DNA from: Bifidobacterium sp. ESL0682 | GTDB lineage: Bacteria > Actinomycetota > Actinomycetes > Actinomycetales > Bifidobacteriaceae | Direction of reading: 5' to 3' | Assembly (NCBI RefSeq): GCF_029392815.1 | Contig: NZ_CP113942.1 | Location: 620,001 to 684,000, forward strand | DNA: 64,000 nt | Shown here: positions 1 through 64,000 of the stretch, piece by piece | How positions within the stretch are numbered: position 1 is the first letter of the stretch | Layout: the number at the start of each line of letters is the position of its first letter | Position numbers and translations under genes: made by a program | The notes under the pieces: generated by a model | What the model saw: the letters and a program-made list of their open reading frames with translations, nothing else | Database searches by the model: none | Told to the model about the DNA's origin: nothing

Positions 1-972
1 TTTGGCAAGTTTGCTCGAAAACTCAAGGTCGCGATGGTCGCGCTTGCGGTGGTGCTGCTCGTTATTGTCGATATGGCCTTGCCGAAATTCGTTTACCGGC
101 ACATCAACGTGGTGCCGGGAACGTCGGAGGCCGCGCTCGCCTTGCCGATTCAGATGATGGCTCGAGCCGCGCATGACCATCCGGATGACATCAGCGATTC
201 CGACCGCGAAGCCGTTGACAACTATCTTGAATATTCGTGGGATGAAATCGGCCACCATTACGATCCGTGGCTTGCCGTTCCGGCCATCGGTTGGACGATA
301 AAAGGCAAGGTGCCGATTTCCCGCTTCGCCAAAGCTTGGCTGGATATTGGCCTGCGTCATCCTGATTCGTATCTGCAGGGCTTCTTCTGTCTGGAATCCG
401 GGTGGATGACCTTTGACGCTTTCAGTGTCAAGGATCAGAAGATTCCCAAACCGGTTTCGGTGATGATACTGCCGATGGCCACTTCCGACACCGCTGCCTA
501 CACCTACGGTGTGCTCCAGCCGCATACCCCGCCTACCGAGGCCAGCGAGACGGTGAAGCAGCTTTATCGCACCATCATCGATACGCCAGGCATCAATATC
601 CCGTTCTTCATGGCATTGTGGACTTCAGTATTGCCGGGATTTGTGCTGTATTACCTTTGGCGACGTCGAAAAGAGCGGCGCTCGCAAATGCTTGGGATGA
701 GCCGCAACGTTCATGGCGAAAGCGATAGTCAAACTTCCGGTAGCCCGATGGCCTGCGCCGTATCTGCGGGTCGGAGCTTGTTGCTCACATGCCTGCCGTG
801 GCTACTGAGCGTCGCCGGTCTCTACGTCTGCGCCGAAAGCCTGTCAAGACCGGGCCGTCCTTCGCCGACGAGGTTCGTGTTCCAGCTGGTGTTGCTCACT
901 CCAATGGTGGTCGGTTTCCTGTGCTCTGGCCGTGGATCTCAGACTTCGGCAGACTGCAGCCCTACCAATTGA
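1..972 (+). CDS. C-terminal part of a large membrane protein (DUF6020-like)
   Basis: The reading frame is open from base 1, so the N-terminus lies outside the window and only about 323 residues are visible. A hydrophobic helix opens the visible part. It is followed by about 150 mostly polar residues, probably outside the membrane (patches such as WDEIGHHYDPW and GWTIKGKVP). Three more hydrophobic segments follow, with a positively charged loop (WRRRKERR) after the first. The shape, a long soluble domain among many membrane helices, resembles the DUF6020 proteins common in bifidobacteria, often found near glycan genes. The family call is from memory of family appearance. Function is unknown. 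The last dozen residues look unlike a conserved end. Confidence 0.6.
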   Translation, partial: FGKFARKLKVAMVALAVVLLVIVDMALPKFVYRHINVVPGTSEAALALPIQMMARAAHDHPDDISDSDREAVDNYLEYSWDEIGHHYDPWLAVPAIGWTIKGKVPISRFAKAWLDIGLRHPDSYLQGFFCLESGWMTFDAFSVKDQKIPKPVSVMILPMATSDTAAYTYGVLQPHTPPTEASETVKQLYRTIIDTPGINIPFFMALWTSVLPGFVLYYLWRRRKERRSQMLGMSRNVHGESDSQTSGSPMACAVSAGRSLLLTCLPWLLSVAGLYVCAESLSRPGRPSPTRFVFQLVLLTPMVVGFLCSGRGSQTSADCSPTN

Positions 973-1014
973 CGGCAATGGCTGGCTGTATGCGGATGCG
1001 CGACGTAGCTGCGC

Positions 1015-2202
1015 TCATGCATCAACTATTTGCAAGCGCTCAAAGGCATCGGTATCTGTTTCGTAGCGCAGCGAATAGATGATCAGCAGAATGGTGGCGG
1101 TAAGAGCGAAGGGGATGCCTCCCAACGCCGTGAAATGGTAGTTCATGCCCGACATGGTGAGCATGCCGCCGCCCACGGCCGAACCGACCGCGTTGCCGAG
1201 GTTGAACGCGACCTGCACCGCCGCTCCGCCGATAAGCTCTCCGCCGCCTTTGCCCGCTTCGGCCATCAGCAGTTGCTGTGGAGTGGAGATGAAGAACAGC
1301 GCGAAGGAAATGATAAACGTGAAGATTGCGGTATCGATCTTGTTGCCGGGCACGAAGAATACCAGAACCAGACCAATCACGCTGAGACACTGACCAAGGC
1401 CGGCCGTTCCAGCGCTGCGCCAGCGGTCAGTCAGATGTCCGCCGACGAGCCCGCCGACCACCATCGCAAAACCAGCAAGCATCATTAGCAGCGGTACCAA
1501 TCCCGAAGCGTAGCCGCCGACGTGCTGCAGCCACGGCGAGACGTAGCTCCACCAGCTGAAAATGCCGGTGTTGCCGGTGAAGACTGCAATGAGAATAATC
1601 CAGGGGCCGGGTTTGGTCAGAAACTTGAACTGTCCCAGTATGCCGGCGTCCTCGACCGGGTCGATACGCGGCACCCAAGCGGCCACCAGAATGACGGTCA
1701 GCGCGGCGACCCCAGCAAGGATGAGGAACGCCAGGCGCCAGGAAAGGTGCTCGGCGATGAGCGTACCGGCCGGCACGCCCAGCATGTTGGCCACCGTCTG
1801 ACCAGTGATGGTGAGGCTGACCGCCTTCGCCTCTTTGCCGGGTTCGGCCAAGGTTTTGGCCACGAGTGCCGAGGTTCCGAAGAAGGCACCGTGGGGGAGT
1901 CCGGAAATGAAACGGCCGATGACCAGCAGTGTGGCATTCGGGGCGGATGCGCTGAATAGGTCGCCCAGGAAGGCGATGACCATGAAGATGACGATAAGCT
2001 TTTTCGGGCCGATTTTGCGCCCGAAAATCAGCATCAACGTGCCGACGCATACACCGATGGCATAGGCCGAGATGAAGTTGCCGGCTGTGGGGATGCTCAC
2101 ACGCATATCCCGCGCGGCTTGGGTCAGGATGCCCATCATCACGAATTCGGCGGCCCCGTAGGTGAACGCTCCACAGGCCAATGCGAACAGGCTTTTCTTC
2201 AA
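1015..2202 (-). CDS. MFS efflux permease (AraJ/chloramphenicol-resistance-like)
   Basis: This 395-residue protein has the 12 hydrophobic segments of a drug/H+ antiporter-1 type major facilitator. The N-terminal half carries the FGRKIGPKK loop, the expected cytoplasmic motif A between helices 2 and 3. The RFISGLPHGAFFG segment matches the sugar-efflux/chloramphenicol-efflux subgroup. It probably exports a small hydrophobic compound or sugar; the substrate cannot be read. I take a TTG start at 2202 because an AAGGAG ribosome site lies just upstream. It is monocistronic, and its stop is about 40 bases from the end of the convergent membrane gene. Confidence 0.85.
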   Translation of the reverse strand: MKKSLFALACGAFTYGAAEFVMMGILTQAARDMRVSIPTAGNFISAYAIGVCVGTLMLIFGRKIGPKKLIVIFMVIAFLGDLFSASAPNATLLVIGRFISGLPHGAFFGTSALVAKTLAEPGKEAKAVSLTITGQTVANMLGVPAGTLIAEHLSWRLAFLILAGVAALTVILVAAWVPRIDPVEDAGILGQFKFLTKPGPWIILIAVFTGNTGIFSWWSYVSPWLQHVGGYASGLVPLLMMLAGFAMVVGGLVGGHLTDRWRSAGTAGLGQCLSVIGLVLVFFVPGNKIDTAIFTFIISFALFFISTPQQLLMAEAGKGGGELIGGAAVQVAFNLGNAVGSAVGGGMLTMSGMNYHFTALGGIPFALTATILLIIYSLRYETDTDAFERLQIVDA

Positions 2203-2363
2203 GGTAACTCCTTTATGGAGATTGGGTACATGGGTCGGATTTGGAAATAATCCCCAGACGGGTCGCCGAAAAATCGGTTTGTCAAGGAATATTTTTGACT
2301 GCTGTGTTCTCTTGCAACATCATACTAACGCGAAAGATTTATTGCAGATACTTTAAAGATAAT

Positions 2364-2390
2364 AAAACCCCTTGCAAAGCAAGGGGTTTT
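2364..2390 (-). terminator. Hairpin terminator after tRNA-Pro
   Basis: A perfect 12-bp stem (AAAACCCCTTGC / GCAAGGGGTTTT) with a 3-base loop lies 5 bases beyond the CCA end of tRNA-Pro. Its 3' arm ends in TTTT when read on the minus strand, as expected for an intrinsic terminator. Confidence 0.85.
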
Positions 2391-2394
2391 AAGT

Positions 2395-2471
<77 letters not shown>

Positions 2472-2487
2472 ATGAACAACAGCAATC

Positions 2488-2549
2488 ATGATACAACGAC
2501 CCCGGGGACGAGTCCATTGTGCGTGTCGTATGCGGGGTCGTTGCATCAT
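2488..2549. repeat. Inverted repeat upstream of tRNA-Pro
   Basis: Arms 2488-2504 and 2533-2549 are complementary over 17 positions with one mismatch. The core is CAACGACCCCG / CGGGGTCGTTG around a 28-base spacer. It sits directly upstream of the tRNA-Pro gene, so it could be a terminator, a regulatory site or a small dispersed repeat. No T-run follows either arm. Confidence 0.6.
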
Positions 2550-2594
2550 AATTGATAGTTTTTATCAATGAATATGATAAATCGTTAGGATTTT

Positions 2595-2701
2595 GCGTTG
2601 TTCCAGGCACTAAGTTGGGTACATGTGCTGGAAACAACGCATGTACGACCGAAAGATGCGTTGTTTCCAGCATAGATGTGTGTGAAGTACTGGAAATAAC
2701 G
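2595..2701. repeat. Four alternating copies of a CTGGAAACAACGC element before lysS
   Basis: Four copies of a 12-13 base element alternate in orientation: 2595-2606 (minus, one base shorter), 2628-2640 (plus), 2658-2670 (minus) and 2690-2701 (plus, one change). Copies two and three form a perfect 16-bp inverted repeat (2627-2671) with a 13-base loop. The cluster ends about 60 bases before the lysS start, so an operator array or RNA hairpin regulating lysS is possible. Function is inferred from position only. Confidence 0.65.
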
Positions 2702-2761
2702 AAAGTGAGCTCCTAGGGACATGTAATGGCGTGTATCGGCTGCTCGGTACACTCAGGAATT

Positions 2762-4425
2762 ATGAGTGAAACGAATGAAACCGGTGAAAACCGGAATGAA
2801 GAAGAGGCTGAAGCCCCGGTAATGTCCACCGTCGAGCGTGCAGAGCTGCGCCTCAAACAAGATGAGGCCATCGCGGCAAATATTGATGCAGGCAAGTCTT
2901 TCGACGAGTCCATCGACCCGACCAACAAGGAATTCGGACCGGAGGGCCAGCCCGAGCAGGTACAGATGCGCGTGGCCAAGCGTGCCCAGATGCTGAAGGA
3001 TGGAGTCGCGCCGTATCCGGTCGTGGTTGAAGTCACCGATACGATTCCGGAAGTCCGCGCCAAGTATGAAGGCAAGCTCAATGCAGGCGATGAGACTCAG
3101 GATGTAGTCGCCATTGCCGGCCGCGTGCTTTTCCTGCGCAATGGCGGCGGCCTGTGCTTCGTGCAGCTTGCCGCTGGTGATGGCACCAAGATCCAGGGTA
3201 TGATTTCCAAGAAGGAGATCGGTGCGGATTCTCTCAAAGCGTTCAAGCAGTTCGTCGATTTGGGCGATCATCTTTATCTGAAGGGGCGCGTGATTGCGTC
3301 GAAGACCGGTGAGTTGTCCGTCTTCGCCAGCGAGTGGAAGATTGCTTCCAAGGCCCTGCAACCGCTCCCTGCGCTGCATAAGGAACTCACGGAAGACACC
3401 CGCACCCGCAAGCCGTATATTGGCATGATTGCCGACGAGAACATCCGCAACATGGTCCGTAAGCGTTCCAAGGTGGTCACCTCGCTGCGCAACACCTTCG
3501 CCAAGGACGACTTCCTTGAGGTCGAGACGCCGATGCTGCAGACGGTGCACGGGGAGCGGCCGCCCGCCCGTTCGTCACCCACATGAACGCTTTCGACATG
3601 GACCTCTACCTGCGTATCGCTCCGGAACTGTTCCTCAAGCGCTGCCTGGTCGGTGGTATCGAACGTGTCTTCGAAATCAACCGCGACTTCCGCAACGAGG
3701 GCGTCGACGGCACGCACGCCCCCGAGTTCACCATGCTCGAGGCTTATCAGGCTTACGGCAACTACGACACCATCGCCGCGCTGACCAAGAAGCTCATTCA
3801 GCAGTCCGCCATCGACGCGTTCGGCTCCACCAAGGTCACGTTGCTCGATGGCAGCGAATACGACTTCGGCGGTGAATGGAAGCAGATTTCCATGTACGAG
3901 TCGCTTTCCGAGTCGCTCGGCGAGGAGATTACGCCGGAAACTTCCGTGGAACACCTTGGTGCCATCGCCGACAAGCTTGGTGTCGAGCGCGACGAGGTCG
4001 AGAACCACGGCAAGCTGGTCGAGCATCTTTGGGAGCACTTCTACGAGGCTGGTTTAGGCGCTGAAGTCCCGACCTTCGTGCGTGACTTCCCGGTCGAGAC
4101 CAGCCCGTTGGTCAAAGCTCATCGTTCCAAGAAGGGCGTTGTGGAGAAGTGGGATCTTTACGTCCGCGGCTTCGAACTGGCGACCGGCTACTCCGAACTC
4201 AACGACCCCGTCGTGCAGCGCCAGCGTCTGGTCGACCAGGCCAAGGATGCGCTTGCCGGCGACGTCGAAGCGATGGATATCGACGAGGACTTCCTCGAAG
4301 CGCTGGGCGTCGGCATGCCGCCCGCTGGAGGTATGGGCATGGGCATCGACCGTCTGCTGATCGCCCTGACCGGTGCCACCATCCGCGAGACCATTACCTT
4401 CCCGCTGGTCAAGCCGCTGAACTGA
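2762..4425 (+). CDS. lysS: Lysyl-tRNA synthetase, class II (frameshift in this sequence)
   Basis: The enzyme charges tRNA-Lys with lysine. The first part has an acidic leader, then the OB-fold anticodon domain, then the start of the class II core. The second part has the RNEG loop of motif 2 ([16 protein letters not shown]) and motif 3 ending [10 protein letters not shown]. The frame breaks at the G run 3551-3554. Adding one G restores [20 protein letters not shown], exactly the family sequence, so one missing base is the likely cause. I take the ATG at 2762, with AGGA just upstream, over the in-frame ATG at 2726. LysRS is normally essential, which argues for a sequence error rather than a true pseudogene. 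Confidence 0.92.
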
Positions 4426-4473
4426 TCGATTCGGTATAGGGATTTCAACACAGTCCCTATCGATAAGTGATGT

Positions 4474-4524
4474 AAACGGTTGTGGCCCGTTCCTTCTAAG
4501 AGGAATGGGCCACAACCGTTTTTT
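4474..4524 (+). terminator. Strong terminator after lysS
   Basis: A stem of about 20 bp (AAACGGTTGTGGCCC paired with GGGCCACAACCGTTT, extended inward by TTCCT/AGGAA) closes a small loop and is followed by a T run. It lies about 50 bases after the lysS stop and faces the convergent glycosidase gene. Confidence 0.9.
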
Positions 4525-4595
4525 CGATTAGGTGTTTCACCGGAAACATTCAAATGCTCTTGAAGCGGCGACACGAATCACTTTAAATTTCGTTA

Positions 4596-6884
4596 TTATC
4601 GGCAATTCTGTTGCGGATTCGGCCGTGTCTTGACTTGCAGGGTGACGGTCTGTCCAGCCTTGACTTGTTCGTGGACGCGTACTGCGGCGCAATCGCGCAG
4701 ATAGACAACTTCAGCTTGGTAGCGACGTGATTCGCCATCAAGATTCACATCCTCAAGCATTTCGCCTGGTTGCAACGCAATCTGCAAGGTGGTGTTGAGC
4801 GTCTCGGTGGTGTTGTTACAGAATGTCAATGTGTTTTTCCGCTCGTGAATGTTGATTGTGCCGCCGCAGAAGGACATACCGTCCCAGCTGAACTCGTTCC
4901 AAGGCGTATATGGTGCCACAGTGATGGATTTGGCATCCTCGTTGCGTCTGATGCCTGCGATGTCATGGACCATGAACGAGACAAATTCGCCTGCGCACCA
5001 TCCGCATTTGCCCAAGCCGCGCTTGACCCTTGAAGGATCCTGCTCGGCATGTTCGAACGGCCACCACCAGAACGATCCATCGAGATCGGTGGTGTGGCGA
5101 ATGCGATGCAGCGCATCGGCCAGTTCCTTGCGCGATCCCGCTCCGCACAACCCATGAACGGTGCCAGGGTAGGTAATGCCGTTGCTGTCGTCGAAGTCCC
5201 AGAAGTCAATACCGCCGGTGATCGGAGCGTAATATGGATCGTCGGTGCTGTGGGCCCATTGCGCATGATTGCGAATATACCGGTCGTCGCGGGTGGTGAA
5301 CCCGTAAACCGAGGCCAACGTCAGGTCACTTTCCTCGCCGTCGTGCACGCCGATGACGTTGCCGTTGCGATCGACACCTTCCACGAACATGTCCTTGCCG
5401 CAGATGTTGCGCACGCAGCGCTGATAAAGTGCCTTTTTGAGCGAGGTAGCGATGTCGGCCAGTGCTTCGGCCTGCCCGTCGTTCAGCATTTCGCTGAAAT
5501 CTTCGATAAGAGCCGTTGCCGCAGCCCACGCTAGAATGTTCGATCCCGTATGGAAATCACCCCGTGACGGTCCGTCTGAGATGTATAAGGTCTCGTAAAG
5601 GTCATCGTCCTTAGGACGGGAAGCAATCAGGTCATGGGCAAGCTGGTGGATGTACGTGGTGAATACGGATTGGTCGACGGTAAGTGCAGTCTTGCCATGA
5701 CGCTGGACGAGCATGGAAGCCAGTACTATGGCCAGGCATGCGTTGCCTAGCGAATGTTCGAAACCGGTGGCTTCGGGATGCATCTTTGCCTCGCGTTGCC
5801 AGGCTTTCGCGGGAATGCCGTAACGGGCGAGGAATTCGATGGCCGTGTTCGCCAATGCGGGATCGCTTTCCAGCACGCCCATGGTGCTGTATCCGAAATC
5901 ACGTGTCCACACATCGGGTAACGGATTGGCATTGGAACCCCAGAACGATCCGGCTGAGGTTCCGTCGTCGAGCAATAACATCGCCTGCCGCGCCAGTTCG
6001 CTGGCCCGTGTCGTCACTTCGCCGAACCACGGATCTTCCGGTATGTTTAGTGTGCCGAGTGTACCTTTTCGAGCGTTGAAGGTGGCCTCGAGCGCACTAG
6101 CGATGGTTGGAATGGACACGAATTCTTTGATGTTCTCGTTGTTCGTGCTGAAGTCAGCGATGAAGGCGAACTGCACTGTTTGATGTGCTTCGATGATGAA
6201 ATCGTTGGTCTGCCTGGTCTCATCGCTTTCGACGTTGGTTATATTGTCGTCTTTGACGATGGCGATGGTGACATCAAGCGGCTCAGTGTCCTTTTTGCCG
6301 GTAGTCTCGCAATGTGTTCTGAGCTCGATATTGGCAGGGGCGTCGCCGTCGTTGGTGAAGGTCGTCAGCTGGATGACGCACAGCGGTCGGTCGTGGCCAA
6401 TCTGCGGAACAAAGGTGGTTGTGTTGAATTGTGTCGTGTCGAGACAGGTCTCGAAAACCGGCAGCACGCCTTCGGCGAACTTCAGCCCCGGCGTCTGACA
6501 GATACGTCCGTTGACGGCGATGTCCATGCCGATGTGCCCTTCGCAGAATGCCATTTGCTTGTGGATATAGACACCTGGAATGAACTTACCGCGCACGTCT
6601 TGAACGCCGACCGCTTTGACGGCCCTGCGTATGCATCCGCTGCGATCGAGAGCCACGAGCAGACGGTTGTTGGAGATATCAACGCTGAAGGGATAGTGCG
6701 TGAAACGCCCGAGGTCGAATTCCATATCGGCGTCGTCTGGCCAATCGAGTCCTGCTGCTGAGAAGAGGGTGGTGCGATCGCGTGCGGCGCCGTGTCGGTC
6801 GAAGCCTATTGAAGCAAGGGTGGAGTGCAAGATATTCCCTTCGTTGGTGAGTGTGCGTTTGCGTAGCCGACATTGTTGTGGCAC
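4596..6884 (-). CDS. Putative (alpha/alpha)6-barrel glycoside hydrolase, family not assigned
   Basis: A 762-residue protein without an evident signal peptide, so probably cytoplasmic. The first ~290 residues look like a beta-rich domain. The rest has helical-hairpin barrel features: a PDVWTRDFGYSTMG segment near residue 325 of the kind that carries the catalytic acid in six-hairpin glycosidases, GPSRGDFHTGSN near 430, and a tryptophan-rich SFWWWPFEH near 625. I cannot place it in a numbered GH family. It lies beside a LacI regulator and a CUT1 importer, so it probably cleaves the imported oligosaccharide. The frame opens with GTG at 6884. A TTG 17 codons inside, preceded by GAAGGGA, is an attractive alternative start. 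Confidence 0.75.
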   Translation of the reverse strand: MPQQCRLRKRTLTNEGNILHSTLASIGFDRHGAARDRTTLFSAAGLDWPDDADMEFDLGRFTHYPFSVDISNNRLLVALDRSGCIRRAVKAVGVQDVRGKFIPGVYIHKQMAFCEGHIGMDIAVNGRICQTPGLKFAEGVLPVFETCLDTTQFNTTTFVPQIGHDRPLCVIQLTTFTNDGDAPANIELRTHCETTGKKDTEPLDVTIAIVKDDNITNVESDETRQTNDFIIEAHQTVQFAFIADFSTNNENIKEFVSIPTIASALEATFNARKGTLGTLNIPEDPWFGEVTTRASELARQAMLLLDDGTSAGSFWGSNANPLPDVWTRDFGYSTMGVLESDPALANTAIEFLARYGIPAKAWQREAKMHPEATGFEHSLGNACLAIVLASMLVQRHGKTALTVDQSVFTTYIHQLAHDLIASRPKDDDLYETLYISDGPSRGDFHTGSNILAWAAATALIEDFSEMLNDGQAEALADIATSLKKALYQRCVRNICGKDMFVEGVDRNGNVIGVHDGEESDLTLASVYGFTTRDDRYIRNHAQWAHSTDDPYYAPITGGIDFWDFDDSNGITYPGTVHGLCGAGSRKELADALHRIRHTTDLDGSFWWWPFEHAEQDPSRVKRGLGKCGWCAGEFVSFMVHDIAGIRRNEDAKSITVAPYTPWNEFSWDGMSFCGGTINIHERKNTLTFCNNTTETLNTTLQIALQPGEMLEDVNLDGESRRYQAEVVYLRDCAAVRVHEQVKAGQTVTLQVKTRPNPQQNCR

Positions 6885-6917
6885 AGGTGATGCGGTATAC
6901 GTCTTCTTTGCAATGAT

Positions 6918-6929
6918 AACGTATACATA
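6918..6929. promoter_or_regulatory. LacI-type operator candidate 1 (TAACGTATACAT)
   Basis: This near-palindromic 12-mer lies 33 bases upstream of the glycosidase start. The same motif recurs twice in the lacI/binding-protein intergenic region (8053-8064 and 8204-8215). Its size and central CG fit LacI/GalR operators. A related half-site GTATACG lies at 6895-6901. Confidence 0.6.
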
Positions 6930-6980
6930 AGATTTGTCAACGAGAGACGGCGTTATCTTCCGTCTTTATGATGAGAGACT

Positions 6981-7988
6981 TTAGCGTAGCGGTGTGGTTG
7001 TGTTCCGAATGGCAAGGAATGAGGGGACCGTGATGTGCCGTTCGATACCAGTATTGCCGTCGATCAGTGCCAGTGCGGTCTTTCCGGCCGTGCGTCCGAT
7101 GGAAAACGGATCCTGCCTGACGGTAGTGAGTCCGACCTCTTGGGCATAGGTGGAATCGTCGAATCCGATTAACGAGACATCCGATGGAATCCGTAGCCCA
7201 TTGCGTAGCAGAAGCGCGAGCAACGGGACGGCATACTCGTCGTTGATGCAGCAGATCGCGGTCGGTCTTCTCTCCAATGTCGTCAGTTGTGAGAAGGCGT
7301 AGTCAGCGCGATTGACGTCTTTGGGCGCATAGATGACCCGCAGATTGATGTCAGGGCCTTCCTTGCAGATTTCTTTGATGGAGTTGAGCCTGTCTTGGCC
7401 ATTCCATTTGAAGGTTTCCGTTTCGGGGTCAAGACATACGTAAGCAATATCGCGGTGGCCGAGTTGGGCTAGATGATTGACAACCATCCTCATGCTCGCC
7501 TGTTCATCGAGATTGATGGTTGCGGAGAATTCGGGCATGGGTGTGGTGTTGATGCCGATCAGCGGAATGCCGCTGGATTTGAGTTTGGCTGCCTCGTCGT
7601 GCGAGACCTGGAAGGAGACGACCAGTACGGCGTCCGCGTTGCGGTTGATAGACATGTCCGAGAAGAAATCGTGACGCTCTTGCGAGTCCGAGACTTGGTA
7701 GACCGAGATGTCATATCCCGCATTGTGCAGTACGGAATTGAGACCGGAGAGAATATGGGAATCGTACCAGGATTCGAGTTCTCCGCCGGTGAGGAAGGCG
7801 ATACGTGCCGCTTTGCCGCTTTTGAGCGCTGACGCGGAACGGGAGATGGTGAATCCCATGTCGTGTGCGGTTTCAAGTACACGTTCGCGGGTTTTCGGTA
7901 ACACCTTTGCGGGCTGGGTGAAGGCGCGGGAGACGGTCGCGATGGAGACTCCGGCGCGTTCGGCGACGTCATGGATGGATGCCGGCAT
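6981..7988 (-). CDS. LacI-family sugar-responsive repressor
   Basis: 335 residues. The N-terminal helix-turn-helix (residues 4-24, VAERAGVSIATVSRAF) is the LacI signature, followed by a hinge helix with PKTRERV. The C-terminal ~270 residues form a periplasmic-binding-protein-like effector domain. The gene starts at ATG 7988 with AAGGAG 6 bases upstream. It lies between the glycosidase (same strand, about 100 bases downstream) and the divergent ABC transporter. Three copies of a TAACGTATACAT-like palindrome in the two promoter regions are its probable operators. The effector is unknown but presumably the imported sugar or a derivative. Confidence 0.93.
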   Translation of the reverse strand: MPASIHDVAERAGVSIATVSRAFTQPAKVLPKTRERVLETAHDMGFTISRSASALKSGKAARIAFLTGGELESWYDSHILSGLNSVLHNAGYDISVYQVSDSQERHDFFSDMSINRNADAVLVVSFQVSHDEAAKLKSSGIPLIGINTTPMPEFSATINLDEQASMRMVVNHLAQLGHRDIAYVCLDPETETFKWNGQDRLNSIKEICKEGPDINLRVIYAPKDVNRADYAFSQLTTLERRPTAICCINDEYAVPLLALLLRNGLRIPSDVSLIGFDDSTYAQEVGLTTVRQDPFSIGRTAGKTALALIDGNTGIERHITVPSFLAIRNTTTPLR

Positions 7989-8052
7989 TTATCGCTCCTT
8001 GACCAAAGGATTTGTTCATCTACAGCGTATCATAGTAAGTGCTGATAGAAGG

Positions 8053-8064
8053 ATACGTATACAT
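8053..8064. promoter_or_regulatory. LacI-type operator candidate 2 (ATACGTATACAT)
   Basis: This matches candidate 1 at 11 of 12 positions and its core ATACGTAT is a perfect palindrome. It lies 65 bases upstream of the lacI start, so it could mediate autoregulation. Confidence 0.6.
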
Positions 8065-8180
8065 TTCTTATTATTTTCTAGGTCAAATTGTTTTACAAGA
8101 TTGTCGGATTGTTGTTTTAAAGCGTTTAGAAATACTGGAAACTCAAGGAAATAAATTTCTTTAATAATCTATTCTTCAGG

Positions 8181-8215
8181 TTGACGTTTCTAAAATAATA
8201 TGCTAACGTTTACAT
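8181..8215 (+). promoter_or_regulatory. Promoter-operator of the sugar transporter
   Basis: TTGACG at 8181-8186 is a good -35 box. Seventeen bases later is a weak -10 (TAACGT, 8204-8209), which overlaps the third operator copy TAACGTTTACAT (8204-8215). An operator on the -10 would let the LacI protein block initiation. The start codon is about 175 bases downstream, which leaves a long leader. I see no riboswitch fold in that leader. Confidence 0.5.
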
Positions 8216-8389
8216 TATTGCGAAGAGGCATGACGCGTCCAGTTGATTGATGGTCGTATCTACCAAGCAGTCCGTGCTAAGCCGTGACTTTTGTGTAGAG
8301 TGTACGGAATCGTTGCAATGAAGCGGTTTTGAGACTCGTATAGAAGGCAAGCTCTGTGCGGTGTTGTTGGTTTCTATGAGGAGGGATCG

Positions 8390-9673
8390 ATGAAGATAAC
8401 ACTAAGACGTGCAATCCGGGTGTTGCTGGCGTGCCTATGCACCATCGGCATCGCCGGAGCTGGCGCGGGTTGCGGTTCAACTGGCGCCAGCGGCTCGAAC
8501 GTCGTCACCCTGAGCTTTTTCCAGACTAAGCCAGAGGCCAATGAGGATTACGACAAGATCATCGCCGACTTCGAGAAGACCCATCCCAATATCAAGGTCG
8601 TCCAGAACGAAGCGGCCGATGCAGCAACCGCGTTGAGAGCCTTGCTTGTCAAGGACCGTACACCTGATGTCATCTCGATCAACCCCAACGGGGAGATGGG
8701 CAAGATGGCCAAGGCCGGAGTGTTCTACGATTTCAGCAACAGCCCCATTGTCCCGAGACTGAAGCCGGCGCAGCAGAGGATTCTCGCCGATCTCGGCCAC
8801 AATGGAGATGAGGTCAATATGCTCATGTACGCAGGCAACGTGTGTGGCCTCATGTATAACGTCGACCTATTCAAGAAATACAACGTTCCAATCCCTCGGA
8901 CTTGGAAGCAACTGGAAAGCGCCGCCGCAACGTTCGAGTCCAATGGCATCGCTCCGTTCATCGGGACATTGGGAGACCCCAACCGCGTCTCCACGCCTTT
9001 CGATGGCTTGGCTCCCTATTATGAGAAGGATGGCTTCTGGGACAAGATGCATCAGGAAGGCCGTCATCTGACTCCGGATTCGCCGGTGTCGTTTTCCAGA
9101 AATTTCAAGCCTCTGCTGCAGCGCCTCTACTGGATGTACCAGCACACCACCAAGGATGTGCGCACGATGAACTATGAGGACGGCAACGCCGCATTCGCCG
9201 AAGGCAAAGGCGCGATGATACTCACCGGCAACTGGGCGCTGGCTCCGATGTTGCAGACTAACCCCAATCTGCACGCCAAGTTCTTCCCGTATCCCGCCGA
9301 CAACGCCAAAGACGATATCCTTGTTTCCGGCGGTGACGTAGCCATCACCATGGGCGCGCATCCCAAACACGAGAAAGAATCGATGGAGTTCATCAACTAT
9401 CTGTTCCAGAAAAAGATTCAGAAAAAATTCGTGGACGACCAGCAGCTCATCCCGTCTCTGAAAGATCTCAAGGCCAACGCGAACCCTGCGCTCGCCTCTG
9501 CGGAGCCGTGGATTGACTCGGGCAAGATTATCGGCTATGCCGATCACCATATTCCCGCATCCATCAGCTACAACCCGATTTTGAACAAAGCCATGCTTGA
9601 CGGCAACCTCGACAGTGCCTTGAACACGCTCGACAACGAGTGGCGCAAGGTCGAGGCCAGGACGATTGAGTAG
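8390..9673 (+). CDS. Sugar ABC transporter solute-binding lipoprotein (CUT1, family 1)
   Basis: 427 residues. A short positively charged start and hydrophobic stretch end in AGAGC with Cys28 as the lipidated residue, so the mature protein is anchored outside the membrane. The rest fits family 1 extracellular solute-binding proteins (for example GNWALAPML and the C-terminal YNPILNKAM region). A GGAGGG ribosome site precedes ATG 8390. It captures an oligosaccharide for the two permeases downstream. No ATPase gene is present; bifidobacteria often share one MsmK-type ATPase encoded elsewhere. Confidence 0.93.
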   Translation: MKITLRRAIRVLLACLCTIGIAGAGAGCGSTGASGSNVVTLSFFQTKPEANEDYDKIIADFEKTHPNIKVVQNEAADAATALRALLVKDRTPDVISINPNGEMGKMAKAGVFYDFSNSPIVPRLKPAQQRILADLGHNGDEVNMLMYAGNVCGLMYNVDLFKKYNVPIPRTWKQLESAAATFESNGIAPFIGTLGDPNRVSTPFDGLAPYYEKDGFWDKMHQEGRHLTPDSPVSFSRNFKPLLQRLYWMYQHTTKDVRTMNYEDGNAAFAEGKGAMILTGNWALAPMLQTNPNLHAKFFPYPADNAKDDILVSGGDVAITMGAHPKHEKESMEFINYLFQKKIQKKFVDDQQLIPSLKDLKANANPALASAEPWIDSGKIIGYADHHIPASISYNPILNKAMLDGNLDSALNTLDNEWRKVEARTIE

Positions 9674-9689
9674 GGAAGAGGCAGATATC

Positions 9690-10634
9690 ATGAATGCAAC
9701 AACTGCAGGCGCGGCACCTGTTTTGAACACACATGCCGACAGCGTCACGAAGAAAGCCACTAAGCGAGTCAAACGGCAGCATCGTAAACTCGCCGATGCC
9801 ACCTACTACTGGATGGTCTGGCCTTTTGTCATCCTCTTCGCTATTTTCCAGACTTTGCCGATGCTCATCGGCATCTTCTTCAGCTTCACGAACTATGCAG
9901 GATATGGCAAATGGCATATGGTTGGGTTTTCGAACTACGCCAACCTTTTCCAGGACGACCGTGCACTCCATTCCTACATCTTCACGTTCCTCTTCTCCAT
10001 CGTTGCGACCATCCTGACTAATGTCATCTCGTTGGCCGTGGCACTGCTTTTGAATGCGAAGATTAAGTTCCGCAATTTCTTCCGTGGTGTCTTCTTCATC
10101 CCCTACGTGCTTTCGATGCTGATTATCGGCTATGTATTCCAGTTCTTCTTCTCGAAGTCCGTTCCGAAGATCTTCTCGTCGATTCCATTGTTGCGAGACA
10201 ATATCTTGACCAATGAGCACTGGGCCTGGTTGCCGATCGTAATCGTGACGGTATGGCAGGCGTGCGCGTTCGCCATCATCATCTACCTGGCCGGTCTGCA
10301 GACCATCCCGCAAGATATCTACGAAGCTGCTTCGCTGGATGGCGCCACCGGATTCAAGGCGTTCAAATCCATTACGTTGCCGCTGATCATGGGCTACGTC
10401 ACCGTCAATGTGGTGCTCAACGTCAAGAACTTCATGCAGGCCTTCGACCAGATTGTCGCCTTGACTGATGGCGGACCTGGCACGGCCACCGAATCCGTGA
10501 CACTACAGATCTACAACGGCGGTTTTACCGGCGGCGAATTCGCCTACCAGTCCGCTGATGCGGCGCTGTTATTCATCGTTATCACCATCATCTCGCTGAT
10601 CCAGCTCAAAGTGCTGAATCCGAAGGAGGACTGA
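9690..10634 (+). CDS. Sugar ABC transporter permease, MalF type
   Basis: About 314 residues with six predicted membrane helices. The conserved binding-protein-dependent permease loop EAASLDGATGFKAF contacts the ATPase. The GGPGTATESVTLQIY stretch near the end is typical of CUT1 first permeases. I take ATG 9690, which follows a GGAAGAGG site and begins 16 bases after the binding-protein stop. Second gene of the transporter operon. Confidence 0.93.
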   Translation: MNATTAGAAPVLNTHADSVTKKATKRVKRQHRKLADATYYWMVWPFVILFAIFQTLPMLIGIFFSFTNYAGYGKWHMVGFSNYANLFQDDRALHSYIFTFLFSIVATILTNVISLAVALLLNAKIKFRNFFRGVFFIPYVLSMLIIGYVFQFFFSKSVPKIFSSIPLLRDNILTNEHWAWLPIVIVTVWQACAFAIIIYLAGLQTIPQDIYEAASLDGATGFKAFKSITLPLIMGYVTVNVVLNVKNFMQAFDQIVALTDGGPGTATESVTLQIYNGGFTGGEFAYQSADAALLFIVITIISLIQLKVLNPKED

Positions 10635-10637
10635 AAC

Positions 10638-11522
10638 ATGTCCATGTCGCAAGTTTCCAATGTATCCGCTCACTCCAAACGTGCGGTAAAGCCCTCCAAG
10701 GATCATCATCGCATCAACTGGTGGGCCACGGCCCTGGTCGCGGTGTGCTCGCTGACGATTTTTGTGCCGCTTTACTTCGCGATCTCTGTGGCATTGAAGA
10801 CCCCGAAGCAACTGACGCAGGGCAACGGCTTCGAATGGCCGAACCCGATCAACTGGCACAACTTCGTGACTGCGTGGCAGCGTACCAACTTCCCACAAGC
10901 CCTGATGAACACCGCGTTCATCACTGTCTTCGCGGTGGCATTCACCATCCTCACCAGCTCGATGGTGGCCTATGCGCTCGCGCGCAACATGAACCGTCCG
11001 TTCTTCAAGTTCGTTTACTACTATCTGCTGGCGGCCATGTTCATTCCTTTTCCGATCATCATGCTGCCGATGGTCAAGGAGACGGGCATTCTCCATCTGG
11101 ACAACCAGATTGGTCTGATTATCCTCTACACGCTTTACGGCCTGTCGATGAACATCTTCCTGTACACCACATATCTGAAGTCCATTCCCATGGAGCTTGA
11201 GGAGGCGGCGCGTGTAGACGGTGCCTCCACGTGGCGTGCATTCTGGCAGGTTATCTTCCCGCTGCTAATGCCGATGAACGCGACTGTGGGCATCATCACC
11301 TGCGTATGGGCGTGGAACGACTTCATGATGCCGTTGGTGGTTTTGACCGATCCAAGTGCTCGGACACTGACCTTGGCGCAGTATGTGTTCCAGGGCACGT
11401 ACAACACCGATTACACCGTGGCGTTCGCCTCATATCTGATGGCGATGGCTCCGTTGCTGATCGTATACGTCTTCTCGCAACGCTGGGTCATCTCCGGGGT
11501 GGTTAGAGGCTCCGTCAAGTGA
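10638..11522 (+). CDS. Sugar ABC transporter permease, MalG type
   Basis: 294 residues with six membrane helices. The EAA loop is EEAARVDGASTWRAFWQV, followed by PLLMP, as in MalG-like subunits. It starts 3 bases after the previous stop behind GGAGGA, so the two permeases are translationally coupled. It ends the operon before a long hairpin. Confidence 0.93.
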   Translation: MSMSQVSNVSAHSKRAVKPSKDHHRINWWATALVAVCSLTIFVPLYFAISVALKTPKQLTQGNGFEWPNPINWHNFVTAWQRTNFPQALMNTAFITVFAVAFTILTSSMVAYALARNMNRPFFKFVYYYLLAAMFIPFPIIMLPMVKETGILHLDNQIGLIILYTLYGLSMNIFLYTTYLKSIPMELEEAARVDGASTWRAFWQVIFPLLMPMNATVGIITCVWAWNDFMMPLVVLTDPSARTLTLAQYVFQGTYNTDYTVAFASYLMAMAPLLIVYVFSQRWVISGVVRGSVK

Positions 11523-11569
11523 TGTTTGAGTAATCGAACGGCCTTGCTGTTTCCGAGTCCGATGCCATA

Positions 11570-11607
11570 CAGATATTGCCGACCTGTCAATAGGTCGGCA
11601 ATATCTG
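11570..11607 (+). terminator. Long hairpin closing the sugar transporter operon
   Basis: A perfect 16-bp stem (CAGATATTGCCGACCT / AGGTCGGCAATATCTG) closes a 6-base loop 47 bases after the last permease. Only a short T-poor tail follows, so termination may be partial. Confidence 0.65.
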
Positions 11608-11700
11608 TTGTGAGACAAGGTTGAGACCGGACTGCTATAGTTTTCTTCAAGGTTACAATTACTTTTATACGGGAATTCCGGTCGTTACCGACCGAGAAAG

Positions 11701-12792
11701 TTGCGGGTTGCATTGAAGAACAGGGATTTGTGGGTCAACGGGTTACGTCCAAAGACATTGCCGGCGTCGATTGCACCGGTTCTCGTTGGTGTGGTGACGG
11801 CCTATCGTCTTCTGGAAGCCAAGGCGGCCGCCGGTTGCGCGGTCAAGCCAGATGAGTTGCAGGGATGCACGGCAACACCATCACCGGCGGCTTCCGGTGC
11901 TTTTTCAGTCAGTATTTCGGCAGGCATGTTCGCTCTGGTTTCCGTATTGTGCGTCATTGTCGCCTTGTTCCTGCAGATTGCCGTCAATTTTGCCAATGAT
12001 TACTCCGACGGTATCCGAGGCACTGATGCCGGTCGAGGCGCCAGTGAGTTCCAAACCGCCAAACCGCAGCGTCTGACCGCTTCCGGTCTGGTTGTGCCCA
12101 AGCAGGTGCTCGCCGCTGCGGGCATCAATGCTCTTATCGCCTGCCTCGCCGGCCTTGCGGCCGTTGCACTCACCGGTCATTGGTGGATGATTATTCTTGG
12201 TGTGTTCTGCCTGCTTGCCGGATGGTTCTATACAGGTGGCAAGCACCCGTACGGCTATGCCGGTTTCGGCGAGATCGGTGTCTTCGTCTTCTTCGGTCTT
12301 GTGGCGGTGCTTGGCACCCAGTATGTGCTGACCGGTGGCATCAACATTGCAGGCGTCGTCGGCGCCGTGCTTTGCGGCCTTTATTCCTGCGCCATCCTCA
12401 TGGTCAACAACCTGCGTGACGTCGAGGAAGACAAGGTCAGCGGCAAGATGACGCTCGGCGTGATTCTCGGCCCCAAGACAGCACGTACCGTGTTGCTTGT
12501 CGTTTATTTGCTCTCAGTAGTCATCACCATCGTTGTCGCGCTCACGCCTCTGGTTCACACCTTGCTGTCGTTCGTCCCCTCACTGGCCCTGTTCATGGGC
12601 AGAGTGAGCATTATCGGCATGGTTTTGACGGTTTTGGCGCTGGTCTTGGCGTTCGTGATTATCAAGATTGCCATGGATACCGTCAACAGTATCAATGCCG
12701 GGAATTTCGTCAAGGCGTTGCCGATGTGCAGCATGACGCTGCTCCTGTTCGCACTGATTTTCATCATCTCGGAACTTGCTTTGGGAATGTGA
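11701..12792 (+). CDS. menA: 1,4-dihydroxy-2-naphthoate polyprenyltransferase
   Basis: An integral membrane UbiA-family prenyltransferase of 363 residues that attaches a polyprenyl chain to the naphthoate head group to make demethylmenaquinone. The first Asp motif is NFANDYSDGIRGTD and the second is NNLRDVEEDKVSGK. A ~35-residue insert rich in Ala and Cys separates helix 1 from the first Asp motif. The start appears to be TTG at 11701; the ribosome site is weak, so a later start is possible. With the polyprenyl diphosphate synthase at 37 kb it could supply quinone for the respiratory genes. No other men genes are in the window. Confidence 0.9.
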   Translation: MRVALKNRDLWVNGLRPKTLPASIAPVLVGVVTAYRLLEAKAAAGCAVKPDELQGCTATPSPAASGAFSVSISAGMFALVSVLCVIVALFLQIAVNFANDYSDGIRGTDAGRGASEFQTAKPQRLTASGLVVPKQVLAAAGINALIACLAGLAAVALTGHWWMIILGVFCLLAGWFYTGGKHPYGYAGFGEIGVFVFFGLVAVLGTQYVLTGGINIAGVVGAVLCGLYSCAILMVNNLRDVEEDKVSGKMTLGVILGPKTARTVLLVVYLLSVVITIVVALTPLVHTLLSFVPSLALFMGRVSIIGMVLTVLALVLAFVIIKIAMDTVNSINAGNFVKALPMCSMTLLLFALIFIISELALGM

Positions 12793-12850
12793 TTGAGAAC
12801 GTTCACAATTTCTTGGCTCGGCCGTCCCATTCATCGCCTACCATTGAACT

Positions 12851-13594
12851 ATGACTTATAAATTAGTATTGCTCCGGCACGGCCAGAGCGCATGGAATAA
12901 AACAAACCAGTTCACCGGCTGGGTCGATGTTCCGCTCACTGAGCAGGGCGTCGAGGAAGCCAAGCGCGGTGGCCAGCTCCTGAAAGAGAAGAATGTCCTC
13001 CCCGACATCGTCTTCACTTCGCTGCTGCGTCGCGCGATCAACACCGCCAACTATGCCCTGGATGAGGCTGATCGCCTCTGGATTCCGGTGAAGCGCAGCT
13101 GGAGGCTCAACGAGCGTCACTATGGCGCCCTGCAGGGCAAGAACAAGTCTGAAATTCGTGAGAAGTATGGCGACGAGAAGTTCATGATTTGGCGTCGTTC
13201 CTACGGCACCCCGCCGCCGGAGATCGATCCGAGTGACGAGTTTTCGCAGAATAGCGATCCTCGTTACGCCGGCGATCCGGTGCCCGAGACCGAGGCCCTG
13301 GCCAACGTCGTTACCCGCGTGACCCCGTACTGGGAATCCGAGATCGTCCCTGAACTCAAGAGCGGCAAGACCGTCATGATTGCCGCGCACGGCAACTCCC
13401 TGCGCGCCATCGTCAAGATGCTCGACGGCTTGAGCGAAGAGGAAATCTCCAAGGTCAATATTCCTACGGCTATTCCGCTGGTCTATGAGCTTGACGAGGA
13501 CATGAAGCCGATCAAGCCTCGTGGCGAGTATCTCGACCCCGAAGCTGCTGCCGCTGGCGCTGCTGCCGTGGCTGCCCAGGGTCAGCAGAAGTAA
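12851..13594 (+). CDS. gpmA: 2,3-bisphosphoglycerate-dependent phosphoglycerate mutase
   Basis: Interconverts 3- and 2-phosphoglycerate in glycolysis. The N-terminus carries the phosphohistidine motif [10 protein letters not shown] and the family sequence [10 protein letters not shown]. The second histidine lies in [11 protein letters not shown]. It is 247 residues with an Ala-rich tail after the conserved GEYLDPE. It stands alone, with a terminator directly after it. Confidence 0.97.
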
Positions 13595-13617
13595 GTCCTC
13601 GACTTTACGACTGAAGC

Positions 13618-13655
13618 AAAAAGGCGAATCACAATCTTATGTGATTCGCCTTTTT
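13618..13655. terminator. Bidirectional terminator between gpmA and phoU
   Basis: A 15-bp perfect stem AAAAAGGCGAATCAC / GTGATTCGCCTTTTT around an 8-base loop, with A and T runs on both sides. It can stop transcription of gpmA; it lies about 155 bases beyond the convergent phoU. Confidence 0.9.
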
Positions 13656-13810
13656 CATGTGATAAGGCCGAAATTGATGAATCGATGATGAATCATGTTA
13701 GAGTCCATCCAATCATTCCTTGTTTGGCCGTGATTATTACAGATTAGAGAAGCAAAGACCAATACAAGGCAATGGTTTCGGCAACGAACGGGTGCTCGAG
13801 TCTTGGCGTC

Positions 13811-14488
13811 TCAGTCCTCGTCCAAATCTTTCGGTTCCTTGCTGGGATCGAAGCCTGAGACGATATAGATCACCTGACGGGCCGTGGAAACGGCGTGGTC
13901 TCCGAGACGCTCCATGAACCGCGCGGTCAGTACCACATCGATGAGCTGTTGCTTTGTGCCCTTCCATGAATCATCGAGCACAAGTTCGAAGCTTTCCTGA
14001 TGCAGTTCGTCGAGTTGATTGTCGTCGGCGATGACTTGCTGTGCCAACGTCGCGTCGCGGTCGGCAAGCATTTCCGGTAATCTGTCGGCGGTGACGTCAA
14101 GCAACTGACGCATGGATTCGAAGATTTCACGGGTCTTCTCATCATCAGGCAACGCAGAGTCCGGATTAGCGCGATATGCTGTCTGAGCGATATGCTGGGC
14201 AAGATCGCCCATGCGTTCGATGGTGGAGGCCAGGCGCAGCGTGGCGACAACCACACGCAAATCTGTGGCCACCGGGTTTTGCTGTGCCAAGAGTTTTACA
14301 CATTGGTCAAGAATCCTTTTCTCCAATGCATCGATGGCTTCGTCGCCGTCAATCACCGCTTTCGCGGCATTCATATCCTCGTCCATCAGCGCTTTGCCGG
14401 CTCCGTGAATGGCCACACGGACTCTGTTGGTCATGTCTTCAAGGTCATCGGCGACCGCTTTGAGTTCTCCGTTGTAGATGACTCGCAT
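13811..14488 (-). CDS. phoU: Phosphate signalling protein PhoU
   Basis: 225 residues built of two PhoU repeats, each a three-helix bundle. The conserved metal-binding patches ERMGDLAQHI (first repeat) and ERLGDHAVSTARQ (second repeat) are intact. PhoU links the Pst phosphate importer to a sensor kinase and represses the regulon when phosphate is plentiful. The pst and kinase genes are not next to it, so it is an isolated phoU. Confidence 0.95.
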   Translation of the reverse strand: MRVIYNGELKAVADDLEDMTNRVRVAIHGAGKALMDEDMNAAKAVIDGDEAIDALEKRILDQCVKLLAQQNPVATDLRVVVATLRLASTIERMGDLAQHIAQTAYRANPDSALPDDEKTREIFESMRQLLDVTADRLPEMLADRDATLAQQVIADDNQLDELHQESFELVLDDSWKGTKQQLIDVVLTARFMERLGDHAVSTARQVIYIVSGFDPSKEPKDLDED

Positions 14489-14606
14489 ATAGGCCTCTTT
14501 CTTAGTTTCTGATTATCGGTTGGTATGCGTTACGGACGAATTGTCGAATGATGGAATCGGTTTGAGGTCTGGCTGCATCAGCGTGAATGCGCGGTTGCGG
14601 CTTGAA

Positions 14607-14864
14607 TCAGTTGGCGCCGAGCCTGCGGTAGTCCCAGCGGTCGAAGTGCTCCCAAATCAGCATCAACATGCCGATGATGACGCCGGCTGAGCACAGAATA
14701 ACGGCTTGTAGGACATGGAATCCGCATGCCAGCAATATGATGCTGATCAACAGGGCGATAAGCCACCAACTGGTTACGATGAGGAACGTCTTGCGCAAAT
14801 CGACCTGAACGGGCTTCGGCGCTGGTTTGCAGACGTCGGGATTGATGATCGGGGCAAACTTCAT
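14607..14864 (-). CDS. Small two-helix membrane protein, DUF2530-like
   Basis: 85 residues with two membrane segments (about 28-49 and 53-70) after a proline-rich cytoplasmic start, ending in WEHFDRWDYRRLG. Size and arrangement resemble the actinobacterial DUF2530 proteins of unknown function. It lies about 120 bases upstream of phoU on the same strand. Confidence 0.65.
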   Translation of the reverse strand: MKFAPIINPDVCKPAPKPVQVDLRKTFLIVTSWWLIALLISIILLACGFHVLQAVILCSAGVIIGMLMLIWEHFDRWDYRRLGAN

Positions 14865-14983
14865 ACCTCATATTTTAGTGGTTGGGGTTAACCTTGAGTT
14901 GGCTATACGCTGATTATGCTGTCAATCCGGTAGAAGAGCTATGAGAGCATGGTGCAAGCGTAAAAGATAAGGAGCTCCGCCAA

Positions 14984-16509
14984 GTGTATTCGATTCACCC
15001 GGTCATCAAGCGGTATGCCTGGGGCTCCTATACCCATTTGCAGAAGATATTCGCCTCACAATTGGCGGGGAATCCGAGTCGGCAGGGCAGCAATCTGCTG
15101 ACGGGCAGGCTCCGGGTGATGAAGGTCCTATTGCGGAGATGTGGTTCAGCGGCCACGCTCAATGGCCTTCGACGGTGGACGTGAGTAATGAGGAAAGGCC
15201 TGAGTCGCACTCCCGGAACGGCAAATTCGCGGCCAAACATCATTCGGCTTTACCTGAGACAGAGCAGTGTTCAACTGACAGCGTTTCAACGACATTGACC
15301 AATCTGATTCGCAGCGATCCGGAGGCTATGCTGGGTACACGTTGCTCAAGCAAATTCGGACCGGTGCTGCCGTATCTGCTCAAGGTGATTTCCGCGAGGA
15401 TTCCGCTTTCTCTCCAGGTTCATCCCGTCGATTTTCTCGCCCGTGCCGGTTTCAATGCCGAAAACGCTACCGGCAAACCGATGGATGCCCCGGACCGTTC
15501 CTTCAAAGATACGGTAGCGAAGAACGAGATGGTGGTCGCTCTTGAGCCGTTCAGGGCTTGTGTGGGTTTCGCTTCGCCTGCGTTTATGCTGGCAAATCTC
15601 ACACTGGTCGACCACCCTGTGGCCTCTCGCATGGTGGAGGCGTTGACGCCGCGATTGCGCCAGGAGAAGTTCGGTGCTCCGACAACGGTCACAAACGTTG
15701 CGGACCAGGATTTCGCCGAGGCCGATGCCATGATGCCTGTGGCTTCCATGGTGTGGCAACCGTCTCATAAGCGTGTCTTCCGTGCCTTTCATGCTGCAGT
15801 GACGGCGGGTCCGGTCTCCGGCTTGCAACAGGCGTTGAAGAAGGCCGCCTCTCAGGTTTCCGATGACCGCTCTCGGCTCGCTTTCAGCCTTGCCCTTTCG
15901 GCGGCTGAGGCATTTGAAGGTGATCCGAGCGTCTTGGCGCTGCTGATGATGAATCCGGTGGAACTTGAGGAGGGTGAGTCTGTTTTCATCCCTGCAGGCA
16001 CGCCGCATGCCTATATCCACGGCACCGGTGTGGAGGTCATGACCAATTCCGACAACGTCTTGCGTGCCGGGATGACGGTCAAGCACAAAGACATCGCCAA
16101 CGTTCTGCAAAGCCTCGATTGCAGTTCGGCGCCGCCCATTGACCCAGGTGTCAATTGGATGGGCGATTTGGGCACGATGTTCAGCAATCGTGTCGTCTAT
16201 CGGCCACGCATCGACGAATTTATGCTCAGTTACGGTCGTGTCGGCACAGGGCATCATCCGTGGCCGATGGTTGAGCGGCTGACCCGTCGCTATGGTCGGT
16301 TGGTGACGTTGGGTGCGCGGTACACCAGGCATTTCGGGCCGCGAATTGTTGTGTGCTTGCAGGGGGCCGTGCAGGTGATTGGCGCGAGACAAAGCAGAGT
16401 CTTGCATGGGGGAGAAGCGGTTTTTGTCCCTGCCAGCGACGGGCGCATTCAGATTGGTTCCGATGGTGACGAGACGGGTTCGTTCATTGTAGTCTCCACG
16501 CAGATATGA
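14984..16509 (+). CDS. manA: Mannose-6-phosphate isomerase, class I (frameshift in this sequence)
   Basis: Interconverts fructose- and mannose-6-phosphate. The N-terminus YSIHPVIKRYAWGSYTHLQ and the zinc-site pieces IPLSLQVHPVDFLARAG and GTPHAYIHGTGVEVMTNSDN are typical of type I enzymes. The start is GTG at 14984 with AAGGAG 9 bases before. The frame breaks at the G run 15067-15070. One added G gives LAGESESAGQQSADG leading into the PIAEMWFSGH motif, so a missing base is the simplest reading. The C-terminal cupin-like part is complete. It may also serve wall-glycan or mannose use. Confidence 0.9.
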
Positions 16510-16811
16510 ACGATGGTGCCGAGCTTCGAAACCGATGCCGAACTGTATGTCGTTATTGGATAATTCTGTTTATGCAATAAGAATTTTCTTGTCTGTTTGT
16601 GAAGAAAATGTGACACGCCGAACAAACGATATATTCCGCGGTTTTCCGCCGATTAAAAGGTAAAACGATGATGGAAAATCCGAGATTGAAGTATTCTGGT
16701 AGCAGAATTTAAGAAGTGATGGTGTGCCTTTCCGGTCTTTATTGCTACGGTGTTGTTCCGGTAAAGTCAGCAGGTATCTGTCATACGCAATGTTTCGCAA
16801 GGAGTTGGTCT
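16510..16811. other. Intergenic region manA to CHAP gene
   Basis: About 300 AT-rich bases without a credible gene. A promoter for the CHAP gene is likely here. I see no strong hairpin. Confidence 0.6.
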
Positions 16812-17743
16812 ATGAGTCACGGTGCGCATAAGGCGCAGGGGCGTACGTCGCGTCGATCCAATATCGTCGCTTCGCTCTTCGCTCCTACCAAAGCGACCCA
16901 CTCGACGAAGGCCGTGCGACAGGCCCAGGCTGTTGTCACCAATGGCGCCATGGTTGATTTGGCTCCCGAGGTCGTCGATAAGATCAATGAGATCATCCCA
17001 CCCACTCGTCGTTCCATCCGCCTGTCTCGCGAAAATGAGAACCGGCATCATGCAGCCGTCGTTTCGGTCTCTCTGGCCGCTCTTGTGGGTGCTACCGCAA
17101 CGGCTATGATGGCCGGCAATCCCGGTCGTGCCACGTTCGCGTCCGGCGAAGAAACCACCACTACTTCAACTTTGAGTCCTGTAGGTGCGGCCTCGCGTTC
17201 CGAGGACCGTACCCCTCTGCGTCAGGCAGGTGCGTCGGGTGAGGGCTCATGGAGTTTGGGCGCAACCAATACGTCACTGGATGTCTCGTCGATGTCCAAG
17301 TCGATTGCCAGCAACCCTCAGGTCGCAGCGTTGATGGATCAGGATTATTCGACGTTGCCGGCAGGTTTCAATCCCAACCATGCTACCGGTGATTCCGGTA
17401 ATGCCTATGAATTCAGCCAGTGCACGTGGTGGGTTTATGTTCGTCGCCATCAGCTCGGTCTTCCTGTTGGCTCGCAAATGGGCAATGGTGCACAGTGGGC
17501 TTCCTCAGCCCGTTCCTTGGGCTATTGGGTCGATAACACCGCGCGTCATGCCGGCGATATCATGGTCTTTGCTGCTGGCCAGGACGGTTCCAATTCGACC
17601 TGTGGCCATGTCGCCATCATCGAGCAGGTCAATCCTGATGGTTCGGTGACCACCTCTGAATGTGGAGCCGCTTTGCAGGCAAGACGATATCGAGGACCTT
17701 CACGGCTGCTCAGGTTGCAGCGCATCAGGTCATTCACTACTGA
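16812..17743 (+). CDS. Secreted/anchored CHAP-domain amidase (frameshift near the end)
   Basis: Starts at ATG 16812 behind AAGGAG. Residues 78-97 form a single hydrophobic segment (VVSVSLAALVGATATAMMAG), a signal or anchor after a long basic N-terminus. A low-complexity Thr/Ser linker leads to a C-terminal CHAP domain with the catalytic Cys in EFSQCTWWVYVRR and the His in TCGHVAIIEQV. CHAP enzymes cut peptidoglycan stem peptides or cross-bridges. The frame breaks at 17678-17679 (GG): one more G gives LQGKTISRTFTAAQVAAHQV and a stop at 17743, the expected family end. An NlpC/P60 protein follows. Confidence 0.88.
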
Positions 17744-17953
17744 TAATTTTCCTCATTATTTCAGCTGTCCGGCTAAATCCGTGTTTTCTCTAAACAGATG
17801 GTTGACCAATCGTTAAGCAGCTTTATCGCAGGATTTTGCTTTTGGATTTGTGTGTTTCAAGATATTTTGGACACGAAGAAGATGTTGGCATTGCTTGGTT
17901 TCTGTCGTTGAACGGCAACGGATGTTGTTGCCGCTATCTGATAGCCTGAAAAT

Positions 17954-18712
17954 ATGATGAAACCTTCGAAGATTTGTGCATCTGTAGCGGCGGTCGTTCT
18001 GACGGCGTCGGTTCTGTTTGCATTTTCTCCCACCGCTTCCGCTACCAATGAAAACAATGACCCTGTTACTTCTTCACGTTCGTTCCGCAAGGTCAATATC
18101 GTTCGTAGGGATTTGCTGAAGGAATCCACCTCCACCGAAGTCGACACGCAGTCGAATTGGGGAGGCATTGAATCGTTGAATGTCCCGCAAACTCAATCGC
18201 AGGCTGAGAAGGACGCTGCTGCAGCCAAGCAGCATGCCGATGAAGCTGCAGCAGCGGCAGCATCGAGAGCGGCAACACGTTACCCTGCGGCCGCGGCGAG
18301 TGGCCAGTCCGCTGCTGCCAATAATGATGCCCAGCCGGTGACGGTAACACCTCCTAATGGTGCTTCGGCTTCGGCTTTGGTGAATTTCGCCATGCAGTTC
18401 GATGGCAAGGTTCCCTATCTGCTGGGTGGCAACACTACTGCTGGTTGGGATTGTTCTGGTTTTGTGCAGTATGTCTACGCGCAAATGGGCATTACTTTGG
18501 TGCACTCTTCCGGAGCTCAGGCTACGGCCGGTCGCGCCGTTCCCGATTTGTCACAGGCTGTGCCCGGCGACATTTTGGCCAATGCTGATCATGCGGCTAT
18601 CTATATCGGCAACGGTATGGTAATCAATGCCCTCAGGCCGGGTAAACTTACTGGCTGCTCTCGCGTGGTGGATGCGTTCACCAGCAGCTACTCCATTCGA
18701 CGACTTCTCTAG
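17954..18712 (+). CDS. Secreted NlpC/P60 peptidoglycan endopeptidase
   Basis: 252 residues. A signal peptide (SVAAVVLTASVLFAFSP, cleavage after ASA near residue 30) precedes a charged region and an Ala-rich coiled stretch (about residues 75-115). The C-terminal NlpC/P60 domain has Cys in WDCSGFVQYVY, His in ADHAAIYIGNGMVINA and a polar third residue further on. It probably hydrolyses gamma-D-Glu-diamino-acid bonds in wall remodelling or cell separation. It may share a role with the CHAP protein just upstream. The ribosome site is weak. Confidence 0.92.
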   Translation: MMKPSKICASVAAVVLTASVLFAFSPTASATNENNDPVTSSRSFRKVNIVRRDLLKESTSTEVDTQSNWGGIESLNVPQTQSQAEKDAAAAKQHADEAAAAAASRAATRYPAAAASGQSAAANNDAQPVTVTPPNGASASALVNFAMQFDGKVPYLLGGNTTAGWDCSGFVQYVYAQMGITLVHSSGAQATAGRAVPDLSQAVPGDILANADHAAIYIGNGMVINALRPGKLTGCSRVVDAFTSSYSIRRLL

Positions 18713-18780
18713 GAGTAAAACGAAGATTCCAATAGGTTTTCTATTCGGCTATTTATGAGTCTTTTGGCTAATTTTGTATC

Positions 18781-18811
18781 AAAAACGCGTCTCTTTTCAG
18801 GCGCGTTTTTT
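18781..18811 (+). terminator. Terminator after the NlpC/P60 gene
   Basis: AAAAACGCG pairs with CGCGTTTTT around a 12-base loop and runs into T residues, about 70 bases after the stop. Confidence 0.8.
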
Positions 18812-18906
18812 GATATCCGGAGAAGAAAGATGCCGTTTTGAGCCAAGGCTGGTATCCTTGAGATAGAGCCGTTATCGACGGCGTCATGTATGTCAAGGAG
18901 GTAGTC

Positions 18907-19914
18907 ATGGTAAACGACAAGGCTGTTTTGGTAGGTGTTGATGGGTCGCAAGCCAGCTACAAGGCCACGTGGTGGGCAGCAAATTATGCCAAGCATGCAG
19001 GGTTGATGCTGCAGATTGTCTGCGCCTATTCATTGCCGAGCTATGCAGCGGTCTCATTTGATTCCACTTACACTTCCATGGGCGATGACAATGCCGCCCA
19101 TATCGATGCTCAGGAAATTCTTTCCAAGGCCAAGGCCATCGCCGACGAGCAGGGTGTTGAAGCGCAGACGCTGATTGTCACCGGCGATCCCTCGTCGGTG
19201 TTCGTCGAGCTTTCGCGCAACTACAACCTGATTGTTATTGGCAACCGTGGCAAAGGCGGTCTGGCCGAACGCCTGCTGGGAACCACTAGCTCGTCACTGC
19301 CTGCTTACGCATATTGCCCGATTATCGTCGTGCCTTACACCGATGACGAAGGCAAGACCATGCATTTGAACAACACCATCAAGCGTGTTGCCGTGGGCAT
19401 CGATGCCAGCCAGTGGGGTCTGAAGGCCTTGCAGATTGCCTCCGATCTTTCCGACGACCGTGGAGCCGAGCTCGATGTCATCGACGCGGTGCCGGGTCTG
19501 CAGGGAGTCAGCGATGAGGATGGCGTTTACGATTCCTATATGGAGGATCTTGAGTCCATGCTCGCTCCGGTTCGTCAGGCGCATCCTGATCTGAAGATCA
19601 CCAAGACCATCGTTCCCGAATCTGCCGTTAGTGCACTGACCAAGGCCAGCTACGATCACGACATCGTGGTGGTGGGTTCCCGCGGCAAGGGTGGCTTCAC
19701 TGGTCTTCTGGTTGGCTCCACCAGCCAGGGTCTCATCCAGCATGCAGCCGGCCCGGTCTATGTGGTGCCGCGCAAGTACGTCGAAGCCGAGAAGTCCCGC
19801 TCCGATGGTGCTATCGAAGGCATCGAAGGCGTTAAGCAGGTATCGGTTGAGACCGCCGACAGCTCGGCCGCAGAGGCGATTGAATCCTCGATTGACCCCG
19901 AGCACAAGGCCTGA
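18907..19914 (+). CDS. Tandem-domain universal stress protein
   Basis: 335 residues with two UspA domains. Each ends with the ATP-binding G-2X-G-9X-G(S/T) motif: GNRGKGGLAERLLGTTSS in the first and GSRGKGGFTGLLVGSTS in the second, each followed by PIIVVP/PVYVVP. The start at ATG 18907 has AAGGAGG 6 bases upstream. An acidic tail of ~45 residues follows the second domain. Tandem Usp proteins in actinobacteria bind ATP and help survival under stress or growth arrest. The gene is flanked by terminators. Confidence 0.94.
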   Translation: MVNDKAVLVGVDGSQASYKATWWAANYAKHAGLMLQIVCAYSLPSYAAVSFDSTYTSMGDDNAAHIDAQEILSKAKAIADEQGVEAQTLIVTGDPSSVFVELSRNYNLIVIGNRGKGGLAERLLGTTSSSLPAYAYCPIIVVPYTDDEGKTMHLNNTIKRVAVGIDASQWGLKALQIASDLSDDRGAELDVIDAVPGLQGVSDEDGVYDSYMEDLESMLAPVRQAHPDLKITKTIVPESAVSALTKASYDHDIVVVGSRGKGGFTGLLVGSTSQGLIQHAAGPVYVVPRKYVEAEKSRSDGAIEGIEGVKQVSVETADSSAAEAIESSIDPEHKA

Positions 19915-19939
19915 TAGTCGGCTAGCGCATAAAACATAG

Positions 19940-19988
19940 AAAAGGGCGGTGCCGATCTCTCCAACGAGATGATCGGCACCGCCCTTTT
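19940..19988 (+). terminator. Strong terminator after the usp gene
   Basis: An 18-bp stem (AAAAGGGCGGTGCCGATC with its complement), extended by ATCTC/GAGAT-like pairing near the loop, is followed by a run of five Ts. Confidence 0.9.
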
Positions 19989-20091
19989 TGCATATCTGGA
20001 TTGCATCTACAAACGTGGTTGCGGCAATACGGTTAAGAAGTCTATTCCCGCAACATACGCAGATACAGCAACGTTTCTAAACGCGATAAGA

Positions 20092-20507
20092 CTACTTGGT
20101 GAGCACCTTGATGTCCATCGTCACGGGCGTGGCGACCTCATAGGTGTGCATCACCGTGCAGGACTTCTCGATATGCTTTTGACGCGGTCCTTGAGCTTCT
20201 CGACGTCTTCGCCATGAATACCGGCGCTTTGGGCATCAACAACCACCTGCTCGCGGAACGCGGTGTAGCCGTCAGCCTCGCGGTCGTAATCGCCGTCGAC
20301 GGTGATCTTCGCACCCTTGCCTTCGCCCAGCGAGTTCTCGATGGTCATCTGGCTGGAAAGGGCGCCGCAAGCTGCCAACGCCACCTTCATGAGGTCGCCG
20401 GGGTTGAACTGGCCTTTGCCGTGACCGAACTTGATGTGCGCGCCCTCGTCGCTGAACGCGTCCCAGGAACCGTCCTTGTTGCGTTCCACCCACAGTTTCT
20501 TTGCCAT
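20092..20507 (-). CDS. OsmC/Ohr-family protein (frameshift near the end)
   Basis: Starts at ATG 20507 behind GAGGAGGTAACA. The first catalytic Cys lies in VALAACGALSSQM. The frame ends early at the run of four Ts at 20177-20180 (A run on the coding strand). One added A gives DRVKKHIEKSCTVMHTYEVA and a stop at 20092-20094. This restores the second conserved Cys (EKSCTVMHT) typical of OsmC-like organic hydroperoxide reductases. It probably detoxifies peroxides, which fits the respiratory genes in the window. Without the correction the protein would lack its resolving Cys. Confidence 0.85.
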
Positions 20508-20781
20508 TGTTACCTCCTCGCGGTTGTGCCTTGTGATAAGGCGTGTCCCTACCAATCTAGCCCCAAGCCCCGTCGTGGCGTTTGTTACCGGCCGTGGGCT
20601 GGGTGAACGAAAGGATACATCAGGATTCGCGGCTTTTCTATCGGTGAAACCAGAACGAGAGCAGGGGAGTGTGGACGAGTCTGTTCGCGGGTTTGGGAGG
20701 CATCACGATGAGGATAAATTCACAGAATGATTCGTTGACGGAGTGCGCTGAGGCCTACCCGGGTTGCTAGAATGAATAGCT

Positions 20782-21650
20782 ATGTTGACTCAAGAACAGC
20801 TTGAAGAAATTCGTCATAAGATTCCCGCACGTCCACAAACCGACATTCCCATGCCTTACGAGGACCTGGTGCGCGACATCCTCACGCAGGGGACGCTCAA
20901 GACCGATCGTACCGGGACGGGAACGATTTCGCTGTTCGGCCGACAGATGCGTTTCGACCTTTCCAAGAGCTTCCCGTTGCTGACCACCAAGACGGTCTAT
21001 TTCAAGGGTATCGCCTATGAGCTGTTGTGGTTCCTTAAGGGTTCGAGCAACGTGCGTTGGCTGCAGGAGCACAACGTGCACATCTGGGACGAGTGGGCCG
21101 ATGAGAACGGCGATTTGGGACCGGTTTACGGTGTACAGTGGCGCAGCTGGCCTGCACCGACCAAGGACGACCCGAACCGTACCATCGACCAGATCGCCAA
21201 TGTCTTGGACCTGATCAAGACCCATCCTGATTCCCGTCGCATGATTGTCACCGCATGGAACCCGGCCGAGGTCGAGCAGATGGCCCTGCCGCCCTGCCAC
21301 GCACTCTTCCAGTTCTATGTGGCCGACGGCAAGCTTTCCTGCCAGCTCTACCAGCGTTCTTGCGATATGTTCCTGGGCGTGCCGTTCAACATCGCGTCCT
21401 ATTCGCTCCTGACCCTGATGATGGCCCAGCAGACCGGTCTCGAACCGGGGAGTTCGTCTGGACCGGTGGCGATTGCCATGTTTACGACAACCACATCGAC
21501 CAGATACTAACCCAGCTTTCGCGTGACCCGTATCCATATCCGCAGATTGAGATCCATAAGGCTGATTCGATTTTCGATTACCAGTACGAGGATTTCAAGA
21601 TCGTCAATTACCAGCATCATCCCGCCATCAAGGCGCCGGTGGCGGTCTGA
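20782..21650 (+). CDS. thyA: Thymidylate synthase (frameshift in this sequence)
   Basis: Makes dTMP from dUMP with methylene-tetrahydrofolate. The N-terminus has [12 protein letters not shown] (phosphate-binding Arg) and the catalytic Cys is in [12 protein letters not shown] near residue 170. [16 protein letters not shown] is intact. The frame breaks at the G run 21447-21450; one more G gives [20 protein letters not shown] and the normal end [18 protein letters not shown]. The gene is followed by folA on the same strand, the usual thyA-folA pair. Confidence 0.94.
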
Positions 21651-21801
21651 ATACATTGCCGGATTCGTTGGCATTGTTGGCTTGAGCGGCTTTGCTGACA
21701 GTACCGACATGGTGAGGTTGTAGACGGTTTCAATCGGCGCGAAATCGCGTCTGAGGCGTTGGTTAGACTAACAATACTGCCTAATTCAAGGAGTACATGA
21801 A

Positions 21802-22461
21802 ATGGAGCATGACAGTAGCCGTACCGGCTATCACGAACCCGAGCCCGGACTTGCCGGGCAAACAGCTACTGAGGACTGGGGAGACGATGTCGTCAAGACG
21901 TTCTCGGTCAATCTCATCTGGGCGTGCGCGGAGGACATGCAGGGCCGCCCGGGGGCAATGGGGTTCGAAGGCGGGATACCGTGGCATCTTGCCGAAGATA
22001 TGAAGCATTTCAAGGAGCTGACGGTTTCCCATCCAGTCATCATGGGTCGCAAGACTTGGGATTCGCTTGATCCAAGATACCGGCCTCTGCCCAATCGCGA
22101 CAATATCGTTGTTTCGCATGATGCGAACTGGCGTGCTGCCGGGGCTACTACGGCCAACGACATCGAGGCGGCGCTCGATTTCGCGCGTCAGGAAGCCATT
22201 CCTGACGACGGTCTTGATCGCAGCGAGATTTGGGTGATTGGGGGAGCACAGCTCTTCCGTTCCATCGGGCCCTTTGCCAACAAGGCATATGTCACCTATA
22301 TTCGTGGTCGTTTCGATGCGGACACGTATGCGCCTGATATGGATGAGCTGGTGCGTGCCGGGGCCTGGAGTGTGCAAGATGATGGGCCGTGGGCAACTCC
22401 TGCCAAGCCTGAAGGCGCTGTCGAAGCTTATCGTTTCGTCACTTACCAAAAGAATTCCTGA
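21802..22461 (+). CDS. folA: Dihydrofolate reductase
   Basis: Reduces dihydrofolate, the product of ThyA, back to tetrahydrofolate. After a ~30-residue N-terminal extension the DHFR fold begins with VNLIWACAED. GGIPWHLAEDMKHFKELT carries the active-site Trp and acidic residue, PVIMGRKTWDSL the NADPH-binding piece, and IWVIGGAQLF the conserved Gly-Gly. Start ATG 21802 has AAGGAG upstream. 219 residues is longer than the usual 160-170 because of the N-terminal extension and a mid insertion. Confidence 0.95.
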   Translation: MEHDSSRTGYHEPEPGLAGQTATEDWGDDVVKTFSVNLIWACAEDMQGRPGAMGFEGGIPWHLAEDMKHFKELTVSHPVIMGRKTWDSLDPRYRPLPNRDNIVVSHDANWRAAGATTANDIEAALDFARQEAIPDDGLDRSEIWVIGGAQLFRSIGPFANKAYVTYIRGRFDADTYAPDMDELVRAGAWSVQDDGPWATPAKPEGAVEAYRFVTYQKNS

Positions 22462-22716
22462 TTATTCGTTGCAAATATTGGCGCAGATATGGTTGCAGTT
22501 GTGACTGTATCTGCGTTTTTGTATTTGGACAGCGGTTGCTATCGCCCGATAAGCTAGAGTCAAGTGTCAATGACGACTACGAGGCACCAATCGTGTTGCG
22601 AACAATACAGTATGCGATGTTCGATTTGATTGATCGGATTGAATCTATGACAGCCTCGTCGTTATGATGGTTGTATCGTGTCATTCATACGTTGATACAA
22701 GAAAGATACTTGAATT
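22462..22716. other. Intergenic region folA to phosphatase gene
   Basis: About 255 bases with no gene-like frame. It probably contains the promoter of the phosphatase gene; I see no strong structure. Confidence 0.5.
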
Positions 22717-23226
22717 ATGACCAATCATCCTTATACTGTCATGACCGTCTGCACCGGCAACATTTGCCGTTCCCCGATGGCCGAGATTATCCTGCGTGCC
22801 AATTTCAAGGAACGGGGGCTGGGGGACAAGGTTCGTGTGATGTCCAGCGGCGTGAGCGACGAGGAATACAGCCACCCGATTGATCCGCGTGCCGTGCGCG
22901 TGCTGCGCCAGCGCGGCTATGAGATTCCCAAGCATCATTTTGCACACCGCATCACTTCCGAGGAAATTGACGAAAGCGACCTGTTTCTGCCGATGACCGC
23001 CTCGCATGAAAGGGGACTGCTGCGCCTCCTGCCGGCCGATAAGAAGCCTGAGGTGTATCTCTACCGCAGCTTCGATCCGAACCTGCCCAAGCCCGCGCCG
23101 GGCCATGAAAGCGACATCGACCTGGTCGACCCGTGGTACGGCGGCCCGCGCGATTTCGACATCGCCATCGACCAGATTGACGGCGTTGCCCCATACATCG
23201 TCGATTGGGTCGCCCAACAGCTCTGA
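22717..23226 (+). CDS. Low-molecular-weight protein-tyrosine phosphatase
   Basis: 169 residues. The N-terminal P-loop is CTGNICRS (CX5RS) and the general acid lies in LVDPWYGGPRDF near residue 142. It dephosphorylates phosphotyrosine proteins; in actinobacteria such enzymes often act on polysaccharide-export kinases. No tyrosine kinase is adjacent. Flanked by a strong terminator. Confidence 0.93.
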   Translation: MTNHPYTVMTVCTGNICRSPMAEIILRANFKERGLGDKVRVMSSGVSDEEYSHPIDPRAVRVLRQRGYEIPKHHFAHRITSEEIDESDLFLPMTASHERGLLRLLPADKKPEVYLYRSFDPNLPKPAPGHESDIDLVDPWYGGPRDFDIAIDQIDGVAPYIVDWVAQQL

Positions 23227-23238
23227 ATCTGAGATTTC

Positions 23239-23284
23239 AACGTGTTCAGGCTCCGGTAAATCCCTACCGGAGCCTGAACACGTT
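23239..23284 (+). terminator. Terminator after the phosphatase gene
   Basis: A perfect 20-bp stem (AACGTGTTCAGGCTCCGGTA with its complement) and a 6-base loop, followed by TTGTTTC. Confidence 0.88.
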
Positions 23285-23336
23285 TGTTTCATGTATTGAA
23301 CCCGCGAGATAAATGTTGGAGATAGTAGCAGAAATA

Positions 23337-23380
23337 CGAAAAAGCCCCGAAACCATTGCAATTCCTTGATTTCGAGACTC
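23337..23380 (-). terminator. Terminator of the tRNA-Asp/tRNA-Phe unit
   Basis: Read on the minus strand, CTCGAAATC pairs with GGTTTCGGG and runs into GCTTTTT, just after the CCA end of tRNA-Phe. Confidence 0.75.
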
Positions 23381-23383
23381 GAG

Positions 23384-23459
23384 TGGTGGCTCCGAGCGGC
23401 ATCGATCCGCTGACCTAACGATTTTCAGTCGTTCGCTCTACCAACTGAGCTACAGAGCC
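23384..23459 (-). tRNA. tRNA-Phe (anticodon GAA)
   Basis: A 76-nt cloverleaf with encoded CCA. The acceptor is GGCTCTG/CGGAGCC with discriminator A. The anticodon stem AACGA/TCGTT holds the loop CTGAAAA. The T-loop is ATCGATG, slightly unusual for TTCGA but seen in some actinobacterial tRNA-Phe. Confidence 0.95.
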
Positions 23460-23470
23460 ATGAATAATCA

Positions 23471-23490
23471 AAAACCCGGCGAACCGGGTT
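23471..23490 (-). terminator. Short hairpin between tRNA-Asp and tRNA-Phe
   Basis: AAACCCGG-CGAA-CCGGGTTT is a perfect 8-bp stem with a stable tetraloop-sized loop. It may be a processing signal or partial terminator between the two tRNAs. Confidence 0.6.
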
Positions 23491-23504
23491 TAAGACCATT
23501 CGAG

Positions 23505-23578
23505 CGACTCCGGCCAGACTTGAACTGGTGACCTCCGCCGTGACAGGGCGGCGCTCTAACCAACTGAGCTACGGAGCC
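23505..23578 (-). tRNA. tRNA-Asp (anticodon GTC)
   Basis: A 74-nt cloverleaf without encoded CCA. The acceptor is GGCTCCG/CGGAGTC with discriminator G. The anticodon loop is CTGTCAC within the stem CCGCC/GGCGG. The T-stem has one mismatched outer pair (A-C). It is cotranscribed with tRNA-Phe. Confidence 0.93.
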
Positions 23579-23716
23579 GTGGCTTGCTTTCATCAAGCAG
23601 CCGAGTGTTAATATTACTCAGAATCCAGATAAGCGCAACCCCGGAGCTGTTTCAGCGTGTCGCCTATGAATACAATGCCTTATAACAATTCGGTTGGAGG
23701 CAATGTACTTGAAGAT

Positions 23717-24379
23717 TCACCAAGATCTGGCGGCATCGAAAGAGGCTGCGGTGACGGTTTGTGGGGAATCGTAGAGGTAATAGGTATAGCCGGTGTCGTC
23801 TGCATCATCGTCAGGGTCATCATCATCGTCGAAGGGATCGGAACTACAGTCCGAACCATCACAATAGCTACCGTTGAAATGATGGAGGCCGTAGCTCAAG
23901 GATGTAATAAGGGCGATGACGAGGATGACGCTCAGTATCGACGAAATGGCGCTGATGACGATGCCGGCGATGGCCATACCCTTACTTTTCTCACCACTGT
24001 GATTGATCTGAACAAGAGCGACGATGGAAAGTACGAGACCTATAATGGGAACCAGGAAGGAAAGCACGAAACCGATGATGCACAGCGTGTTCCATTTTTG
24101 ATACGGTTCTGGAGGATAGTATCCCTGAGGGCCTGTCGGCGGAATGGGATTGTACGTCCCATAATTGGGAATTTGGCCGTTTTGCCCTTGATAACTTTCG
24201 CCACCGTTGCTGCCGTTGTATGGGTATGGTGCTTGATATCCGGCGTTTTGCTGGTAAGCCCCTTGGTACTGAGAACTTTGGCTGTATGGCGGATTCTGAC
24301 TCTGCTGGGGATTCGCATATTGCGGGTTTTCGCCATCGGGGCCCTGTGAAGTGTTGCCATCGAAATCGTTATTCTTCAT
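23717..24379 (-). CDS. DUF4190-type membrane protein with Gln/Tyr-rich N-terminus
   Basis: About 220 residues. The first ~95 are low complexity, rich in Gln, Asn, Tyr, Pro and Gly, and presumably cytoplasmic and disordered. Two membrane helices follow ([23 protein letters not shown] and [22 protein letters not shown]) with the short loop [13 protein letters not shown] typical of DUF4190. The tail has a run of Asp residues. Function unknown; such proteins are common in actinobacteria. A GTG 16 codons earlier (24427) is an alternative start. It is divergent from trmB. Confidence 0.8.
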
Positions 24380-24441
24380 GTGCTCCAGTCTACGCGCGAA
24401 GGGGAAGTTTTCGGGTTCGCCTTCCACTAGACTTGGCTTTC

Positions 24442-25239
24442 ATGCAAGAAAATGACCCTAGAATCCACCATGTCCTCTCCTTTGTGCGGCGGGCCGGACG
24501 GCTTGACGACCGTTTGAAGCGTGCATGGCAGCGCTATGCGCCTGATTTTCTGCTGGATATCAATGCTGGTCCCGGGTCGCTTGATGTGAAGCCGGGATTC
24601 GTGTTCGATCGCGCCTTCGTCGACAGGACTTGGGGCAACGAAAATCCATTGGTCATAGAGATTGGTACGGGACAAGGGGAGAACGTCGTCGCGGCCGCTC
24701 AAAGCCGACCTGAGACGAATTTTCTTGCGGTGGAGGTCTACGACCCTGGCGTGGCCCATACGATGCTGCGTGCGGGCAAACTCGGCCTTTCCAATCTGCG
24801 TGTAGCGCAGATCAATGCGCCGGAACTGTTTGAGGCTGCACAGGCCGGGGTGGCCGACGAGGTCTGGACGTTCTTTCCCGATCCGTGGCCGAAAATGAAG
24901 CATCATAAGCGCCGTATCGTCCAACCGGCGCTCGCAGCCAACGTGCATCGGGCGTTGGGCGAGAGGGGCGTATGGCGGCTTGCCACCGACATCGAGGACT
25001 ATGCGTTGCATGTCCATGAGGTGATGGATGGACGCGACGACTTTGCCAATATCGGGTCATTGACGGTTTCCTTGCCGACGGAACATGTGGGCAAGGGCAC
25101 GGCCGACAAAGCTGAGTCGATGCCTCATGCCGACTTCAAGGAGTCGGAACGTTACGAAGGCAGGATATTGACCAATTTCGAGAAGAAAGGGCTGGATGCG
25201 GGCCGGGTCATTCATGATTTCACCTATCAGGCCAGATGA
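24442..25239 (+). CDS. trmB: tRNA (guanine-46-N7)-methyltransferase
   Basis: Methylates G46 in the variable loop of tRNAs using S-adenosylmethionine. The SAM-binding Rossmann motif is [12 protein letters not shown], and [19 protein letters not shown] is the diagnostic TrmB segment. I take ATG 24442, which leaves a normal 265-residue protein; upstream in-frame sequence overlaps the divergent gene. Flanked downstream by tRNA-Glu. Confidence 0.94.
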
Positions 25240-25317
25240 TTGCTGCCGGATAATTGCTTGCCAACACGCCGATACTTGCTCACGTCGAGTTTATATTTTA
25301 GACTAATCAAGTTGTTG

Positions 25318-25388
25318 GCCCCCTCGTCTAACGGTTAGGACACCAGACTTTCAATCTGACAACAAGAGTTCGACTCTCTTGGGGGGTA
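25318..25388 (+). tRNA. tRNA-Glu (anticodon TTC), one acceptor base missing
   Basis: The anticodon stem CAGA/TCTG holds CTTTCAA, the T-arm is AAGAG-TTCGACT-CTCTT, and the discriminator is A. The 3' acceptor arm reads GGGGGGT, but the 5' arm has only five Cs after G1. A sixth C would give a perfect GCCCCCC/GGGGGGT acceptor, as in other actinobacterial tRNA-Glu genes. This matches the homopolymer losses seen in neighbouring genes. No CCA is encoded. Confidence 0.93.
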
Positions 25389-25395
25389 CGGAAAA

Positions 25396-25422
25396 GGCCG
25401 GATAGCGAATCGCTATCCGGCC
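25396..25422 (+). terminator. Terminator after tRNA-Glu
   Basis: A perfect 12-bp stem GGCCGGATAGCG / CGCTATCCGGCC with a 3-base loop, followed by ATTTGTTT. Confidence 0.8.
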
Positions 25423-25715
25423 GATTTGTTTCTGATGACGATTGGATGGTCGTAAACGCTAGTTTTGCTCGCACAATATCGCAAATAGCCATGTGAATAT
25501 TGATGAACCATATTCGAGAGTGGACGCTCGCACGAAAATTAAGTAAGCGCGTACTGTTAAATGTCGGGTGAAGCGTTGTATGGACGCCTATGCTTTACAA
25601 AGAGGTGAGATAGTGTTCCGAAGAAACGGCAGAAGGCCATTGCTGTCACACCTACAATTGTAATATTCGTCATGCGGTAGAAGATTGAAATCTTGGCGGA
25701 TTCAGACATCTCGAA
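25423..25715. other. Intergenic region tRNA-Glu to GH65 gene
   Basis: About 290 bases, AT-rich. A possible open frame on the minus strand here (25557-25820) has no recognisable features and overlaps the GH65 start, so I do not call it. Confidence 0.5.
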
Positions 25716-28700
25716 ATGATTTCTGATTCTGCTGAAATTGGTAACCAAACAATAGAGGGAAAAGAGTTCGAGGTGGGTCAACCTGAAGCTAAAAGGAAAG
25801 TCGTTTTGCCGATCGATCAATACGATGCCTTGTTATTCGACCTCGACGGGGTTCTTGTCCCTACTGTCGAGTTGCACAAAGAGGCATGGCGAAGGCTGTT
25901 CGATTCGGTGCTGCCGAGCGCCGTGGCCTCCTACACTGACGCGGATTATTACCGGTATGTAGACGGCAAACCGCAATACGACGGTATACAGTCCCTTTTC
26001 GAGAGTCGTGGCATCACTTTGCCGGCGGGCGACCCATCAGACAGCGCCGAGAACAATACGATTTGCGGCCTGGGCAATCGTAAGAATGACATTTTCGACG
26101 AGCTGCTGCGCGTCCAAGGCGTCGAGCCGTATGCGGATGTGGCCGATGTCTTGCGGCATTTCGTGGCTTCTGGCAAGCGTCTCGCCGTCGTCTCGAGTTC
26201 TCGCAACGCTCGGCAGGTGTTGCTGAAGGCGGGATTACTCAAGTTCTTCGATGAGGTCGTCGACGGCGGCGTCAGTGCTCAAGAGGGGCTCGAAGGCAAG
26301 CCGGCTCCGGATGCTTATCAATATGCAGCCGATAAACTAGGTGTGCCTTACTCGCACACCGTGGTCCTGGAGGATGCGCTTTCCGGCGTGGCCGCCGGGG
26401 CAGCTGGCGATTTCGGTTTGGTGGTCGGCATCGACCATGGGGCCGGTCGTACCTGGCTTCTTGATGCGGGCGCCGACATCGTCGTCAACCAGCTCGGGCA
26501 ATTGCTTGGTGGTATCGCCCATCGCACCGAACTCGCGGACGATTCACTCGACCACGACCGTTACCCTATCGATACTTGGAAATTCACCGAATACGGCAAA
26601 CCGAGCCCTGAAGGTGCCACGCTGTTTTCTCTGTCGAACGGGACCATTGGTGTACGTGGGGAATCCGGAGAGCCGCGTTGGTTGGGTTCCGGCACGTTCC
26701 TGAGCGGTTTCCACGAGACGTTCACCATCCGTCACGCCGAGGAGGCTTACGGTTTCGCCCGCGTCGGCCAGGTGGTGCAAGGTGTTCCTGACTCCCAGGA
26801 TTTTCGGTTCTTTGTTGACGACCAGCAGCTGAGCACTCCCGGCAACTTCATGCAGAGCGTCGATTTCAGAACGGGTATCGCCACACGTTCGTATCGTTTC
26901 GATGTCGATGAGCATTCGAGTCTCGATGTCGAGATCAATACCATGGTCTGTCTTTCTCGGGCTGACCTCATGGTGACTTCGCTAACGTTCAAGGCGCATG
27001 GGCGTGATCTCAAGGTCCACGTCGAAGCCCGTGTGAACACCGACAAACCTGTGGTCTCCCGCGACACCGATCCGCGTAAAGCCGATATGATCGCCGACGG
27101 CGGTCTGCGCAAGCTCAAGGTGGACAGCATCGCGAGGAACGATGACAACGAGGATTTCGGTGCTTACCACTGCGCGAATTCCGGGCTGACGATGGCCTTG
27201 GGAGTCTGCCAGCAATCCGGCGAACAATCGCTGCCGCAGATTTTCGATGTCGATGTGCAAAAAGAATCCGAGACCCGCGTTCTTCGTTACACTGCGTACA
27301 ACAGCTATCCGATTCGTCCCGTAGGCATCGATCAGGGGCTCGAAGTGGCTGCCGACGGCAACCACGATGACATGGCACTGGTCCGACGATGTGAACATAC
27401 CCTTTCCTGGGCCAAGGAGCAGGGCTTTGATGCCCTCGTCGACCAGCAGCGTCAGTGGCTTGATGATTTCTGGAACAAGTCCGATGTCATTATCGAAGAT
27501 TCGGGGGATGGCCGCCTGCAGCAAGTGATGCATTGGGAACTGTTCCAGCTCGCTCAGGCCACCGCCACTATCCCCAACGGCATCTCTGCCAAGGGATTGA
27601 GCGGTACAGGCTATTCGGGCCATTATTTCTGGGATACGGAGACCTATATCGTTCCGTTCCTGACCTACACCGCGCCACAGCTTGCTCGTCAGGCGCTTTC
27701 GTTCCGGTATCGTCAGCTTCCGGCCGCCCGCAAGCGTGCAGCGATGATGAACATGGACGGTGCCCTCTTCCCATGGCGTTCCATCAACGGAGAGGAGGCA
27801 TCGGCCTTCTTCGAGGCCGGAACCGCCCAGTATCACATCGATGCGGATATCGCCTATGCGGTCTGCCAGTATGTCGGCGTGACCGGCGACCGTGACTTCC
27901 TCGTGAAGGAAGGCATCGATATCCTGGTGGAAACCGCAAGGATGTGGGAAAGCCTGGGCTACATCGGCGGAGACGGGGCCTTCCATATCAACACCGTCAC
28001 CGGACCGGACGAATATTCGGCCTTGGTGGACGACAATTACTACACCAACGTCATGGCGCAGTTCAATCTGCGCAAGGCAGCCGAGGCCATCGACTCGCTG
28101 ACTCCCCAAGAGCGAGAAACGGTGATGCAGCGGCTCACGCTCGGCTCTCAAGAGCTCGTGAACTGGCGAACCGATGCCAAGCGCATGAAGCTTCCCTTCG
28201 ACGACAGCCTCGGCATCCATCTGCAGGACGACGAGATCATGCGCCGTGAGCCTTGGGATTTCAAGCACGACACGGAGCGGCCGCTGTTGCTGCACTACCA
28301 TCCGATGGTCATCTATCGTCGGCGTGTGCTCAAGCAGACCGATACGGTTCTGGCTCTCTACCTGCTTTCCTCGCAGTTCGACGAGCAGGTCAAGCGGCGT
28401 GATTTCGACTTCTACGACCCGTTGACCACTGGCGATTCCTCGCTTTCCGCGGCTTCCCAGTCGATTGTCGCTGCCGAAGTCGGGCACAGCAAGCTGGCGA
28501 TGGATTATTTCCGTCAGTCGCTCTACGCCGACGTGGCCAATCTGCACAGCAACACCGCCGACGGCATTCATCTGGCATCGGCAGGCGGAGTATGGATGAC
28601 AGCCGTGGCAGGATTTGGCGGGCTGCGTGATTCCGGTGGCGAACTGTTGTCCATCGATCCGCATCTGCCCGAGTCGTTGGCAAAGCCTCACTTACCATCT

Positions 28701-28814
28701 CACCATCCATGGCGCCAGAATCGAAGTCAAGGTTTGTCATGATGGTGTGGATCTGCGTCGTCTTTCCGGAGAGCCAGTGGAGTTGATGGTTCAGGGGAGA
28801 AGCGCAAGGTCTGA
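25716..28814 (+). CDS. HAD (beta-phosphoglucomutase-like) fused to GH65 disaccharide phosphorylase (two frameshifts at the end)
   Basis: A fusion of about 1030 residues. Residues ~30-260 form a HAD phosphatase/mutase with the nucleophile motif LLFDLDGVLVPT and VSSSRNARQVLLKAG. From ~290 on it is a GH65 phosphorylase with TGPDEYSALVDDNYYTN, whose Glu is the expected general acid, and RPLLLHYHP for phosphate binding. It would split an alpha-glucobiose (maltose, trehalose, kojibiose or nigerose type) with phosphate into glucose and beta-glucose-1-P, and the HAD part would convert the latter to glucose-6-P. Near the end an extra T (28677-28678) and a missing G (run 28794-28797) displace the frame. 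Correction gives WQSLTYHLTIHGARIEV and the end VQGEKRKV, stopping at 28814. The start is uncertain. Confidence 0.88.
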
Positions 28815-28840
28815 TACCTTTGTGCGCGCCTCTGTGTTCG

Positions 28841-28882
28841 ATGCGTGGGCATGTTGCCGTTTAGTGCAGCATACCCACGCAT
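28841..28882 (+). terminator. Terminator after the GH65 gene
   Basis: ATGCGTGGG pairs with CCCACGCAT, with further inner pairs, and is followed by TTTTTC. Confidence 0.82.
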
Positions 28883-29112
28883 TTTTCGTTGAAAGAGGAG
28901 GGGCGAGGATAACGATAGGCCTTGTGCCGGCTGCATTTGTGACATATGCCATAAAAGCGGTCAGTTTACGTCATTAGCGGCCATTTTACGACGATAAAAA
29001 ACGGTTTTTGTTCGGTTTGCCATATAGTGTTGGAGCATGTAGGCAATGGCGGCGTTCATATCATTATGCTGCCATTTTTTCGTTTGAAAACATAGGAAAT
29101 AAGGTGAACGAT

Positions 29113-30294
29113 ATGCAGAAGATCGTTGTGTTAGGTGCGGGTTACGCCGGCATGAGAATGGTCAAAAAATTGGCCAAGGCCAAAATCGATGCGCAAATTG
29201 TCTTGGTCAACAAGAATACCTACCATTACCAGTCAACGGAACTTCATGAGGTTGCCGCAGGCACCAAGGAACCGGCTGATATCACCTTTGACGTAAAGCA
29301 AGTCTTCGCCAAGAAGCGCAATGTGCAGGTCGTCATCGACGAGGTCACCAAGATCGATCAAGATACGAAGACAGTCGAACTGAAGGATTCCGGTTCCCTT
29401 TCCTATGATTATCTTGTCAACGCGCTTGGCTTCGAGTCCGAGACCTTCGGCATCAAGGGTGCCGAGGAAAACGGCTTGCCGTTGATCGATATCGACACCG
29501 CGCTCGCCGCACGCAAGCATCTTGAAGATACGTTGAAGCGCTACAAGACCAGCCATGATGAGAACGATCTGAAGATTGTGGTCTGTGGCGCCGGTTTCAC
29601 CTCCATCGAGTACTTGGGTGAACTGGTGTACCGTCTGCCCGATCTCGCCAAGGAATACGGCTTCCCGATCGACAAAGTCAAGATTGACTGCATCGAGGCC
29701 GGCCCGAAGATTCTCGGCATGTTCGAGCCGAAGTTGGCCGACTGGGGCGTGAAGTTCTTGGAAAGCAAGGGCGTCACCTTCCATGTCTCCACTCCCATCA
29801 CCGAAGTGAAGCCGAACGCTGTGGTCAGCAACGACACCGAGTTCCCGGCGAACACGATCATCTGGACGACCGGTGTGCACGGCAGCCATGTCATTGCGGA
29901 TTCCGGTTACGACGAGAAGCGCAATCGCGTCGTCGTCGAGGATGATTTGCGTGTCAAGGGCCAGCCGGATCAGTTCCTTATTGGCGACGTCTCCGCCGTT
30001 CCGAACCCGGACAATGGCCGTCTCTATCCGACCACGGCGCAGATTTCCATCGCCCAAGCCGATTGCGCGGCGGAGAACCTCGTGTCCCTCATCAATGGAG
30101 GAACTACCAAGAAGTTCGTCTTCAAGTCGCTGGGGACGGTGTGCTCTCTCGGCCCGAAGACCGGCATCGCATCCATTGACATGATGGGCCATTGGAATCT
30201 TAAGGGCTGGCTCGCCGCAGTCTCCAAAAAGATGATCGCTGACCGCTCTACGCTTGAGTTGGCCGATATCCGTACTATGCTGGAAACCGATTGA
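29113..30294 (+). CDS. ndh: Type II NADH dehydrogenase (NDH-2)
   Basis: A 393-residue flavoprotein that passes electrons from NADH to quinone without pumping protons. The N-terminal FAD-binding motif is VVLGAGYAGMRMVKKL and the NADH-binding motif is IVVCGAGFTSIEYLGEL near residue 156. The C-terminal FAD contact is FLIGDVSAV. The start is ATG 29113 behind AAGGTG. It is followed after 45 bases by cydA on the same strand, so the dehydrogenase and oxidase are likely coexpressed as a short respiratory chain. NDH-2 is absent from many bifidobacteria, so this is notable for the genus. Confidence 0.92.
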   Translation: MQKIVVLGAGYAGMRMVKKLAKAKIDAQIVLVNKNTYHYQSTELHEVAAGTKEPADITFDVKQVFAKKRNVQVVIDEVTKIDQDTKTVELKDSGSLSYDYLVNALGFESETFGIKGAEENGLPLIDIDTALAARKHLEDTLKRYKTSHDENDLKIVVCGAGFTSIEYLGELVYRLPDLAKEYGFPIDKVKIDCIEAGPKILGMFEPKLADWGVKFLESKGVTFHVSTPITEVKPNAVVSNDTEFPANTIIWTTGVHGSHVIADSGYDEKRNRVVVEDDLRVKGQPDQFLIGDVSAVPNPDNGRLYPTTAQISIAQADCAAENLVSLINGGTTKKFVFKSLGTVCSLGPKTGIASIDMMGHWNLKGWLAAVSKKMIADRSTLELADIRTMLETD

Positions 30295-30339
30295 TATCAA
30301 ACCTTTTAAGTAAGGGAATATTGGGAAGAGAGGATTGAC

Positions 30340-31791
30340 ATGACTGTTTTAGGGTTGTCGCGATTCCAGTTCGCGATGACGACGGTCTTCCATTTCTTCT
30401 TCGTACCGCTGTCTATTGGCCTGGCGTTCACCGTTGCCATTATGGAAACGTTATACGTCGCGAAGAGGAAATACGTATATAAGCGCATGGCGCAGTTCTG
30501 GGGGAAAATCTTCCTCTTGAGCTTCGCTGTTGGCGTAGTGACCGGCATCATTCAGGAGTTCCAGTTCGGTATGAACTGGTCGAACTACTCGCGTTTCATG
30601 GGCGACATCTTCGGCGCCCCGCTTGCCATCGAGGCTTTGCTTGCGTTCTTCATGGAATCCACGTTCATCGGAGTGTGGATGTTCACCTGGAACCGTTTCA
30701 AGCCCGGTGTGCACGTCATCTTCATTTGGCTGACCTGGCTTGGTTCCACGCTGTCGGCTATCTGGATTCTTGCGGCCAACTCCTTCATGCAGAACCCTGT
30801 CGGCTACAGCATCGGCAAGGACGGTCATGCCAAGATGCAGAGCTTTGCCGCAATCATCGGCAATCCGCAGCTCTGGCGTGAGTTCCCGCATGTGGCGACC
30901 GGTGCCCTGATGCTCGGCGGCTTCGTCGTAGTCGGCATGAGCGCTTTCGGTTTCATGCGCAAGGATGCCGATCGCGTATTCTTCACCCGTTCGATCCGTG
31001 TCGGTGCCATTATCGCGCTGATCGGCTCCATCCTGGTCATCTTCACTGGTGACCTGCAGACCCTTGAGATCATCAAGGATCAGCCGATGAAGTTCGCGGC
31101 TACCGAAGGTATCTACGAGGATCTCAAGAGCCCGGCTCCATGGATGGTTGTCGGCTTGATGAACGAGGCCGGTCACAAGGTGGCAGCGGGTATCGAGATT
31201 CCCGGCATGCTTTCCCTGCTGGCGTTCCACAAGCTTTACGGCGGCACGATCTATGGCATGAACACCCTCAACGACCAGTATTTGGCCAAGTGGGGCAAGG
31301 CTCATCCGGACATCGCCAACTACTATGTGCCTACCAATGTGCTGTTCTGGAGCTTCCGCTTCATGGCCGCCGTCGGTTTCGCCGTGTTGGTGCTTTCGAT
31401 CCTGGTTTTGTGGTTCACTCGCAAGTCCAAGAACACTCTGGCGGACAGCCGCTGGAAGCTCTGGATTCTGGGTATCTGCACCTATCTGCCGTTCGTCGGC
31501 ACCACCGGTGGCTGGCTCATCACCGAGCTCGGCCGCTATCCGTGGATCGTCTACGGTCTGCAGACCATCGCCGATGCCGTCTCGCCGACGGCTACCGTGC
31601 CGAGCCTGCTGTTCACCAATATCGTGTACTTCTTGCTCTTCTGCCTCATGGGTGGCGTGATGATCTTCTACTCTCGCCGTGTGCTCCATCAGGGCCCGGA
31701 ACAGGATCCCGAGACCGCCAAGGTGGAGGATGCTCCGAAGGCTGCTCCCGCAGCCGCCAAGGCAGCTGATAGAAAGGTGGCGTTGGCATGA
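30340..31791 (+). CDS. cydA: Cytochrome bd oxidase subunit I
   Basis: 483 residues with about nine membrane helices. His18 in TTVFHFFFVPLSIG is the expected high-spin heme ligand. The MNWSNYSRFMGDIFG and GRYPWIVYG segments match the conserved CydA sequences (GRQPW variant). The quinol-binding Q-loop is the short type of Gram-positive oxidases. It ends in an Ala/Lys-rich tail. It overlaps cydB by 4 bases. Reduces oxygen to water using quinol electrons. Confidence 0.96.
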   Translation: MTVLGLSRFQFAMTTVFHFFFVPLSIGLAFTVAIMETLYVAKRKYVYKRMAQFWGKIFLLSFAVGVVTGIIQEFQFGMNWSNYSRFMGDIFGAPLAIEALLAFFMESTFIGVWMFTWNRFKPGVHVIFIWLTWLGSTLSAIWILAANSFMQNPVGYSIGKDGHAKMQSFAAIIGNPQLWREFPHVATGALMLGGFVVVGMSAFGFMRKDADRVFFTRSIRVGAIIALIGSILVIFTGDLQTLEIIKDQPMKFAATEGIYEDLKSPAPWMVVGLMNEAGHKVAAGIEIPGMLSLLAFHKLYGGTIYGMNTLNDQYLAKWGKAHPDIANYYVPTNVLFWSFRFMAAVGFAVLVLSILVLWFTRKSKNTLADSRWKLWILGICTYLPFVGTTGGWLITELGRYPWIVYGLQTIADAVSPTATVPSLLFTNIVYFLLFCLMGGVMIFYSRRVLHQGPEQDPETAKVEDAPKAAPAAAKAADRKVALA

Positions 31792-32858
31792 CCGCGTTTC
31801 TCGCTAAACCATTGATTGATGGCAACAATTTCCTGCAATTGCTCTGGTTCTTTGTGATTGCACTGGTATTCGCCATCTTCCTCTTCCTCGACGGCATCGA
31901 TTTCGGTGTTGGCATGGCCACCCGCGTGATGGCCCACGACGGCGACGAGCGTGCGCTGTACATGCGTGCAATCGGCCCTCACTGGGACGGCAACGAGGTT
32001 TGGCTCATCACCGGCGGCGGCGCGATGTTCGCATCCTTCCCGCTGTGGTACGCCAGCCTGTTCTCCGGCTACTATCTGCTGCTCTTCATCGTCCTGGTCG
32101 GCCTCATCCTGCGCGGCGTCTCCTTTGAGTTCGCCTCGCACGCCATCACCGACCGTGAACGCAGCGTGTGGCAGTGGGCCAACTTTGCCGGCAGCGTCAT
32201 CGCGCCGTTCGGCCTGGGCATGATGCTCACCAGCGTCATCCAGGGTGTGCCGATGGATGCGCAGGGCAACGTCCGCGCCGGATTCTTCGACGTGGTCAAC
32301 TGGCTTTCGATTGTCGGCGGTGTGGCAGTGGTGTTCTTCTGCTTCCTGCACGGCCTGCACTTCCTGAGCCTGAAGCTCGACAAGACGATGTCCGAGCGGA
32401 TGCTCAACACCACCAAGAAGGTCTACTGGATCGCCTACCCGGCGCTGGTTGTCTTCGTCATCCTGGCGTTCTTCTTCACTGATTTCTATCAGCGTCGCAC
32501 CTGGTCCACGCTGTTGATCACTGTGGTCATCCTGGGCGCCACCATCTGCGGCCACATCGCTGCTTACAAGAAGCGCGGCGGCTTTGCCTTTGTGTCTTCT
32601 GGCATCACCCTTGCCGGCATCATCGCCTTCATCTTCAACGGTTTGTTCCCGAATGTGATGATCGCGACCGATCCGGCCAAGAGCATGAGCGTGGCGGCTG
32701 CCTCGTCTTCGCAGTACACGTTGGAAATCATGACCATCGTGCTCTGCTGCCTGTTGCCGATCGTTCTGATCTACTTCGCCTGGTCCTATTACATCCAGCG
32801 CAAGCGCCTGATCACGGATTCATCGCCGGCTTCCATCAAGGCGGCGTTGTCCGAGTAA
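31788..32858 (+). CDS. cydB: Cytochrome bd oxidase subunit II
   Basis: 356 residues, about eight or nine membrane helices. The N-terminal LDGIDFGVGMATRVM stretch is diagnostic; its Asp lies in the proton path. GPHWDGNEVWLITGGGAMFASFP is fully conserved. It starts inside the cydA stop (ATGA overlap), so the two subunits are translationally coupled. A long hairpin separates it from cydD. Confidence 0.96.
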   Translation: MTAFLAKPLIDGNNFLQLLWFFVIALVFAIFLFLDGIDFGVGMATRVMAHDGDERALYMRAIGPHWDGNEVWLITGGGAMFASFPLWYASLFSGYYLLLFIVLVGLILRGVSFEFASHAITDRERSVWQWANFAGSVIAPFGLGMMLTSVIQGVPMDAQGNVRAGFFDVVNWLSIVGGVAVVFFCFLHGLHFLSLKLDKTMSERMLNTTKKVYWIAYPALVVFVILAFFFTDFYQRRTWSTLLITVVILGATICGHIAAYKKRGGFAFVSSGITLAGIIAFIFNGLFPNVMIATDPAKSMSVAAASSSQYTLEIMTIVLCCLLPIVLIYFAWSYYIQRKRLITDSSPASIKAALSE

Positions 32859-32898
32859 CGGATTGACGTTCGTTTTCCGCTAGGAAGCTGAAATCAAT

Positions 32899-32964
32899 GC
32901 CCGATGTTTTTGTCCCGCAACAATGGATATGAGATACTGTTCATTGTCACGGGAAACATCGGGC
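32899..32964 (+). promoter_or_regulatory. Long interrupted hairpin between cydB and cydD
   Basis: Outer arms GCCCGATGTTT / AAACATCGGGC pair perfectly. Inside are CCCG/CGGG and ACAATG/CATTGT pairs, and the whole is followed by TTTCTTGTCTTT. It may terminate most cydAB transcripts or attenuate reading into cydDC. Confidence 0.65.
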
Positions 32965-33005
32965 TTTCTTGTCTTTAATAACATTTATCAAGGTAGGGAC
33001 TGGCT

Positions 33006-34892
33006 GTGATCGATAAAAGCCTATTCAGGTTCGACGGGGTACGGCAGCGCATGGGGCTGCTCGCGTTGCTTTCCCTGGTGCAGGCGTTGTGCATCGTCGG
33101 CCAGGCCCATGGCTTGGCGCGTGGACTCGTAGAGGTATGGAAACTCCACGCCGTTTCCACGCTGGTCGGTCCCGCTCTCGAATTCCTTGTTTTCTATGTG
33201 CTGCGTCACCTGTGCGATGTCGCCAAGCAACGCATTTCCAGCAAATACGGCAAGTACGTGGCCGGACAGATTCGCCCGCAACTGCAGGAGAAGATCTTCC
33301 GACTTGGCCCGCAGGCATTGGCCTCGCGTGGCACCGGCTCGACAGTGACGATGCTGATTGATGGCTTGGATCAGGTCAAAAGCTATATCGAGATTCTTCT
33401 GCCGAAGATGACCGACATGATGCTCATCTCCTTGGTTATTCTCGTGGCCGTGTGGTGGCAGGACTGGGTCAGTGGGCTGATTCTGATGCTGATGTACCCG
33501 CTGATTATCTTCTTCATGGTCATTTTGGGCCTTGCCGCCCGTGACCGTTCCAACAAGCAGTATGCGCAGTTCAATCTTCTTAATACCAAATTCGTCGACA
33601 GCATCCTTGGTCTGCCGACCTTGAAGATGCTCGGCGTCGACAAGGAATATGAAGGTGAGATCTACAGCGTGAGCGAACGCTTCCGCAAACACACCATCGA
33701 TGTGCTCAAGGTTGCGATGACCTCGACTTTCGCTCTTGACTGGTTCACCACGCTCGGCATCGCCATCATGGCTGTATTCTTGGGGTTGCGCTTGGTCAAC
33801 GGCACCATGCCGCTGTTCCCGGCCCTGTTCGCGCTGATTATGGCTCCCGATTACTTCCTGCCGGTGCGTCAGTTCGGCGACAACTACCACGCCACGCTCG
33901 ACGGCAAGAACGCCCTGCACGACATCATGAGCTTTATCGACAGTCCCGAGACCCCGAAGGACAACGAAACCAAGTGGGACGGTTGGAAGGCCGACAGTGA
34001 GCTCAAGCTTGAGGATGTTGACTTCGCCTATCCTGCGGGCAGCAAGCCGCAAGGGGAAGATGACACGCAAGCCGCGGCAAGCCATAACGTCGCCATGAAT
34101 GCTGTGGAACAGCAGCGTGAAGGTAAGGATGATAAGAAGTCCGAAAATGCCGGCAGCGAAGCCGTTGCGGAACAAACTGCAGCCCAGCCTGACGCATTGC
34201 ATCATCTCTCGATGAACTTCAAAGGCTATGGCAAGATTGCGGTCATCGGCAAATCCGGCGCCGGCAAATCGACACTGATCAACTTGCTTGCCGGATTCAA
34301 CATCCCGCACGCGGGTTCCATCGAACTTGACGGCCACAAACTCGACAATTTCAACGTCGCTGCTTGGCAACGCCATATCAGCTATATTCCGCAGACTCCA
34401 TACATTTTCAGTGGTTCTATTGCCGACAACATCCGTTTCTACGTCAATGATGCGAACGAGCAGGACGTCAAGGCATCTGCCCACGAAGCCGGTCTCGACG
34501 AATGGCTCGCGGAGCTTGCCGACGGGCTTGACACACTGATAGGGGAGGGCAACCGCGGCATCAGCGGTGGGCAGGCGCAGCGTATCGCCCTTGCTCGCGT
34601 CCTGCTGGACAAGTCCCGCGAGGTACTGCTCTTCGACGAGCCGACTGCACATCTTGATATCGAAACCGAATACGACCTGAAGAAGACGCTGCTGCCGATC
34701 ATGGAGAACCACCTGGTCATCCTGGCCACGCACCGTCTGCATTGGCTGGCAAACGTCAATCAAGTGCTGGTGCTCGACGAAGGCAACGTGGTTGAATCGG
34801 GCACACCCAAGGAACTGATCGGCGCGGGTGGTCCGCTCGACCACCTCATCGGCGAGATGGGAGGTAACCAGATTGACCAGTACCTCGACTGA
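33006..34892 (+). CDS. cydD: CydD-type ABC exporter half, with a long insert in the ATPase domain
   Basis: 628 residues, GTG start. An N-terminal six-helix exporter domain is followed by an ATPase with Walker A GKSGAGKST (about residue 415), signature ISGGQAQRIALAR and Walker B VLLFDEPTAHLD. CydDC exports cysteine/glutathione-type thiols and is needed to assemble cytochrome bd. Between the first ATPase strand (DVDFAYP) and the LHHLSMNF strand lies an insert of about 55 polar residues (roughly 344-400), rich in Ala, Glu, Gln and Lys, which typical CydD proteins lack. It follows cydAB after 147 bases and overlaps cydC. Confidence 0.93.
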   Translation: MIDKSLFRFDGVRQRMGLLALLSLVQALCIVGQAHGLARGLVEVWKLHAVSTLVGPALEFLVFYVLRHLCDVAKQRISSKYGKYVAGQIRPQLQEKIFRLGPQALASRGTGSTVTMLIDGLDQVKSYIEILLPKMTDMMLISLVILVAVWWQDWVSGLILMLMYPLIIFFMVILGLAARDRSNKQYAQFNLLNTKFVDSILGLPTLKMLGVDKEYEGEIYSVSERFRKHTIDVLKVAMTSTFALDWFTTLGIAIMAVFLGLRLVNGTMPLFPALFALIMAPDYFLPVRQFGDNYHATLDGKNALHDIMSFIDSPETPKDNETKWDGWKADSELKLEDVDFAYPAGSKPQGEDDTQAAASHNVAMNAVEQQREGKDDKKSENAGSEAVAEQTAAQPDALHHLSMNFKGYGKIAVIGKSGAGKSTLINLLAGFNIPHAGSIELDGHKLDNFNVAAWQRHISYIPQTPYIFSGSIADNIRFYVNDANEQDVKASAHEAGLDEWLAELADGLDTLIGEGNRGISGGQAQRIALARVLLDKSREVLLFDEPTAHLDIETEYDLKKTLLPIMENHLVILATHRLHWLANVNQVLVLDEGNVVESGTPKELIGAGGPLDHLIGEMGGNQIDQYLD

Positions 34893-36891
34893 ATCACAAG
34901 GCAATCCGGATATGAACCCATCCAAGGCAACCATGAACGTGACTGATATGAATGGTAACGGCATCAATGACGCAACGGTCTTGGCCTCAGCCAGTACGAA
35001 TGATGGCGACAGCGTGAAAACCTCGAACAGAGCAAAAGACATGAAAAGCAATGCAGGCAACGCTACAAACGAGAAGGATACTGTTGTCTCTTCGTCCTCG
35101 CTTTCGACGCAGAGCAAGCCGAAACTGCGCGATTACCTGAAAATCTGGGACAATGACCATTGGTTCTGGCCGTACTTGAAGGAGAACAAGCGTACCCTTG
35201 CCCTGATCTTCTTCCTGGGATCCATGACCTTCGTCTGCGCCGCGGCCCTCATGTTCACCGCAGGCTATCTCATCAACCGTTCGGCACGTATGCCCTACAA
35301 CATCCTCTTGGTCTATGTGCCAATCGTCCTGACACGTGCCTTCGGCATTGGCCGGCCTGTGTTTAAATACGCCGAACAGCTCAAAAGCCACGACTGGGTG
35401 CTCCATGTCATTTCCAAGCTACGCGTGCAGCTGTATCGTACGCTTTCCAAGGACGCCGCCTTCCTCAACGAGCACGAGCGTACAGGCAGCGTATTGAGCT
35501 TGCTGGCGGACGATCTCGACCACCTCGAGAACTTCTACCTGCGCACCATTTTCCCGACCGTGGTGGCCTATATTCTCTGGATTGTCGTCACCATCGCCAT
35601 GGGCGTCTTCTCCTGGGTTTCCTCGCTGCTGCTCTTCCTGATGCTCGCATTGGTGCTGATTCTTATCCCGCTGGTTTCGCTGAGCTTCTCAACCGGTCAT
35701 TTCGCGCTGGAAAAGCAACAGCAGGCGCAGGAATACACCAAGGTCACCGAGAGCTACCTCGGCCTGAGCGATTGGGTCATCACCCACAAAGACAAGGATT
35801 TCGTCTCCATCGGCGCCGATGAATACCGGCGAATCCAGGAAAGTAAGGACCGTCAGAAGGCTTTCGAGCGCTGGCGCAACTTCGCCATCCAGATTGTTTT
35901 CGGTGTCATCGCCATCGGCCTGATGGTCGGCGCGGGATTGACTATGACCGGTTCGAAGTCCATCGCTGATTGGTCCGCTTCCATCGTGCTTGCCGTCTTC
36001 CCGCTGGTCGATTGCTTCATCAACGTGGCCCAGGCCGCCGCCGAAGTGCCGCTGTACAGCGATTCGCTTGCCCATCTGAACGATCTGACCAATCGCGTTG
36101 AGGCTCGTCAACACGAGCCTGTGGCCCAGCAAAAGCTCAACGGCCCGATAGAAGAGATCGACTTCGACCATGTCACCTTCGCCTACGGACCCGGCCAGCC
36201 GGTACTGCTTGATGATTTCACATTGCATATCAAGGCGGGCGAGAAGGTTGCACTGCTCGGCCCCAGCGGCGAAGGCAAGACGACCATCCTCCAGCTTCTG
36301 CTTGGTGATTTGACTCCGCAGAAGGGCACTATCGCCATCAACGGCATTCCCGTGGCAGCTCTGCAGGGCGAACGTGCCCGCATCTTCGGCTACCTGAATC
36401 AGCAGGCGTTCCTCTTCAATTCCACCATTGCCGAAAACGTGCGTTTGGGTGCGCCCGACGCCACCGATGAGGATGTGTGGGCAGCATTGAAGGCCGTGCA
36501 GCTCGATGATGCAATTCGCGCGCTTCCGGATGGCATCGCCACCTCCGTCGACGAAGCCGGCCAGCGTTTCTCCGGAGGCCAGCGTCAGCGCATCGCCTTG
36601 GCGCGCATCGTCCTTAAGGACACTCCGGTGATTCTTCTGGACGAGCCGACCATCGGCCTTGACCCGATCACCGAACGCGAGCTGATGTCGATGATCTTCT
36701 CTGCTGCCGGGAACCGCACGATGCTCTGGGTCACCCATCACCTGCAAGGTCTGGAACAGTCGGACAAGGTCATCTTCCTTGACAACGGCAAGATCGCCAT
36801 GCAGGGCGCGCCGACAGAACTTTACCGCACCAACGAGCGCTTCCGTGAGCTCTATCGCCTCGACGTAGGAGAGCTGGAAACGGCGCGCTAA
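34873..36891 (+). CDS. cydC: CydC-type ABC exporter half
   Basis: About 672 residues from a TTG start at 34873 that sits 8 bases behind GGGAGG inside the cydD end; ATG 34912 is an alternative. The first ~80 residues are a Ser/Thr/Asn-rich, probably disordered leader. The exporter helices follow and then an ATPase with Walker A GPSGEGKTT, signature FSGGQRQRIALAR and Walker B VILLDEPTIGLD. It forms the heterodimer with CydD. Last gene of the respiratory operon. Confidence 0.93.
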   Translation: MTSTSTESQGNPDMNPSKATMNVTDMNGNGINDATVLASASTNDGDSVKTSNRAKDMKSNAGNATNEKDTVVSSSSLSTQSKPKLRDYLKIWDNDHWFWPYLKENKRTLALIFFLGSMTFVCAAALMFTAGYLINRSARMPYNILLVYVPIVLTRAFGIGRPVFKYAEQLKSHDWVLHVISKLRVQLYRTLSKDAAFLNEHERTGSVLSLLADDLDHLENFYLRTIFPTVVAYILWIVVTIAMGVFSWVSSLLLFLMLALVLILIPLVSLSFSTGHFALEKQQQAQEYTKVTESYLGLSDWVITHKDKDFVSIGADEYRRIQESKDRQKAFERWRNFAIQIVFGVIAIGLMVGAGLTMTGSKSIADWSASIVLAVFPLVDCFINVAQAAAEVPLYSDSLAHLNDLTNRVEARQHEPVAQQKLNGPIEEIDFDHVTFAYGPGQPVLLDDFTLHIKAGEKVALLGPSGEGKTTILQLLLGDLTPQKGTIAINGIPVAALQGERARIFGYLNQQAFLFNSTIAENVRLGAPDATDEDVWAALKAVQLDDAIRALPDGIATSVDEAGQRFSGGQRQRIALARIVLKDTPVILLDEPTIGLDPITERELMSMIFSAAGNRTMLWVTHHLQGLEQSDKVIFLDNGKIAMQGAPTELYRTNERFRELYRLDVGELETAR

Positions 36892-36926
36892 GAAGCATAA
36901 CGGGAAACCGAAACGACGTAAGTAAA

Positions 36927-36965
36927 CTGATGGGTGAGTGCTTGATTGAAGCATTCACCCATCAG
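36927..36965. terminator. Hairpin between cydC and the convergent prenyl synthase
   Basis: CTGATGGGTGA-G-TGCTT pairs with AAGCA-T-TCACCCATCAG around a 5-base loop. It lies between two convergent genes and can serve both. Confidence 0.8.
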
Positions 36966-37013
36966 TCTATTGTGAAGTATCAAAACCGCCGAGCAGACTC
37001 GTATTCCAGGAGT

Positions 37014-37985
37014 TCAGAGAGTAGCGGTGAATTTGTCGATAATATTGACCAGTACTTTGACCGTGTATGGATTAATCGTCGGGTACTCATCGCCGGTGAT
37101 GACATTCTTTGCGGTTTCCAAATGTTGCAGGGCTTCTTGCTTGGCTGCATCGATGAAGTGCGGATTGGTCTTGAAATAATCAAGTACCTTGAGCGGGTCG
37201 TCGAGTTTGACGATATCGACGAACGAGCGGTCGGCCGCAATGGCCAAAATGACGGGCAGGGTGTAGATGCCGTCGCGAATGTCTTCCAACTTCGGCTTGC
37301 CGGTGTCGTGGGTCACATCAAAGTCCTCGACATCGTCCAAGATTTGGAATGCGATACCCAGATGTTCTCCGAAGTTCGCAGCCTGTTCAAGTGTTTCAGG
37401 GGAAGGGGAGTCGATGGTCAGTTTGACTCCGGTGATGGCGGCCAGACGGAACAGCGCCGCCGTTTTACCGGCAATGGCGCGCTCGTAGTATTCCTTGGTG
37501 ACATCGATATCGTGTCGTGCGCTTTCCTGTAGCAGGTCGCCGGCGACGATTTCGTTGACCGTATGCGCCTGTTCGACGATGAAATCCTTGTCCGGGGCGA
37601 TGGTGGCCATGATTTCCATGTAACGGGAGAGGATGAGATCGCCCAGATAAATGGCGGCCTTATTGCCGCGAGTGATTTGCACCGTAGGCTGATTGCGGCG
37701 TACGGAGGCGTTGTCGAGCACATCGTCATGGACCAGTGTGGCCAGATGAAGCATCTCGATGGCCGCCGCGCCGGTTATGATGAGGTTGGCGGCGGCTTTC
37801 GGCTTGTCAGGCTGCACGGCATAGGAAAACAGCAGCACCAGTGAGGCGCGAATCATCTTGCCATGGTTGTCGAGCAGGCGGCGGTAATCCTCGCGGTACG
37901 GGGTAACGTTGTCCTCTTCGTTATGCAACGTTTCAACCACGCGCTTCAAATCGTCGCGCAACAGGAATTCCTGTTGATTCGGCAT
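37014..37985 (-). CDS. Trans-polyprenyl (hepta/octaprenyl) diphosphate synthase
   Basis: Builds the isoprenoid chain for quinones or other lipids. The first aspartate motif is LVHDDVLDNASVRRNQPT and the second is FQILDDVEDF, both intact. I choose the ATG at 37985, giving 323 residues, because GGTAGGT stands just before it; a TTG 7 codons earlier (38006) is less likely. Convergent with the cytochrome bd operon, it would supply the side chain for MenA at 11.7 kb. Exact chain length cannot be read. Confidence 0.9.
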   Translation of the reverse strand: MPNQQEFLLRDDLKRVVETLHNEEDNVTPYREDYRRLLDNHGKMIRASLVLLFSYAVQPDKPKAAANLIITGAAAIEMLHLATLVHDDVLDNASVRRNQPTVQITRGNKAAIYLGDLILSRYMEIMATIAPDKDFIVEQAHTVNEIVAGDLLQESARHDIDVTKEYYERAIAGKTAALFRLAAITGVKLTIDSPSPETLEQAANFGEHLGIAFQILDDVEDFDVTHDTGKPKLEDIRDGIYTLPVILAIAADRSFVDIVKLDDPLKVLDYFKTNPHFIDAAKQEALQHLETAKNVITGDEYPTINPYTVKVLVNIIDKFTATL

Positions 37986-38118
37986 ACCTACCCGACCTCT
38001 CGGCAATAATTTTTAATGACTGTATGAACGTACCCAATATAGCATGACTGCAGATATTCACCAGGTTTCAATTTGTATCATTTGCCCAGTGTTTTGTAGG
38101 CTTGCGGGATGTTTAATA

Positions 38119-38832
38119 TCAATCGTTATTGTTGATTCTTGTGACAGATATCACGCCGTCGATCTCGCTCAAGTCACTGATGAGCTCTTTGCTGTCCCGT
38201 CCGCGTATTTCAAGATCCGCCGAAACGACATGTCCACGGCTGCCTGGTTCCCCGTCGCCTGCACCTTTAGATTTGCGTGTCGAGAATCCCTCGACCGAAA
38301 CGCCATGGGAAGAACAGACCGAAAGAATCGAACGGAGGATGCCGTGCCCATCGCGATATTTCAGACGCAATATGTCGTCATTGCTGAATTCGGGAGCAAT
38401 CAGACGCGTGAGGAACGGCAGCAGGGTTACGGCAAGGAAATAGAGGGCGGTGCATGCCAGAGCAGGTACAAAGAGGCCGGCGCCGCAGGCCGAACCGATA
38501 GCCGCAGTCATCCAGATGGAGGCCGCCGTGGTAAGCCCGCGTACGTGCGAGCGTTGGGTGAAGACGACACCGGCGCCAATGAAGCCGATGCCGGAAACGA
38601 TTTGTGCGGCAATACGGGAAGGGTCGACCCTTACGTTGGCCGCGAGCACGTCGATGAAGCCGTATTTGCCGATGATGACGAACAAGGCCGAGCCGACTCC
38701 GACCAGGGCGTGGGTTCGCGTGCCGGCATCCTTGTGCTTGACTTGTCGTTCGAAGCCGATGAACGTCGAAAGTACCAAGGCTTCGAACAGATAGAGCGTC
38801 TGCCAGCCCCACATCGCCAATTGCGTGTTCAT
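38119..38832 (-). CDS. MgtC/SapB-family membrane protein
   Basis: 237 residues. The N-terminal half has four or five membrane helices with the family motifs GFERQVKHKDAGTRTHALVGVGSALF and GIGFIGAGVVF. The C-terminal half is a soluble ACT-like domain. MgtC proteins help survival under low magnesium or acid and can modulate ATP synthase. The start ATG 38832 is preceded by an AAGG site within the end of the upstream glycosyltransferase (7 bases between genes), so the two form an operon. Confidence 0.92.
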   Translation of the reverse strand: MNTQLAMWGWQTLYLFEALVLSTFIGFERQVKHKDAGTRTHALVGVGSALFVIIGKYGFIDVLAANVRVDPSRIAAQIVSGIGFIGAGVVFTQRSHVRGLTTAASIWMTAAIGSACGAGLFVPALACTALYFLAVTLLPFLTRLIAPEFSNDDILRLKYRDGHGILRSILSVCSSHGVSVEGFSTRKSKGAGDGEPGSRGHVVSADLEIRGRDSKELISDLSEIDGVISVTRINNND

Positions 38833-38838
38833 GCTTGC

Positions 38839-39727
38839 TTACACCTTTTCCTGTTTCATTGCGTTCGCTGGCTTCAGCTTGTTCCGCTCTTTATGCCAGA
38901 TGTGCTCGGCCGGGTTGATGTTCCTGTGGCTAAGGTATTTCTGATAGACGGGGTAGAAAGCGCGCAGCGCGGGGATACAGGGCATATAGCGTACGTTCCG
39001 TGTCGTGCTGGCGTGAGTGGTTGGGATGGGCGTCGAAAGTGTTCTGGAAACGTTGCATGTAACGTCGGAACGACGAGAACGACGTATCCATGCGGCGCGC
39101 GGAGACGCCGGTAATCATCTTCTCTGAATAGACGGTTTTCAGCCCCTGGTCGAGCAGGTGCAGGGAGATATCGATGTCCTCATGCATGACGTCCGGCTTG
39201 TCGCGGCACACATTGTCTTTGATTTTTTCCCAGGCGCTGTCGCGTATGGCCATGTTGGATCCGAACAGTAGCACCTTGTTGTTGTCCGCACGATAGGTGA
39301 CCTGGCGCACTTTGTTGTCGCCTTCCAAGCCAATGTGCTTGGCGGGCATGTCGTAATAGACTGCCGGCCCCGTGGCGCCCATGGCCTGCGGGTCACGTTC
39401 GAAGATATTGGCGACGACCTCGACCCAGTCCGGTTTGAGCATGCAGTCCGCGTCGACACGGCCGTACACGTCGCCACAGGCGGCGGCGAAACCGAAATTG
39501 CGTGTGGGAATGAGTCCTTGTTCTTTATCCTGATGGATGAGTTTCACGCCGGAATCCGGGTTGTCGGCGATGAAACGCTCGACCAGTTGGGTGGTGTGAT
39601 CAGTGGAGCGATTATCGACCACGATGATCTCGTAAGGCGCGACAGATTGGCAGACGGCATTCGCCAGGCAGCTGACGATGTGATCCTGCTCGTTGTACGC
39701 GGGAATGACGATTGAAACACGAACCAT
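38839..39727 (-). CDS. Family 2 glycosyltransferase (frameshift near the end)
   Basis: A GT-A enzyme with the nucleotide-sugar strand VSIVIPAYNEQDHI, the DxD-like GRVDADCMLKPDW near residue 95 and the catalytic MHEDIDISLHLLDQG. No membrane helix is evident, so it is probably a cytoplasmic or peripheral enzyme. The frame breaks at the G run 38971-38974 (C run on the coding strand). Removing one base restores LYALYPALRAFYPVYQKYL and carries the protein to a stop at 38839, just before mgtC. The ATG at 39727 gives a normal start; an in-frame start at 39760 exists. The acceptor is unknown. Confidence 0.83.
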
Positions 39728-39783
39728 AATATATGAGGATATGCCTAGTTGCCTACACATAGGACGGGGTAGGATGAGAAGTT

Positions 39784-41407
39784 ATGAAGGAACGTGGGCA
39801 GGAAGTTGACAGTGACGAGAGCCAGAAAATCGATTTTGCGTCGGTTTTCCCCAGAAGGGAGATTCCCGCAGACCGCCGGATTGGTGGGGGCGGGCGTTGC
39901 TCTATACGGCCATCATGGTGTTCGTCTGTATCTTCCTCTGGAGGTCATGGAGCAAGGTCGAGTTCGTCGTCCTTGACGTAGTCATCTCCGTCTTCATTGC
40001 TTTGGCCATGGAGCCATTGGTTGTTCGTCTGGTGAAGCATGGCTGGAAACGTGGCGTTGCTTCGGCCGTCTCACTTATCGGCCTTATCATCATTGTGCTG
40101 GCGTTGCTGGGTCTTTTCGGCAATATGTTTGTTCAGCAAATGATTTCGATGATCAAGGGAATTCCCGCTCTCTACGACCAGGCGCGCGATCTGGTCTCGC
40201 AGCATACCGGTTTCCAGATTCCCGAGATCTCGAACCTCGGTGGCGAGATTGCCAAGAACCTGCAGACTTCCTGGGTCACCGATTTCGCCGGACAGGCATT
40301 GAGTACGACAATGGGGCTGTTTAGCGCTCTGCTGAACTTGCTGACCATCGTCATGGTCACCTATTACGTTTCCGCCGCCGGTCCCAAGATGCGCAGAAGC
40401 CTATGCCAATGGCTCGGACCGGTCACCCAGCGTCGCTTCCTCCTCGCTTGGACGGTCGTGCAGGACCAGATTTCCGGTTTCCTGTTCTCGCGTACGATCC
40501 TTGCGGCGTTCAATGCCTTCTTCACCTCGATATTCCTGATGATCATCAAGGTGCCCAACTGGCTGCCTCTGGCTCTGTTCTGCGGCATCGTCTCGCAGTT
40601 TGTTCCTACGATCGGCACCTACATCGGCGGGGCTTTGCCGGTCATCTTCGCCTGGAGCTCGCGCGGTTTCCTCTATGCGTTGCGGTCGTCGTCTTCATCG
40701 TCATCTACCAGCAGATCGAGAATCTCATTATTTCGCCCAAGGTCTCGCAGCGAACCATGGATCTGAACCCTGCCATCGCCTTCCTGTCGGTATTGGTGCT
40801 GGGTGCGATGTTCGGCGCACTCGGCGCCTTCCTGGCTCTGCCGATCACCGCCAGCCTGCAGGCCATTTTCAAGGTGTACACCAAACGCTACGAGCTGGTC
40901 GAATCGCCGTTGATGAGCGATCCGGTACCAGTGAAGAAGTCCAAGGTTGTCGCCGGCGCCGAAGCCTTCAACGAACACGTCGTCCAGCCCGTGGCGCAGC
41001 ACATGCCTCGTGCTGCGCAAGGCTCGAGCGCAAGGGTGCCCGTCGACGACGAGCTGCGCAACCTGCGTGACCAGGTCTATCCGGACAATGAGGAATCGAA
41101 TGCCCGATCAACCGGTCATGACCTCGACGAATCCGAGACCATCGCCATTCCCAAAGGTGTGCTTTCCCGAGAGCAGACACAGCGCAAAGGGCTGAAAGGC
41201 AGTGAGTCCGATGATGACCTTGACACGCAGGAACTTCGGCAGGATAAGTCTCAGCAGAAAAACCTGCACGACGACGTGATGCCTTCCGATAGTGGCAAGG
41301 GCGGAGCGCAGGCTAGAGTAGTGAACGACAAACCGGCAGATGACAGATTGCCGGATAACGGAACAGCCGATAACGGGACCGATAACCCTAGAAAAAGGTG
41401 GCACTGA
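39784..41407 (+). CDS. AI-2E family transporter (two frameshifts in this sequence)
   Basis: About 540 residues. A polar start leads into the helices FVCIFLWRSW, VVLDVVISVFIALAMEP and others, with the family sequence FLFSRTILAAFNA and a middle QQIENLIISPKVS characteristic of the family. A ~170-residue charged tail (Ser, Asp, Gln rich) follows. The first break is at the C run 39849-39852: one more C gives SVFPQKGDSRRPPDWWGRA. The second is at 40681-40683: one more G gives FLYALAVVVFIVIYQQIEN. Members move small molecules or Na+/H+ despite the name. It overlaps the following GT2 gene by one base. Confidence 0.85.
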
Positions 41408-42630
41408 TGGTATTACTGAACATCCTTGATGTCATCTTGTTCGTATTGGGAGCCATCAGTCTCGGTTATCAGGCGGTCTGCATCATCGCCTCGCTTTTCC
41501 ATCACCACATCACTTTTCCCGACGTCCCGATGGACAAACGCTATGCCGTGCTGATTTCGGCGCGCAATGAGGAAACCGTCGTGCCGAACCTCATCAATTC
41601 CATACGGGCGCAGACCTATCCCGCGAGGCTCGTTGATATCTGGCTGGTGGCCGACAACTGCACCGATAACACGGCTGAGGTAGTCCGAGGCATGGGATGC
41701 CATGTCGTCGAGCGCCACAATCTGCAACAGGTCGGCAAGGGCTACGCATTGACCTATCTGCTCGACGCGATGATCAGCAAGGGCGTTGCCAACAATTATG
41801 ACGCCTTCTTCGTCTTCGACGCCGACAATCGGCTCGACAAGCACTATATCGAGGAGATGAACAAGGCCTTCCAGTCCGGTTTCAGGATTCTGACCAGTTA
41901 CCGCAATTCCACCAACCTTTCCGACAACTGGGTTTCCTCGGGTTCGGCGTTGTGGTTCATCCGAGAATCCCGATTCCTCAACAACTCGCGCATGCTTTTC
42001 GGCTCCAGCTGCCATGTCGGCGGTACGGGCTTCATGTTCTCTCGCGAGGTGATGCAGCGTAACAACGGCTGGAAGTTCCATCTGCTGACCGAAGATCTCG
42101 AATTCACGATGGACTCCGTCCTGCACGGTGATCGCATCGGCTACTGCGGCACGGCCATCCTCTACGATGAGCAGCCCGTCTCTTTCGGACAGAGCTGGAG
42201 GCAGAGGTTGCGCTGGAGCAAGGGCTTTTTGCAGGTGTTCCGTTACTACGGCCCGCAGCTGATCAAGCGTGCGATACAGGAGCGAGACTTCTCGGCCGTT
42301 GACTTCACTATGCTGATCTGCCCATTTATGCTTTTGGGTATATTGCGCGTGGTAGTGGGTGTTCTTTTTGCTGCCTTGGGCTTTGTCTCATGGACTATGC
42401 AGTTTGAATCACTGATTAGCGGGGTTGTGGGAGGCGTGCTTGGCTTGCTCGGCATGATGTTCCTTGCCGCACTCACCGTCTTCGCAGAACGCGACCAGAT
42501 CGGCGCTTCCAACAAGGAACTGCTGGCCTACGTGCTGAGCTTCCCGATCTACATGGCCAGCTACATTCCGATTTCCTTCCAGGCCATTTTCTCGAAGGCC
42601 CAGTGGAAACCCATCGAGCACAAAGGCTAG
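41407..42630 (+). CDS. Membrane-bound processive family 2 glycosyltransferase
   Basis: 407 residues. One N-terminal membrane helix, then a GT2 domain with ISARNEETVV, VADNCTDNTAE, FFVFDADNRLD (DxD), TEDLEF and QRLRW, the (Q/R)xxRW motif of polymerising enzymes such as NodC and hyaluronan synthase. Four C-terminal helices follow. It probably extends a beta-linked polysaccharide or glycolipid while passing it across the membrane. ATG 41407 overlaps the previous stop, so it is coupled to the AI-2E gene. Confidence 0.88.
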   Translation: MVLLNILDVILFVLGAISLGYQAVCIIASLFHHHITFPDVPMDKRYAVLISARNEETVVPNLINSIRAQTYPARLVDIWLVADNCTDNTAEVVRGMGCHVVERHNLQQVGKGYALTYLLDAMISKGVANNYDAFFVFDADNRLDKHYIEEMNKAFQSGFRILTSYRNSTNLSDNWVSSGSALWFIRESRFLNNSRMLFGSSCHVGGTGFMFSREVMQRNNGWKFHLLTEDLEFTMDSVLHGDRIGYCGTAILYDEQPVSFGQSWRQRLRWSKGFLQVFRYYGPQLIKRAIQERDFSAVDFTMLICPFMLLGILRVVVGVLFAALGFVSWTMQFESLISGVVGGVLGLLGMMFLAALTVFAERDQIGASNKELLAYVLSFPIYMASYIPISFQAIFSKAQWKPIEHKG

Positions 42631-42657
42631 GTTGGTTGTGTCGAGCATAGGGGAGCG

Positions 42658-44145
42658 GTGAGCACAGTGGGATCATCTCCTTCAAGTCATGGAGCACACG
42701 CGCGTAGGGTAAATCATGTCGCGCGCAATCGCGCATGGCGCATCGTCGTCTCCAGCGTATTGACCCTGCTTATGGCGATGGGCTATTTTGTGGCCGATAT
42801 CAACGGAATCTTGCCGGGCCCGTTGACGATACTTCCTGCAGGAAAAACGGCATCTGTTCTATCTGGTTCGGTGCGTGCCGCCAAACCCATCGCGGATTCG
42901 GCTGATCTGGGCAAGCCGATTGATAAAAACGCGACGGAAGCGGTAATCAATGCCTTTGCCGCGACACCTGGCTTGGGTAATGATTTTTCGATTGCGATTG
43001 CCGACTCCGATGGCAAGATCGTTGATTCGCGCAATCCTGATATACCTCGCGAACCGGCTTCGACGATGAAGACCTTGACCGCACTGGCCTCATCCTCGGT
43101 ACTCGACATGGGTTCGACGTTCCACACCGATGCCCTGCTCGACCCTATGCCTGCCAGTGCGGGCCATACCCAACAAGCAACGCTGACCCTCAAATCAGAC
43201 GGGGATATGCTGCTTGGGGCGGGGGAGAGCGACCCCAACCATATCAACGGCAGGGCAGGACTCGCTACTCTTGCCGACGAAACCGTAGCGCAACTGAAAA
43301 AGCGAAATATCGGCCAGATTCATCTCAAATATGACGATACGCTTTTCGGCTCGGTGCGTTCCCCGGCCGCCATTGCCTCCAACAACGTGGGCAATACCAA
43401 TTTCACCGGTATTGCCTCGATGGCTGTGGACGGGGGTCGACAGTGGAAAGGCGCGGAGCACAATCCCGATCTGTATAGCGCCTATCCGGAAATGTCCACC
43501 ACGCCGGCGCACGATGCTGCTGCTGTGTTCGCCTCCTTGCTTTCGTCTCGGGGCATCGGGGTGGACGGTGACCCTGCAAACGAAAAGACACCGAACAACG
43601 CCGAACGCATCGCAACCGTCGCTTCCGCGACGTTGTCCGAGGTGATGGCCTTCACGCTGCGTCATTCCGACAATACGCTAATCGAGGAGTTCGGCAGGCT
43701 TCTGGCGCTGAAAACCAGCGGAGCCAACAGCCCGGAAGGCGCGACCCAGGCGGTCAGGACAGAGCTGGAAAAGCTCGGCGTCGAGACGACGAACCTTCAT
43801 ATGGCCGATTGCTCCGGGCTTTCCGAGGGATCGTCGCTGGAGATCAAAACCTTGGTCGAAGTGCAAAGTCATAACCTCAAGGCCGGCCCTGGGGCAGCAG
43901 CAGGAGAGGGATTGTCGGTGCCAGGTCTCGTCGGCACTGCCAAAAACCGCTTGGACGATTCAAGCGCGGCAGGCCTGCTGCGCGTCAAAACCGGTTCATT
44001 GGATCAGGTGACTTCGATGGCCGGCAACGTATCGCGCAAGAACGGTGGTGTGCTCGCCTTCGCCGTCATCGTCAACAAGCCGCAGGATTATTTCGCCGCC
44101 AGGAAAGCGGTCGATGCCTTTATTTCGGCGCTCGCGGGGCTATAA
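42658..44145 (+). CDS. dacB: D-alanyl-D-alanine carboxypeptidase/endopeptidase (PBP4, S13)
   Basis: 495 residues with a GTG start behind GGGGAG. An N-terminal signal-anchor helix (VVSSVLTLLMAMGYFVA) places the enzyme outside the membrane. Penicillin-binding motifs are complete: SxxK in EPASTMKTLTA, SxN in LRHSDNTLIEEFG and KTG in RVKTGSLDQVTSM. The insert between SxxK and SxN is that of the S13 family. It trims peptidoglycan cross-links. First gene of the tilS-hpt-ftsH-fol-DUF3180 run. Confidence 0.94.
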   Translation: MSTVGSSPSSHGAHARRVNHVARNRAWRIVVSSVLTLLMAMGYFVADINGILPGPLTILPAGKTASVLSGSVRAAKPIADSADLGKPIDKNATEAVINAFAATPGLGNDFSIAIADSDGKIVDSRNPDIPREPASTMKTLTALASSSVLDMGSTFHTDALLDPMPASAGHTQQATLTLKSDGDMLLGAGESDPNHINGRAGLATLADETVAQLKKRNIGQIHLKYDDTLFGSVRSPAAIASNNVGNTNFTGIASMAVDGGRQWKGAEHNPDLYSAYPEMSTTPAHDAAAVFASLLSSRGIGVDGDPANEKTPNNAERIATVASATLSEVMAFTLRHSDNTLIEEFGRLLALKTSGANSPEGATQAVRTELEKLGVETTNLHMADCSGLSEGSSLEIKTLVEVQSHNLKAGPGAAAGEGLSVPGLVGTAKNRLDDSSAAGLLRVKTGSLDQVTSMAGNVSRKNGGVLAFAVIVNKPQDYFAARKAVDAFISALAGL

Positions 44146-44149
44146 GGCG

Positions 44150-45246
44150 ATGGCATATTCGGCGACCATGAAAAAGGCGATCGGCGACGTGCGTGCTGCG
44201 CTCGCTTCAGCGGGAATCGAACGTCAGGACGCTCGTTTTGCCCAACACGGTACGCATGTTCCTGACGACAGCGCTCCGACGGTTTTGGTGGCGTGTTCGG
44301 GCGGAAGAGATTCGATGGCGCTCGCCGCCGTCAGCCATGTTGTCTGCGGAATGTTGGGGCTCAATTGCGGCGCGGTCATCGTCGACCATCAGCTTCAGTC
44401 CGGTTCTCATCAGGTCGCCGAGGAAGCGGCAAAACGTTGCCAAAAGCTCGGCGTGGACCCTGTTTTCGTGCGTACAGTCAATGTCGATGACTCGAACGGA
44501 CGTAGTACCGAAGATATGGCACGGCAGGCGCGATATGCGGCGATTATCGAAGCGGCGCACCATGTCGGCGATGCTGTGGTATTGCTGGCGCACACCAGCG
44601 ACGATCAGGCCGAGACGGTGGTCATGGATCTGATGACCCGTTCTTCCGGCATTGATGCGCTCGCTGGTATGCCAGTCTCGTTCGTTCGTGATGGCATCCG
44701 CTTCGTTCGGCCGTTCCTTGGCCTTACCCGTGCCCAGACCACTGCGATCTGCCAGGAATTGGGGATACGTTGGTGGGACGACCCAACCAATGGCGACATG
44801 GTGCCGCAGGGGCAGCCGTTGCCGCAACACTACCCGCTGCGTTCCCGTGTGCGACACACTTTGATGCCCTATCTTTCATCGTTTTTGGTGGCAATGTTTC
44901 GGCACATCTGGCGCAAGGAGCACTCGTCGCCGGTGGTGATAAGGAATTCCTTGAGATTTCGACCGACGAATTGTATCGCGAATCCGTTTGTGTTTCCGAA
45001 GGGGCCGCAGCGGCTTTGCGGGTCCGGCCTTTGGCACAGGCGCATAGTGCGATTCGCCGTCGGGTGATTGCCCGGGTGCTTGCGCAATTGGACATATCCT
45101 TCACTGCCGGGCATGTGTTGTCCATCGAGGCATTGGTGACGGACTGGCACGGTCAGGGCGCCGTCGCACTTCCCAGCGAATATTCAGTAAATCGGCAGAA
45201 ACACGTCATTCGCGTGTGTAAAAATAGGTCACATGGAAATCGCTGA
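44150..45246 (+). CDS. tilS: tRNA(Ile)-lysidine synthetase (frameshift in this sequence)
   Basis: Converts C34 of the CAU-anticodon tRNA-Ile to lysidine so it reads AUA. The PP-loop VLVACSGGRDSMALAAVS is intact, as are HTSDDQAETVVM and LGLTRAQTTAICQELG. The frame breaks at the T run 44882-44886; one more T gives YLSSFFGGNVSAHLAQGALV and leads to the C-terminal domain ending at 45246, inside hpt. Start ATG 44150 lies 4 bases after dacB. TilS is essential in most bacteria, so the break is probably an error. Confidence 0.93.
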
Positions 45247-45796
45247 TGTACAGGACGAAATTGACCACGAATTGGTGTCGAAGGAGCAAATCGAACATAA
45301 GATCAAAACGGTGGCTGCGCAGGTAAGCAAGGATTATCAAGGCAAGGATCTGCTGCTGATCGCCGTGCTTAAGGGGGCCATGAATACGCTGGTGGCGTTT
45401 TCGCAGGCCTTGAGCATCAACGTCCAGATGGATTTCATGAGTCTGTCCAGCTACGGTGCAGGAACCGAAAGCAGCGGAGAAATCACCGTCCGGCAGGATC
45501 TTTCCTGTGACGTCAAGGGACGTAACATCCTGATCGTCGAAGACATCATCGATTCCGGACGCACACTGGACTGGCTCACCCACGAACTGAAAAGGCGTGG
45601 TGCGGCGAGCGTCGAGGTGTTTGCGCTGCTGGAGAAACCATCACGTCGCGAGGTCGAGGTGCCCTTGAAATACAAGGGTTACGAAGTGCCGGACGAATTT
45701 GTGGTAGGGTTCGGGCTCGACTATAACGAACATTTCCGCAATCTTGATTCCATCGCAGTTTTGAAGCCGTCAGTCTATGAAGGAGAAGCGGCATGA
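45233..45796 (+). CDS. hpt: Hypoxanthine phosphoribosyltransferase
   Basis: Salvages hypoxanthine and guanine with PRPP. The PRPP-binding motif is [13 protein letters not shown], and [14 protein letters not shown] precedes it as in the family. It is 187 residues long. Its start overlaps tilS by 14 bases and its stop overlaps ftsH by 4, the classical tilS-hpt-ftsH arrangement. Confidence 0.96.
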
Positions 45797-47928
45797 GCTA
45801 TCCTCAGAATCCACGCAATCCGATGGGGCCGATGGGTGGCCCGAACGGATCGAACAACAATAACAACCCATTCAATCCTTTCAACCGCGGCAACAACGCC
45901 AATAACGGCAACGATGGCAACAACGGCCGCAACAACAACGGCGACCAGAACCCCAACGCCAAACGGCCCTTCTGGCAGTCTCCGGTGCTGTGGATTGCGG
46001 TACTCGTCCTGCTGGTGCTTGCCGGATTCCAGCTGTTCAGCTCTACCGGCACGCAGACCATCGACACCAAGAACGGCATGGAACTCATCCGGGAGGGTGA
46101 CGCCAACCGTATCCAGATCATCGACAACAAGCAGATGGTCAAGATGAAGCTCGACAGCGACTTCACCAAAACCGATCCCAACACCAAGGCCAACCACAAT
46201 TACGGCCGCGATGTCCAGTTCTACTACACGCTCGCCGAAGGGCCGGAAGTGCTCAAGGCAGTGCAGAAGGCCGATCCGAAGAACGGATGGACCTCGGACA
46301 TGCAGTCCGATTCGGTATGGGGCTATCTGATTTCCACGTTGCTGCCGTTCGTCATTCTGCTGCTGCTGTGCTGGTGGCTGTTCAGCCGTATGAGCGGTGG
46401 CATGAACGGCATGCTCGGCATGGGCGGCAAGAAGGACAACGGTAAGCTGCTCGACGGGCAGACCCCGACCACCAAGTTCTCTGACGTGGCCGGCGAGGAA
46501 GCAGCCGTGGCCGAAGTCGAAGAGATCAAGGACTTCCTGAAGGATCCTTCGAAGTACAAGGCCCTTGGCGCCCGCATTCCGCGCGGCGTGCTGCTCTATG
46601 GCCCTCCTGGAACCGGTAAGACGCTGCTCGCACGAGCCGTTGCAGGTGAAGCGGGCGTGCCGTTCTACTCCATGGCTGGTTCCGACTTCGTCGAGATGTT
46701 TGTCGGCCTCGGTGCCTCGCGTGTTCGTGACCTCTTCGAAGAGGCCAAGAAGAACGCGCCGGCCATCATCTTCATCGATGAGATCGACGCCGTCGGCCGC
46801 AAGCGCGGCTCCGGCATGAGCGGCGGACACGATGAGCGTGAACAGACGCTGAACCAGTTGCTGGTCGAGATGGATGGTTTCGACAACGACACCAACCTCA
46901 TCATCATTGCAGCCACCAACCGACCTGACGTTTTGGATGAGGCGTTGTTGCGTCCTGGTCGTTTCGACCGCCAGGTGGCTGTCGAAGCTCCGGATCTGGA
47001 AGGCCGCGAGGAAATCCTCAAGGTGCACGCCAAGGGCAAGCCGTTCGTGCCTGACGTTGACCTGCACACTGTGGCCGTGCGCACGCCCGGTTTCACCGGT
47101 GCCGACTTGGCCAACGTCCTGAACGAGGCTGCATTGCTCTGCGCTCGTGTGGGAGCCCAATTGATCGATAACCGCGCCATCGACGAGGCCATCGACCGCG
47201 TCCAGTCCGGCCCGAAGCGCCAGTCGCGCGGCATGGCCTTGGACGAGATGCGCAACACCGCTTATCACGAGGGTGGCCATGCGCTCGTTGCCGCTGCTTT
47301 GCACAACACCGATCCGGTGACCAAGGTGACGATTTTGCCGCGAGGCCGTGCCTTGGGCTATACCGCTGTGATGCCGACGCAGGACCGCTATTCGCAGTCT
47401 CGCAATGAACTCCTCGACCAGATGGCCTATGCCATGGGTGGTCGCACCGCCGAGGAAATCGTCTTCCACGACCCGACCACCGGTGCCTCCAACGACATCG
47501 AAAAGGCCACGCAGATCGCACGCAAGATGGTCATCGAATTCGGTCTGTCTTCCAAGTTGGGAGCCGTCAAGTGGGGCGATTCCGAACACGGTGAGGATTC
47601 CGCCAACAACTTCATCCATGACTATTCCGAGCGTACGCAGGATACCATCGATGAAGAGGTGCACGGCATGCTCGAGACCGCGCATACCGAGGCATGGCAG
47701 ATCATCACCGAGAACCGCGATGTGCTCGATGAGCTGGTCCGTCAGCTGCTCGTCAAAGAAACCTTGAACGAGAAGGAGCTGAAGGTCATCTTCGCCAACT
47801 TGAAGAAGGCTCCAGAACGCAAGCTCTGGCTCTCTGATGCCAGCCGTCCGGATTCCGACATTCCGCCGGTGCCGATTCCTGAATCGCTGAAGCGTTCGGT
47901 CGGTATGAAGCCGGAAGAGTCCGAGTGA
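45793..47928 (+). CDS. ftsH: ATP-dependent zinc metalloprotease FtsH
   Basis: 711 residues. An Asn/Gly/Pro-rich start (~50 residues) precedes membrane helix 1 ([17 protein letters not shown]), a periplasmic-side domain, helix 2 ([19 protein letters not shown]), then the AAA+ module with Walker A GPPGTGKT and Walker [12 protein letters not shown]. The protease zinc site is HEGGH near residue 495. It degrades membrane and regulatory proteins as a hexamer. The ATGA overlap with hpt and the GTGA overlap with the next gene mark one operon. Confidence 0.97.
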
Positions 47929-49035
47929 GCGATATGACGGATTCATTGATCGATGATTCGCAAGAGTCGAGGGGCGTGGCAGTTGATGGCACGCCCCTCG
48001 GCGTTCAAGCGCAGCTTTCGCTCTCGTTCGACGAGACGTTGAGCGAGGATGTTGCGGCCGGGGCTGATGTCTGGCAGCGCGTACTCCAAGCCGTTCAAAG
48101 CGGAAAGATTCATGCCGAGGTCAGGCTGAAGGTCGAGGACCAAGATGGCTTTGGATTTGGCAATGACGGAAGTGCGAACTCACGTAACGCTGATGGCGCT
48201 GGCTTGCAAAGTGCCGATGGCCAGGACGCGGGCGTTGAAGATCCGCATGGTCAAAAGTCAGGCAATAACAGTATAAGAAGTATTGCGTTTACTGACATTC
48301 CGGTAACCATTGGTACAAGCCACAATGCCAATGAGGATAGCACCGAAATATTGAGTGTAGACGGAAGCGCTGCTCCTACCAAGGCTTCGCTGGCTGGTGC
48401 GACAATTGCCGAGCAACAGCGTAGGGATGATGCCGATAAGAAGCGGGCCCAAGAGCAAGATAACTCGGATGATGTCTATGATGTGCCTCGACGTGCCATC
48501 ATTGCGATGCGTAGCAAGACTGGAAACGCTGAGAAACGCTTCCGTTCTGCTATTGTTTCGCTAGATGCGGTGCCGGGCAACCAAGTTGAAGGCATTTCGC
48601 CTTTGTACCATGTCATGGGCATTGATGATAGCTCTGATGCCAGCGCCGCCGTCATTCAACTGACCACCAAGCTCAAGCCGCAGGCAGGCCATCGTCTCGT
48701 TGCTGGATTCCCTTTCGGTCTCGCACGAAGGTGCGGTCAAGTTGCGTCTGGTTGATGTCGAGGGCGAGAGGATAAGCACGGAAGACGGAATTCGACCTTC
48801 AACTGGCAACGTTGTTGCTCATGCCGTCGAAAATGCGGCAGAAGACATCGCCTATGCTATTGAACTGCCATTAAAAGAAGCGAAGAAACAAGCCGAAATC
48901 CTCGCGCCTTGGCTTGATATGGACCCTGATGCAAAGCTCGACGGTGATCCGGTCTCCTTCCTGCTGGCGATGGCACCCGATGTCGCACGTGTGGGCAAGG
49001 TCGATGACCGTTGGATACTGGGGGAGACGCAATGA
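47925..49035 (+). CDS. Degenerate FolB-FolK fusion (frameshift, catalytic motifs changed)
   Basis: The position (after ftsH, before DUF3180) and the end [12 protein letters not shown]...[10 protein letters not shown] match the bifidobacterial FolB-FolK fusion of folate synthesis. Yet the FolK start that should read about ALGSNLGN is AMRSKTGN, and the RWGxRTLDIDLL block is replaced by [10 protein letters not shown], so the two catalytic aspartates are not evident. The N-terminal ~170 residues retain little FolB likeness beyond FTDIPVTIG and hold low-complexity Gly/Asn/Asp stretches. An extra G at 48687-48688 breaks the frame; removal gives [15 protein letters not shown]. folE and folP, expected between ftsH and this gene, are missing. 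Probably inactive or repurposed. Confidence 0.7.
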
Positions 49036-49580
49036 GTGCACGACGGACCCCCTGGTGGTATTACGTTATTGCGGCCTTGATTGGTCTGGTGTTCGGTGCG
49101 ATACTCTTCAAATCTGACGAGATGACCGGTCTTTCGCTGATCGGCGCCCCCTGGTTCGTCTCTTTTGTGTTGGTCTTGCTCGGTGTCGTCGTCTTGGCTC
49201 TGGCCCTGCAGGTGCACCAATATGCCACCACAGACCCGGCCAAGCGCAAAAGCTGGATTGACCCTACCAAAGCCGTGTACACGCTGGTGCTCTGCAAGGC
49301 GCTAGGTATAGCGGGAGCTGGTCTTGCTGGTTGGTATCTCGCCCAGTTGCTGCTGTGTCTGGCCCATTGGGGAGTCCCATATTATCAAAGTGTGATTATC
49401 CAATGCGCCGTGGCCACCGTCATCTGCTTTGCTGATATGGCGGTCGGTATCATCGGCGAATGGCTTTGTCAGCTGCCGCCGAGCAAAGGTGCCGAGAACC
49501 CGAAGATCAAGGCTGCCAAGCGCCGCGACCGCAAACGTAAACTTGCTGCCGGTTCGATGAGCAAAAGAAGTAAAGACTGA
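49032..49580 (+). CDS. DUF3180 membrane protein
   Basis: About 182 residues from ATG 49032, overlapping the previous stop by 4 bases. Four membrane helices (WWYYVIAALIGLVFGAILF, FVSFVLVLLGVVVLALAL, ALGIAGAGLAGWYLAQLLL and VIIQCAVATVICFADMAVG) and a basic C-terminal tail. DUF3180 proteins follow the folate cluster in many actinobacteria; function unknown. Last gene of the operon. Confidence 0.87.
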   Translation: MSARRTPWWYYVIAALIGLVFGAILFKSDEMTGLSLIGAPWFVSFVLVLLGVVVLALALQVHQYATTDPAKRKSWIDPTKAVYTLVLCKALGIAGAGLAGWYLAQLLLCLAHWGVPYYQSVIIQCAVATVICFADMAVGIIGEWLCQLPPSKGAENPKIKAAKRRDRKRKLAAGSMSKRSKD

Positions 49581-49608
49581 GTAAACGCGAAGATAAAACT
49601 AAACAAGT

Positions 49609-49661
49609 AATAATTCAGGCGAATGAATTGGCTTAATTGCCATTCATTCGCCTGAATTATT
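49609..49661. terminator. Bidirectional terminator between DUF3180 and tesB
   Basis: A perfect 20-bp stem (AATAATTCAGGCGAATGAAT with its complement) around a 13-base loop, AT-rich at the base, between convergent genes. Confidence 0.88.
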
Positions 49662-49697
49662 AAGAGCGATAACCGTTGAAGATGATTCTTCGGTATC

Positions 49698-50621
49698 CTA
49701 CTTGTTGCCGTCTTTCTTTTCGGGCACGCGGATGGTGGCTTCCTGCGTCATCGCGGCCAGAAGCTTGCCGTCGGCCGAATAGACCTTGGCGATGCCCAAG
49801 GCGCGGCCGTGGCCGGCCACCGGGGCATCCTGGACATAGAGGTGCCATTCGTTCATGTCGATATTGTCGTACCACCACATCGAGTGGTCGATTGAAGCGT
49901 AGAAAATGCCCGGCGTCGAAATGCTCAGGCCTGCGCGGCGCAGGTCCGGCTCCATCATCACCTGATCGCATTCCAACGCTAGCAGCGCACGATGCTCATT
50001 CTGCGAGGCCTTGATCGGACTGGCCATACGCATCCAGACCATCTGCTTGCCGGAATCCTTGTCGGCGCTTTCCTTGTCAGGGGCGAGCATGACGGTCGAG
50101 CCGATGTGACGGATATCGAACGGTGACTGCGAGGCATAGTATTTGGCGAATCCAGACTGATCGGCATAAGGCTTCATCAGATCCTTGGCGCTGGTCAACG
50201 TTTCCGGGTCGGGCAGGTTACATGGCATATCGTCGTTAAACTCCACACCGTCCTGTCCGGCCTTCTGCAGGCTTACCGTGGCAGTGAACAGCAGCTGTTC
50301 ACCCTGCTTGGCATCCACACGGCGGGTGGAGAAGGAACGGCCGTCGCGCAACGATTCGACCTCGTAGCGGGTCTCTTCGTCGAGCTTGCCGACCTTGATG
50401 AACGTGGCATGAATGGAGTTGACGACCTTGCTGTCATCGGTGGTATCGGCTGCAGCAATGAGAGCCTGTGCGGTCATCTGGCCGCCGTAGATGCGCTCGG
50501 TGGGGTAGTAGAGGTTCGTGGCATCGTGGAAGACGGTGCGTCCGTCCTGCTCTTCTCCGGTCTTCAGCTTGAGCGCCTCAACCGCTTGCTGTGCTGCGTC
50601 GCCAGCCTTGACTTCCGCCAT
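49698..50621 (-). CDS. tesB: Acyl-CoA thioesterase II (TesB family)
   Basis: 307 residues forming two fused hotdog domains. YGGQMTAQALIAA in the first and SIDHSMWWYDN in the second (the catalytic Asp-containing HSMWWY region) are family hallmarks, as is GRALGIAKVYSADGKLLAAM near the end. It hydrolyses acyl-CoAs to free acids and CoA. Start ATG 50621 has AGGAGTGAC directly before it. Confidence 0.93.
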   Translation of the reverse strand: MAEVKAGDAAQQAVEALKLKTGEEQDGRTVFHDATNLYYPTERIYGGQMTAQALIAAADTTDDSKVVNSIHATFIKVGKLDEETRYEVESLRDGRSFSTRRVDAKQGEQLLFTATVSLQKAGQDGVEFNDDMPCNLPDPETLTSAKDLMKPYADQSGFAKYYASQSPFDIRHIGSTVMLAPDKESADKDSGKQMVWMRMASPIKASQNEHRALLALECDQVMMEPDLRRAGLSISTPGIFYASIDHSMWWYDNIDMNEWHLYVQDAPVAGHGRALGIAKVYSADGKLLAAMTQEATIRVPEKKDGNK

Positions 50622-50753
50622 GTCACTCCTCATTTCTGTCGAATTAACGCTTATGCGAGTCTATCCGCGTCGCCCAACTTTCCGCTTGCATTTCGCCAAT
50701 ATCTGAACTTGTCGAATTTTGTCTAGAGATGGTTAGTTTGTCGTACTAATGAC

Positions 50754-50845
50754 GTAGAGGGGCTGGGATAGATGATGCTTGACACGCTCCAGGCCGCTCA
50801 GGCCGAGTCTTTACGGTCGAGCATCATCTATCCCAGCCCCTCTAC
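50754..50845. repeat. 92-base long inverted repeat with 26-bp perfect arms
   Basis: Arms 50754-50779 and 50820-50845 are perfectly complementary over 26 bases; four more pairs (with one T-G) extend inward. The ~40-base loop can form a smaller GGCC/GGCC hairpin. It lies between the stop of ettA and the start of tesB, both on the minus strand. There is no T run, so it is not a simple terminator. It could be a structured RNA, a processing hairpin or a remnant of a small mobile element; I see no second copy in this window. Confidence 0.75.
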
Positions 50846-50873
50846 TCAGTGGAACTGATTATTTAAGAATTTA

Positions 50874-52550
<1,677 letters not shown>

Positions 52551-52880
52551 GTATTCGTTCCTTCGTTCTGATGTGTGCTATGTCTCATTACGTTTCAACC
52601 ATTCCGCAGGGTTTGACTAACCCGCGGATTCAAGCCAATTTTGGCATATCGAGTAGACGTTTCCGGGAATCTTCACGCTCGGTTTAATGTCGTTTTTGCG
52701 CATTTTGTTGAGAAATGATGACCGTTCGGGAACAAATGGTGACGGTAATATGTTGGGTCTGGTAATGTGCACGTTTCAACCTGTAAGTTGCAGTGTCATA
52801 CGATCATGATGTTTGAGGCATCATGGCGGGCACAACTGGCGGATTGAGAAGTATTGGAAACCCGTGAAGGGAGCGGCACG
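52551..52880. other. Divergent intergenic region ettA / TIM-barrel gene
   Basis: About 330 bases holding the two divergent promoters. I see no gene and no strong hairpin. Confidence 0.55.
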
Positions 52881-53771
52881 ATGGAACAGGGAATGACCAA
52901 CTTCCGGGCAAACCTGCCGGAGGCTCTGCCTATTGAAAACCCGTTGAGCTCGGCTGATGCCAGGGTACCGGTGGAGATCGAACAATCCTCAGGGCTGCTG
53001 TTGCAAGGCAAACGTCTGCGTTCGTTCGCCTATACCACCGATGCCGCGGTGATTCACAACACCAACGCCGATGCCATTCTTGCCGTCTATCCGTTCACCG
53101 GCCAACCGGTTATCAATCAGGCCGTGCTCTCTGTCGCGCAGGCCCCTGTTTTCGTTGGTGTCGGCGGGGGCACCACCACCGGTACCCGAGTGCTCGAACT
53201 GGCCGTGTTCGCGGAGATGCAAGGCGTCGCCGGCGTCGTGCTGAACGCTCCCAGCGAGGTCGAGATTGTGCGCGAGGTCGCGATGACCGTGCACGTTCCC
53301 GTGATGGCCACGATCATTCAATGGGACGATATGGTGCAACGCAAGATTGAGGCTGGTGCGAAGATTATCAACGTCGCCGCAGGAAAGAACACCGCCGAGG
53401 TGGTGGCTCGCGTCAAGGACCGTTATCCCGAGATTCCGGTGGTCGCCAGTTCTGGTGGCTCTGCGCAATCGATCCGTGAGACCATCGAGGCCGGTGCCAA
53501 CGCGCTTTCATGGACGCCGCCGAGTGCCGCCGACCTGCAGAAGCAGATGATGGAACGTTACCGTCGCGGCGAAACCGGGCACGCCGAAGGCGTTCAGAAC
53601 AATCCCGCTTCGCCGTTCGTCAACGTCAATCCGAACGGCACGACGAAGAGCTTCTACACTTCGACGGCCAGCATGGGCCATCCCTACACGGATGTCCCGC
53701 CGGCCAAGCAGCCGAGCCCTCGTCACAAAAAGCAGACCCCGCCCAGTGATGCCGTCGTGCAATCGAATTGA
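52881..53771 (+). CDS. TIM-barrel protein of unknown function
   Basis: 296 residues from ATG 52881 behind GAAGGGAG. Alternating strands and helices with VFVGVGGGTTTGTRVLELAVFAEMQG, VMATIIQWDDM, and the Gly-rich phosphate-type loops VVASSGGSAQS and GANALSWTPPSAADL suggest a (beta/alpha)8 barrel that binds a phosphorylated ligand. An ~80-residue Pro/Ser/Asn/Lys-rich tail is probably disordered. I do not recognise the enzyme; aldolase- or glycerophosphodiester-like ancestry is possible. Confidence 0.65.
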   Translation: MEQGMTNFRANLPEALPIENPLSSADARVPVEIEQSSGLLLQGKRLRSFAYTTDAAVIHNTNADAILAVYPFTGQPVINQAVLSVAQAPVFVGVGGGTTTGTRVLELAVFAEMQGVAGVVLNAPSEVEIVREVAMTVHVPVMATIIQWDDMVQRKIEAGAKIINVAAGKNTAEVVARVKDRYPEIPVVASSGGSAQSIRETIEAGANALSWTPPSAADLQKQMMERYRRGETGHAEGVQNNPASPFVNVNPNGTTKSFYTSTASMGHPYTDVPPAKQPSPRHKKQTPPSDAVVQSN

Positions 53772-53814
53772 GTAGGAAAATTCGAGGTTTCAGGTCTTCG
53801 GTAAGACGTTGATT

Positions 53815-54231
53815 TCAGATGAGCACGCCGTTGCAGTGGTCGATTTCATGCTGGATGATTTGCGCTGTCCAGCCGCTGAAATTGGCGGTACGTTCCTTGA
53901 ATCTCTTGTCTTGGTAGTGGACCCGGATTGTTTCGAACCTCGTTGTCTTTCTGGTTGATTCCAGCGAGAGGCAGCCTTCTTCGGCTTCGTATGGCCCTGT
54001 CTTCTCGACGATTTCAGGATTGAACATCGTCATCACGCGACCTGTCAGTTCGTCGTTGAATACGATGATTCGCTTGTGCTCGCCGATCATGTTCGAGGCC
54101 ATGCCCACACATTGTTCGGCATTCGCCTCAAGCGTATCCTTTAGGTTCTGCGCGCAGTCCAAATCGTCTGGTGTGGCTGGCTCGCTGGGCTGAGCGAGAA
54201 ACGTCGGCGAAGTCGTGATGGGTTGCTGCAT
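53815..54231 (-). CDS. def: Peptide deformylase, short and divergent
   Basis: 138 residues. Motif 2 EEGCLS and motif 3 QHEIDHCNG, which hold the metal-binding Cys and two His plus the catalytic Glu, are intact. Motif 1, usually GxGLAAxQ, reads CVGMASNMIG, so the Gln that holds the oxyanion is not evident. The protein lacks the C-terminal helix of long forms. It removes the formyl group from new proteins if active; it may be a second, specialised copy. Confidence 0.85.
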   Translation of the reverse strand: MQQPITTSPTFLAQPSEPATPDDLDCAQNLKDTLEANAEQCVGMASNMIGEHKRIIVFNDELTGRVMTMFNPEIVEKTGPYEAEEGCLSLESTRKTTRFETIRVHYQDKRFKERTANFSGWTAQIIQHEIDHCNGVLI

Positions 54232-54448
54232 GATGTCATCCTTTGCGGTGGTCTGTGTCGTTGCCTAACTTCCAACGATAGTATTCGATTCTTTATTGCT
54301 GCGCGATATGCCGAATCGCGCTAGGGAGCAGAGACTGCCGATACTGTCGTTGTGGGGCGGGTCTGATATAGTAAATTGTCCATTGAGAAGCCGGGGTCCG
54401 TATTTACATATGAGTGACAGGTCGGCTTCAATCTTTTGAAAGGCTATT

Positions 54449-56598
54449 GTGCCGAAGCGTCGTACTCATAAAAATAATTCAGACAACTCTGCCGATTTTA
54501 AGGGCGGAGAATATGCAGGCTCGGAAATGAATAATCCTGATTCCTATAACTCAACGAAATCCCAATCGGAAAAGGCCGAAGAAGCGGCCGAAAGCGCGGC
54601 TGCGTACGCCAAGAGCGGCGACCGTCCCGAACACACCTTCGCCGAACTCGGCGTACCCGGCCCGCTGGTAAGCGTGCTGGCTCGCGACGGCAAAACCGTC
54701 GCCTTCCCGATTCAGGCCGACACCCTCGGCGATTCGTTGGCCGGACGCGATGTGCTCGGCCGTGGCGAAACCGGCAGCGGCAAAACGTTGGCGTTCTCCA
54801 TCCCGCTGGTCACTCGTCTTGGCGAACAGGGCGAAGGTGAAGCCGTCATGCGCGATTTTGAGCGTATGGATCGCGGCGACCGTAAGGCGCAGAAACGCGC
54901 GATGTTGCCTCATCCTCATGGCATGATCCTTGCGCCTACTCGCGAGCTGGTCAACCAGATCAACGAGGTTGTCGCCCCGCTTGCTGCCGCCTACGACATG
55001 CGGACCGCCACCATTTACGGCGGAGTCAAGTACAGCCGTCAGATTTCCGAACTCAAGGCCGGTGCCGAAATCATCGTCGCCTGCCCGGGACGTCTCGAGG
55101 ATTTGCTGCGCCAAGGTGCGCTTTCCATTGAAGACGTCGAAGTTGCAGTGCTCGACGAGGCCGATGAAATGGCTGATATGGGCTTCCTGCCGTCCGTGCA
55201 GCGTCTGCTTGAGCAGGTCGACCCGAACGGCCAGCGTATGCTCTTCTCCGCCACGCTCGACCACGGTGTCGATAAGGTCGTGAAACAGTTCCTGCACGAC
55301 CCGAAGATTCACGAAATCGCGCCGGCCGACGCACAGGTCGACACTATGACCCATCACGTTTTCGAGGTTTCGCAGGGCAACAAATACGAAGTCATACGCG
55401 AGCTCGCCAGCGGCAAGGGCAAGCGCATCCTCTTTACCCGCACCAAGTACCAGGCCAAGAAGATGGCCGACAAGCTGGTCAAGGAAGGCATTCCCGCCGT
55501 CGATCTGCAGGGTAACCTTTCGCAGAACCAGCGTGACCGGCACTTGGCCGCGTTCACTTCCGGGGATGTCAATGTTCTGGTGGCTACCGATGTGGCCGCG
55601 CGTGGTATCGACGTGAGTGACGTGACGATGGTCGTGCAGACCGAGCCGCCGGAGGACCCCAAGTCGTTCCTGCATCGTTCCGGCCGTACCGCACGTGCCG
55701 GCGAATCCGGTGACGTGGTCACGCTCGTGCTGCCTCAGCAGCGGCGTGACGCTCGGCAGATGCTGCGTCGCGCAGGCATCAAGGCCAAGAGCCAGCAGAT
55801 TGTTCCGGGTGCGCCGGAGCTTGAGGAACTGGTGGGGAGCACGCCCCGCTGGTTGAAGGCTGGACGCTGACGGTACCCGTGGTCAATCGCAGGGCCGGTC
55901 GCACGGGTCGCGGTGGTCGCAATGAGGGCCGTGGCGGGCGAGGCGGACGTGGCGGCTACGGTCGTAAAGACCGTGGCGGACGCCGTGACCGTAACAACAA
56001 GCGCGGTGATTCCGAACGTTCGTTCAAGAAGCACGGTCGCGATGATTCCAGCGAAAGCTTCAACGAACGCGGTGGCCGTGACGGTGGCTTCAACGATTCG
56101 CGAGATTTCAACGATTCCCGTTCGCATGGTGGTCGCCGCGACGGGCACAAGAACCGCAACCCACGTTACGATGACGCTGAGGGCCCGATTGACGGCCGTT
56201 CCTCGCGCGGTCGTCGCGATGACTGCCGTTCGCGCGATTTCTATGACGACGATTTCCGTAAAGGTAGTGGTAAGCGCTCGCGTCATTCCGATTATGACGA
56301 TCGTGGCAAGCGTGGCGGCAAGGGCAAGAACCGTTCCTATAACGGCAGGCGCTCGGGCGGGCGCAATGGCGGCTTCGACGAGGGATATGGCGATTCCTAT
56401 GGTTCCGGAAAGTCAAACCGTCACGGTGGCTATGGCAAATCCGGCGGCCGTGGTCGCGGACGTGACGAAGGTTATGAAGGCCGTTCCGGCGGTCGCGGGC
56501 GTGACAACAATCGTGGCGGTCAGCGCTCGCGCAAGGCCGACGGCTTCCATCGTTCGCATGGCAAGCGCAATTCGACCCCGTTCCGTCGCTCGCGCTGA
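54449..56598 (+). CDS. DEAD-box RNA helicase with long RGG-rich tail (frameshift in this sequence)
   Basis: The core (residues ~70-470) has the Q motif, Walker A GRGETGSGKT, DEAD in VLDEADEMADMG, SAT in LFSATLD and HRSGRTARAG. The frame breaks at the G run 55834-55837. One more G gives LEELVGEHAPLVEGWTLTVPV and runs through a further ~240 residues to 56598. That tail is built of Arg-Gly-Gly, Arg-Asp and Phe-Asn-Asp-Ser repeats, a typical nonspecific RNA-binding tail of actinobacterial DEAD-box proteins. It probably acts in RNA decay, ribosome assembly or cold response. Start at 54449. Confidence 0.92.
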
Positions 56599-56653
56599 AA
56601 GGCTGTAGTGAGCGTTTGAGATCTGCTGCCGATTAGCCGCAATCTTTCCCTTT

Positions 56654-56684
56654 AAGGTGTCATGGATTCCCATGGCACCTTTTT
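56654..56684 (+). terminator. Terminator after the DEAD-box helicase
   Basis: AAGGTGTCATGG pairs with CCATGGCACCTT (one T-G) around a 4-base loop and is followed by a T run. Confidence 0.85.
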
Positions 56685-56845
56685 GAATGCTGGTTACGAA
56701 ACCTGCAACCGCTTCTTTCGAGCCTCATCTTTTCTGTGGCGCTGGCAGAAACATGCAATCGCAGACGTCTACAGTGCATGTCTGTACGCTGCTATCGGGA
56801 ATGTACGAGTTTCATCGCTTACAGTGCGCTTTTCTGGCGTAAGGA

Positions 56846-59638
56846 TTGCGATTACGCTTCCACATGAACAAGGCTGGTGTGGTGAATAGAGTTGACATGA
56901 TGAACGATGGCAAGAATGGGGTACGTGCGATGAATATGATGAGTGACGGTAATAACGGCAGCAGTAAGCTCAATGGCCATGGCAACATCGATGCCAAAGG
57001 CTCTTCTGTCCCTCAATCCATCGAGTTGCGCGGCGCACGTGTTCACAATCTCAAGGATGTTGACGTTTCTATTCCGTTGAACGAGCTTGTCGGCATCGCT
57101 GGGGTTTCCGGTTCCGGCAAATCGTCGCTGGCGTTGGGTGTGCTGTATGCGGAAGGCTCGAGGCGTTATCTTGACGCGCTTTCGACCTACACGCGGCGTC
57201 GGATGACGCAGGCCGAAAAGCCACAGGTCGATTCCGTGAGGTTCGTGCCGCCGGCTTTGGCGTTGCGACAGCGGCCGGGCGTCGGCGGTATGCGCTCCAC
57301 CTTCGGCACCTCCACCGAGACGCTGAATGTGCTGAGGCTGATGTTCTCGCGCCTGGCTTCGCATCGCTGCCCCAACGGTCATTACCAGAAGCCGACGCTC
57401 GATGTTGCCGCCGAGATTCCCATTCATTGCACGGTTTGTGGTGCTCTTGTCGAACCTCCCAGCGCCGAACAAATGGCATTCAATTCCACCGGTGCCTGCC
57501 CGAAATGTCAAGGAACTGGAACCATCCATGAAGTCAACGATGCCGCGCTGGTTCCTGACGAGAACCTCACCATCGATGAAGGTGCCGTCGTGCCGTGGCG
57601 CACGTTTGGTTTCAACGTTCAGCCTGATATCGTCCGCGAATTCGGTGTGCGCACCGATGTGCCGTTCAAGGAGCTGACCGACAAGGAGCGTGACATCGTC
57701 TTCAACGGTCCAGAGGAAAAGAAACCCATCACCATCACTTCGGTCAAGGGCGTGCACCATCTTGGTTTCACGTTCCGCAACGCGCGTCTGACGGTGACCA
57801 AGGAACTCGACCGTGCCAACGACGAAAAGCGTTTGGCCAAGGTTTCGAAGTTCTTGGTCGAGCGAACCTGTCCGGAATGTGGGGGATCGAGGCTCAACGA
57901 GGCCGCTCGTGCTCCGAAAATCGGCAAATACAACTTGGCCGAAGTCACGGCCTGGCCGTTGCGCAAAGTGCTCGAATGGGCTCAAACGGTTCCGGATTCG
58001 TTGCCGCAGGATATGCGGCAGATGGCCGAGAGCCTGGTCGATACCTTGGAAGACATGGGCCGAAGACTCATCCAGCTTGGACTGGGGTATCTAACGCTCG
58101 ACCGTGTCAGCGCTACACTTTCCACCGGTGAACGTCAGCGCGCCCAGCTCTCGCGTGCCGTGCGCAACGAGACCACGGGCGTGTTGTACGTGCTTGATGA
58201 GCCTTCAACCGGCTTGCATCCGGCCAATATCGAGGGACTGATTGGCGTGATGCGCGATCTGCTGGCTTCCGGCAATTCCGTGGTGTTCGTCGACCATGAC
58301 GTCCACGTGCTCAATGCCGCCGATTATTTCATTGAAATGGGGCCGGGTGCCGGAAGCCGAGGCGGACGTATCCTTGCCCAGGGTGCGCCGGCCGAGATAT
58401 TACGGAATCCGAAGTCGCGCATCGCCGGTTTCCTTGACGGTTCACAGCCCGTGGTCGTCCGCAAGCGGCTTGCGTTGCCGCCGGCTGGCGAGGCCGATTG
58501 GATGACCATGAAAACCGATGCCATCCATACAGTGCATCCGCTGGATGTCACGATTCCGCGCGGTCGTATGACGGCGGTCACCGGCGTCTCCGGTTCGGGC
58601 AAGACCACGATGGTCTTGGAATCGCTGATTCCGGCGCTGCAGGCGCAGGAGAGCCATGCGCCGCTGCCGTCCCACGTTCATTCGCTTGATGCTGCCGGCA
58701 TTACTCGTGTGCGTCTGGTGGATTCCACACCTATCGGCATCAACGTGCGTTCGACGGTCGCCACCTACACAGGCATCATGGATATGTTGCGCAAGGCCTT
58801 TGCCTCGACGTCAGCCGCCAAGAAGCGCATGCTCAAAGTCTCCGCGTTCTCTTATAACACCGGCTCCTTGCGTTGCCCGCAATGCGATGGCACCGGCCAG
58901 ATTAGCCTCGATATCCAGTTCCTGCCCGATGTCACCATCACCTGCCCGACCTGCGAAGGCCGTCGCTATTGCTCTGAAGTCAACGATGTGCGGCTTGCAA
59001 CGCCGACGCATCCGCACGGCTTGACGCTGCCGGAAGTGCTGGATCTGGAGGTGGACGATGCCCTCGACGTTTTCACGCTTGATGACGATTTCGGCCCGGC
59101 TTCCGGTTCCGCAGACAATGGTTCAGTGAACCGGAAGCATAATGCAACAACTGCTTCTGCGAAAGACAATGAATCGTCAGAAGTCGCCGATTCTGGCGAT
59201 ATGATTGCCTCCACTTTGCTTAGACGCATTCACAAGGCGCTTGAAACGCTTCACGATCTTGGCCTTGGTTATCTGACTTTGGGCGAGGACACCCCGAACC
59301 TTTCCGGCGGTGAGGCGCAGCGCCTCAAGCTTTCCAACGAGCTTGGCAAGCGCCAGAATACGTCGCTATTTGTTCTCGACGAACCGACGACGGGCTTGCA
59401 TCCGCTCGACGTGCGTACGTTGATTGATGTGTTGCAGCGGCTGATCAAGGGCGGTGCCACAGCGGTCTTCATCGAGCATGATCTCGATATGATTGCCAAC
59501 GCCGATTACGTCATCGATATGGGCCCAGGAGGTGGCGAGGAAGGCGGCACGATTGTTGCCACCGGCACTCCGAACGAAATCGCCGACAATTCCGACAGCA
59601 TCACCGGTCATTATCTGGCCAAGCATTTGGCGGGTTGA
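56846..59638 (+). CDS. UvrA-like excision ABC ATPase (UvrA2 class)
   Basis: 930 residues. Two ATPase modules with Walker A GVSGSGKSSL and GVSGSGKTTM and signatures LSTGERQRAQLS and LSGGEAQRLKLS, plus several Cys pairs of the UvrA zinc modules (CPKCQGTG, CPECGGSR, CPQCDGTG, CPTCEGRR). The first signature has Thr in place of Gly (STGE). UvrA2-type paralogues lack the UvrB-binding domain and are linked to DNA-intercalator resistance or repair. The true start is uncertain: several ATG codons occupy the first 40 codons, which are low complexity. Confidence 0.85.
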   Translation: MRLRFHMNKAGVVNRVDMMNDGKNGVRAMNMMSDGNNGSSKLNGHGNIDAKGSSVPQSIELRGARVHNLKDVDVSIPLNELVGIAGVSGSGKSSLALGVLYAEGSRRYLDALSTYTRRRMTQAEKPQVDSVRFVPPALALRQRPGVGGMRSTFGTSTETLNVLRLMFSRLASHRCPNGHYQKPTLDVAAEIPIHCTVCGALVEPPSAEQMAFNSTGACPKCQGTGTIHEVNDAALVPDENLTIDEGAVVPWRTFGFNVQPDIVREFGVRTDVPFKELTDKERDIVFNGPEEKKPITITSVKGVHHLGFTFRNARLTVTKELDRANDEKRLAKVSKFLVERTCPECGGSRLNEAARAPKIGKYNLAEVTAWPLRKVLEWAQTVPDSLPQDMRQMAESLVDTLEDMGRRLIQLGLGYLTLDRVSATLSTGERQRAQLSRAVRNETTGVLYVLDEPSTGLHPANIEGLIGVMRDLLASGNSVVFVDHDVHVLNAADYFIEMGPGAGSRGGRILAQGAPAEILRNPKSRIAGFLDGSQPVVVRKRLALPPAGEADWMTMKTDAIHTVHPLDVTIPRGRMTAVTGVSGSGKTTMVLESLIPALQAQESHAPLPSHVHSLDAAGITRVRLVDSTPIGINVRSTVATYTGIMDMLRKAFASTSAAKKRMLKVSAFSYNTGSLRCPQCDGTGQISLDIQFLPDVTITCPTCEGRRYCSEVNDVRLATPTHPHGLTLPEVLDLEVDDALDVFTLDDDFGPASGSADNGSVNRKHNATTASAKDNESSEVADSGDMIASTLLRRIHKALETLHDLGLGYLTLGEDTPNLSGGEAQRLKLSNELGKRQNTSLFVLDEPTTGLHPLDVRTLIDVLQRLIKGGATAVFIEHDLDMIANADYVIDMGPGGGEEGGTIVATGTPNEIADNSDSITGHYLAKHLAG

Positions 59639-59722
59639 GGCAAGGTGCTGGGGTCAGATTCTTGAAGTTGCCGGAATGACAAGGATTATGCGTTAAAAAA
59701 TGACGATGATCCGGCGTCAAAA

Positions 59723-59757
59723 AGCGGCGTGGATGATGGTTTCACATTCACGCCGCT
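59723..59757 (-). terminator. Terminator after msrAB
   Basis: Read on the minus strand, AGCGGCGTG pairs with CACGCCGCT around a 17-base loop and runs into TTTTTGACG. Confidence 0.75.
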
Positions 59758-59822
59758 ATATGCAAACCGGGAGTCTAGGTTGCGTTCGTTTCCGATTTGA
59801 CTTTGATTGAGGTTTCTTCGGC

Positions 59823-60872
59823 TTATTCCGCGCTGTCAAGCAGCTTCAGATATTTGCCGTATCCCTGCGTTTCCATCTGGTCGCGCGGAATGAAGCGCAG
59901 CGAAGCCGAGTTCATGCAATAGCGCAACCCGCCGCGGTCGCGAGGCCCGTCGTCGAAGACATGACCCAGATGAATCTGCGAATCGGCGGTGCGAATCTCG
60001 ATGCGGGGCTGACCTGGCAGTTTGGTGTCGCGGTGCTCGGTCAGAGCCGAGTTGTCGATCGGTTTGGAGAACGACGGCCAACCGCAGCCCGCGTCGAACT
60101 TGTCGGTGGAAAGGAACAGCGGCTCGCCGCTTACGACGTCCACGTAGATCCCCGGCTCAAAGTTCTGGTCGTACTTGTTGGCGAATGGGCGTTCGGTTGC
60201 GGCCTCCTGAGTGACCGCATACTGCTCCGGGTCGAGGTCCCAGATGCTCTCGATGTAGCGTTGCCGCTTGCCGACATTCATCAGCTTTTGCACCGGGATA
60301 TGGCAGTATCCGCCTGGGTTCTTGTCGAGATAATCCTGGTGGTAGGTCTCGGCGGGGTAGAAGTTGCGCAGTGGTTCGATGATCACCGCGGATTCGCGCC
60401 CCTCGCGTGCGGCCAGCTGCTGCAAGGCCTTTTCGTACACGGCTTTTTGTTCCACGTCGAGATAGAGCATCGCGGAACGGTATTGCCGTCCGGTGTCGTT
60501 GCCCTGCCGGTCCACCGAGAACGGGTCGATGACATCCAGAAACAGCAGCGTCAATGTCCGCAAGGTCACGCGCTTCGGATTGTAGCTCACGCGAACGGTC
60601 TCGGCCGCATCGGTCGTTCCGGAGCAGACCTCTTCATACGATGGGTTTTCCTTGCGCGATTGCGCATAACCAACCTGCGTATCGGTCACCCCATCGACGC
60701 CTTGGAAGTATCGTTCCACGCCCCAGAAGCATCCGCCGGCGAAGTAGGCGGTCTGTGTCTCGCCTGACATGCTTTCTCTTTGGTCCTTATTGGGTGCCAT
60801 ATTGCCCTCTTCGTTTGCCTTCGTTTCTGCAGTCCTGGCCACTTTGTCCGAGAAATCATCTGCACACATCAT
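59823..60872 (-). CDS. msrAB: Fused methionine sulfoxide reductase A-B
   Basis: 349 residues. The MsrA part has the catalytic [12 protein letters not shown] near residue 47. The MsrB part (from ~215) has the catalytic Cys in [13 protein letters not shown] near the end. It reduces both the S and R forms of methionine sulfoxide in oxidised proteins. The start at ATG 60872 lies behind GGAGGAGAC. Fits the oxygen-handling functions elsewhere in the window. Confidence 0.95.
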
Positions 60873-61146
60873 GTCTCCTCCGTATCCGTTTGCCGCCGTT
60901 CAAATTATCTGTCCTTGCTCACAGTGTGCCACAAACCGGCGCGGAACGATATACAACGTTCAGTCAGGGCTGAAAGGTTGCGTTTCCCGGTATTTTCTCG
61001 CATTTTCTGCGGTTTTCCATCGTGTTTTCTATCTCGATAAGGTGCTTTTCATCCTGACCTTTTACTTCGTCTCTTTACAGGAAACAGCATTCCACTGAAA
61101 CCCGAAAAGGGGTAGGATAGAAGTTTGCGGTCTTTGATATTCGGCG
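60873..61146. other. Divergent intergenic region msrAB / SNF2 helicase
   Basis: About 270 bases, T-rich, without a gene. It must hold both promoters; I see no clear palindrome. Confidence 0.5.
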
Positions 61147-64000
61147 ATGACATTTGACGATATCGAGACTGGCGAGAATCGGAAAGCAAAATGGCGGCGA
61201 AGGGGAACACGATTTGGATTGGCATGCGTCGGTATATGGGTCGAGAACCGGAGGCTCGGGCGGATTCGGGCTCGGGGCGTCCGACAGCGATACTTTCGGC
61301 GACATTGCCGACCCTGACGGTGGCGTGACTTTTGGCGCCAGCGAGCCAGCCGTTCCCGAAAAGGTTCTGCGGCAGCGCGGCGGCAAGAGCTTCTACCGTG
61401 CCTACGAGGTCATTTCCAGCGGACGCATGCACCATCTAACCTGCACGCCCAGCGAGAACGGAACGTTGCTGACTGCCTCGGTGGAAGCAGCGGACGAATT
61501 CGCGGACGATTACGTGGTGAGCGCCCGAATCGATGAGAACCATGGAGAAATCCTCGATTCAAATTGCACTTGCCCGGCGTTCGGTCGTTTCGGCTCAATC
61601 TGCAAGCACGTCGTCGCGCTGATTATGCAATATAATGACACACCGCAGAAGTTCGAGGAATTGGGCAACGGCGTGACTGCTTCCAGTTCTCGGGGAGTCT
61701 GGGGACAGACGCTCGCCAGAACAGAGTGGTGCGTCGCACATCGCGTGCGCTGCGTTCGTTCATGCAACAGGAGGATTCCCAGCTTCAGGAACAGGCGAAG
61801 AATCGTCAGCTGGAACTTCTGAAAGAAGTCAGCAGCCGCGCCGCCGGCGACATCGGCAGCGGGGTGGCGCTGAGCCGCCACATGCCCATCGGCTCGGTTG
61901 TGCTGCGCCCGATGCTGGAGAACTCCGGCCGCGACTGGTATCTGCGCCTGCATATTGCGGTGCCGTCCAAAGGCATTTCCTATGTTGTCAAGGATGTGCG
62001 CGCATTGGTCGAGGCGGTACAACGCCGCGAATTCGTCACCTACGGCAAAAAGCTCGCATTTGTGCATTCCCGTGATTCGTTCGATGAGCGCTCGCGTTCG
62101 ATTCTGGCCATTCTCGGCCGTGCCATCGAGATTCGCAAAAGCGTTTCCGGTGATTATGAGTTCTACCAGAGCAAAGCGGAAGCGCAGGAAATGCGGCTCT
62201 CGGACGACGAGACGGCCGAACTGCTGGATTTGTTCGTGGATGCCGACGTGACGTTGGACTATGTGCCGCTTCATGGCAATTTCGCCTCGGCCATTCCGGT
62301 TCATGTGGTTGACGGCGATCCCGATCTGGGCCTTGAAGTCGTTCGATCCAATGATGAGAATGATGAAACAGATGGTGTGGCGTCTCTGGATCGTGAGCCT
62401 GTAAGACGAGGCGAAGAGGGATCGCCGCAAAAGCAGGGCTATGTGATTCGTCATTCCCTCAATGTCGAAAAGTTCATCATCGGACGTGCCTCGTCGTTCG
62501 TGGTCGTTGGCTCGCCGGACGCCAGTGTTTCCTTTGGTTTGGATACTCCTGAGATTCATCGTTGTTCGAGTGCGATGGTCTCGAACCGCAACCTGCTCGG
62601 TGTGCTCTGTGCCGGAGACGAACGTAGCGATTTGTACTTGAGTGGCGATGACATCGAAGAGTTCTCGCGTACTGTGCTTCCCGCGCTTGATCCGATTGCC
62701 TCGCAAGAAGCCGACGAATCCGGCGACGACAGTGAATCCGACACGCAATCTGCGGTGACCGACGACCTGACACCCGCTGCTTCGCGCGGCACTTCGCACC
62801 ACGGTATCGCCGTCAAGCTGCCATCGGAACTAGTCAAAATGCGCCGTGTGCCCTGCCATATCGAAACGTACCTCGATCGCGACAAGAACGGCATCACCTG
62901 CGACGTGCAGGCGCGTTACGGTGATGAACGTTTCCATGTGTTCTCCGGCATCGGGCCGGACGAGCCGGTCGCCAGGGACAAGGAAACCGAACGCTTGGCC
63001 GTGGAGGCCGTGCGGCAGTATTTCCCGATGCCGAACGGTCCGATAGCGCGAATCCGTGAGGATGACGACAAGGCGATTTACAAGCTGCTGAACGAGGGTC
63101 TTCCCGTCTTGCGTGGACTGGGAGAGGTGTTCTCCACCCCGAGTTTTGATGGGCTCACCTCCTCACCGCATCCTGTGTTCAAGATTGGCTTGGCCATGAA
63201 GTCCGGTTTGGTCGAAATTTCGCCGATTGCCGACGAAATCGACCCCTCGGAAGTGCCGGCACTTTTGAACAGCTATCGCAAGCGGCGCAAGTTCCACCGT
63301 CTGCGCAACGGTGCTTTTGTCAATATGGCCGACGTCGACACCGGCAAGCTTGATGAGGTCACCGGCGATTTGGGCTTGAAACCTGTCGATCTCGATTCAG
63401 GTGCCGTTTCCGTACCTGCCTACGAGGCCTATTACCTCGACAATGAGTCGGAAGATGAAGACAAGAGCGACGAATTCCGCAGTTACCTGAACGATCTGCG
63501 CGTCATCGATCCGAAGATTTATCAGGTGCCGAAATCGCTTGTACAGGTGCTGCGTCCCTATCAGGTCGAAGGCTTCCGGTGGCTCAACGCCGTGGCCGAC
63601 AAGGGTTTCGGCGGCATTCTTGCCGACGAGATGGGCCTGGGCAAAACCGTGCAGATGCTTTCGTATTTGGTTTCTCGGCACGACGAGCAGCGCAAGATCG
63701 GTCCGAACCTCATCGTTTGCCCGGCATCGCTGGTCTATAACTGGGCCGCGGAATGTGCCAAATTTGCGCCAGAACTCAACGTGCAGGTGCTCGCCGGGTC
63801 CAAGGCTGAACGTCGCGCGACGCTCAAAAACACCAAGTCCTGGTATGAGGGCAGGAAAAACTCGGGAATGGAAAATACCGATCCTCTGAACCACAATCAG
63901 ATGCTCGATGGCTCGGACGCGGAGCTGCTGACTTCTCATCCGTCGGTTGCGGGGGAGCAGGCTCAGGGGGCCTTGGTTTCAACTACTCATCTTGACGATT
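61147..64000 (+). CDS. SWIM zinc-finger SNF2-family helicase, 5' part (frameshifts; runs off the window)
   Basis: An N-terminal SWIM finger (CTCPAFGRFGSICKHV, residues ~140-155) is followed by ~550 residues of linker and then the SNF2 motor with LRPYQVEGFRWL and motif I ILADEMGLGKT. The protein continues past base 64000. The frame breaks at the G run 61692-61695; one added G gives SSSRGSLGTDARQNR and then RALRSFMQQEDSQLQ. An earlier A run at 61188-61191 may also have lost a base: one more A joins the ATG at 61147 (MTFDDIETGENRKAK) to the NGGEGEHDLDW frame. Such proteins remodel nucleoprotein or act in DNA metabolism; the exact role is unknown. Confidence 0.85.

Follow-up and report, generated by a model that had tools for sequence, protein, structure and literature searches.

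Bee-associated bifidobacteria, including Bifidobacterium asteroides PRL2011, are already known to carry cydABCD (PMC3447821, PMC5540593, PMC4449606, PMC9004370), the same four genes, cydABDC, as the locus described here. The accompanying dehydrogenase is called proton-moving in PMC3447821 and PMC9004370, and an ancestral chain that was later lost is inferred in PMC3447821 and PMC4449606. Lactic acid bacteria such as Apilactobacillus, Companilactobacillus and L. plantarum possess homologous CydABDC and NDH-2 proteins and show similar gaps in their heme and quinone supply; for respiratory growth, some lactic acid bacteria need heme, or heme plus menaquinone (PMC2696406). The locus of Bifidobacterium sp. 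ESL0682, analysed in a window of 64,000 nucleotides of contig NZ_CP113942.1, differs from the published descriptions of bee bifidobacteria in having NDH-2 as its dehydrogenase and genes of Lactobacillales origin. It differs from the lactic acid bacteria in that the host is an actinobacterium, the MenA is of the native bifidobacterial type and the G+C content is that of the host. The additions to what is known are the lactobacillar origin, a sixth gene, a hairpin and a gap in cofactor supply. Outside supplementary material, such as the cyd tree in Fig. S3 of PMC3447821, no statement of a lactobacillar origin of bifidobacterial cyd genes was found in the literature passages searched.

The block consists of NDH-2, cydA, cydB, cydD and cydC, in the order and within the limits (29113-36891) given by the first-pass annotation, and each gene is intact and read in a single open frame. 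The features of the window are as follows.

11701-12792, + strand: MenA, 1,4-dihydroxy-2-naphthoate polyprenyltransferase (TIGR00751, 186 bits, cut-off 102)
29113-30294, + strand: NDH-2, a type II NADH:quinone oxidoreductase that uses FAD and does not pump protons (PF07992, Pyr_redox_2, E 1.2e-39; ATG at 29113, stop at 30294)
30340-31791, + strand: cydA, cytochrome bd subunit I (PF01654, 505 bits, full model)
31788-32858, + strand: cydB, cytochrome bd subunit II (TIGR00203, 270 bits, cut-off 117; PF02322, 305 bits)
32899-32976, + strand: terminator-like hairpin (32899-32964) with a T-rich tail, between cydB and cydD
33006-34892, + strand: cydD, which together with cydC encodes the CydDC thiol exporter required to assemble cytochrome bd (GTG start; TIGR02857, 535 bits, cut-off 435)
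34912-36891, + strand: cydC, the second CydDC half (ATG at 34912; TIGR02868, 472 bits, cut-off 329)
37014-38006, - strand: gene convergent with cydC for a polyprenyl diphosphate synthase, the predicted source of the quinone side chain (PF00348, E 3.4e-52)

The synthase, MenA and the hairpin had gone unnoticed in the first-pass annotation. There is a 4-base overlap between cydA and cydB, while gaps of 45, 147 and 19 bases separate NDH-2 from cydA, cydB from cydD and cydD from cydC, respectively. NDH-2 lies upstream of the cyd genes in all 23 Bifidobacterium loci read, and the order NDH-2 then cydABDC is common to the ten other cyd-positive genomes of the genus that were fetched (L111-L120). Unlike in the window, cydA is placed after cydC in L032 and L033 (B. 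asteroides-type records) and in L124 and L125.

The best solved match of NDH-2 is 5na1 (SAOUHSC_00878; E 4.1e-89, residues 1-387), presumably the NDH-2 of S. aureus, followed by 5na4 and by 4nwz (E 9.2e-74); the entries 5na1 and 4nwz we take to be NDH-2 structures. This similarity marks the protein as a near relative of solved NDH-2, an FAD/NADH enzyme of one subunit. CydA and CydB match both subunit models of the cytochrome bd quinol oxidase at full length, the PF01654 match of CydA being the sole one in the genome, and both CydDC halves score above the equivalog cut-offs. Alignment of CydA to the solved structures 7nkz, 7d5i and 7ose indicates that the heme-ligand and quinol-site residues, placed by motif, are all kept: H18, E98, E106, H184, K251, E256, R340 and M342, which we take, in numbering and role, to be the equivalents of E. 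coli H19, E99, E107, H186, K252, E257, R391 and M393. With a single-subunit NDH-2 as its NADH enzyme, the set could, as first proposed, let oxygen accept the electrons of NADH with no proton-pumping dehydrogenase involved.

The tight clustering of the genes had also been read as a sign of one regulon. The clustering stands, but a single regulon is uncertain because a covarying, terminator-like hairpin, present here and in nine relatives, lies between the cydAB and cydDC pairs. The fold has a z score of -5.8, with equal stability in 0 of 200 shuffles, and among the window and the nine relatives double changes occur at 11 of the 26 hairpin pairs. In contrast to the window's clade, the three Lactobacillales measured show short gaps between cydB and cydD (0 in L035 and L100, 26 bases in L049). 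A search against Rfam returned tRNAs alone at the gathering score and no family at the hairpin, where only microRNA families appeared below threshold. A dispersed repeat was considered and rejected: the window contains the CCCGAT...ATCGGG pattern a single time against 0.33 expected, and model R1 has no strong match beyond its ten building sequences among the 34 sources searched. A sigma-70 promoter/terminator scan was uninformative, given its one promoter-like site against 5.0 expected and nine terminator-like sites against 8.6 expected; the hairpin was not listed by it, probably because of the inner loops.

Acquisition as a block, proposed earlier from the clustering, is supported by the CydA, CydABDC and NDH-2 trees together with a gene order shared with Lactobacillales, and the CydA and NDH-2 phylogenies suggested at that stage place both proteins within Lactobacillales. 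All six genes match in order and strand in Apilactobacillus quenuiae (L049) and Streptococcus didelphis (L100), that is, in at least two of 23 Lactobacillales loci. In the CydA tree, for which 74 loci were taken from the 148 that gave a CydA match (supports in the CydA, CydABDC and NDH-2 trees are SH-aLRT values from quick searches), the 24 Bifidobacterium rows form one clade (99) within a clade of Lactobacillales and Bifidobacterium (100). Concatenated CydABDC sequences join 15 Bifidobacterium rows with Apilactobacillus (96) and then with Companilactobacillus (99), within an encompassing group (100) that otherwise consists of Lactobacillaceae; a topology uniting Lactobacillales and Galliscardovia apart from Bifidobacterium was rejected (p-AU 2.3e-69). 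NDH-2 also groups with Lactobacillales, Apilactobacillus and Bifidobacterium being joined at 97. Judged from these sequences, CydABDC and NDH-2 are of Lactobacillaceae origin. Any choice of an exact donor is tentative, since Apilactobacillus forms a long branch in every tree that includes it (CydA, NDH-2, synthase and concatenated) and the NDH-2 set contains no Companilactobacillus sequence. Contrary to RpoB, the cyd and NDH-2 trees place one genome, G127, with G088 and its relatives, so that blocks were also passed later among bifidobacteria.

The polyprenyl synthase is probably part of the acquired block and would share the origin of the other genes. At least two PF00348 matches are present in 36 of 36 cyd-positive genomes, versus 13 of 115 cyd-negative ones, and a polyprenyl synthase lies downstream on the opposite strand in at least 15 of 23 Lactobacillales cyd stretches, neighbour counts in this order being lower bounds because some stretches are short. 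The window's synthase scores 127-154 bits with 15 synthases of Lactobacillales and 56-63 bits with five bifidobacterial housekeeping ones. It is 33-41% identical to its Lactobacillales homologues, its branch is very long (3.4 changes per site), and its tree cannot prove origin because the sequence is too divergent. MenA, by its identities, is native and not derived from the block: these amount to 41-67% with homologues in all 30 fetched bifidobacterial loci compared, cyd-negative ones included, and to about 25% with homologues in the Lactobacillales loci L052 and L054.

As the first-pass annotation had stated for those of the human gut, most bifidobacteria lack the set: CydA was found in 36 of 151 Bifidobacteriaceae genomes. 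One of the carriers, Galliscardovia ingluviei (L048/G046), belongs to the same family and also has cydABDC, a convergent polyprenyl synthase and NDH-2, but in a different order (cydABDC, synthase, UbiA-family gene, NDH-2). Moreover, it groups with Streptococcus didelphis (CydA 99, concatenated 100, NDH-2 97) and its UbiE match is of full strength (145 bits), whereas the window's genome has none. One shared CydA origin of all Bifidobacteriaceae including Galliscardovia was rejected (p-AU 2.3e-8). From its tree positions, the cyd cluster of G. ingluviei is an independent transfer.

The chain had been called complete, a description that does not hold for cofactor supply. Family searches of the single-contig genome, listed at 94% completeness, gave no match for HemH (ferrochelatase), HemE, ChdC (coproheme decarboxylase) or MenG (UbiE family), and the best match for MenD reached 72 bits against a cut-off of 244. 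The same searches scored above cut-off in control genomes (HemH in 8 of 14, HemE in 7, ChdC in 7, UbiE in 14 and MenD in 7). These absences suggest that the cell has to obtain its heme from outside, and with it DHNA at the least, or a quinone, and the lack of MenG leads us to expect demethylmenaquinone. In the steps searched, the genome thus resembles lactic acid bacteria: it does not make its own heme, and of the menaquinone pathway MenA is present but other steps are missing. Relatives of the window's genome differ in this respect. HemH and ChdC are intact in 20 of 36 cyd-positive genomes (counts that omit decayed or partial matches, namely HemH in G027 and G030 and ChdC in G027), and a HemH / MFS / ChdC gene cluster is present in relatives. 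MenD is above cut-off in G101 and G108, the former also having menF, menH and menC, and B. asteroides is listed with menF, menC, menE and menA (PMC3447821). Bee bifidobacteria that have cyd genes but no heme synthase took up no oxygen (PMC9004370, with uptake data in PMC3447821). An L. lactis menG deletion mutant shows wild-type-like growth under respiratory conditions (PMC8303990), and DHNA-grown L. plantarum contains menaquinones (PMC10746273).

The reading that we favour, with a probability of roughly 0.8, is that the locus encodes a conditional respiratory module of the Lactobacillaceae type, acquired as a block long ago and dependent on scavenged heme and a quinone precursor. The recipient would have been the ancestor of part of Bifidobacterium, including the bee-associated species, and the block would have comprised NDH-2, cydA, cydB, cydD, cydC and probably the convergent synthase. 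NDH-2 would oxidise NADH and reduce a naphthoquinone in the membrane, with no proton pumping, and cytochrome bd, formed by CydAB and matured with CydDC, would oxidise the quinol and reduce oxygen to water; protons are released outside, as is established for the bd family. The linked synthase would supply the isoprenoid tail, which native MenA may join to DHNA. Both DHNA and hemes would be scavenged, as MenD and the last heme enzymes were not found in the genome, and the quinone formed without MenG would be demethylmenaquinone. Activity of the chain, cofactor uptake and the demethylmenaquinone route are inferred from sequence. Respiration would take place only when heme plus DHNA or a menaquinone is available, as in many lactic acid bacteria. 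A more specific version, which we regard as possible but tentative, is that respiration entered the Bifidobacteriaceae at least twice via a Lactobacillales block and runs on cofactors cross-fed in the insect gut, with a hybrid quinone. The latter would be made by an acquired polyprenyl synthase and native MenA from scavenged DHNA and, without MenG, would be demethylmenaquinone. Heme would be either imported or finished from coproporphyrin: uptake of whole heme is predicted for the window's genome, while the HemH / MFS / ChdC cluster of the relatives would finish scavenged coproporphyrin.

It is very improbable that Bifidobacterium instead inherited the chain vertically from actinobacterial ancestors and that the mammal-associated species later lost it. 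The G+C content, an argument made for this view in PMC4449606, shows no shift that would mark a transfer (56.4% for the block, 56.0% for the window, and equal to that of the genome), which we read as a sign of an old acquisition. Some losses are likely, as six cyd-negative rows are interspersed with cyd-positive ones in an RpoB tree of 30 hand-chosen genomes (16 of the 36 cyd-positive and 14 of the 115 cyd-negative). However, the 15 cyd-positive rows other than Galliscardovia are confined to a 21-row part of that tree (support 81/96). The window's CydA is 50-61% identical to Lactobacillales proteins among the best 80 of at least 598 related loci, a sample biased to close relatives, versus at most 44% (a partial row; 42% over full length) to actinobacterial rows drawn from 60 sampled genomes. 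A clade of Bifidobacterium and Actinobacteria, as expected for vertical descent of CydA, was rejected (p-AU 1.9e-12), and CydABDC is nested in Lactobacillaceae. It is also improbable that the chain is self-sufficient, heme and quinone being made by routes missed in the family searches. MenA and a polyprenyl synthase are present, and the searches of this genome addressed only HemH, HemE, ChdC, UbiE, MenD and MenA among the heme and menaquinone steps; moreover, the MenD, HemH and ChdC of relatives indicate that the clade can hold such genes. On the other hand, HemH, HemE, ChdC and UbiE were unmatched and MenD fell far below cut-off in searches that matched the control genomes.

A comparably low probability is assigned to the proposal that NDH-2 and MenA serve extracellular or other electron transfer, while the oxidase is idle and heme is never obtained. 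It would accord with the UbiA-family matches in 148 of 151 Bifidobacteriaceae, cyd-negative ones included, and with the extracellular electron transfer of L. plantarum, which is driven by Ndh2 and DHNA (PMC10746273). Yet a disused oxidase would be expected to decay, whereas the genome has each of the four cyd genes in intact form and its CydA retains the residues of the heme and quinol sites. Less unlikely, though still doubtful, is a role mainly in oxygen removal and NADH recycling, for protection and redox balance with little energy gain. Although cytochrome bd releases protons outside, NDH-2 does not pump. In B. asteroides, oxygen uptake is 6.2 nmol/min per mg, far below that of other respirers such as L. 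lactis, and the cytochrome oxidase genes are highly expressed with and without oxygen (PMC3447821). This role is compatible with the favoured reading of an acquired, cofactor-dependent module and differs from it in the benefit alone.

An acquired module of this kind would replace the published account, in which respiration was ancestral and then lost in mammal-associated bifidobacteria, with a transfer from lactobacilli. Apilactobacillus, a bee-associated genus, is among the nearest relatives of the block. A printed suggestion is thereby extended, in that missing heme steps would explain a possible lack of oxygen uptake in bee bifidobacteria despite intact cyd genes. The reading also yields a simple feeding prediction, in which the use of oxygen by a genus regarded as fermentative is linked to heme and DHNA that are cross-fed in the insect gut.

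Of the complete minimal respiratory chain described in the first-pass annotation, the five genes are present at 29113-36891 in the order given there, each as an intact single open frame that matches its family model. The polyprenyl diphosphate synthase, which forms the sixth gene of the block, and MenA had been missed. In window coordinates the genes are:

11701-12792, + strand, MenA (TIGR00751, 186 bits, cut-off 102)
29113-30294, + strand, NDH-2 (ATG start)
30340-31791, + strand, cydA (full Pfam model, 505 bits)
31788-32858, + strand, cydB (over the NCBIfam equivalog cut-off)
33006-34892, + strand, cydD (GTG start; over the NCBIfam equivalog cut-off)
34912-36891, + strand, cydC (ATG start; over the NCBIfam equivalog cut-off)
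37014-38006, - strand, convergent to the block, polyprenyl diphosphate synthase

The genome, a single contig of 2.09 Mb with a listed completeness of 94%, contains one CydA, which retains H18, E98, E106, H184, K251, E256, R340 and M342 (E. coli equivalents from the alignment); following the roles and numbering of the E. coli protein, we take these eight to be the heme ligands, conserved glutamates and quinol-site residues. The nearest solved structure to NDH-2 is 5na1, the S. aureus enzyme. Judged from its sequence, the window NDH-2 is a single-subunit FAD enzyme that would not pump protons, in agreement with the proposed NADH oxidation without a pumping dehydrogenase.

Acquisition of the genes as a block, earlier raised as a possibility, is strengthened by the CydA, CydABDC and NDH-2 phylogenies, which support transfer from Lactobacillaceae. 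The nearest non-bifidobacterial CydA proteins belong to Lactobacillales (Companilactobacillus and an uncultured Lactobacillus; up to 61% identity among the best 80 of at least 598 loci), close to the 63% found for B. asteroides, while actinobacterial CydA reaches at most 42% at full length and 44% in one partial row. In a tree of 74 CydA rows (supports are SH-aLRT values from a quick search, in which long branches were flagged), all 24 rows of Bifidobacterium fall into one clade (99), which lies inside a larger clade of Lactobacillales and Bifidobacterium (100); Galliscardovia is grouped with Streptococcus didelphis (99). Concatenated CydABDC (45 rows, 1957 columns; quick-search SH-aLRT here and for NDH-2) places Bifidobacterium with Apilactobacillus (96) and next with Companilactobacillus (99), in a group otherwise made up of Lactobacillaceae (100), and the NDH-2 tree repeats both the Bifidobacterium-Apilactobacillus and the Galliscardovia-S. 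didelphis pairings (97 each). AU tests reject a clade of Bifidobacterium and actinobacterial CydA (p 1.9e-12), as well as a tree in which the CydA rows of all Bifidobacteriaceae form a clade of their own (p 2.3e-8); for concatenated CydABDC, holding Lactobacillales and Galliscardovia together, apart from Bifidobacterium, is likewise rejected (p 2.3e-69).

Apilactobacillus quenuiae and S. didelphis carry NDH-2, cydABDC and a convergent synthase in the order of the window (at least 2 of 23 Lactobacillales loci). More generally, a PF00348-type gene lies downstream of cyd on the opposite strand in 19 of 23 Bifidobacterium and at least 15 of 23 Lactobacillales loci among the fetched stretches, although some Lactobacillales have it at a distance of a few kilobases. 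CydA is present in 36 of 151 Bifidobacteriaceae genomes, all 36 of which have two or more PF00348 matches, compared with 13 of the 115 others; the branching of the synthase tree does not settle the origin of the window's gene. B. asteroides-type loci (L032, L033, L124, L125) show a different order, NDH-2, cydB, cydD, cydC, with cydA last.

In an unrooted RpoB tree built for 30 selected genomes, the 15 CydA-positive rows other than Galliscardovia share a 21-row part (81/96) with six CydA-negative rows. This is best explained by a single gain in this part, followed by losses, and by another, separate gain in Galliscardovia. In genome G127 (locus L116) the cyd block and NDH-2 join G088 and its kin and RpoB joins the clade of the window, an incongruence that is likely due to a later exchange between bifidobacteria. 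A second NDH-2, 76-78% identical to that of the window, lies in tandem upstream in 8 of 10 fetched CydA-positive relatives from the same genus (L111-L115, L117, L119, L120); the gene is single in the window, L116 and L118.

The proposal of one regulon is made uncertain by a long, conserved terminator-like hairpin, followed by a T-rich stretch, in the 147 bases that separate cydB from cydD. Its stability (z -5.8) was equalled in 0 of 200 shuffles. When the window is aligned with nine relatives, 95.8% of the cells pair, sliding the pairing partners reduces this to 33-47%, and double changes occur in 11 of 26 pairs (the mean in shuffles is 6.3, and only 1 of 500 reaches this count). In B. bohemicum another hairpin, also with a T-rich tail, stands at a similar place. 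The simplest reading is a partial terminator that would keep cydDC below cydAB, so that uniform expression of the whole block need not be assumed. No site for a regulator was found in the block.

The chain cannot be called complete, since family searches of this genome gave no match to ferrochelatase (HemH), uroporphyrinogen decarboxylase (HemE) or the chlorite-dismutase family, which holds coproheme decarboxylase (ChdC). If the matches of G027 and G030 that are decayed or partial are not counted, intact HemH occurs in 21 of 36 CydA-positive versus 1 of 115 CydA-negative genomes, and intact ChdC in 20 of 36 versus 0 of 115. PMC9004370 reports oxygen uptake in B. asteroides and none in B. coryneforme, B. 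indicum and B. actinocoloniiforme, for which a missing peroxide-dependent heme synthase (the ChdC reaction) is offered as a possible explanation. By the same logic the present strain, having no ChdC match, should show no oxygen uptake, as in those three species, unless heme is supplied. Three CydA-positive relatives carry a ferrochelatase/MFS/coproheme decarboxylase cluster (L208 4192-7457 in G101, L209 3422-8908 in G108, L211 4349-7323 in G039); the L208 decarboxylase fits NF008913 (254, cut-off 253 bits) and fails the actinobacterial HemQ model (56 of 235). Because the gene between the two enzymes encodes an MFS transporter and not the oxidase CgoX, the cluster suggests coproporphyrin salvage. 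In G108, G117, G137 and G148 three ferrochelatase genes stand in tandem.

As to quinone, MenA is taken as native because it resembles homologues of CydA-negative bifidobacteria and is only ~25% identical to those of two Lactobacillales stretches. UbiA-family matches are nearly universal (148 of 151 Bifidobacteriaceae genomes, CydA-negative ones included), and the 30 loci compared, with and without cyd, are MenA-like. In this genome the family search gave no UbiE/MenG match, and the best MenD match (72 bits) is under the cut-off of 244. The predicted demethylmenaquinone route is plausible in view of two precedents: deleting menG is reported to leave the respiratory growth of L. lactis at the level of the wild type (PMC8303990), and L. 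plantarum, which has MenA and lacks the upstream pathway, is reported to have menaquinones once grown with DHNA (PMC10746273). The listing of menF, menC and menE besides menA for B. asteroides (PMC3447821) counts against it. Growth of Bifidobacterium is also reported to rise with DHNA (PMC10746273). Full-strength MenD (>420 bits) is found in G101 and G108; in G101 it is grouped with menF, menH and a menC (low-G+C/archaeal model) at L214 6586-11490, so more of the pathway is present there.

The set had been described as known from respiring insect-associated species; it is known in bee species, but is not confined to insects, since PMC5540593 places cydABCD in 11 Bifidobacteriaceae genomes and PMC9004370 also in sewage-derived B. 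subtile. PMC3447821, and PMC4449606 with reference to G+C content, infer that cyd was ancestral in Bifidobacterium and lost elsewhere, and PMC9004370 lists an H+-translocating NADH dehydrogenase. The present sequence data instead support an acquisition from Lactobacillaceae, and an NDH-2 that does not pump. On sequence grounds, NDH-2/cydABDC of this bifidobacterium is a real and intact respiratory block of Lactobacillaceae type, gained by transfer. The kind of block is already known, and what is new lies in the origin of the block, its unmet cofactor needs, the hairpin and the sixth gene.
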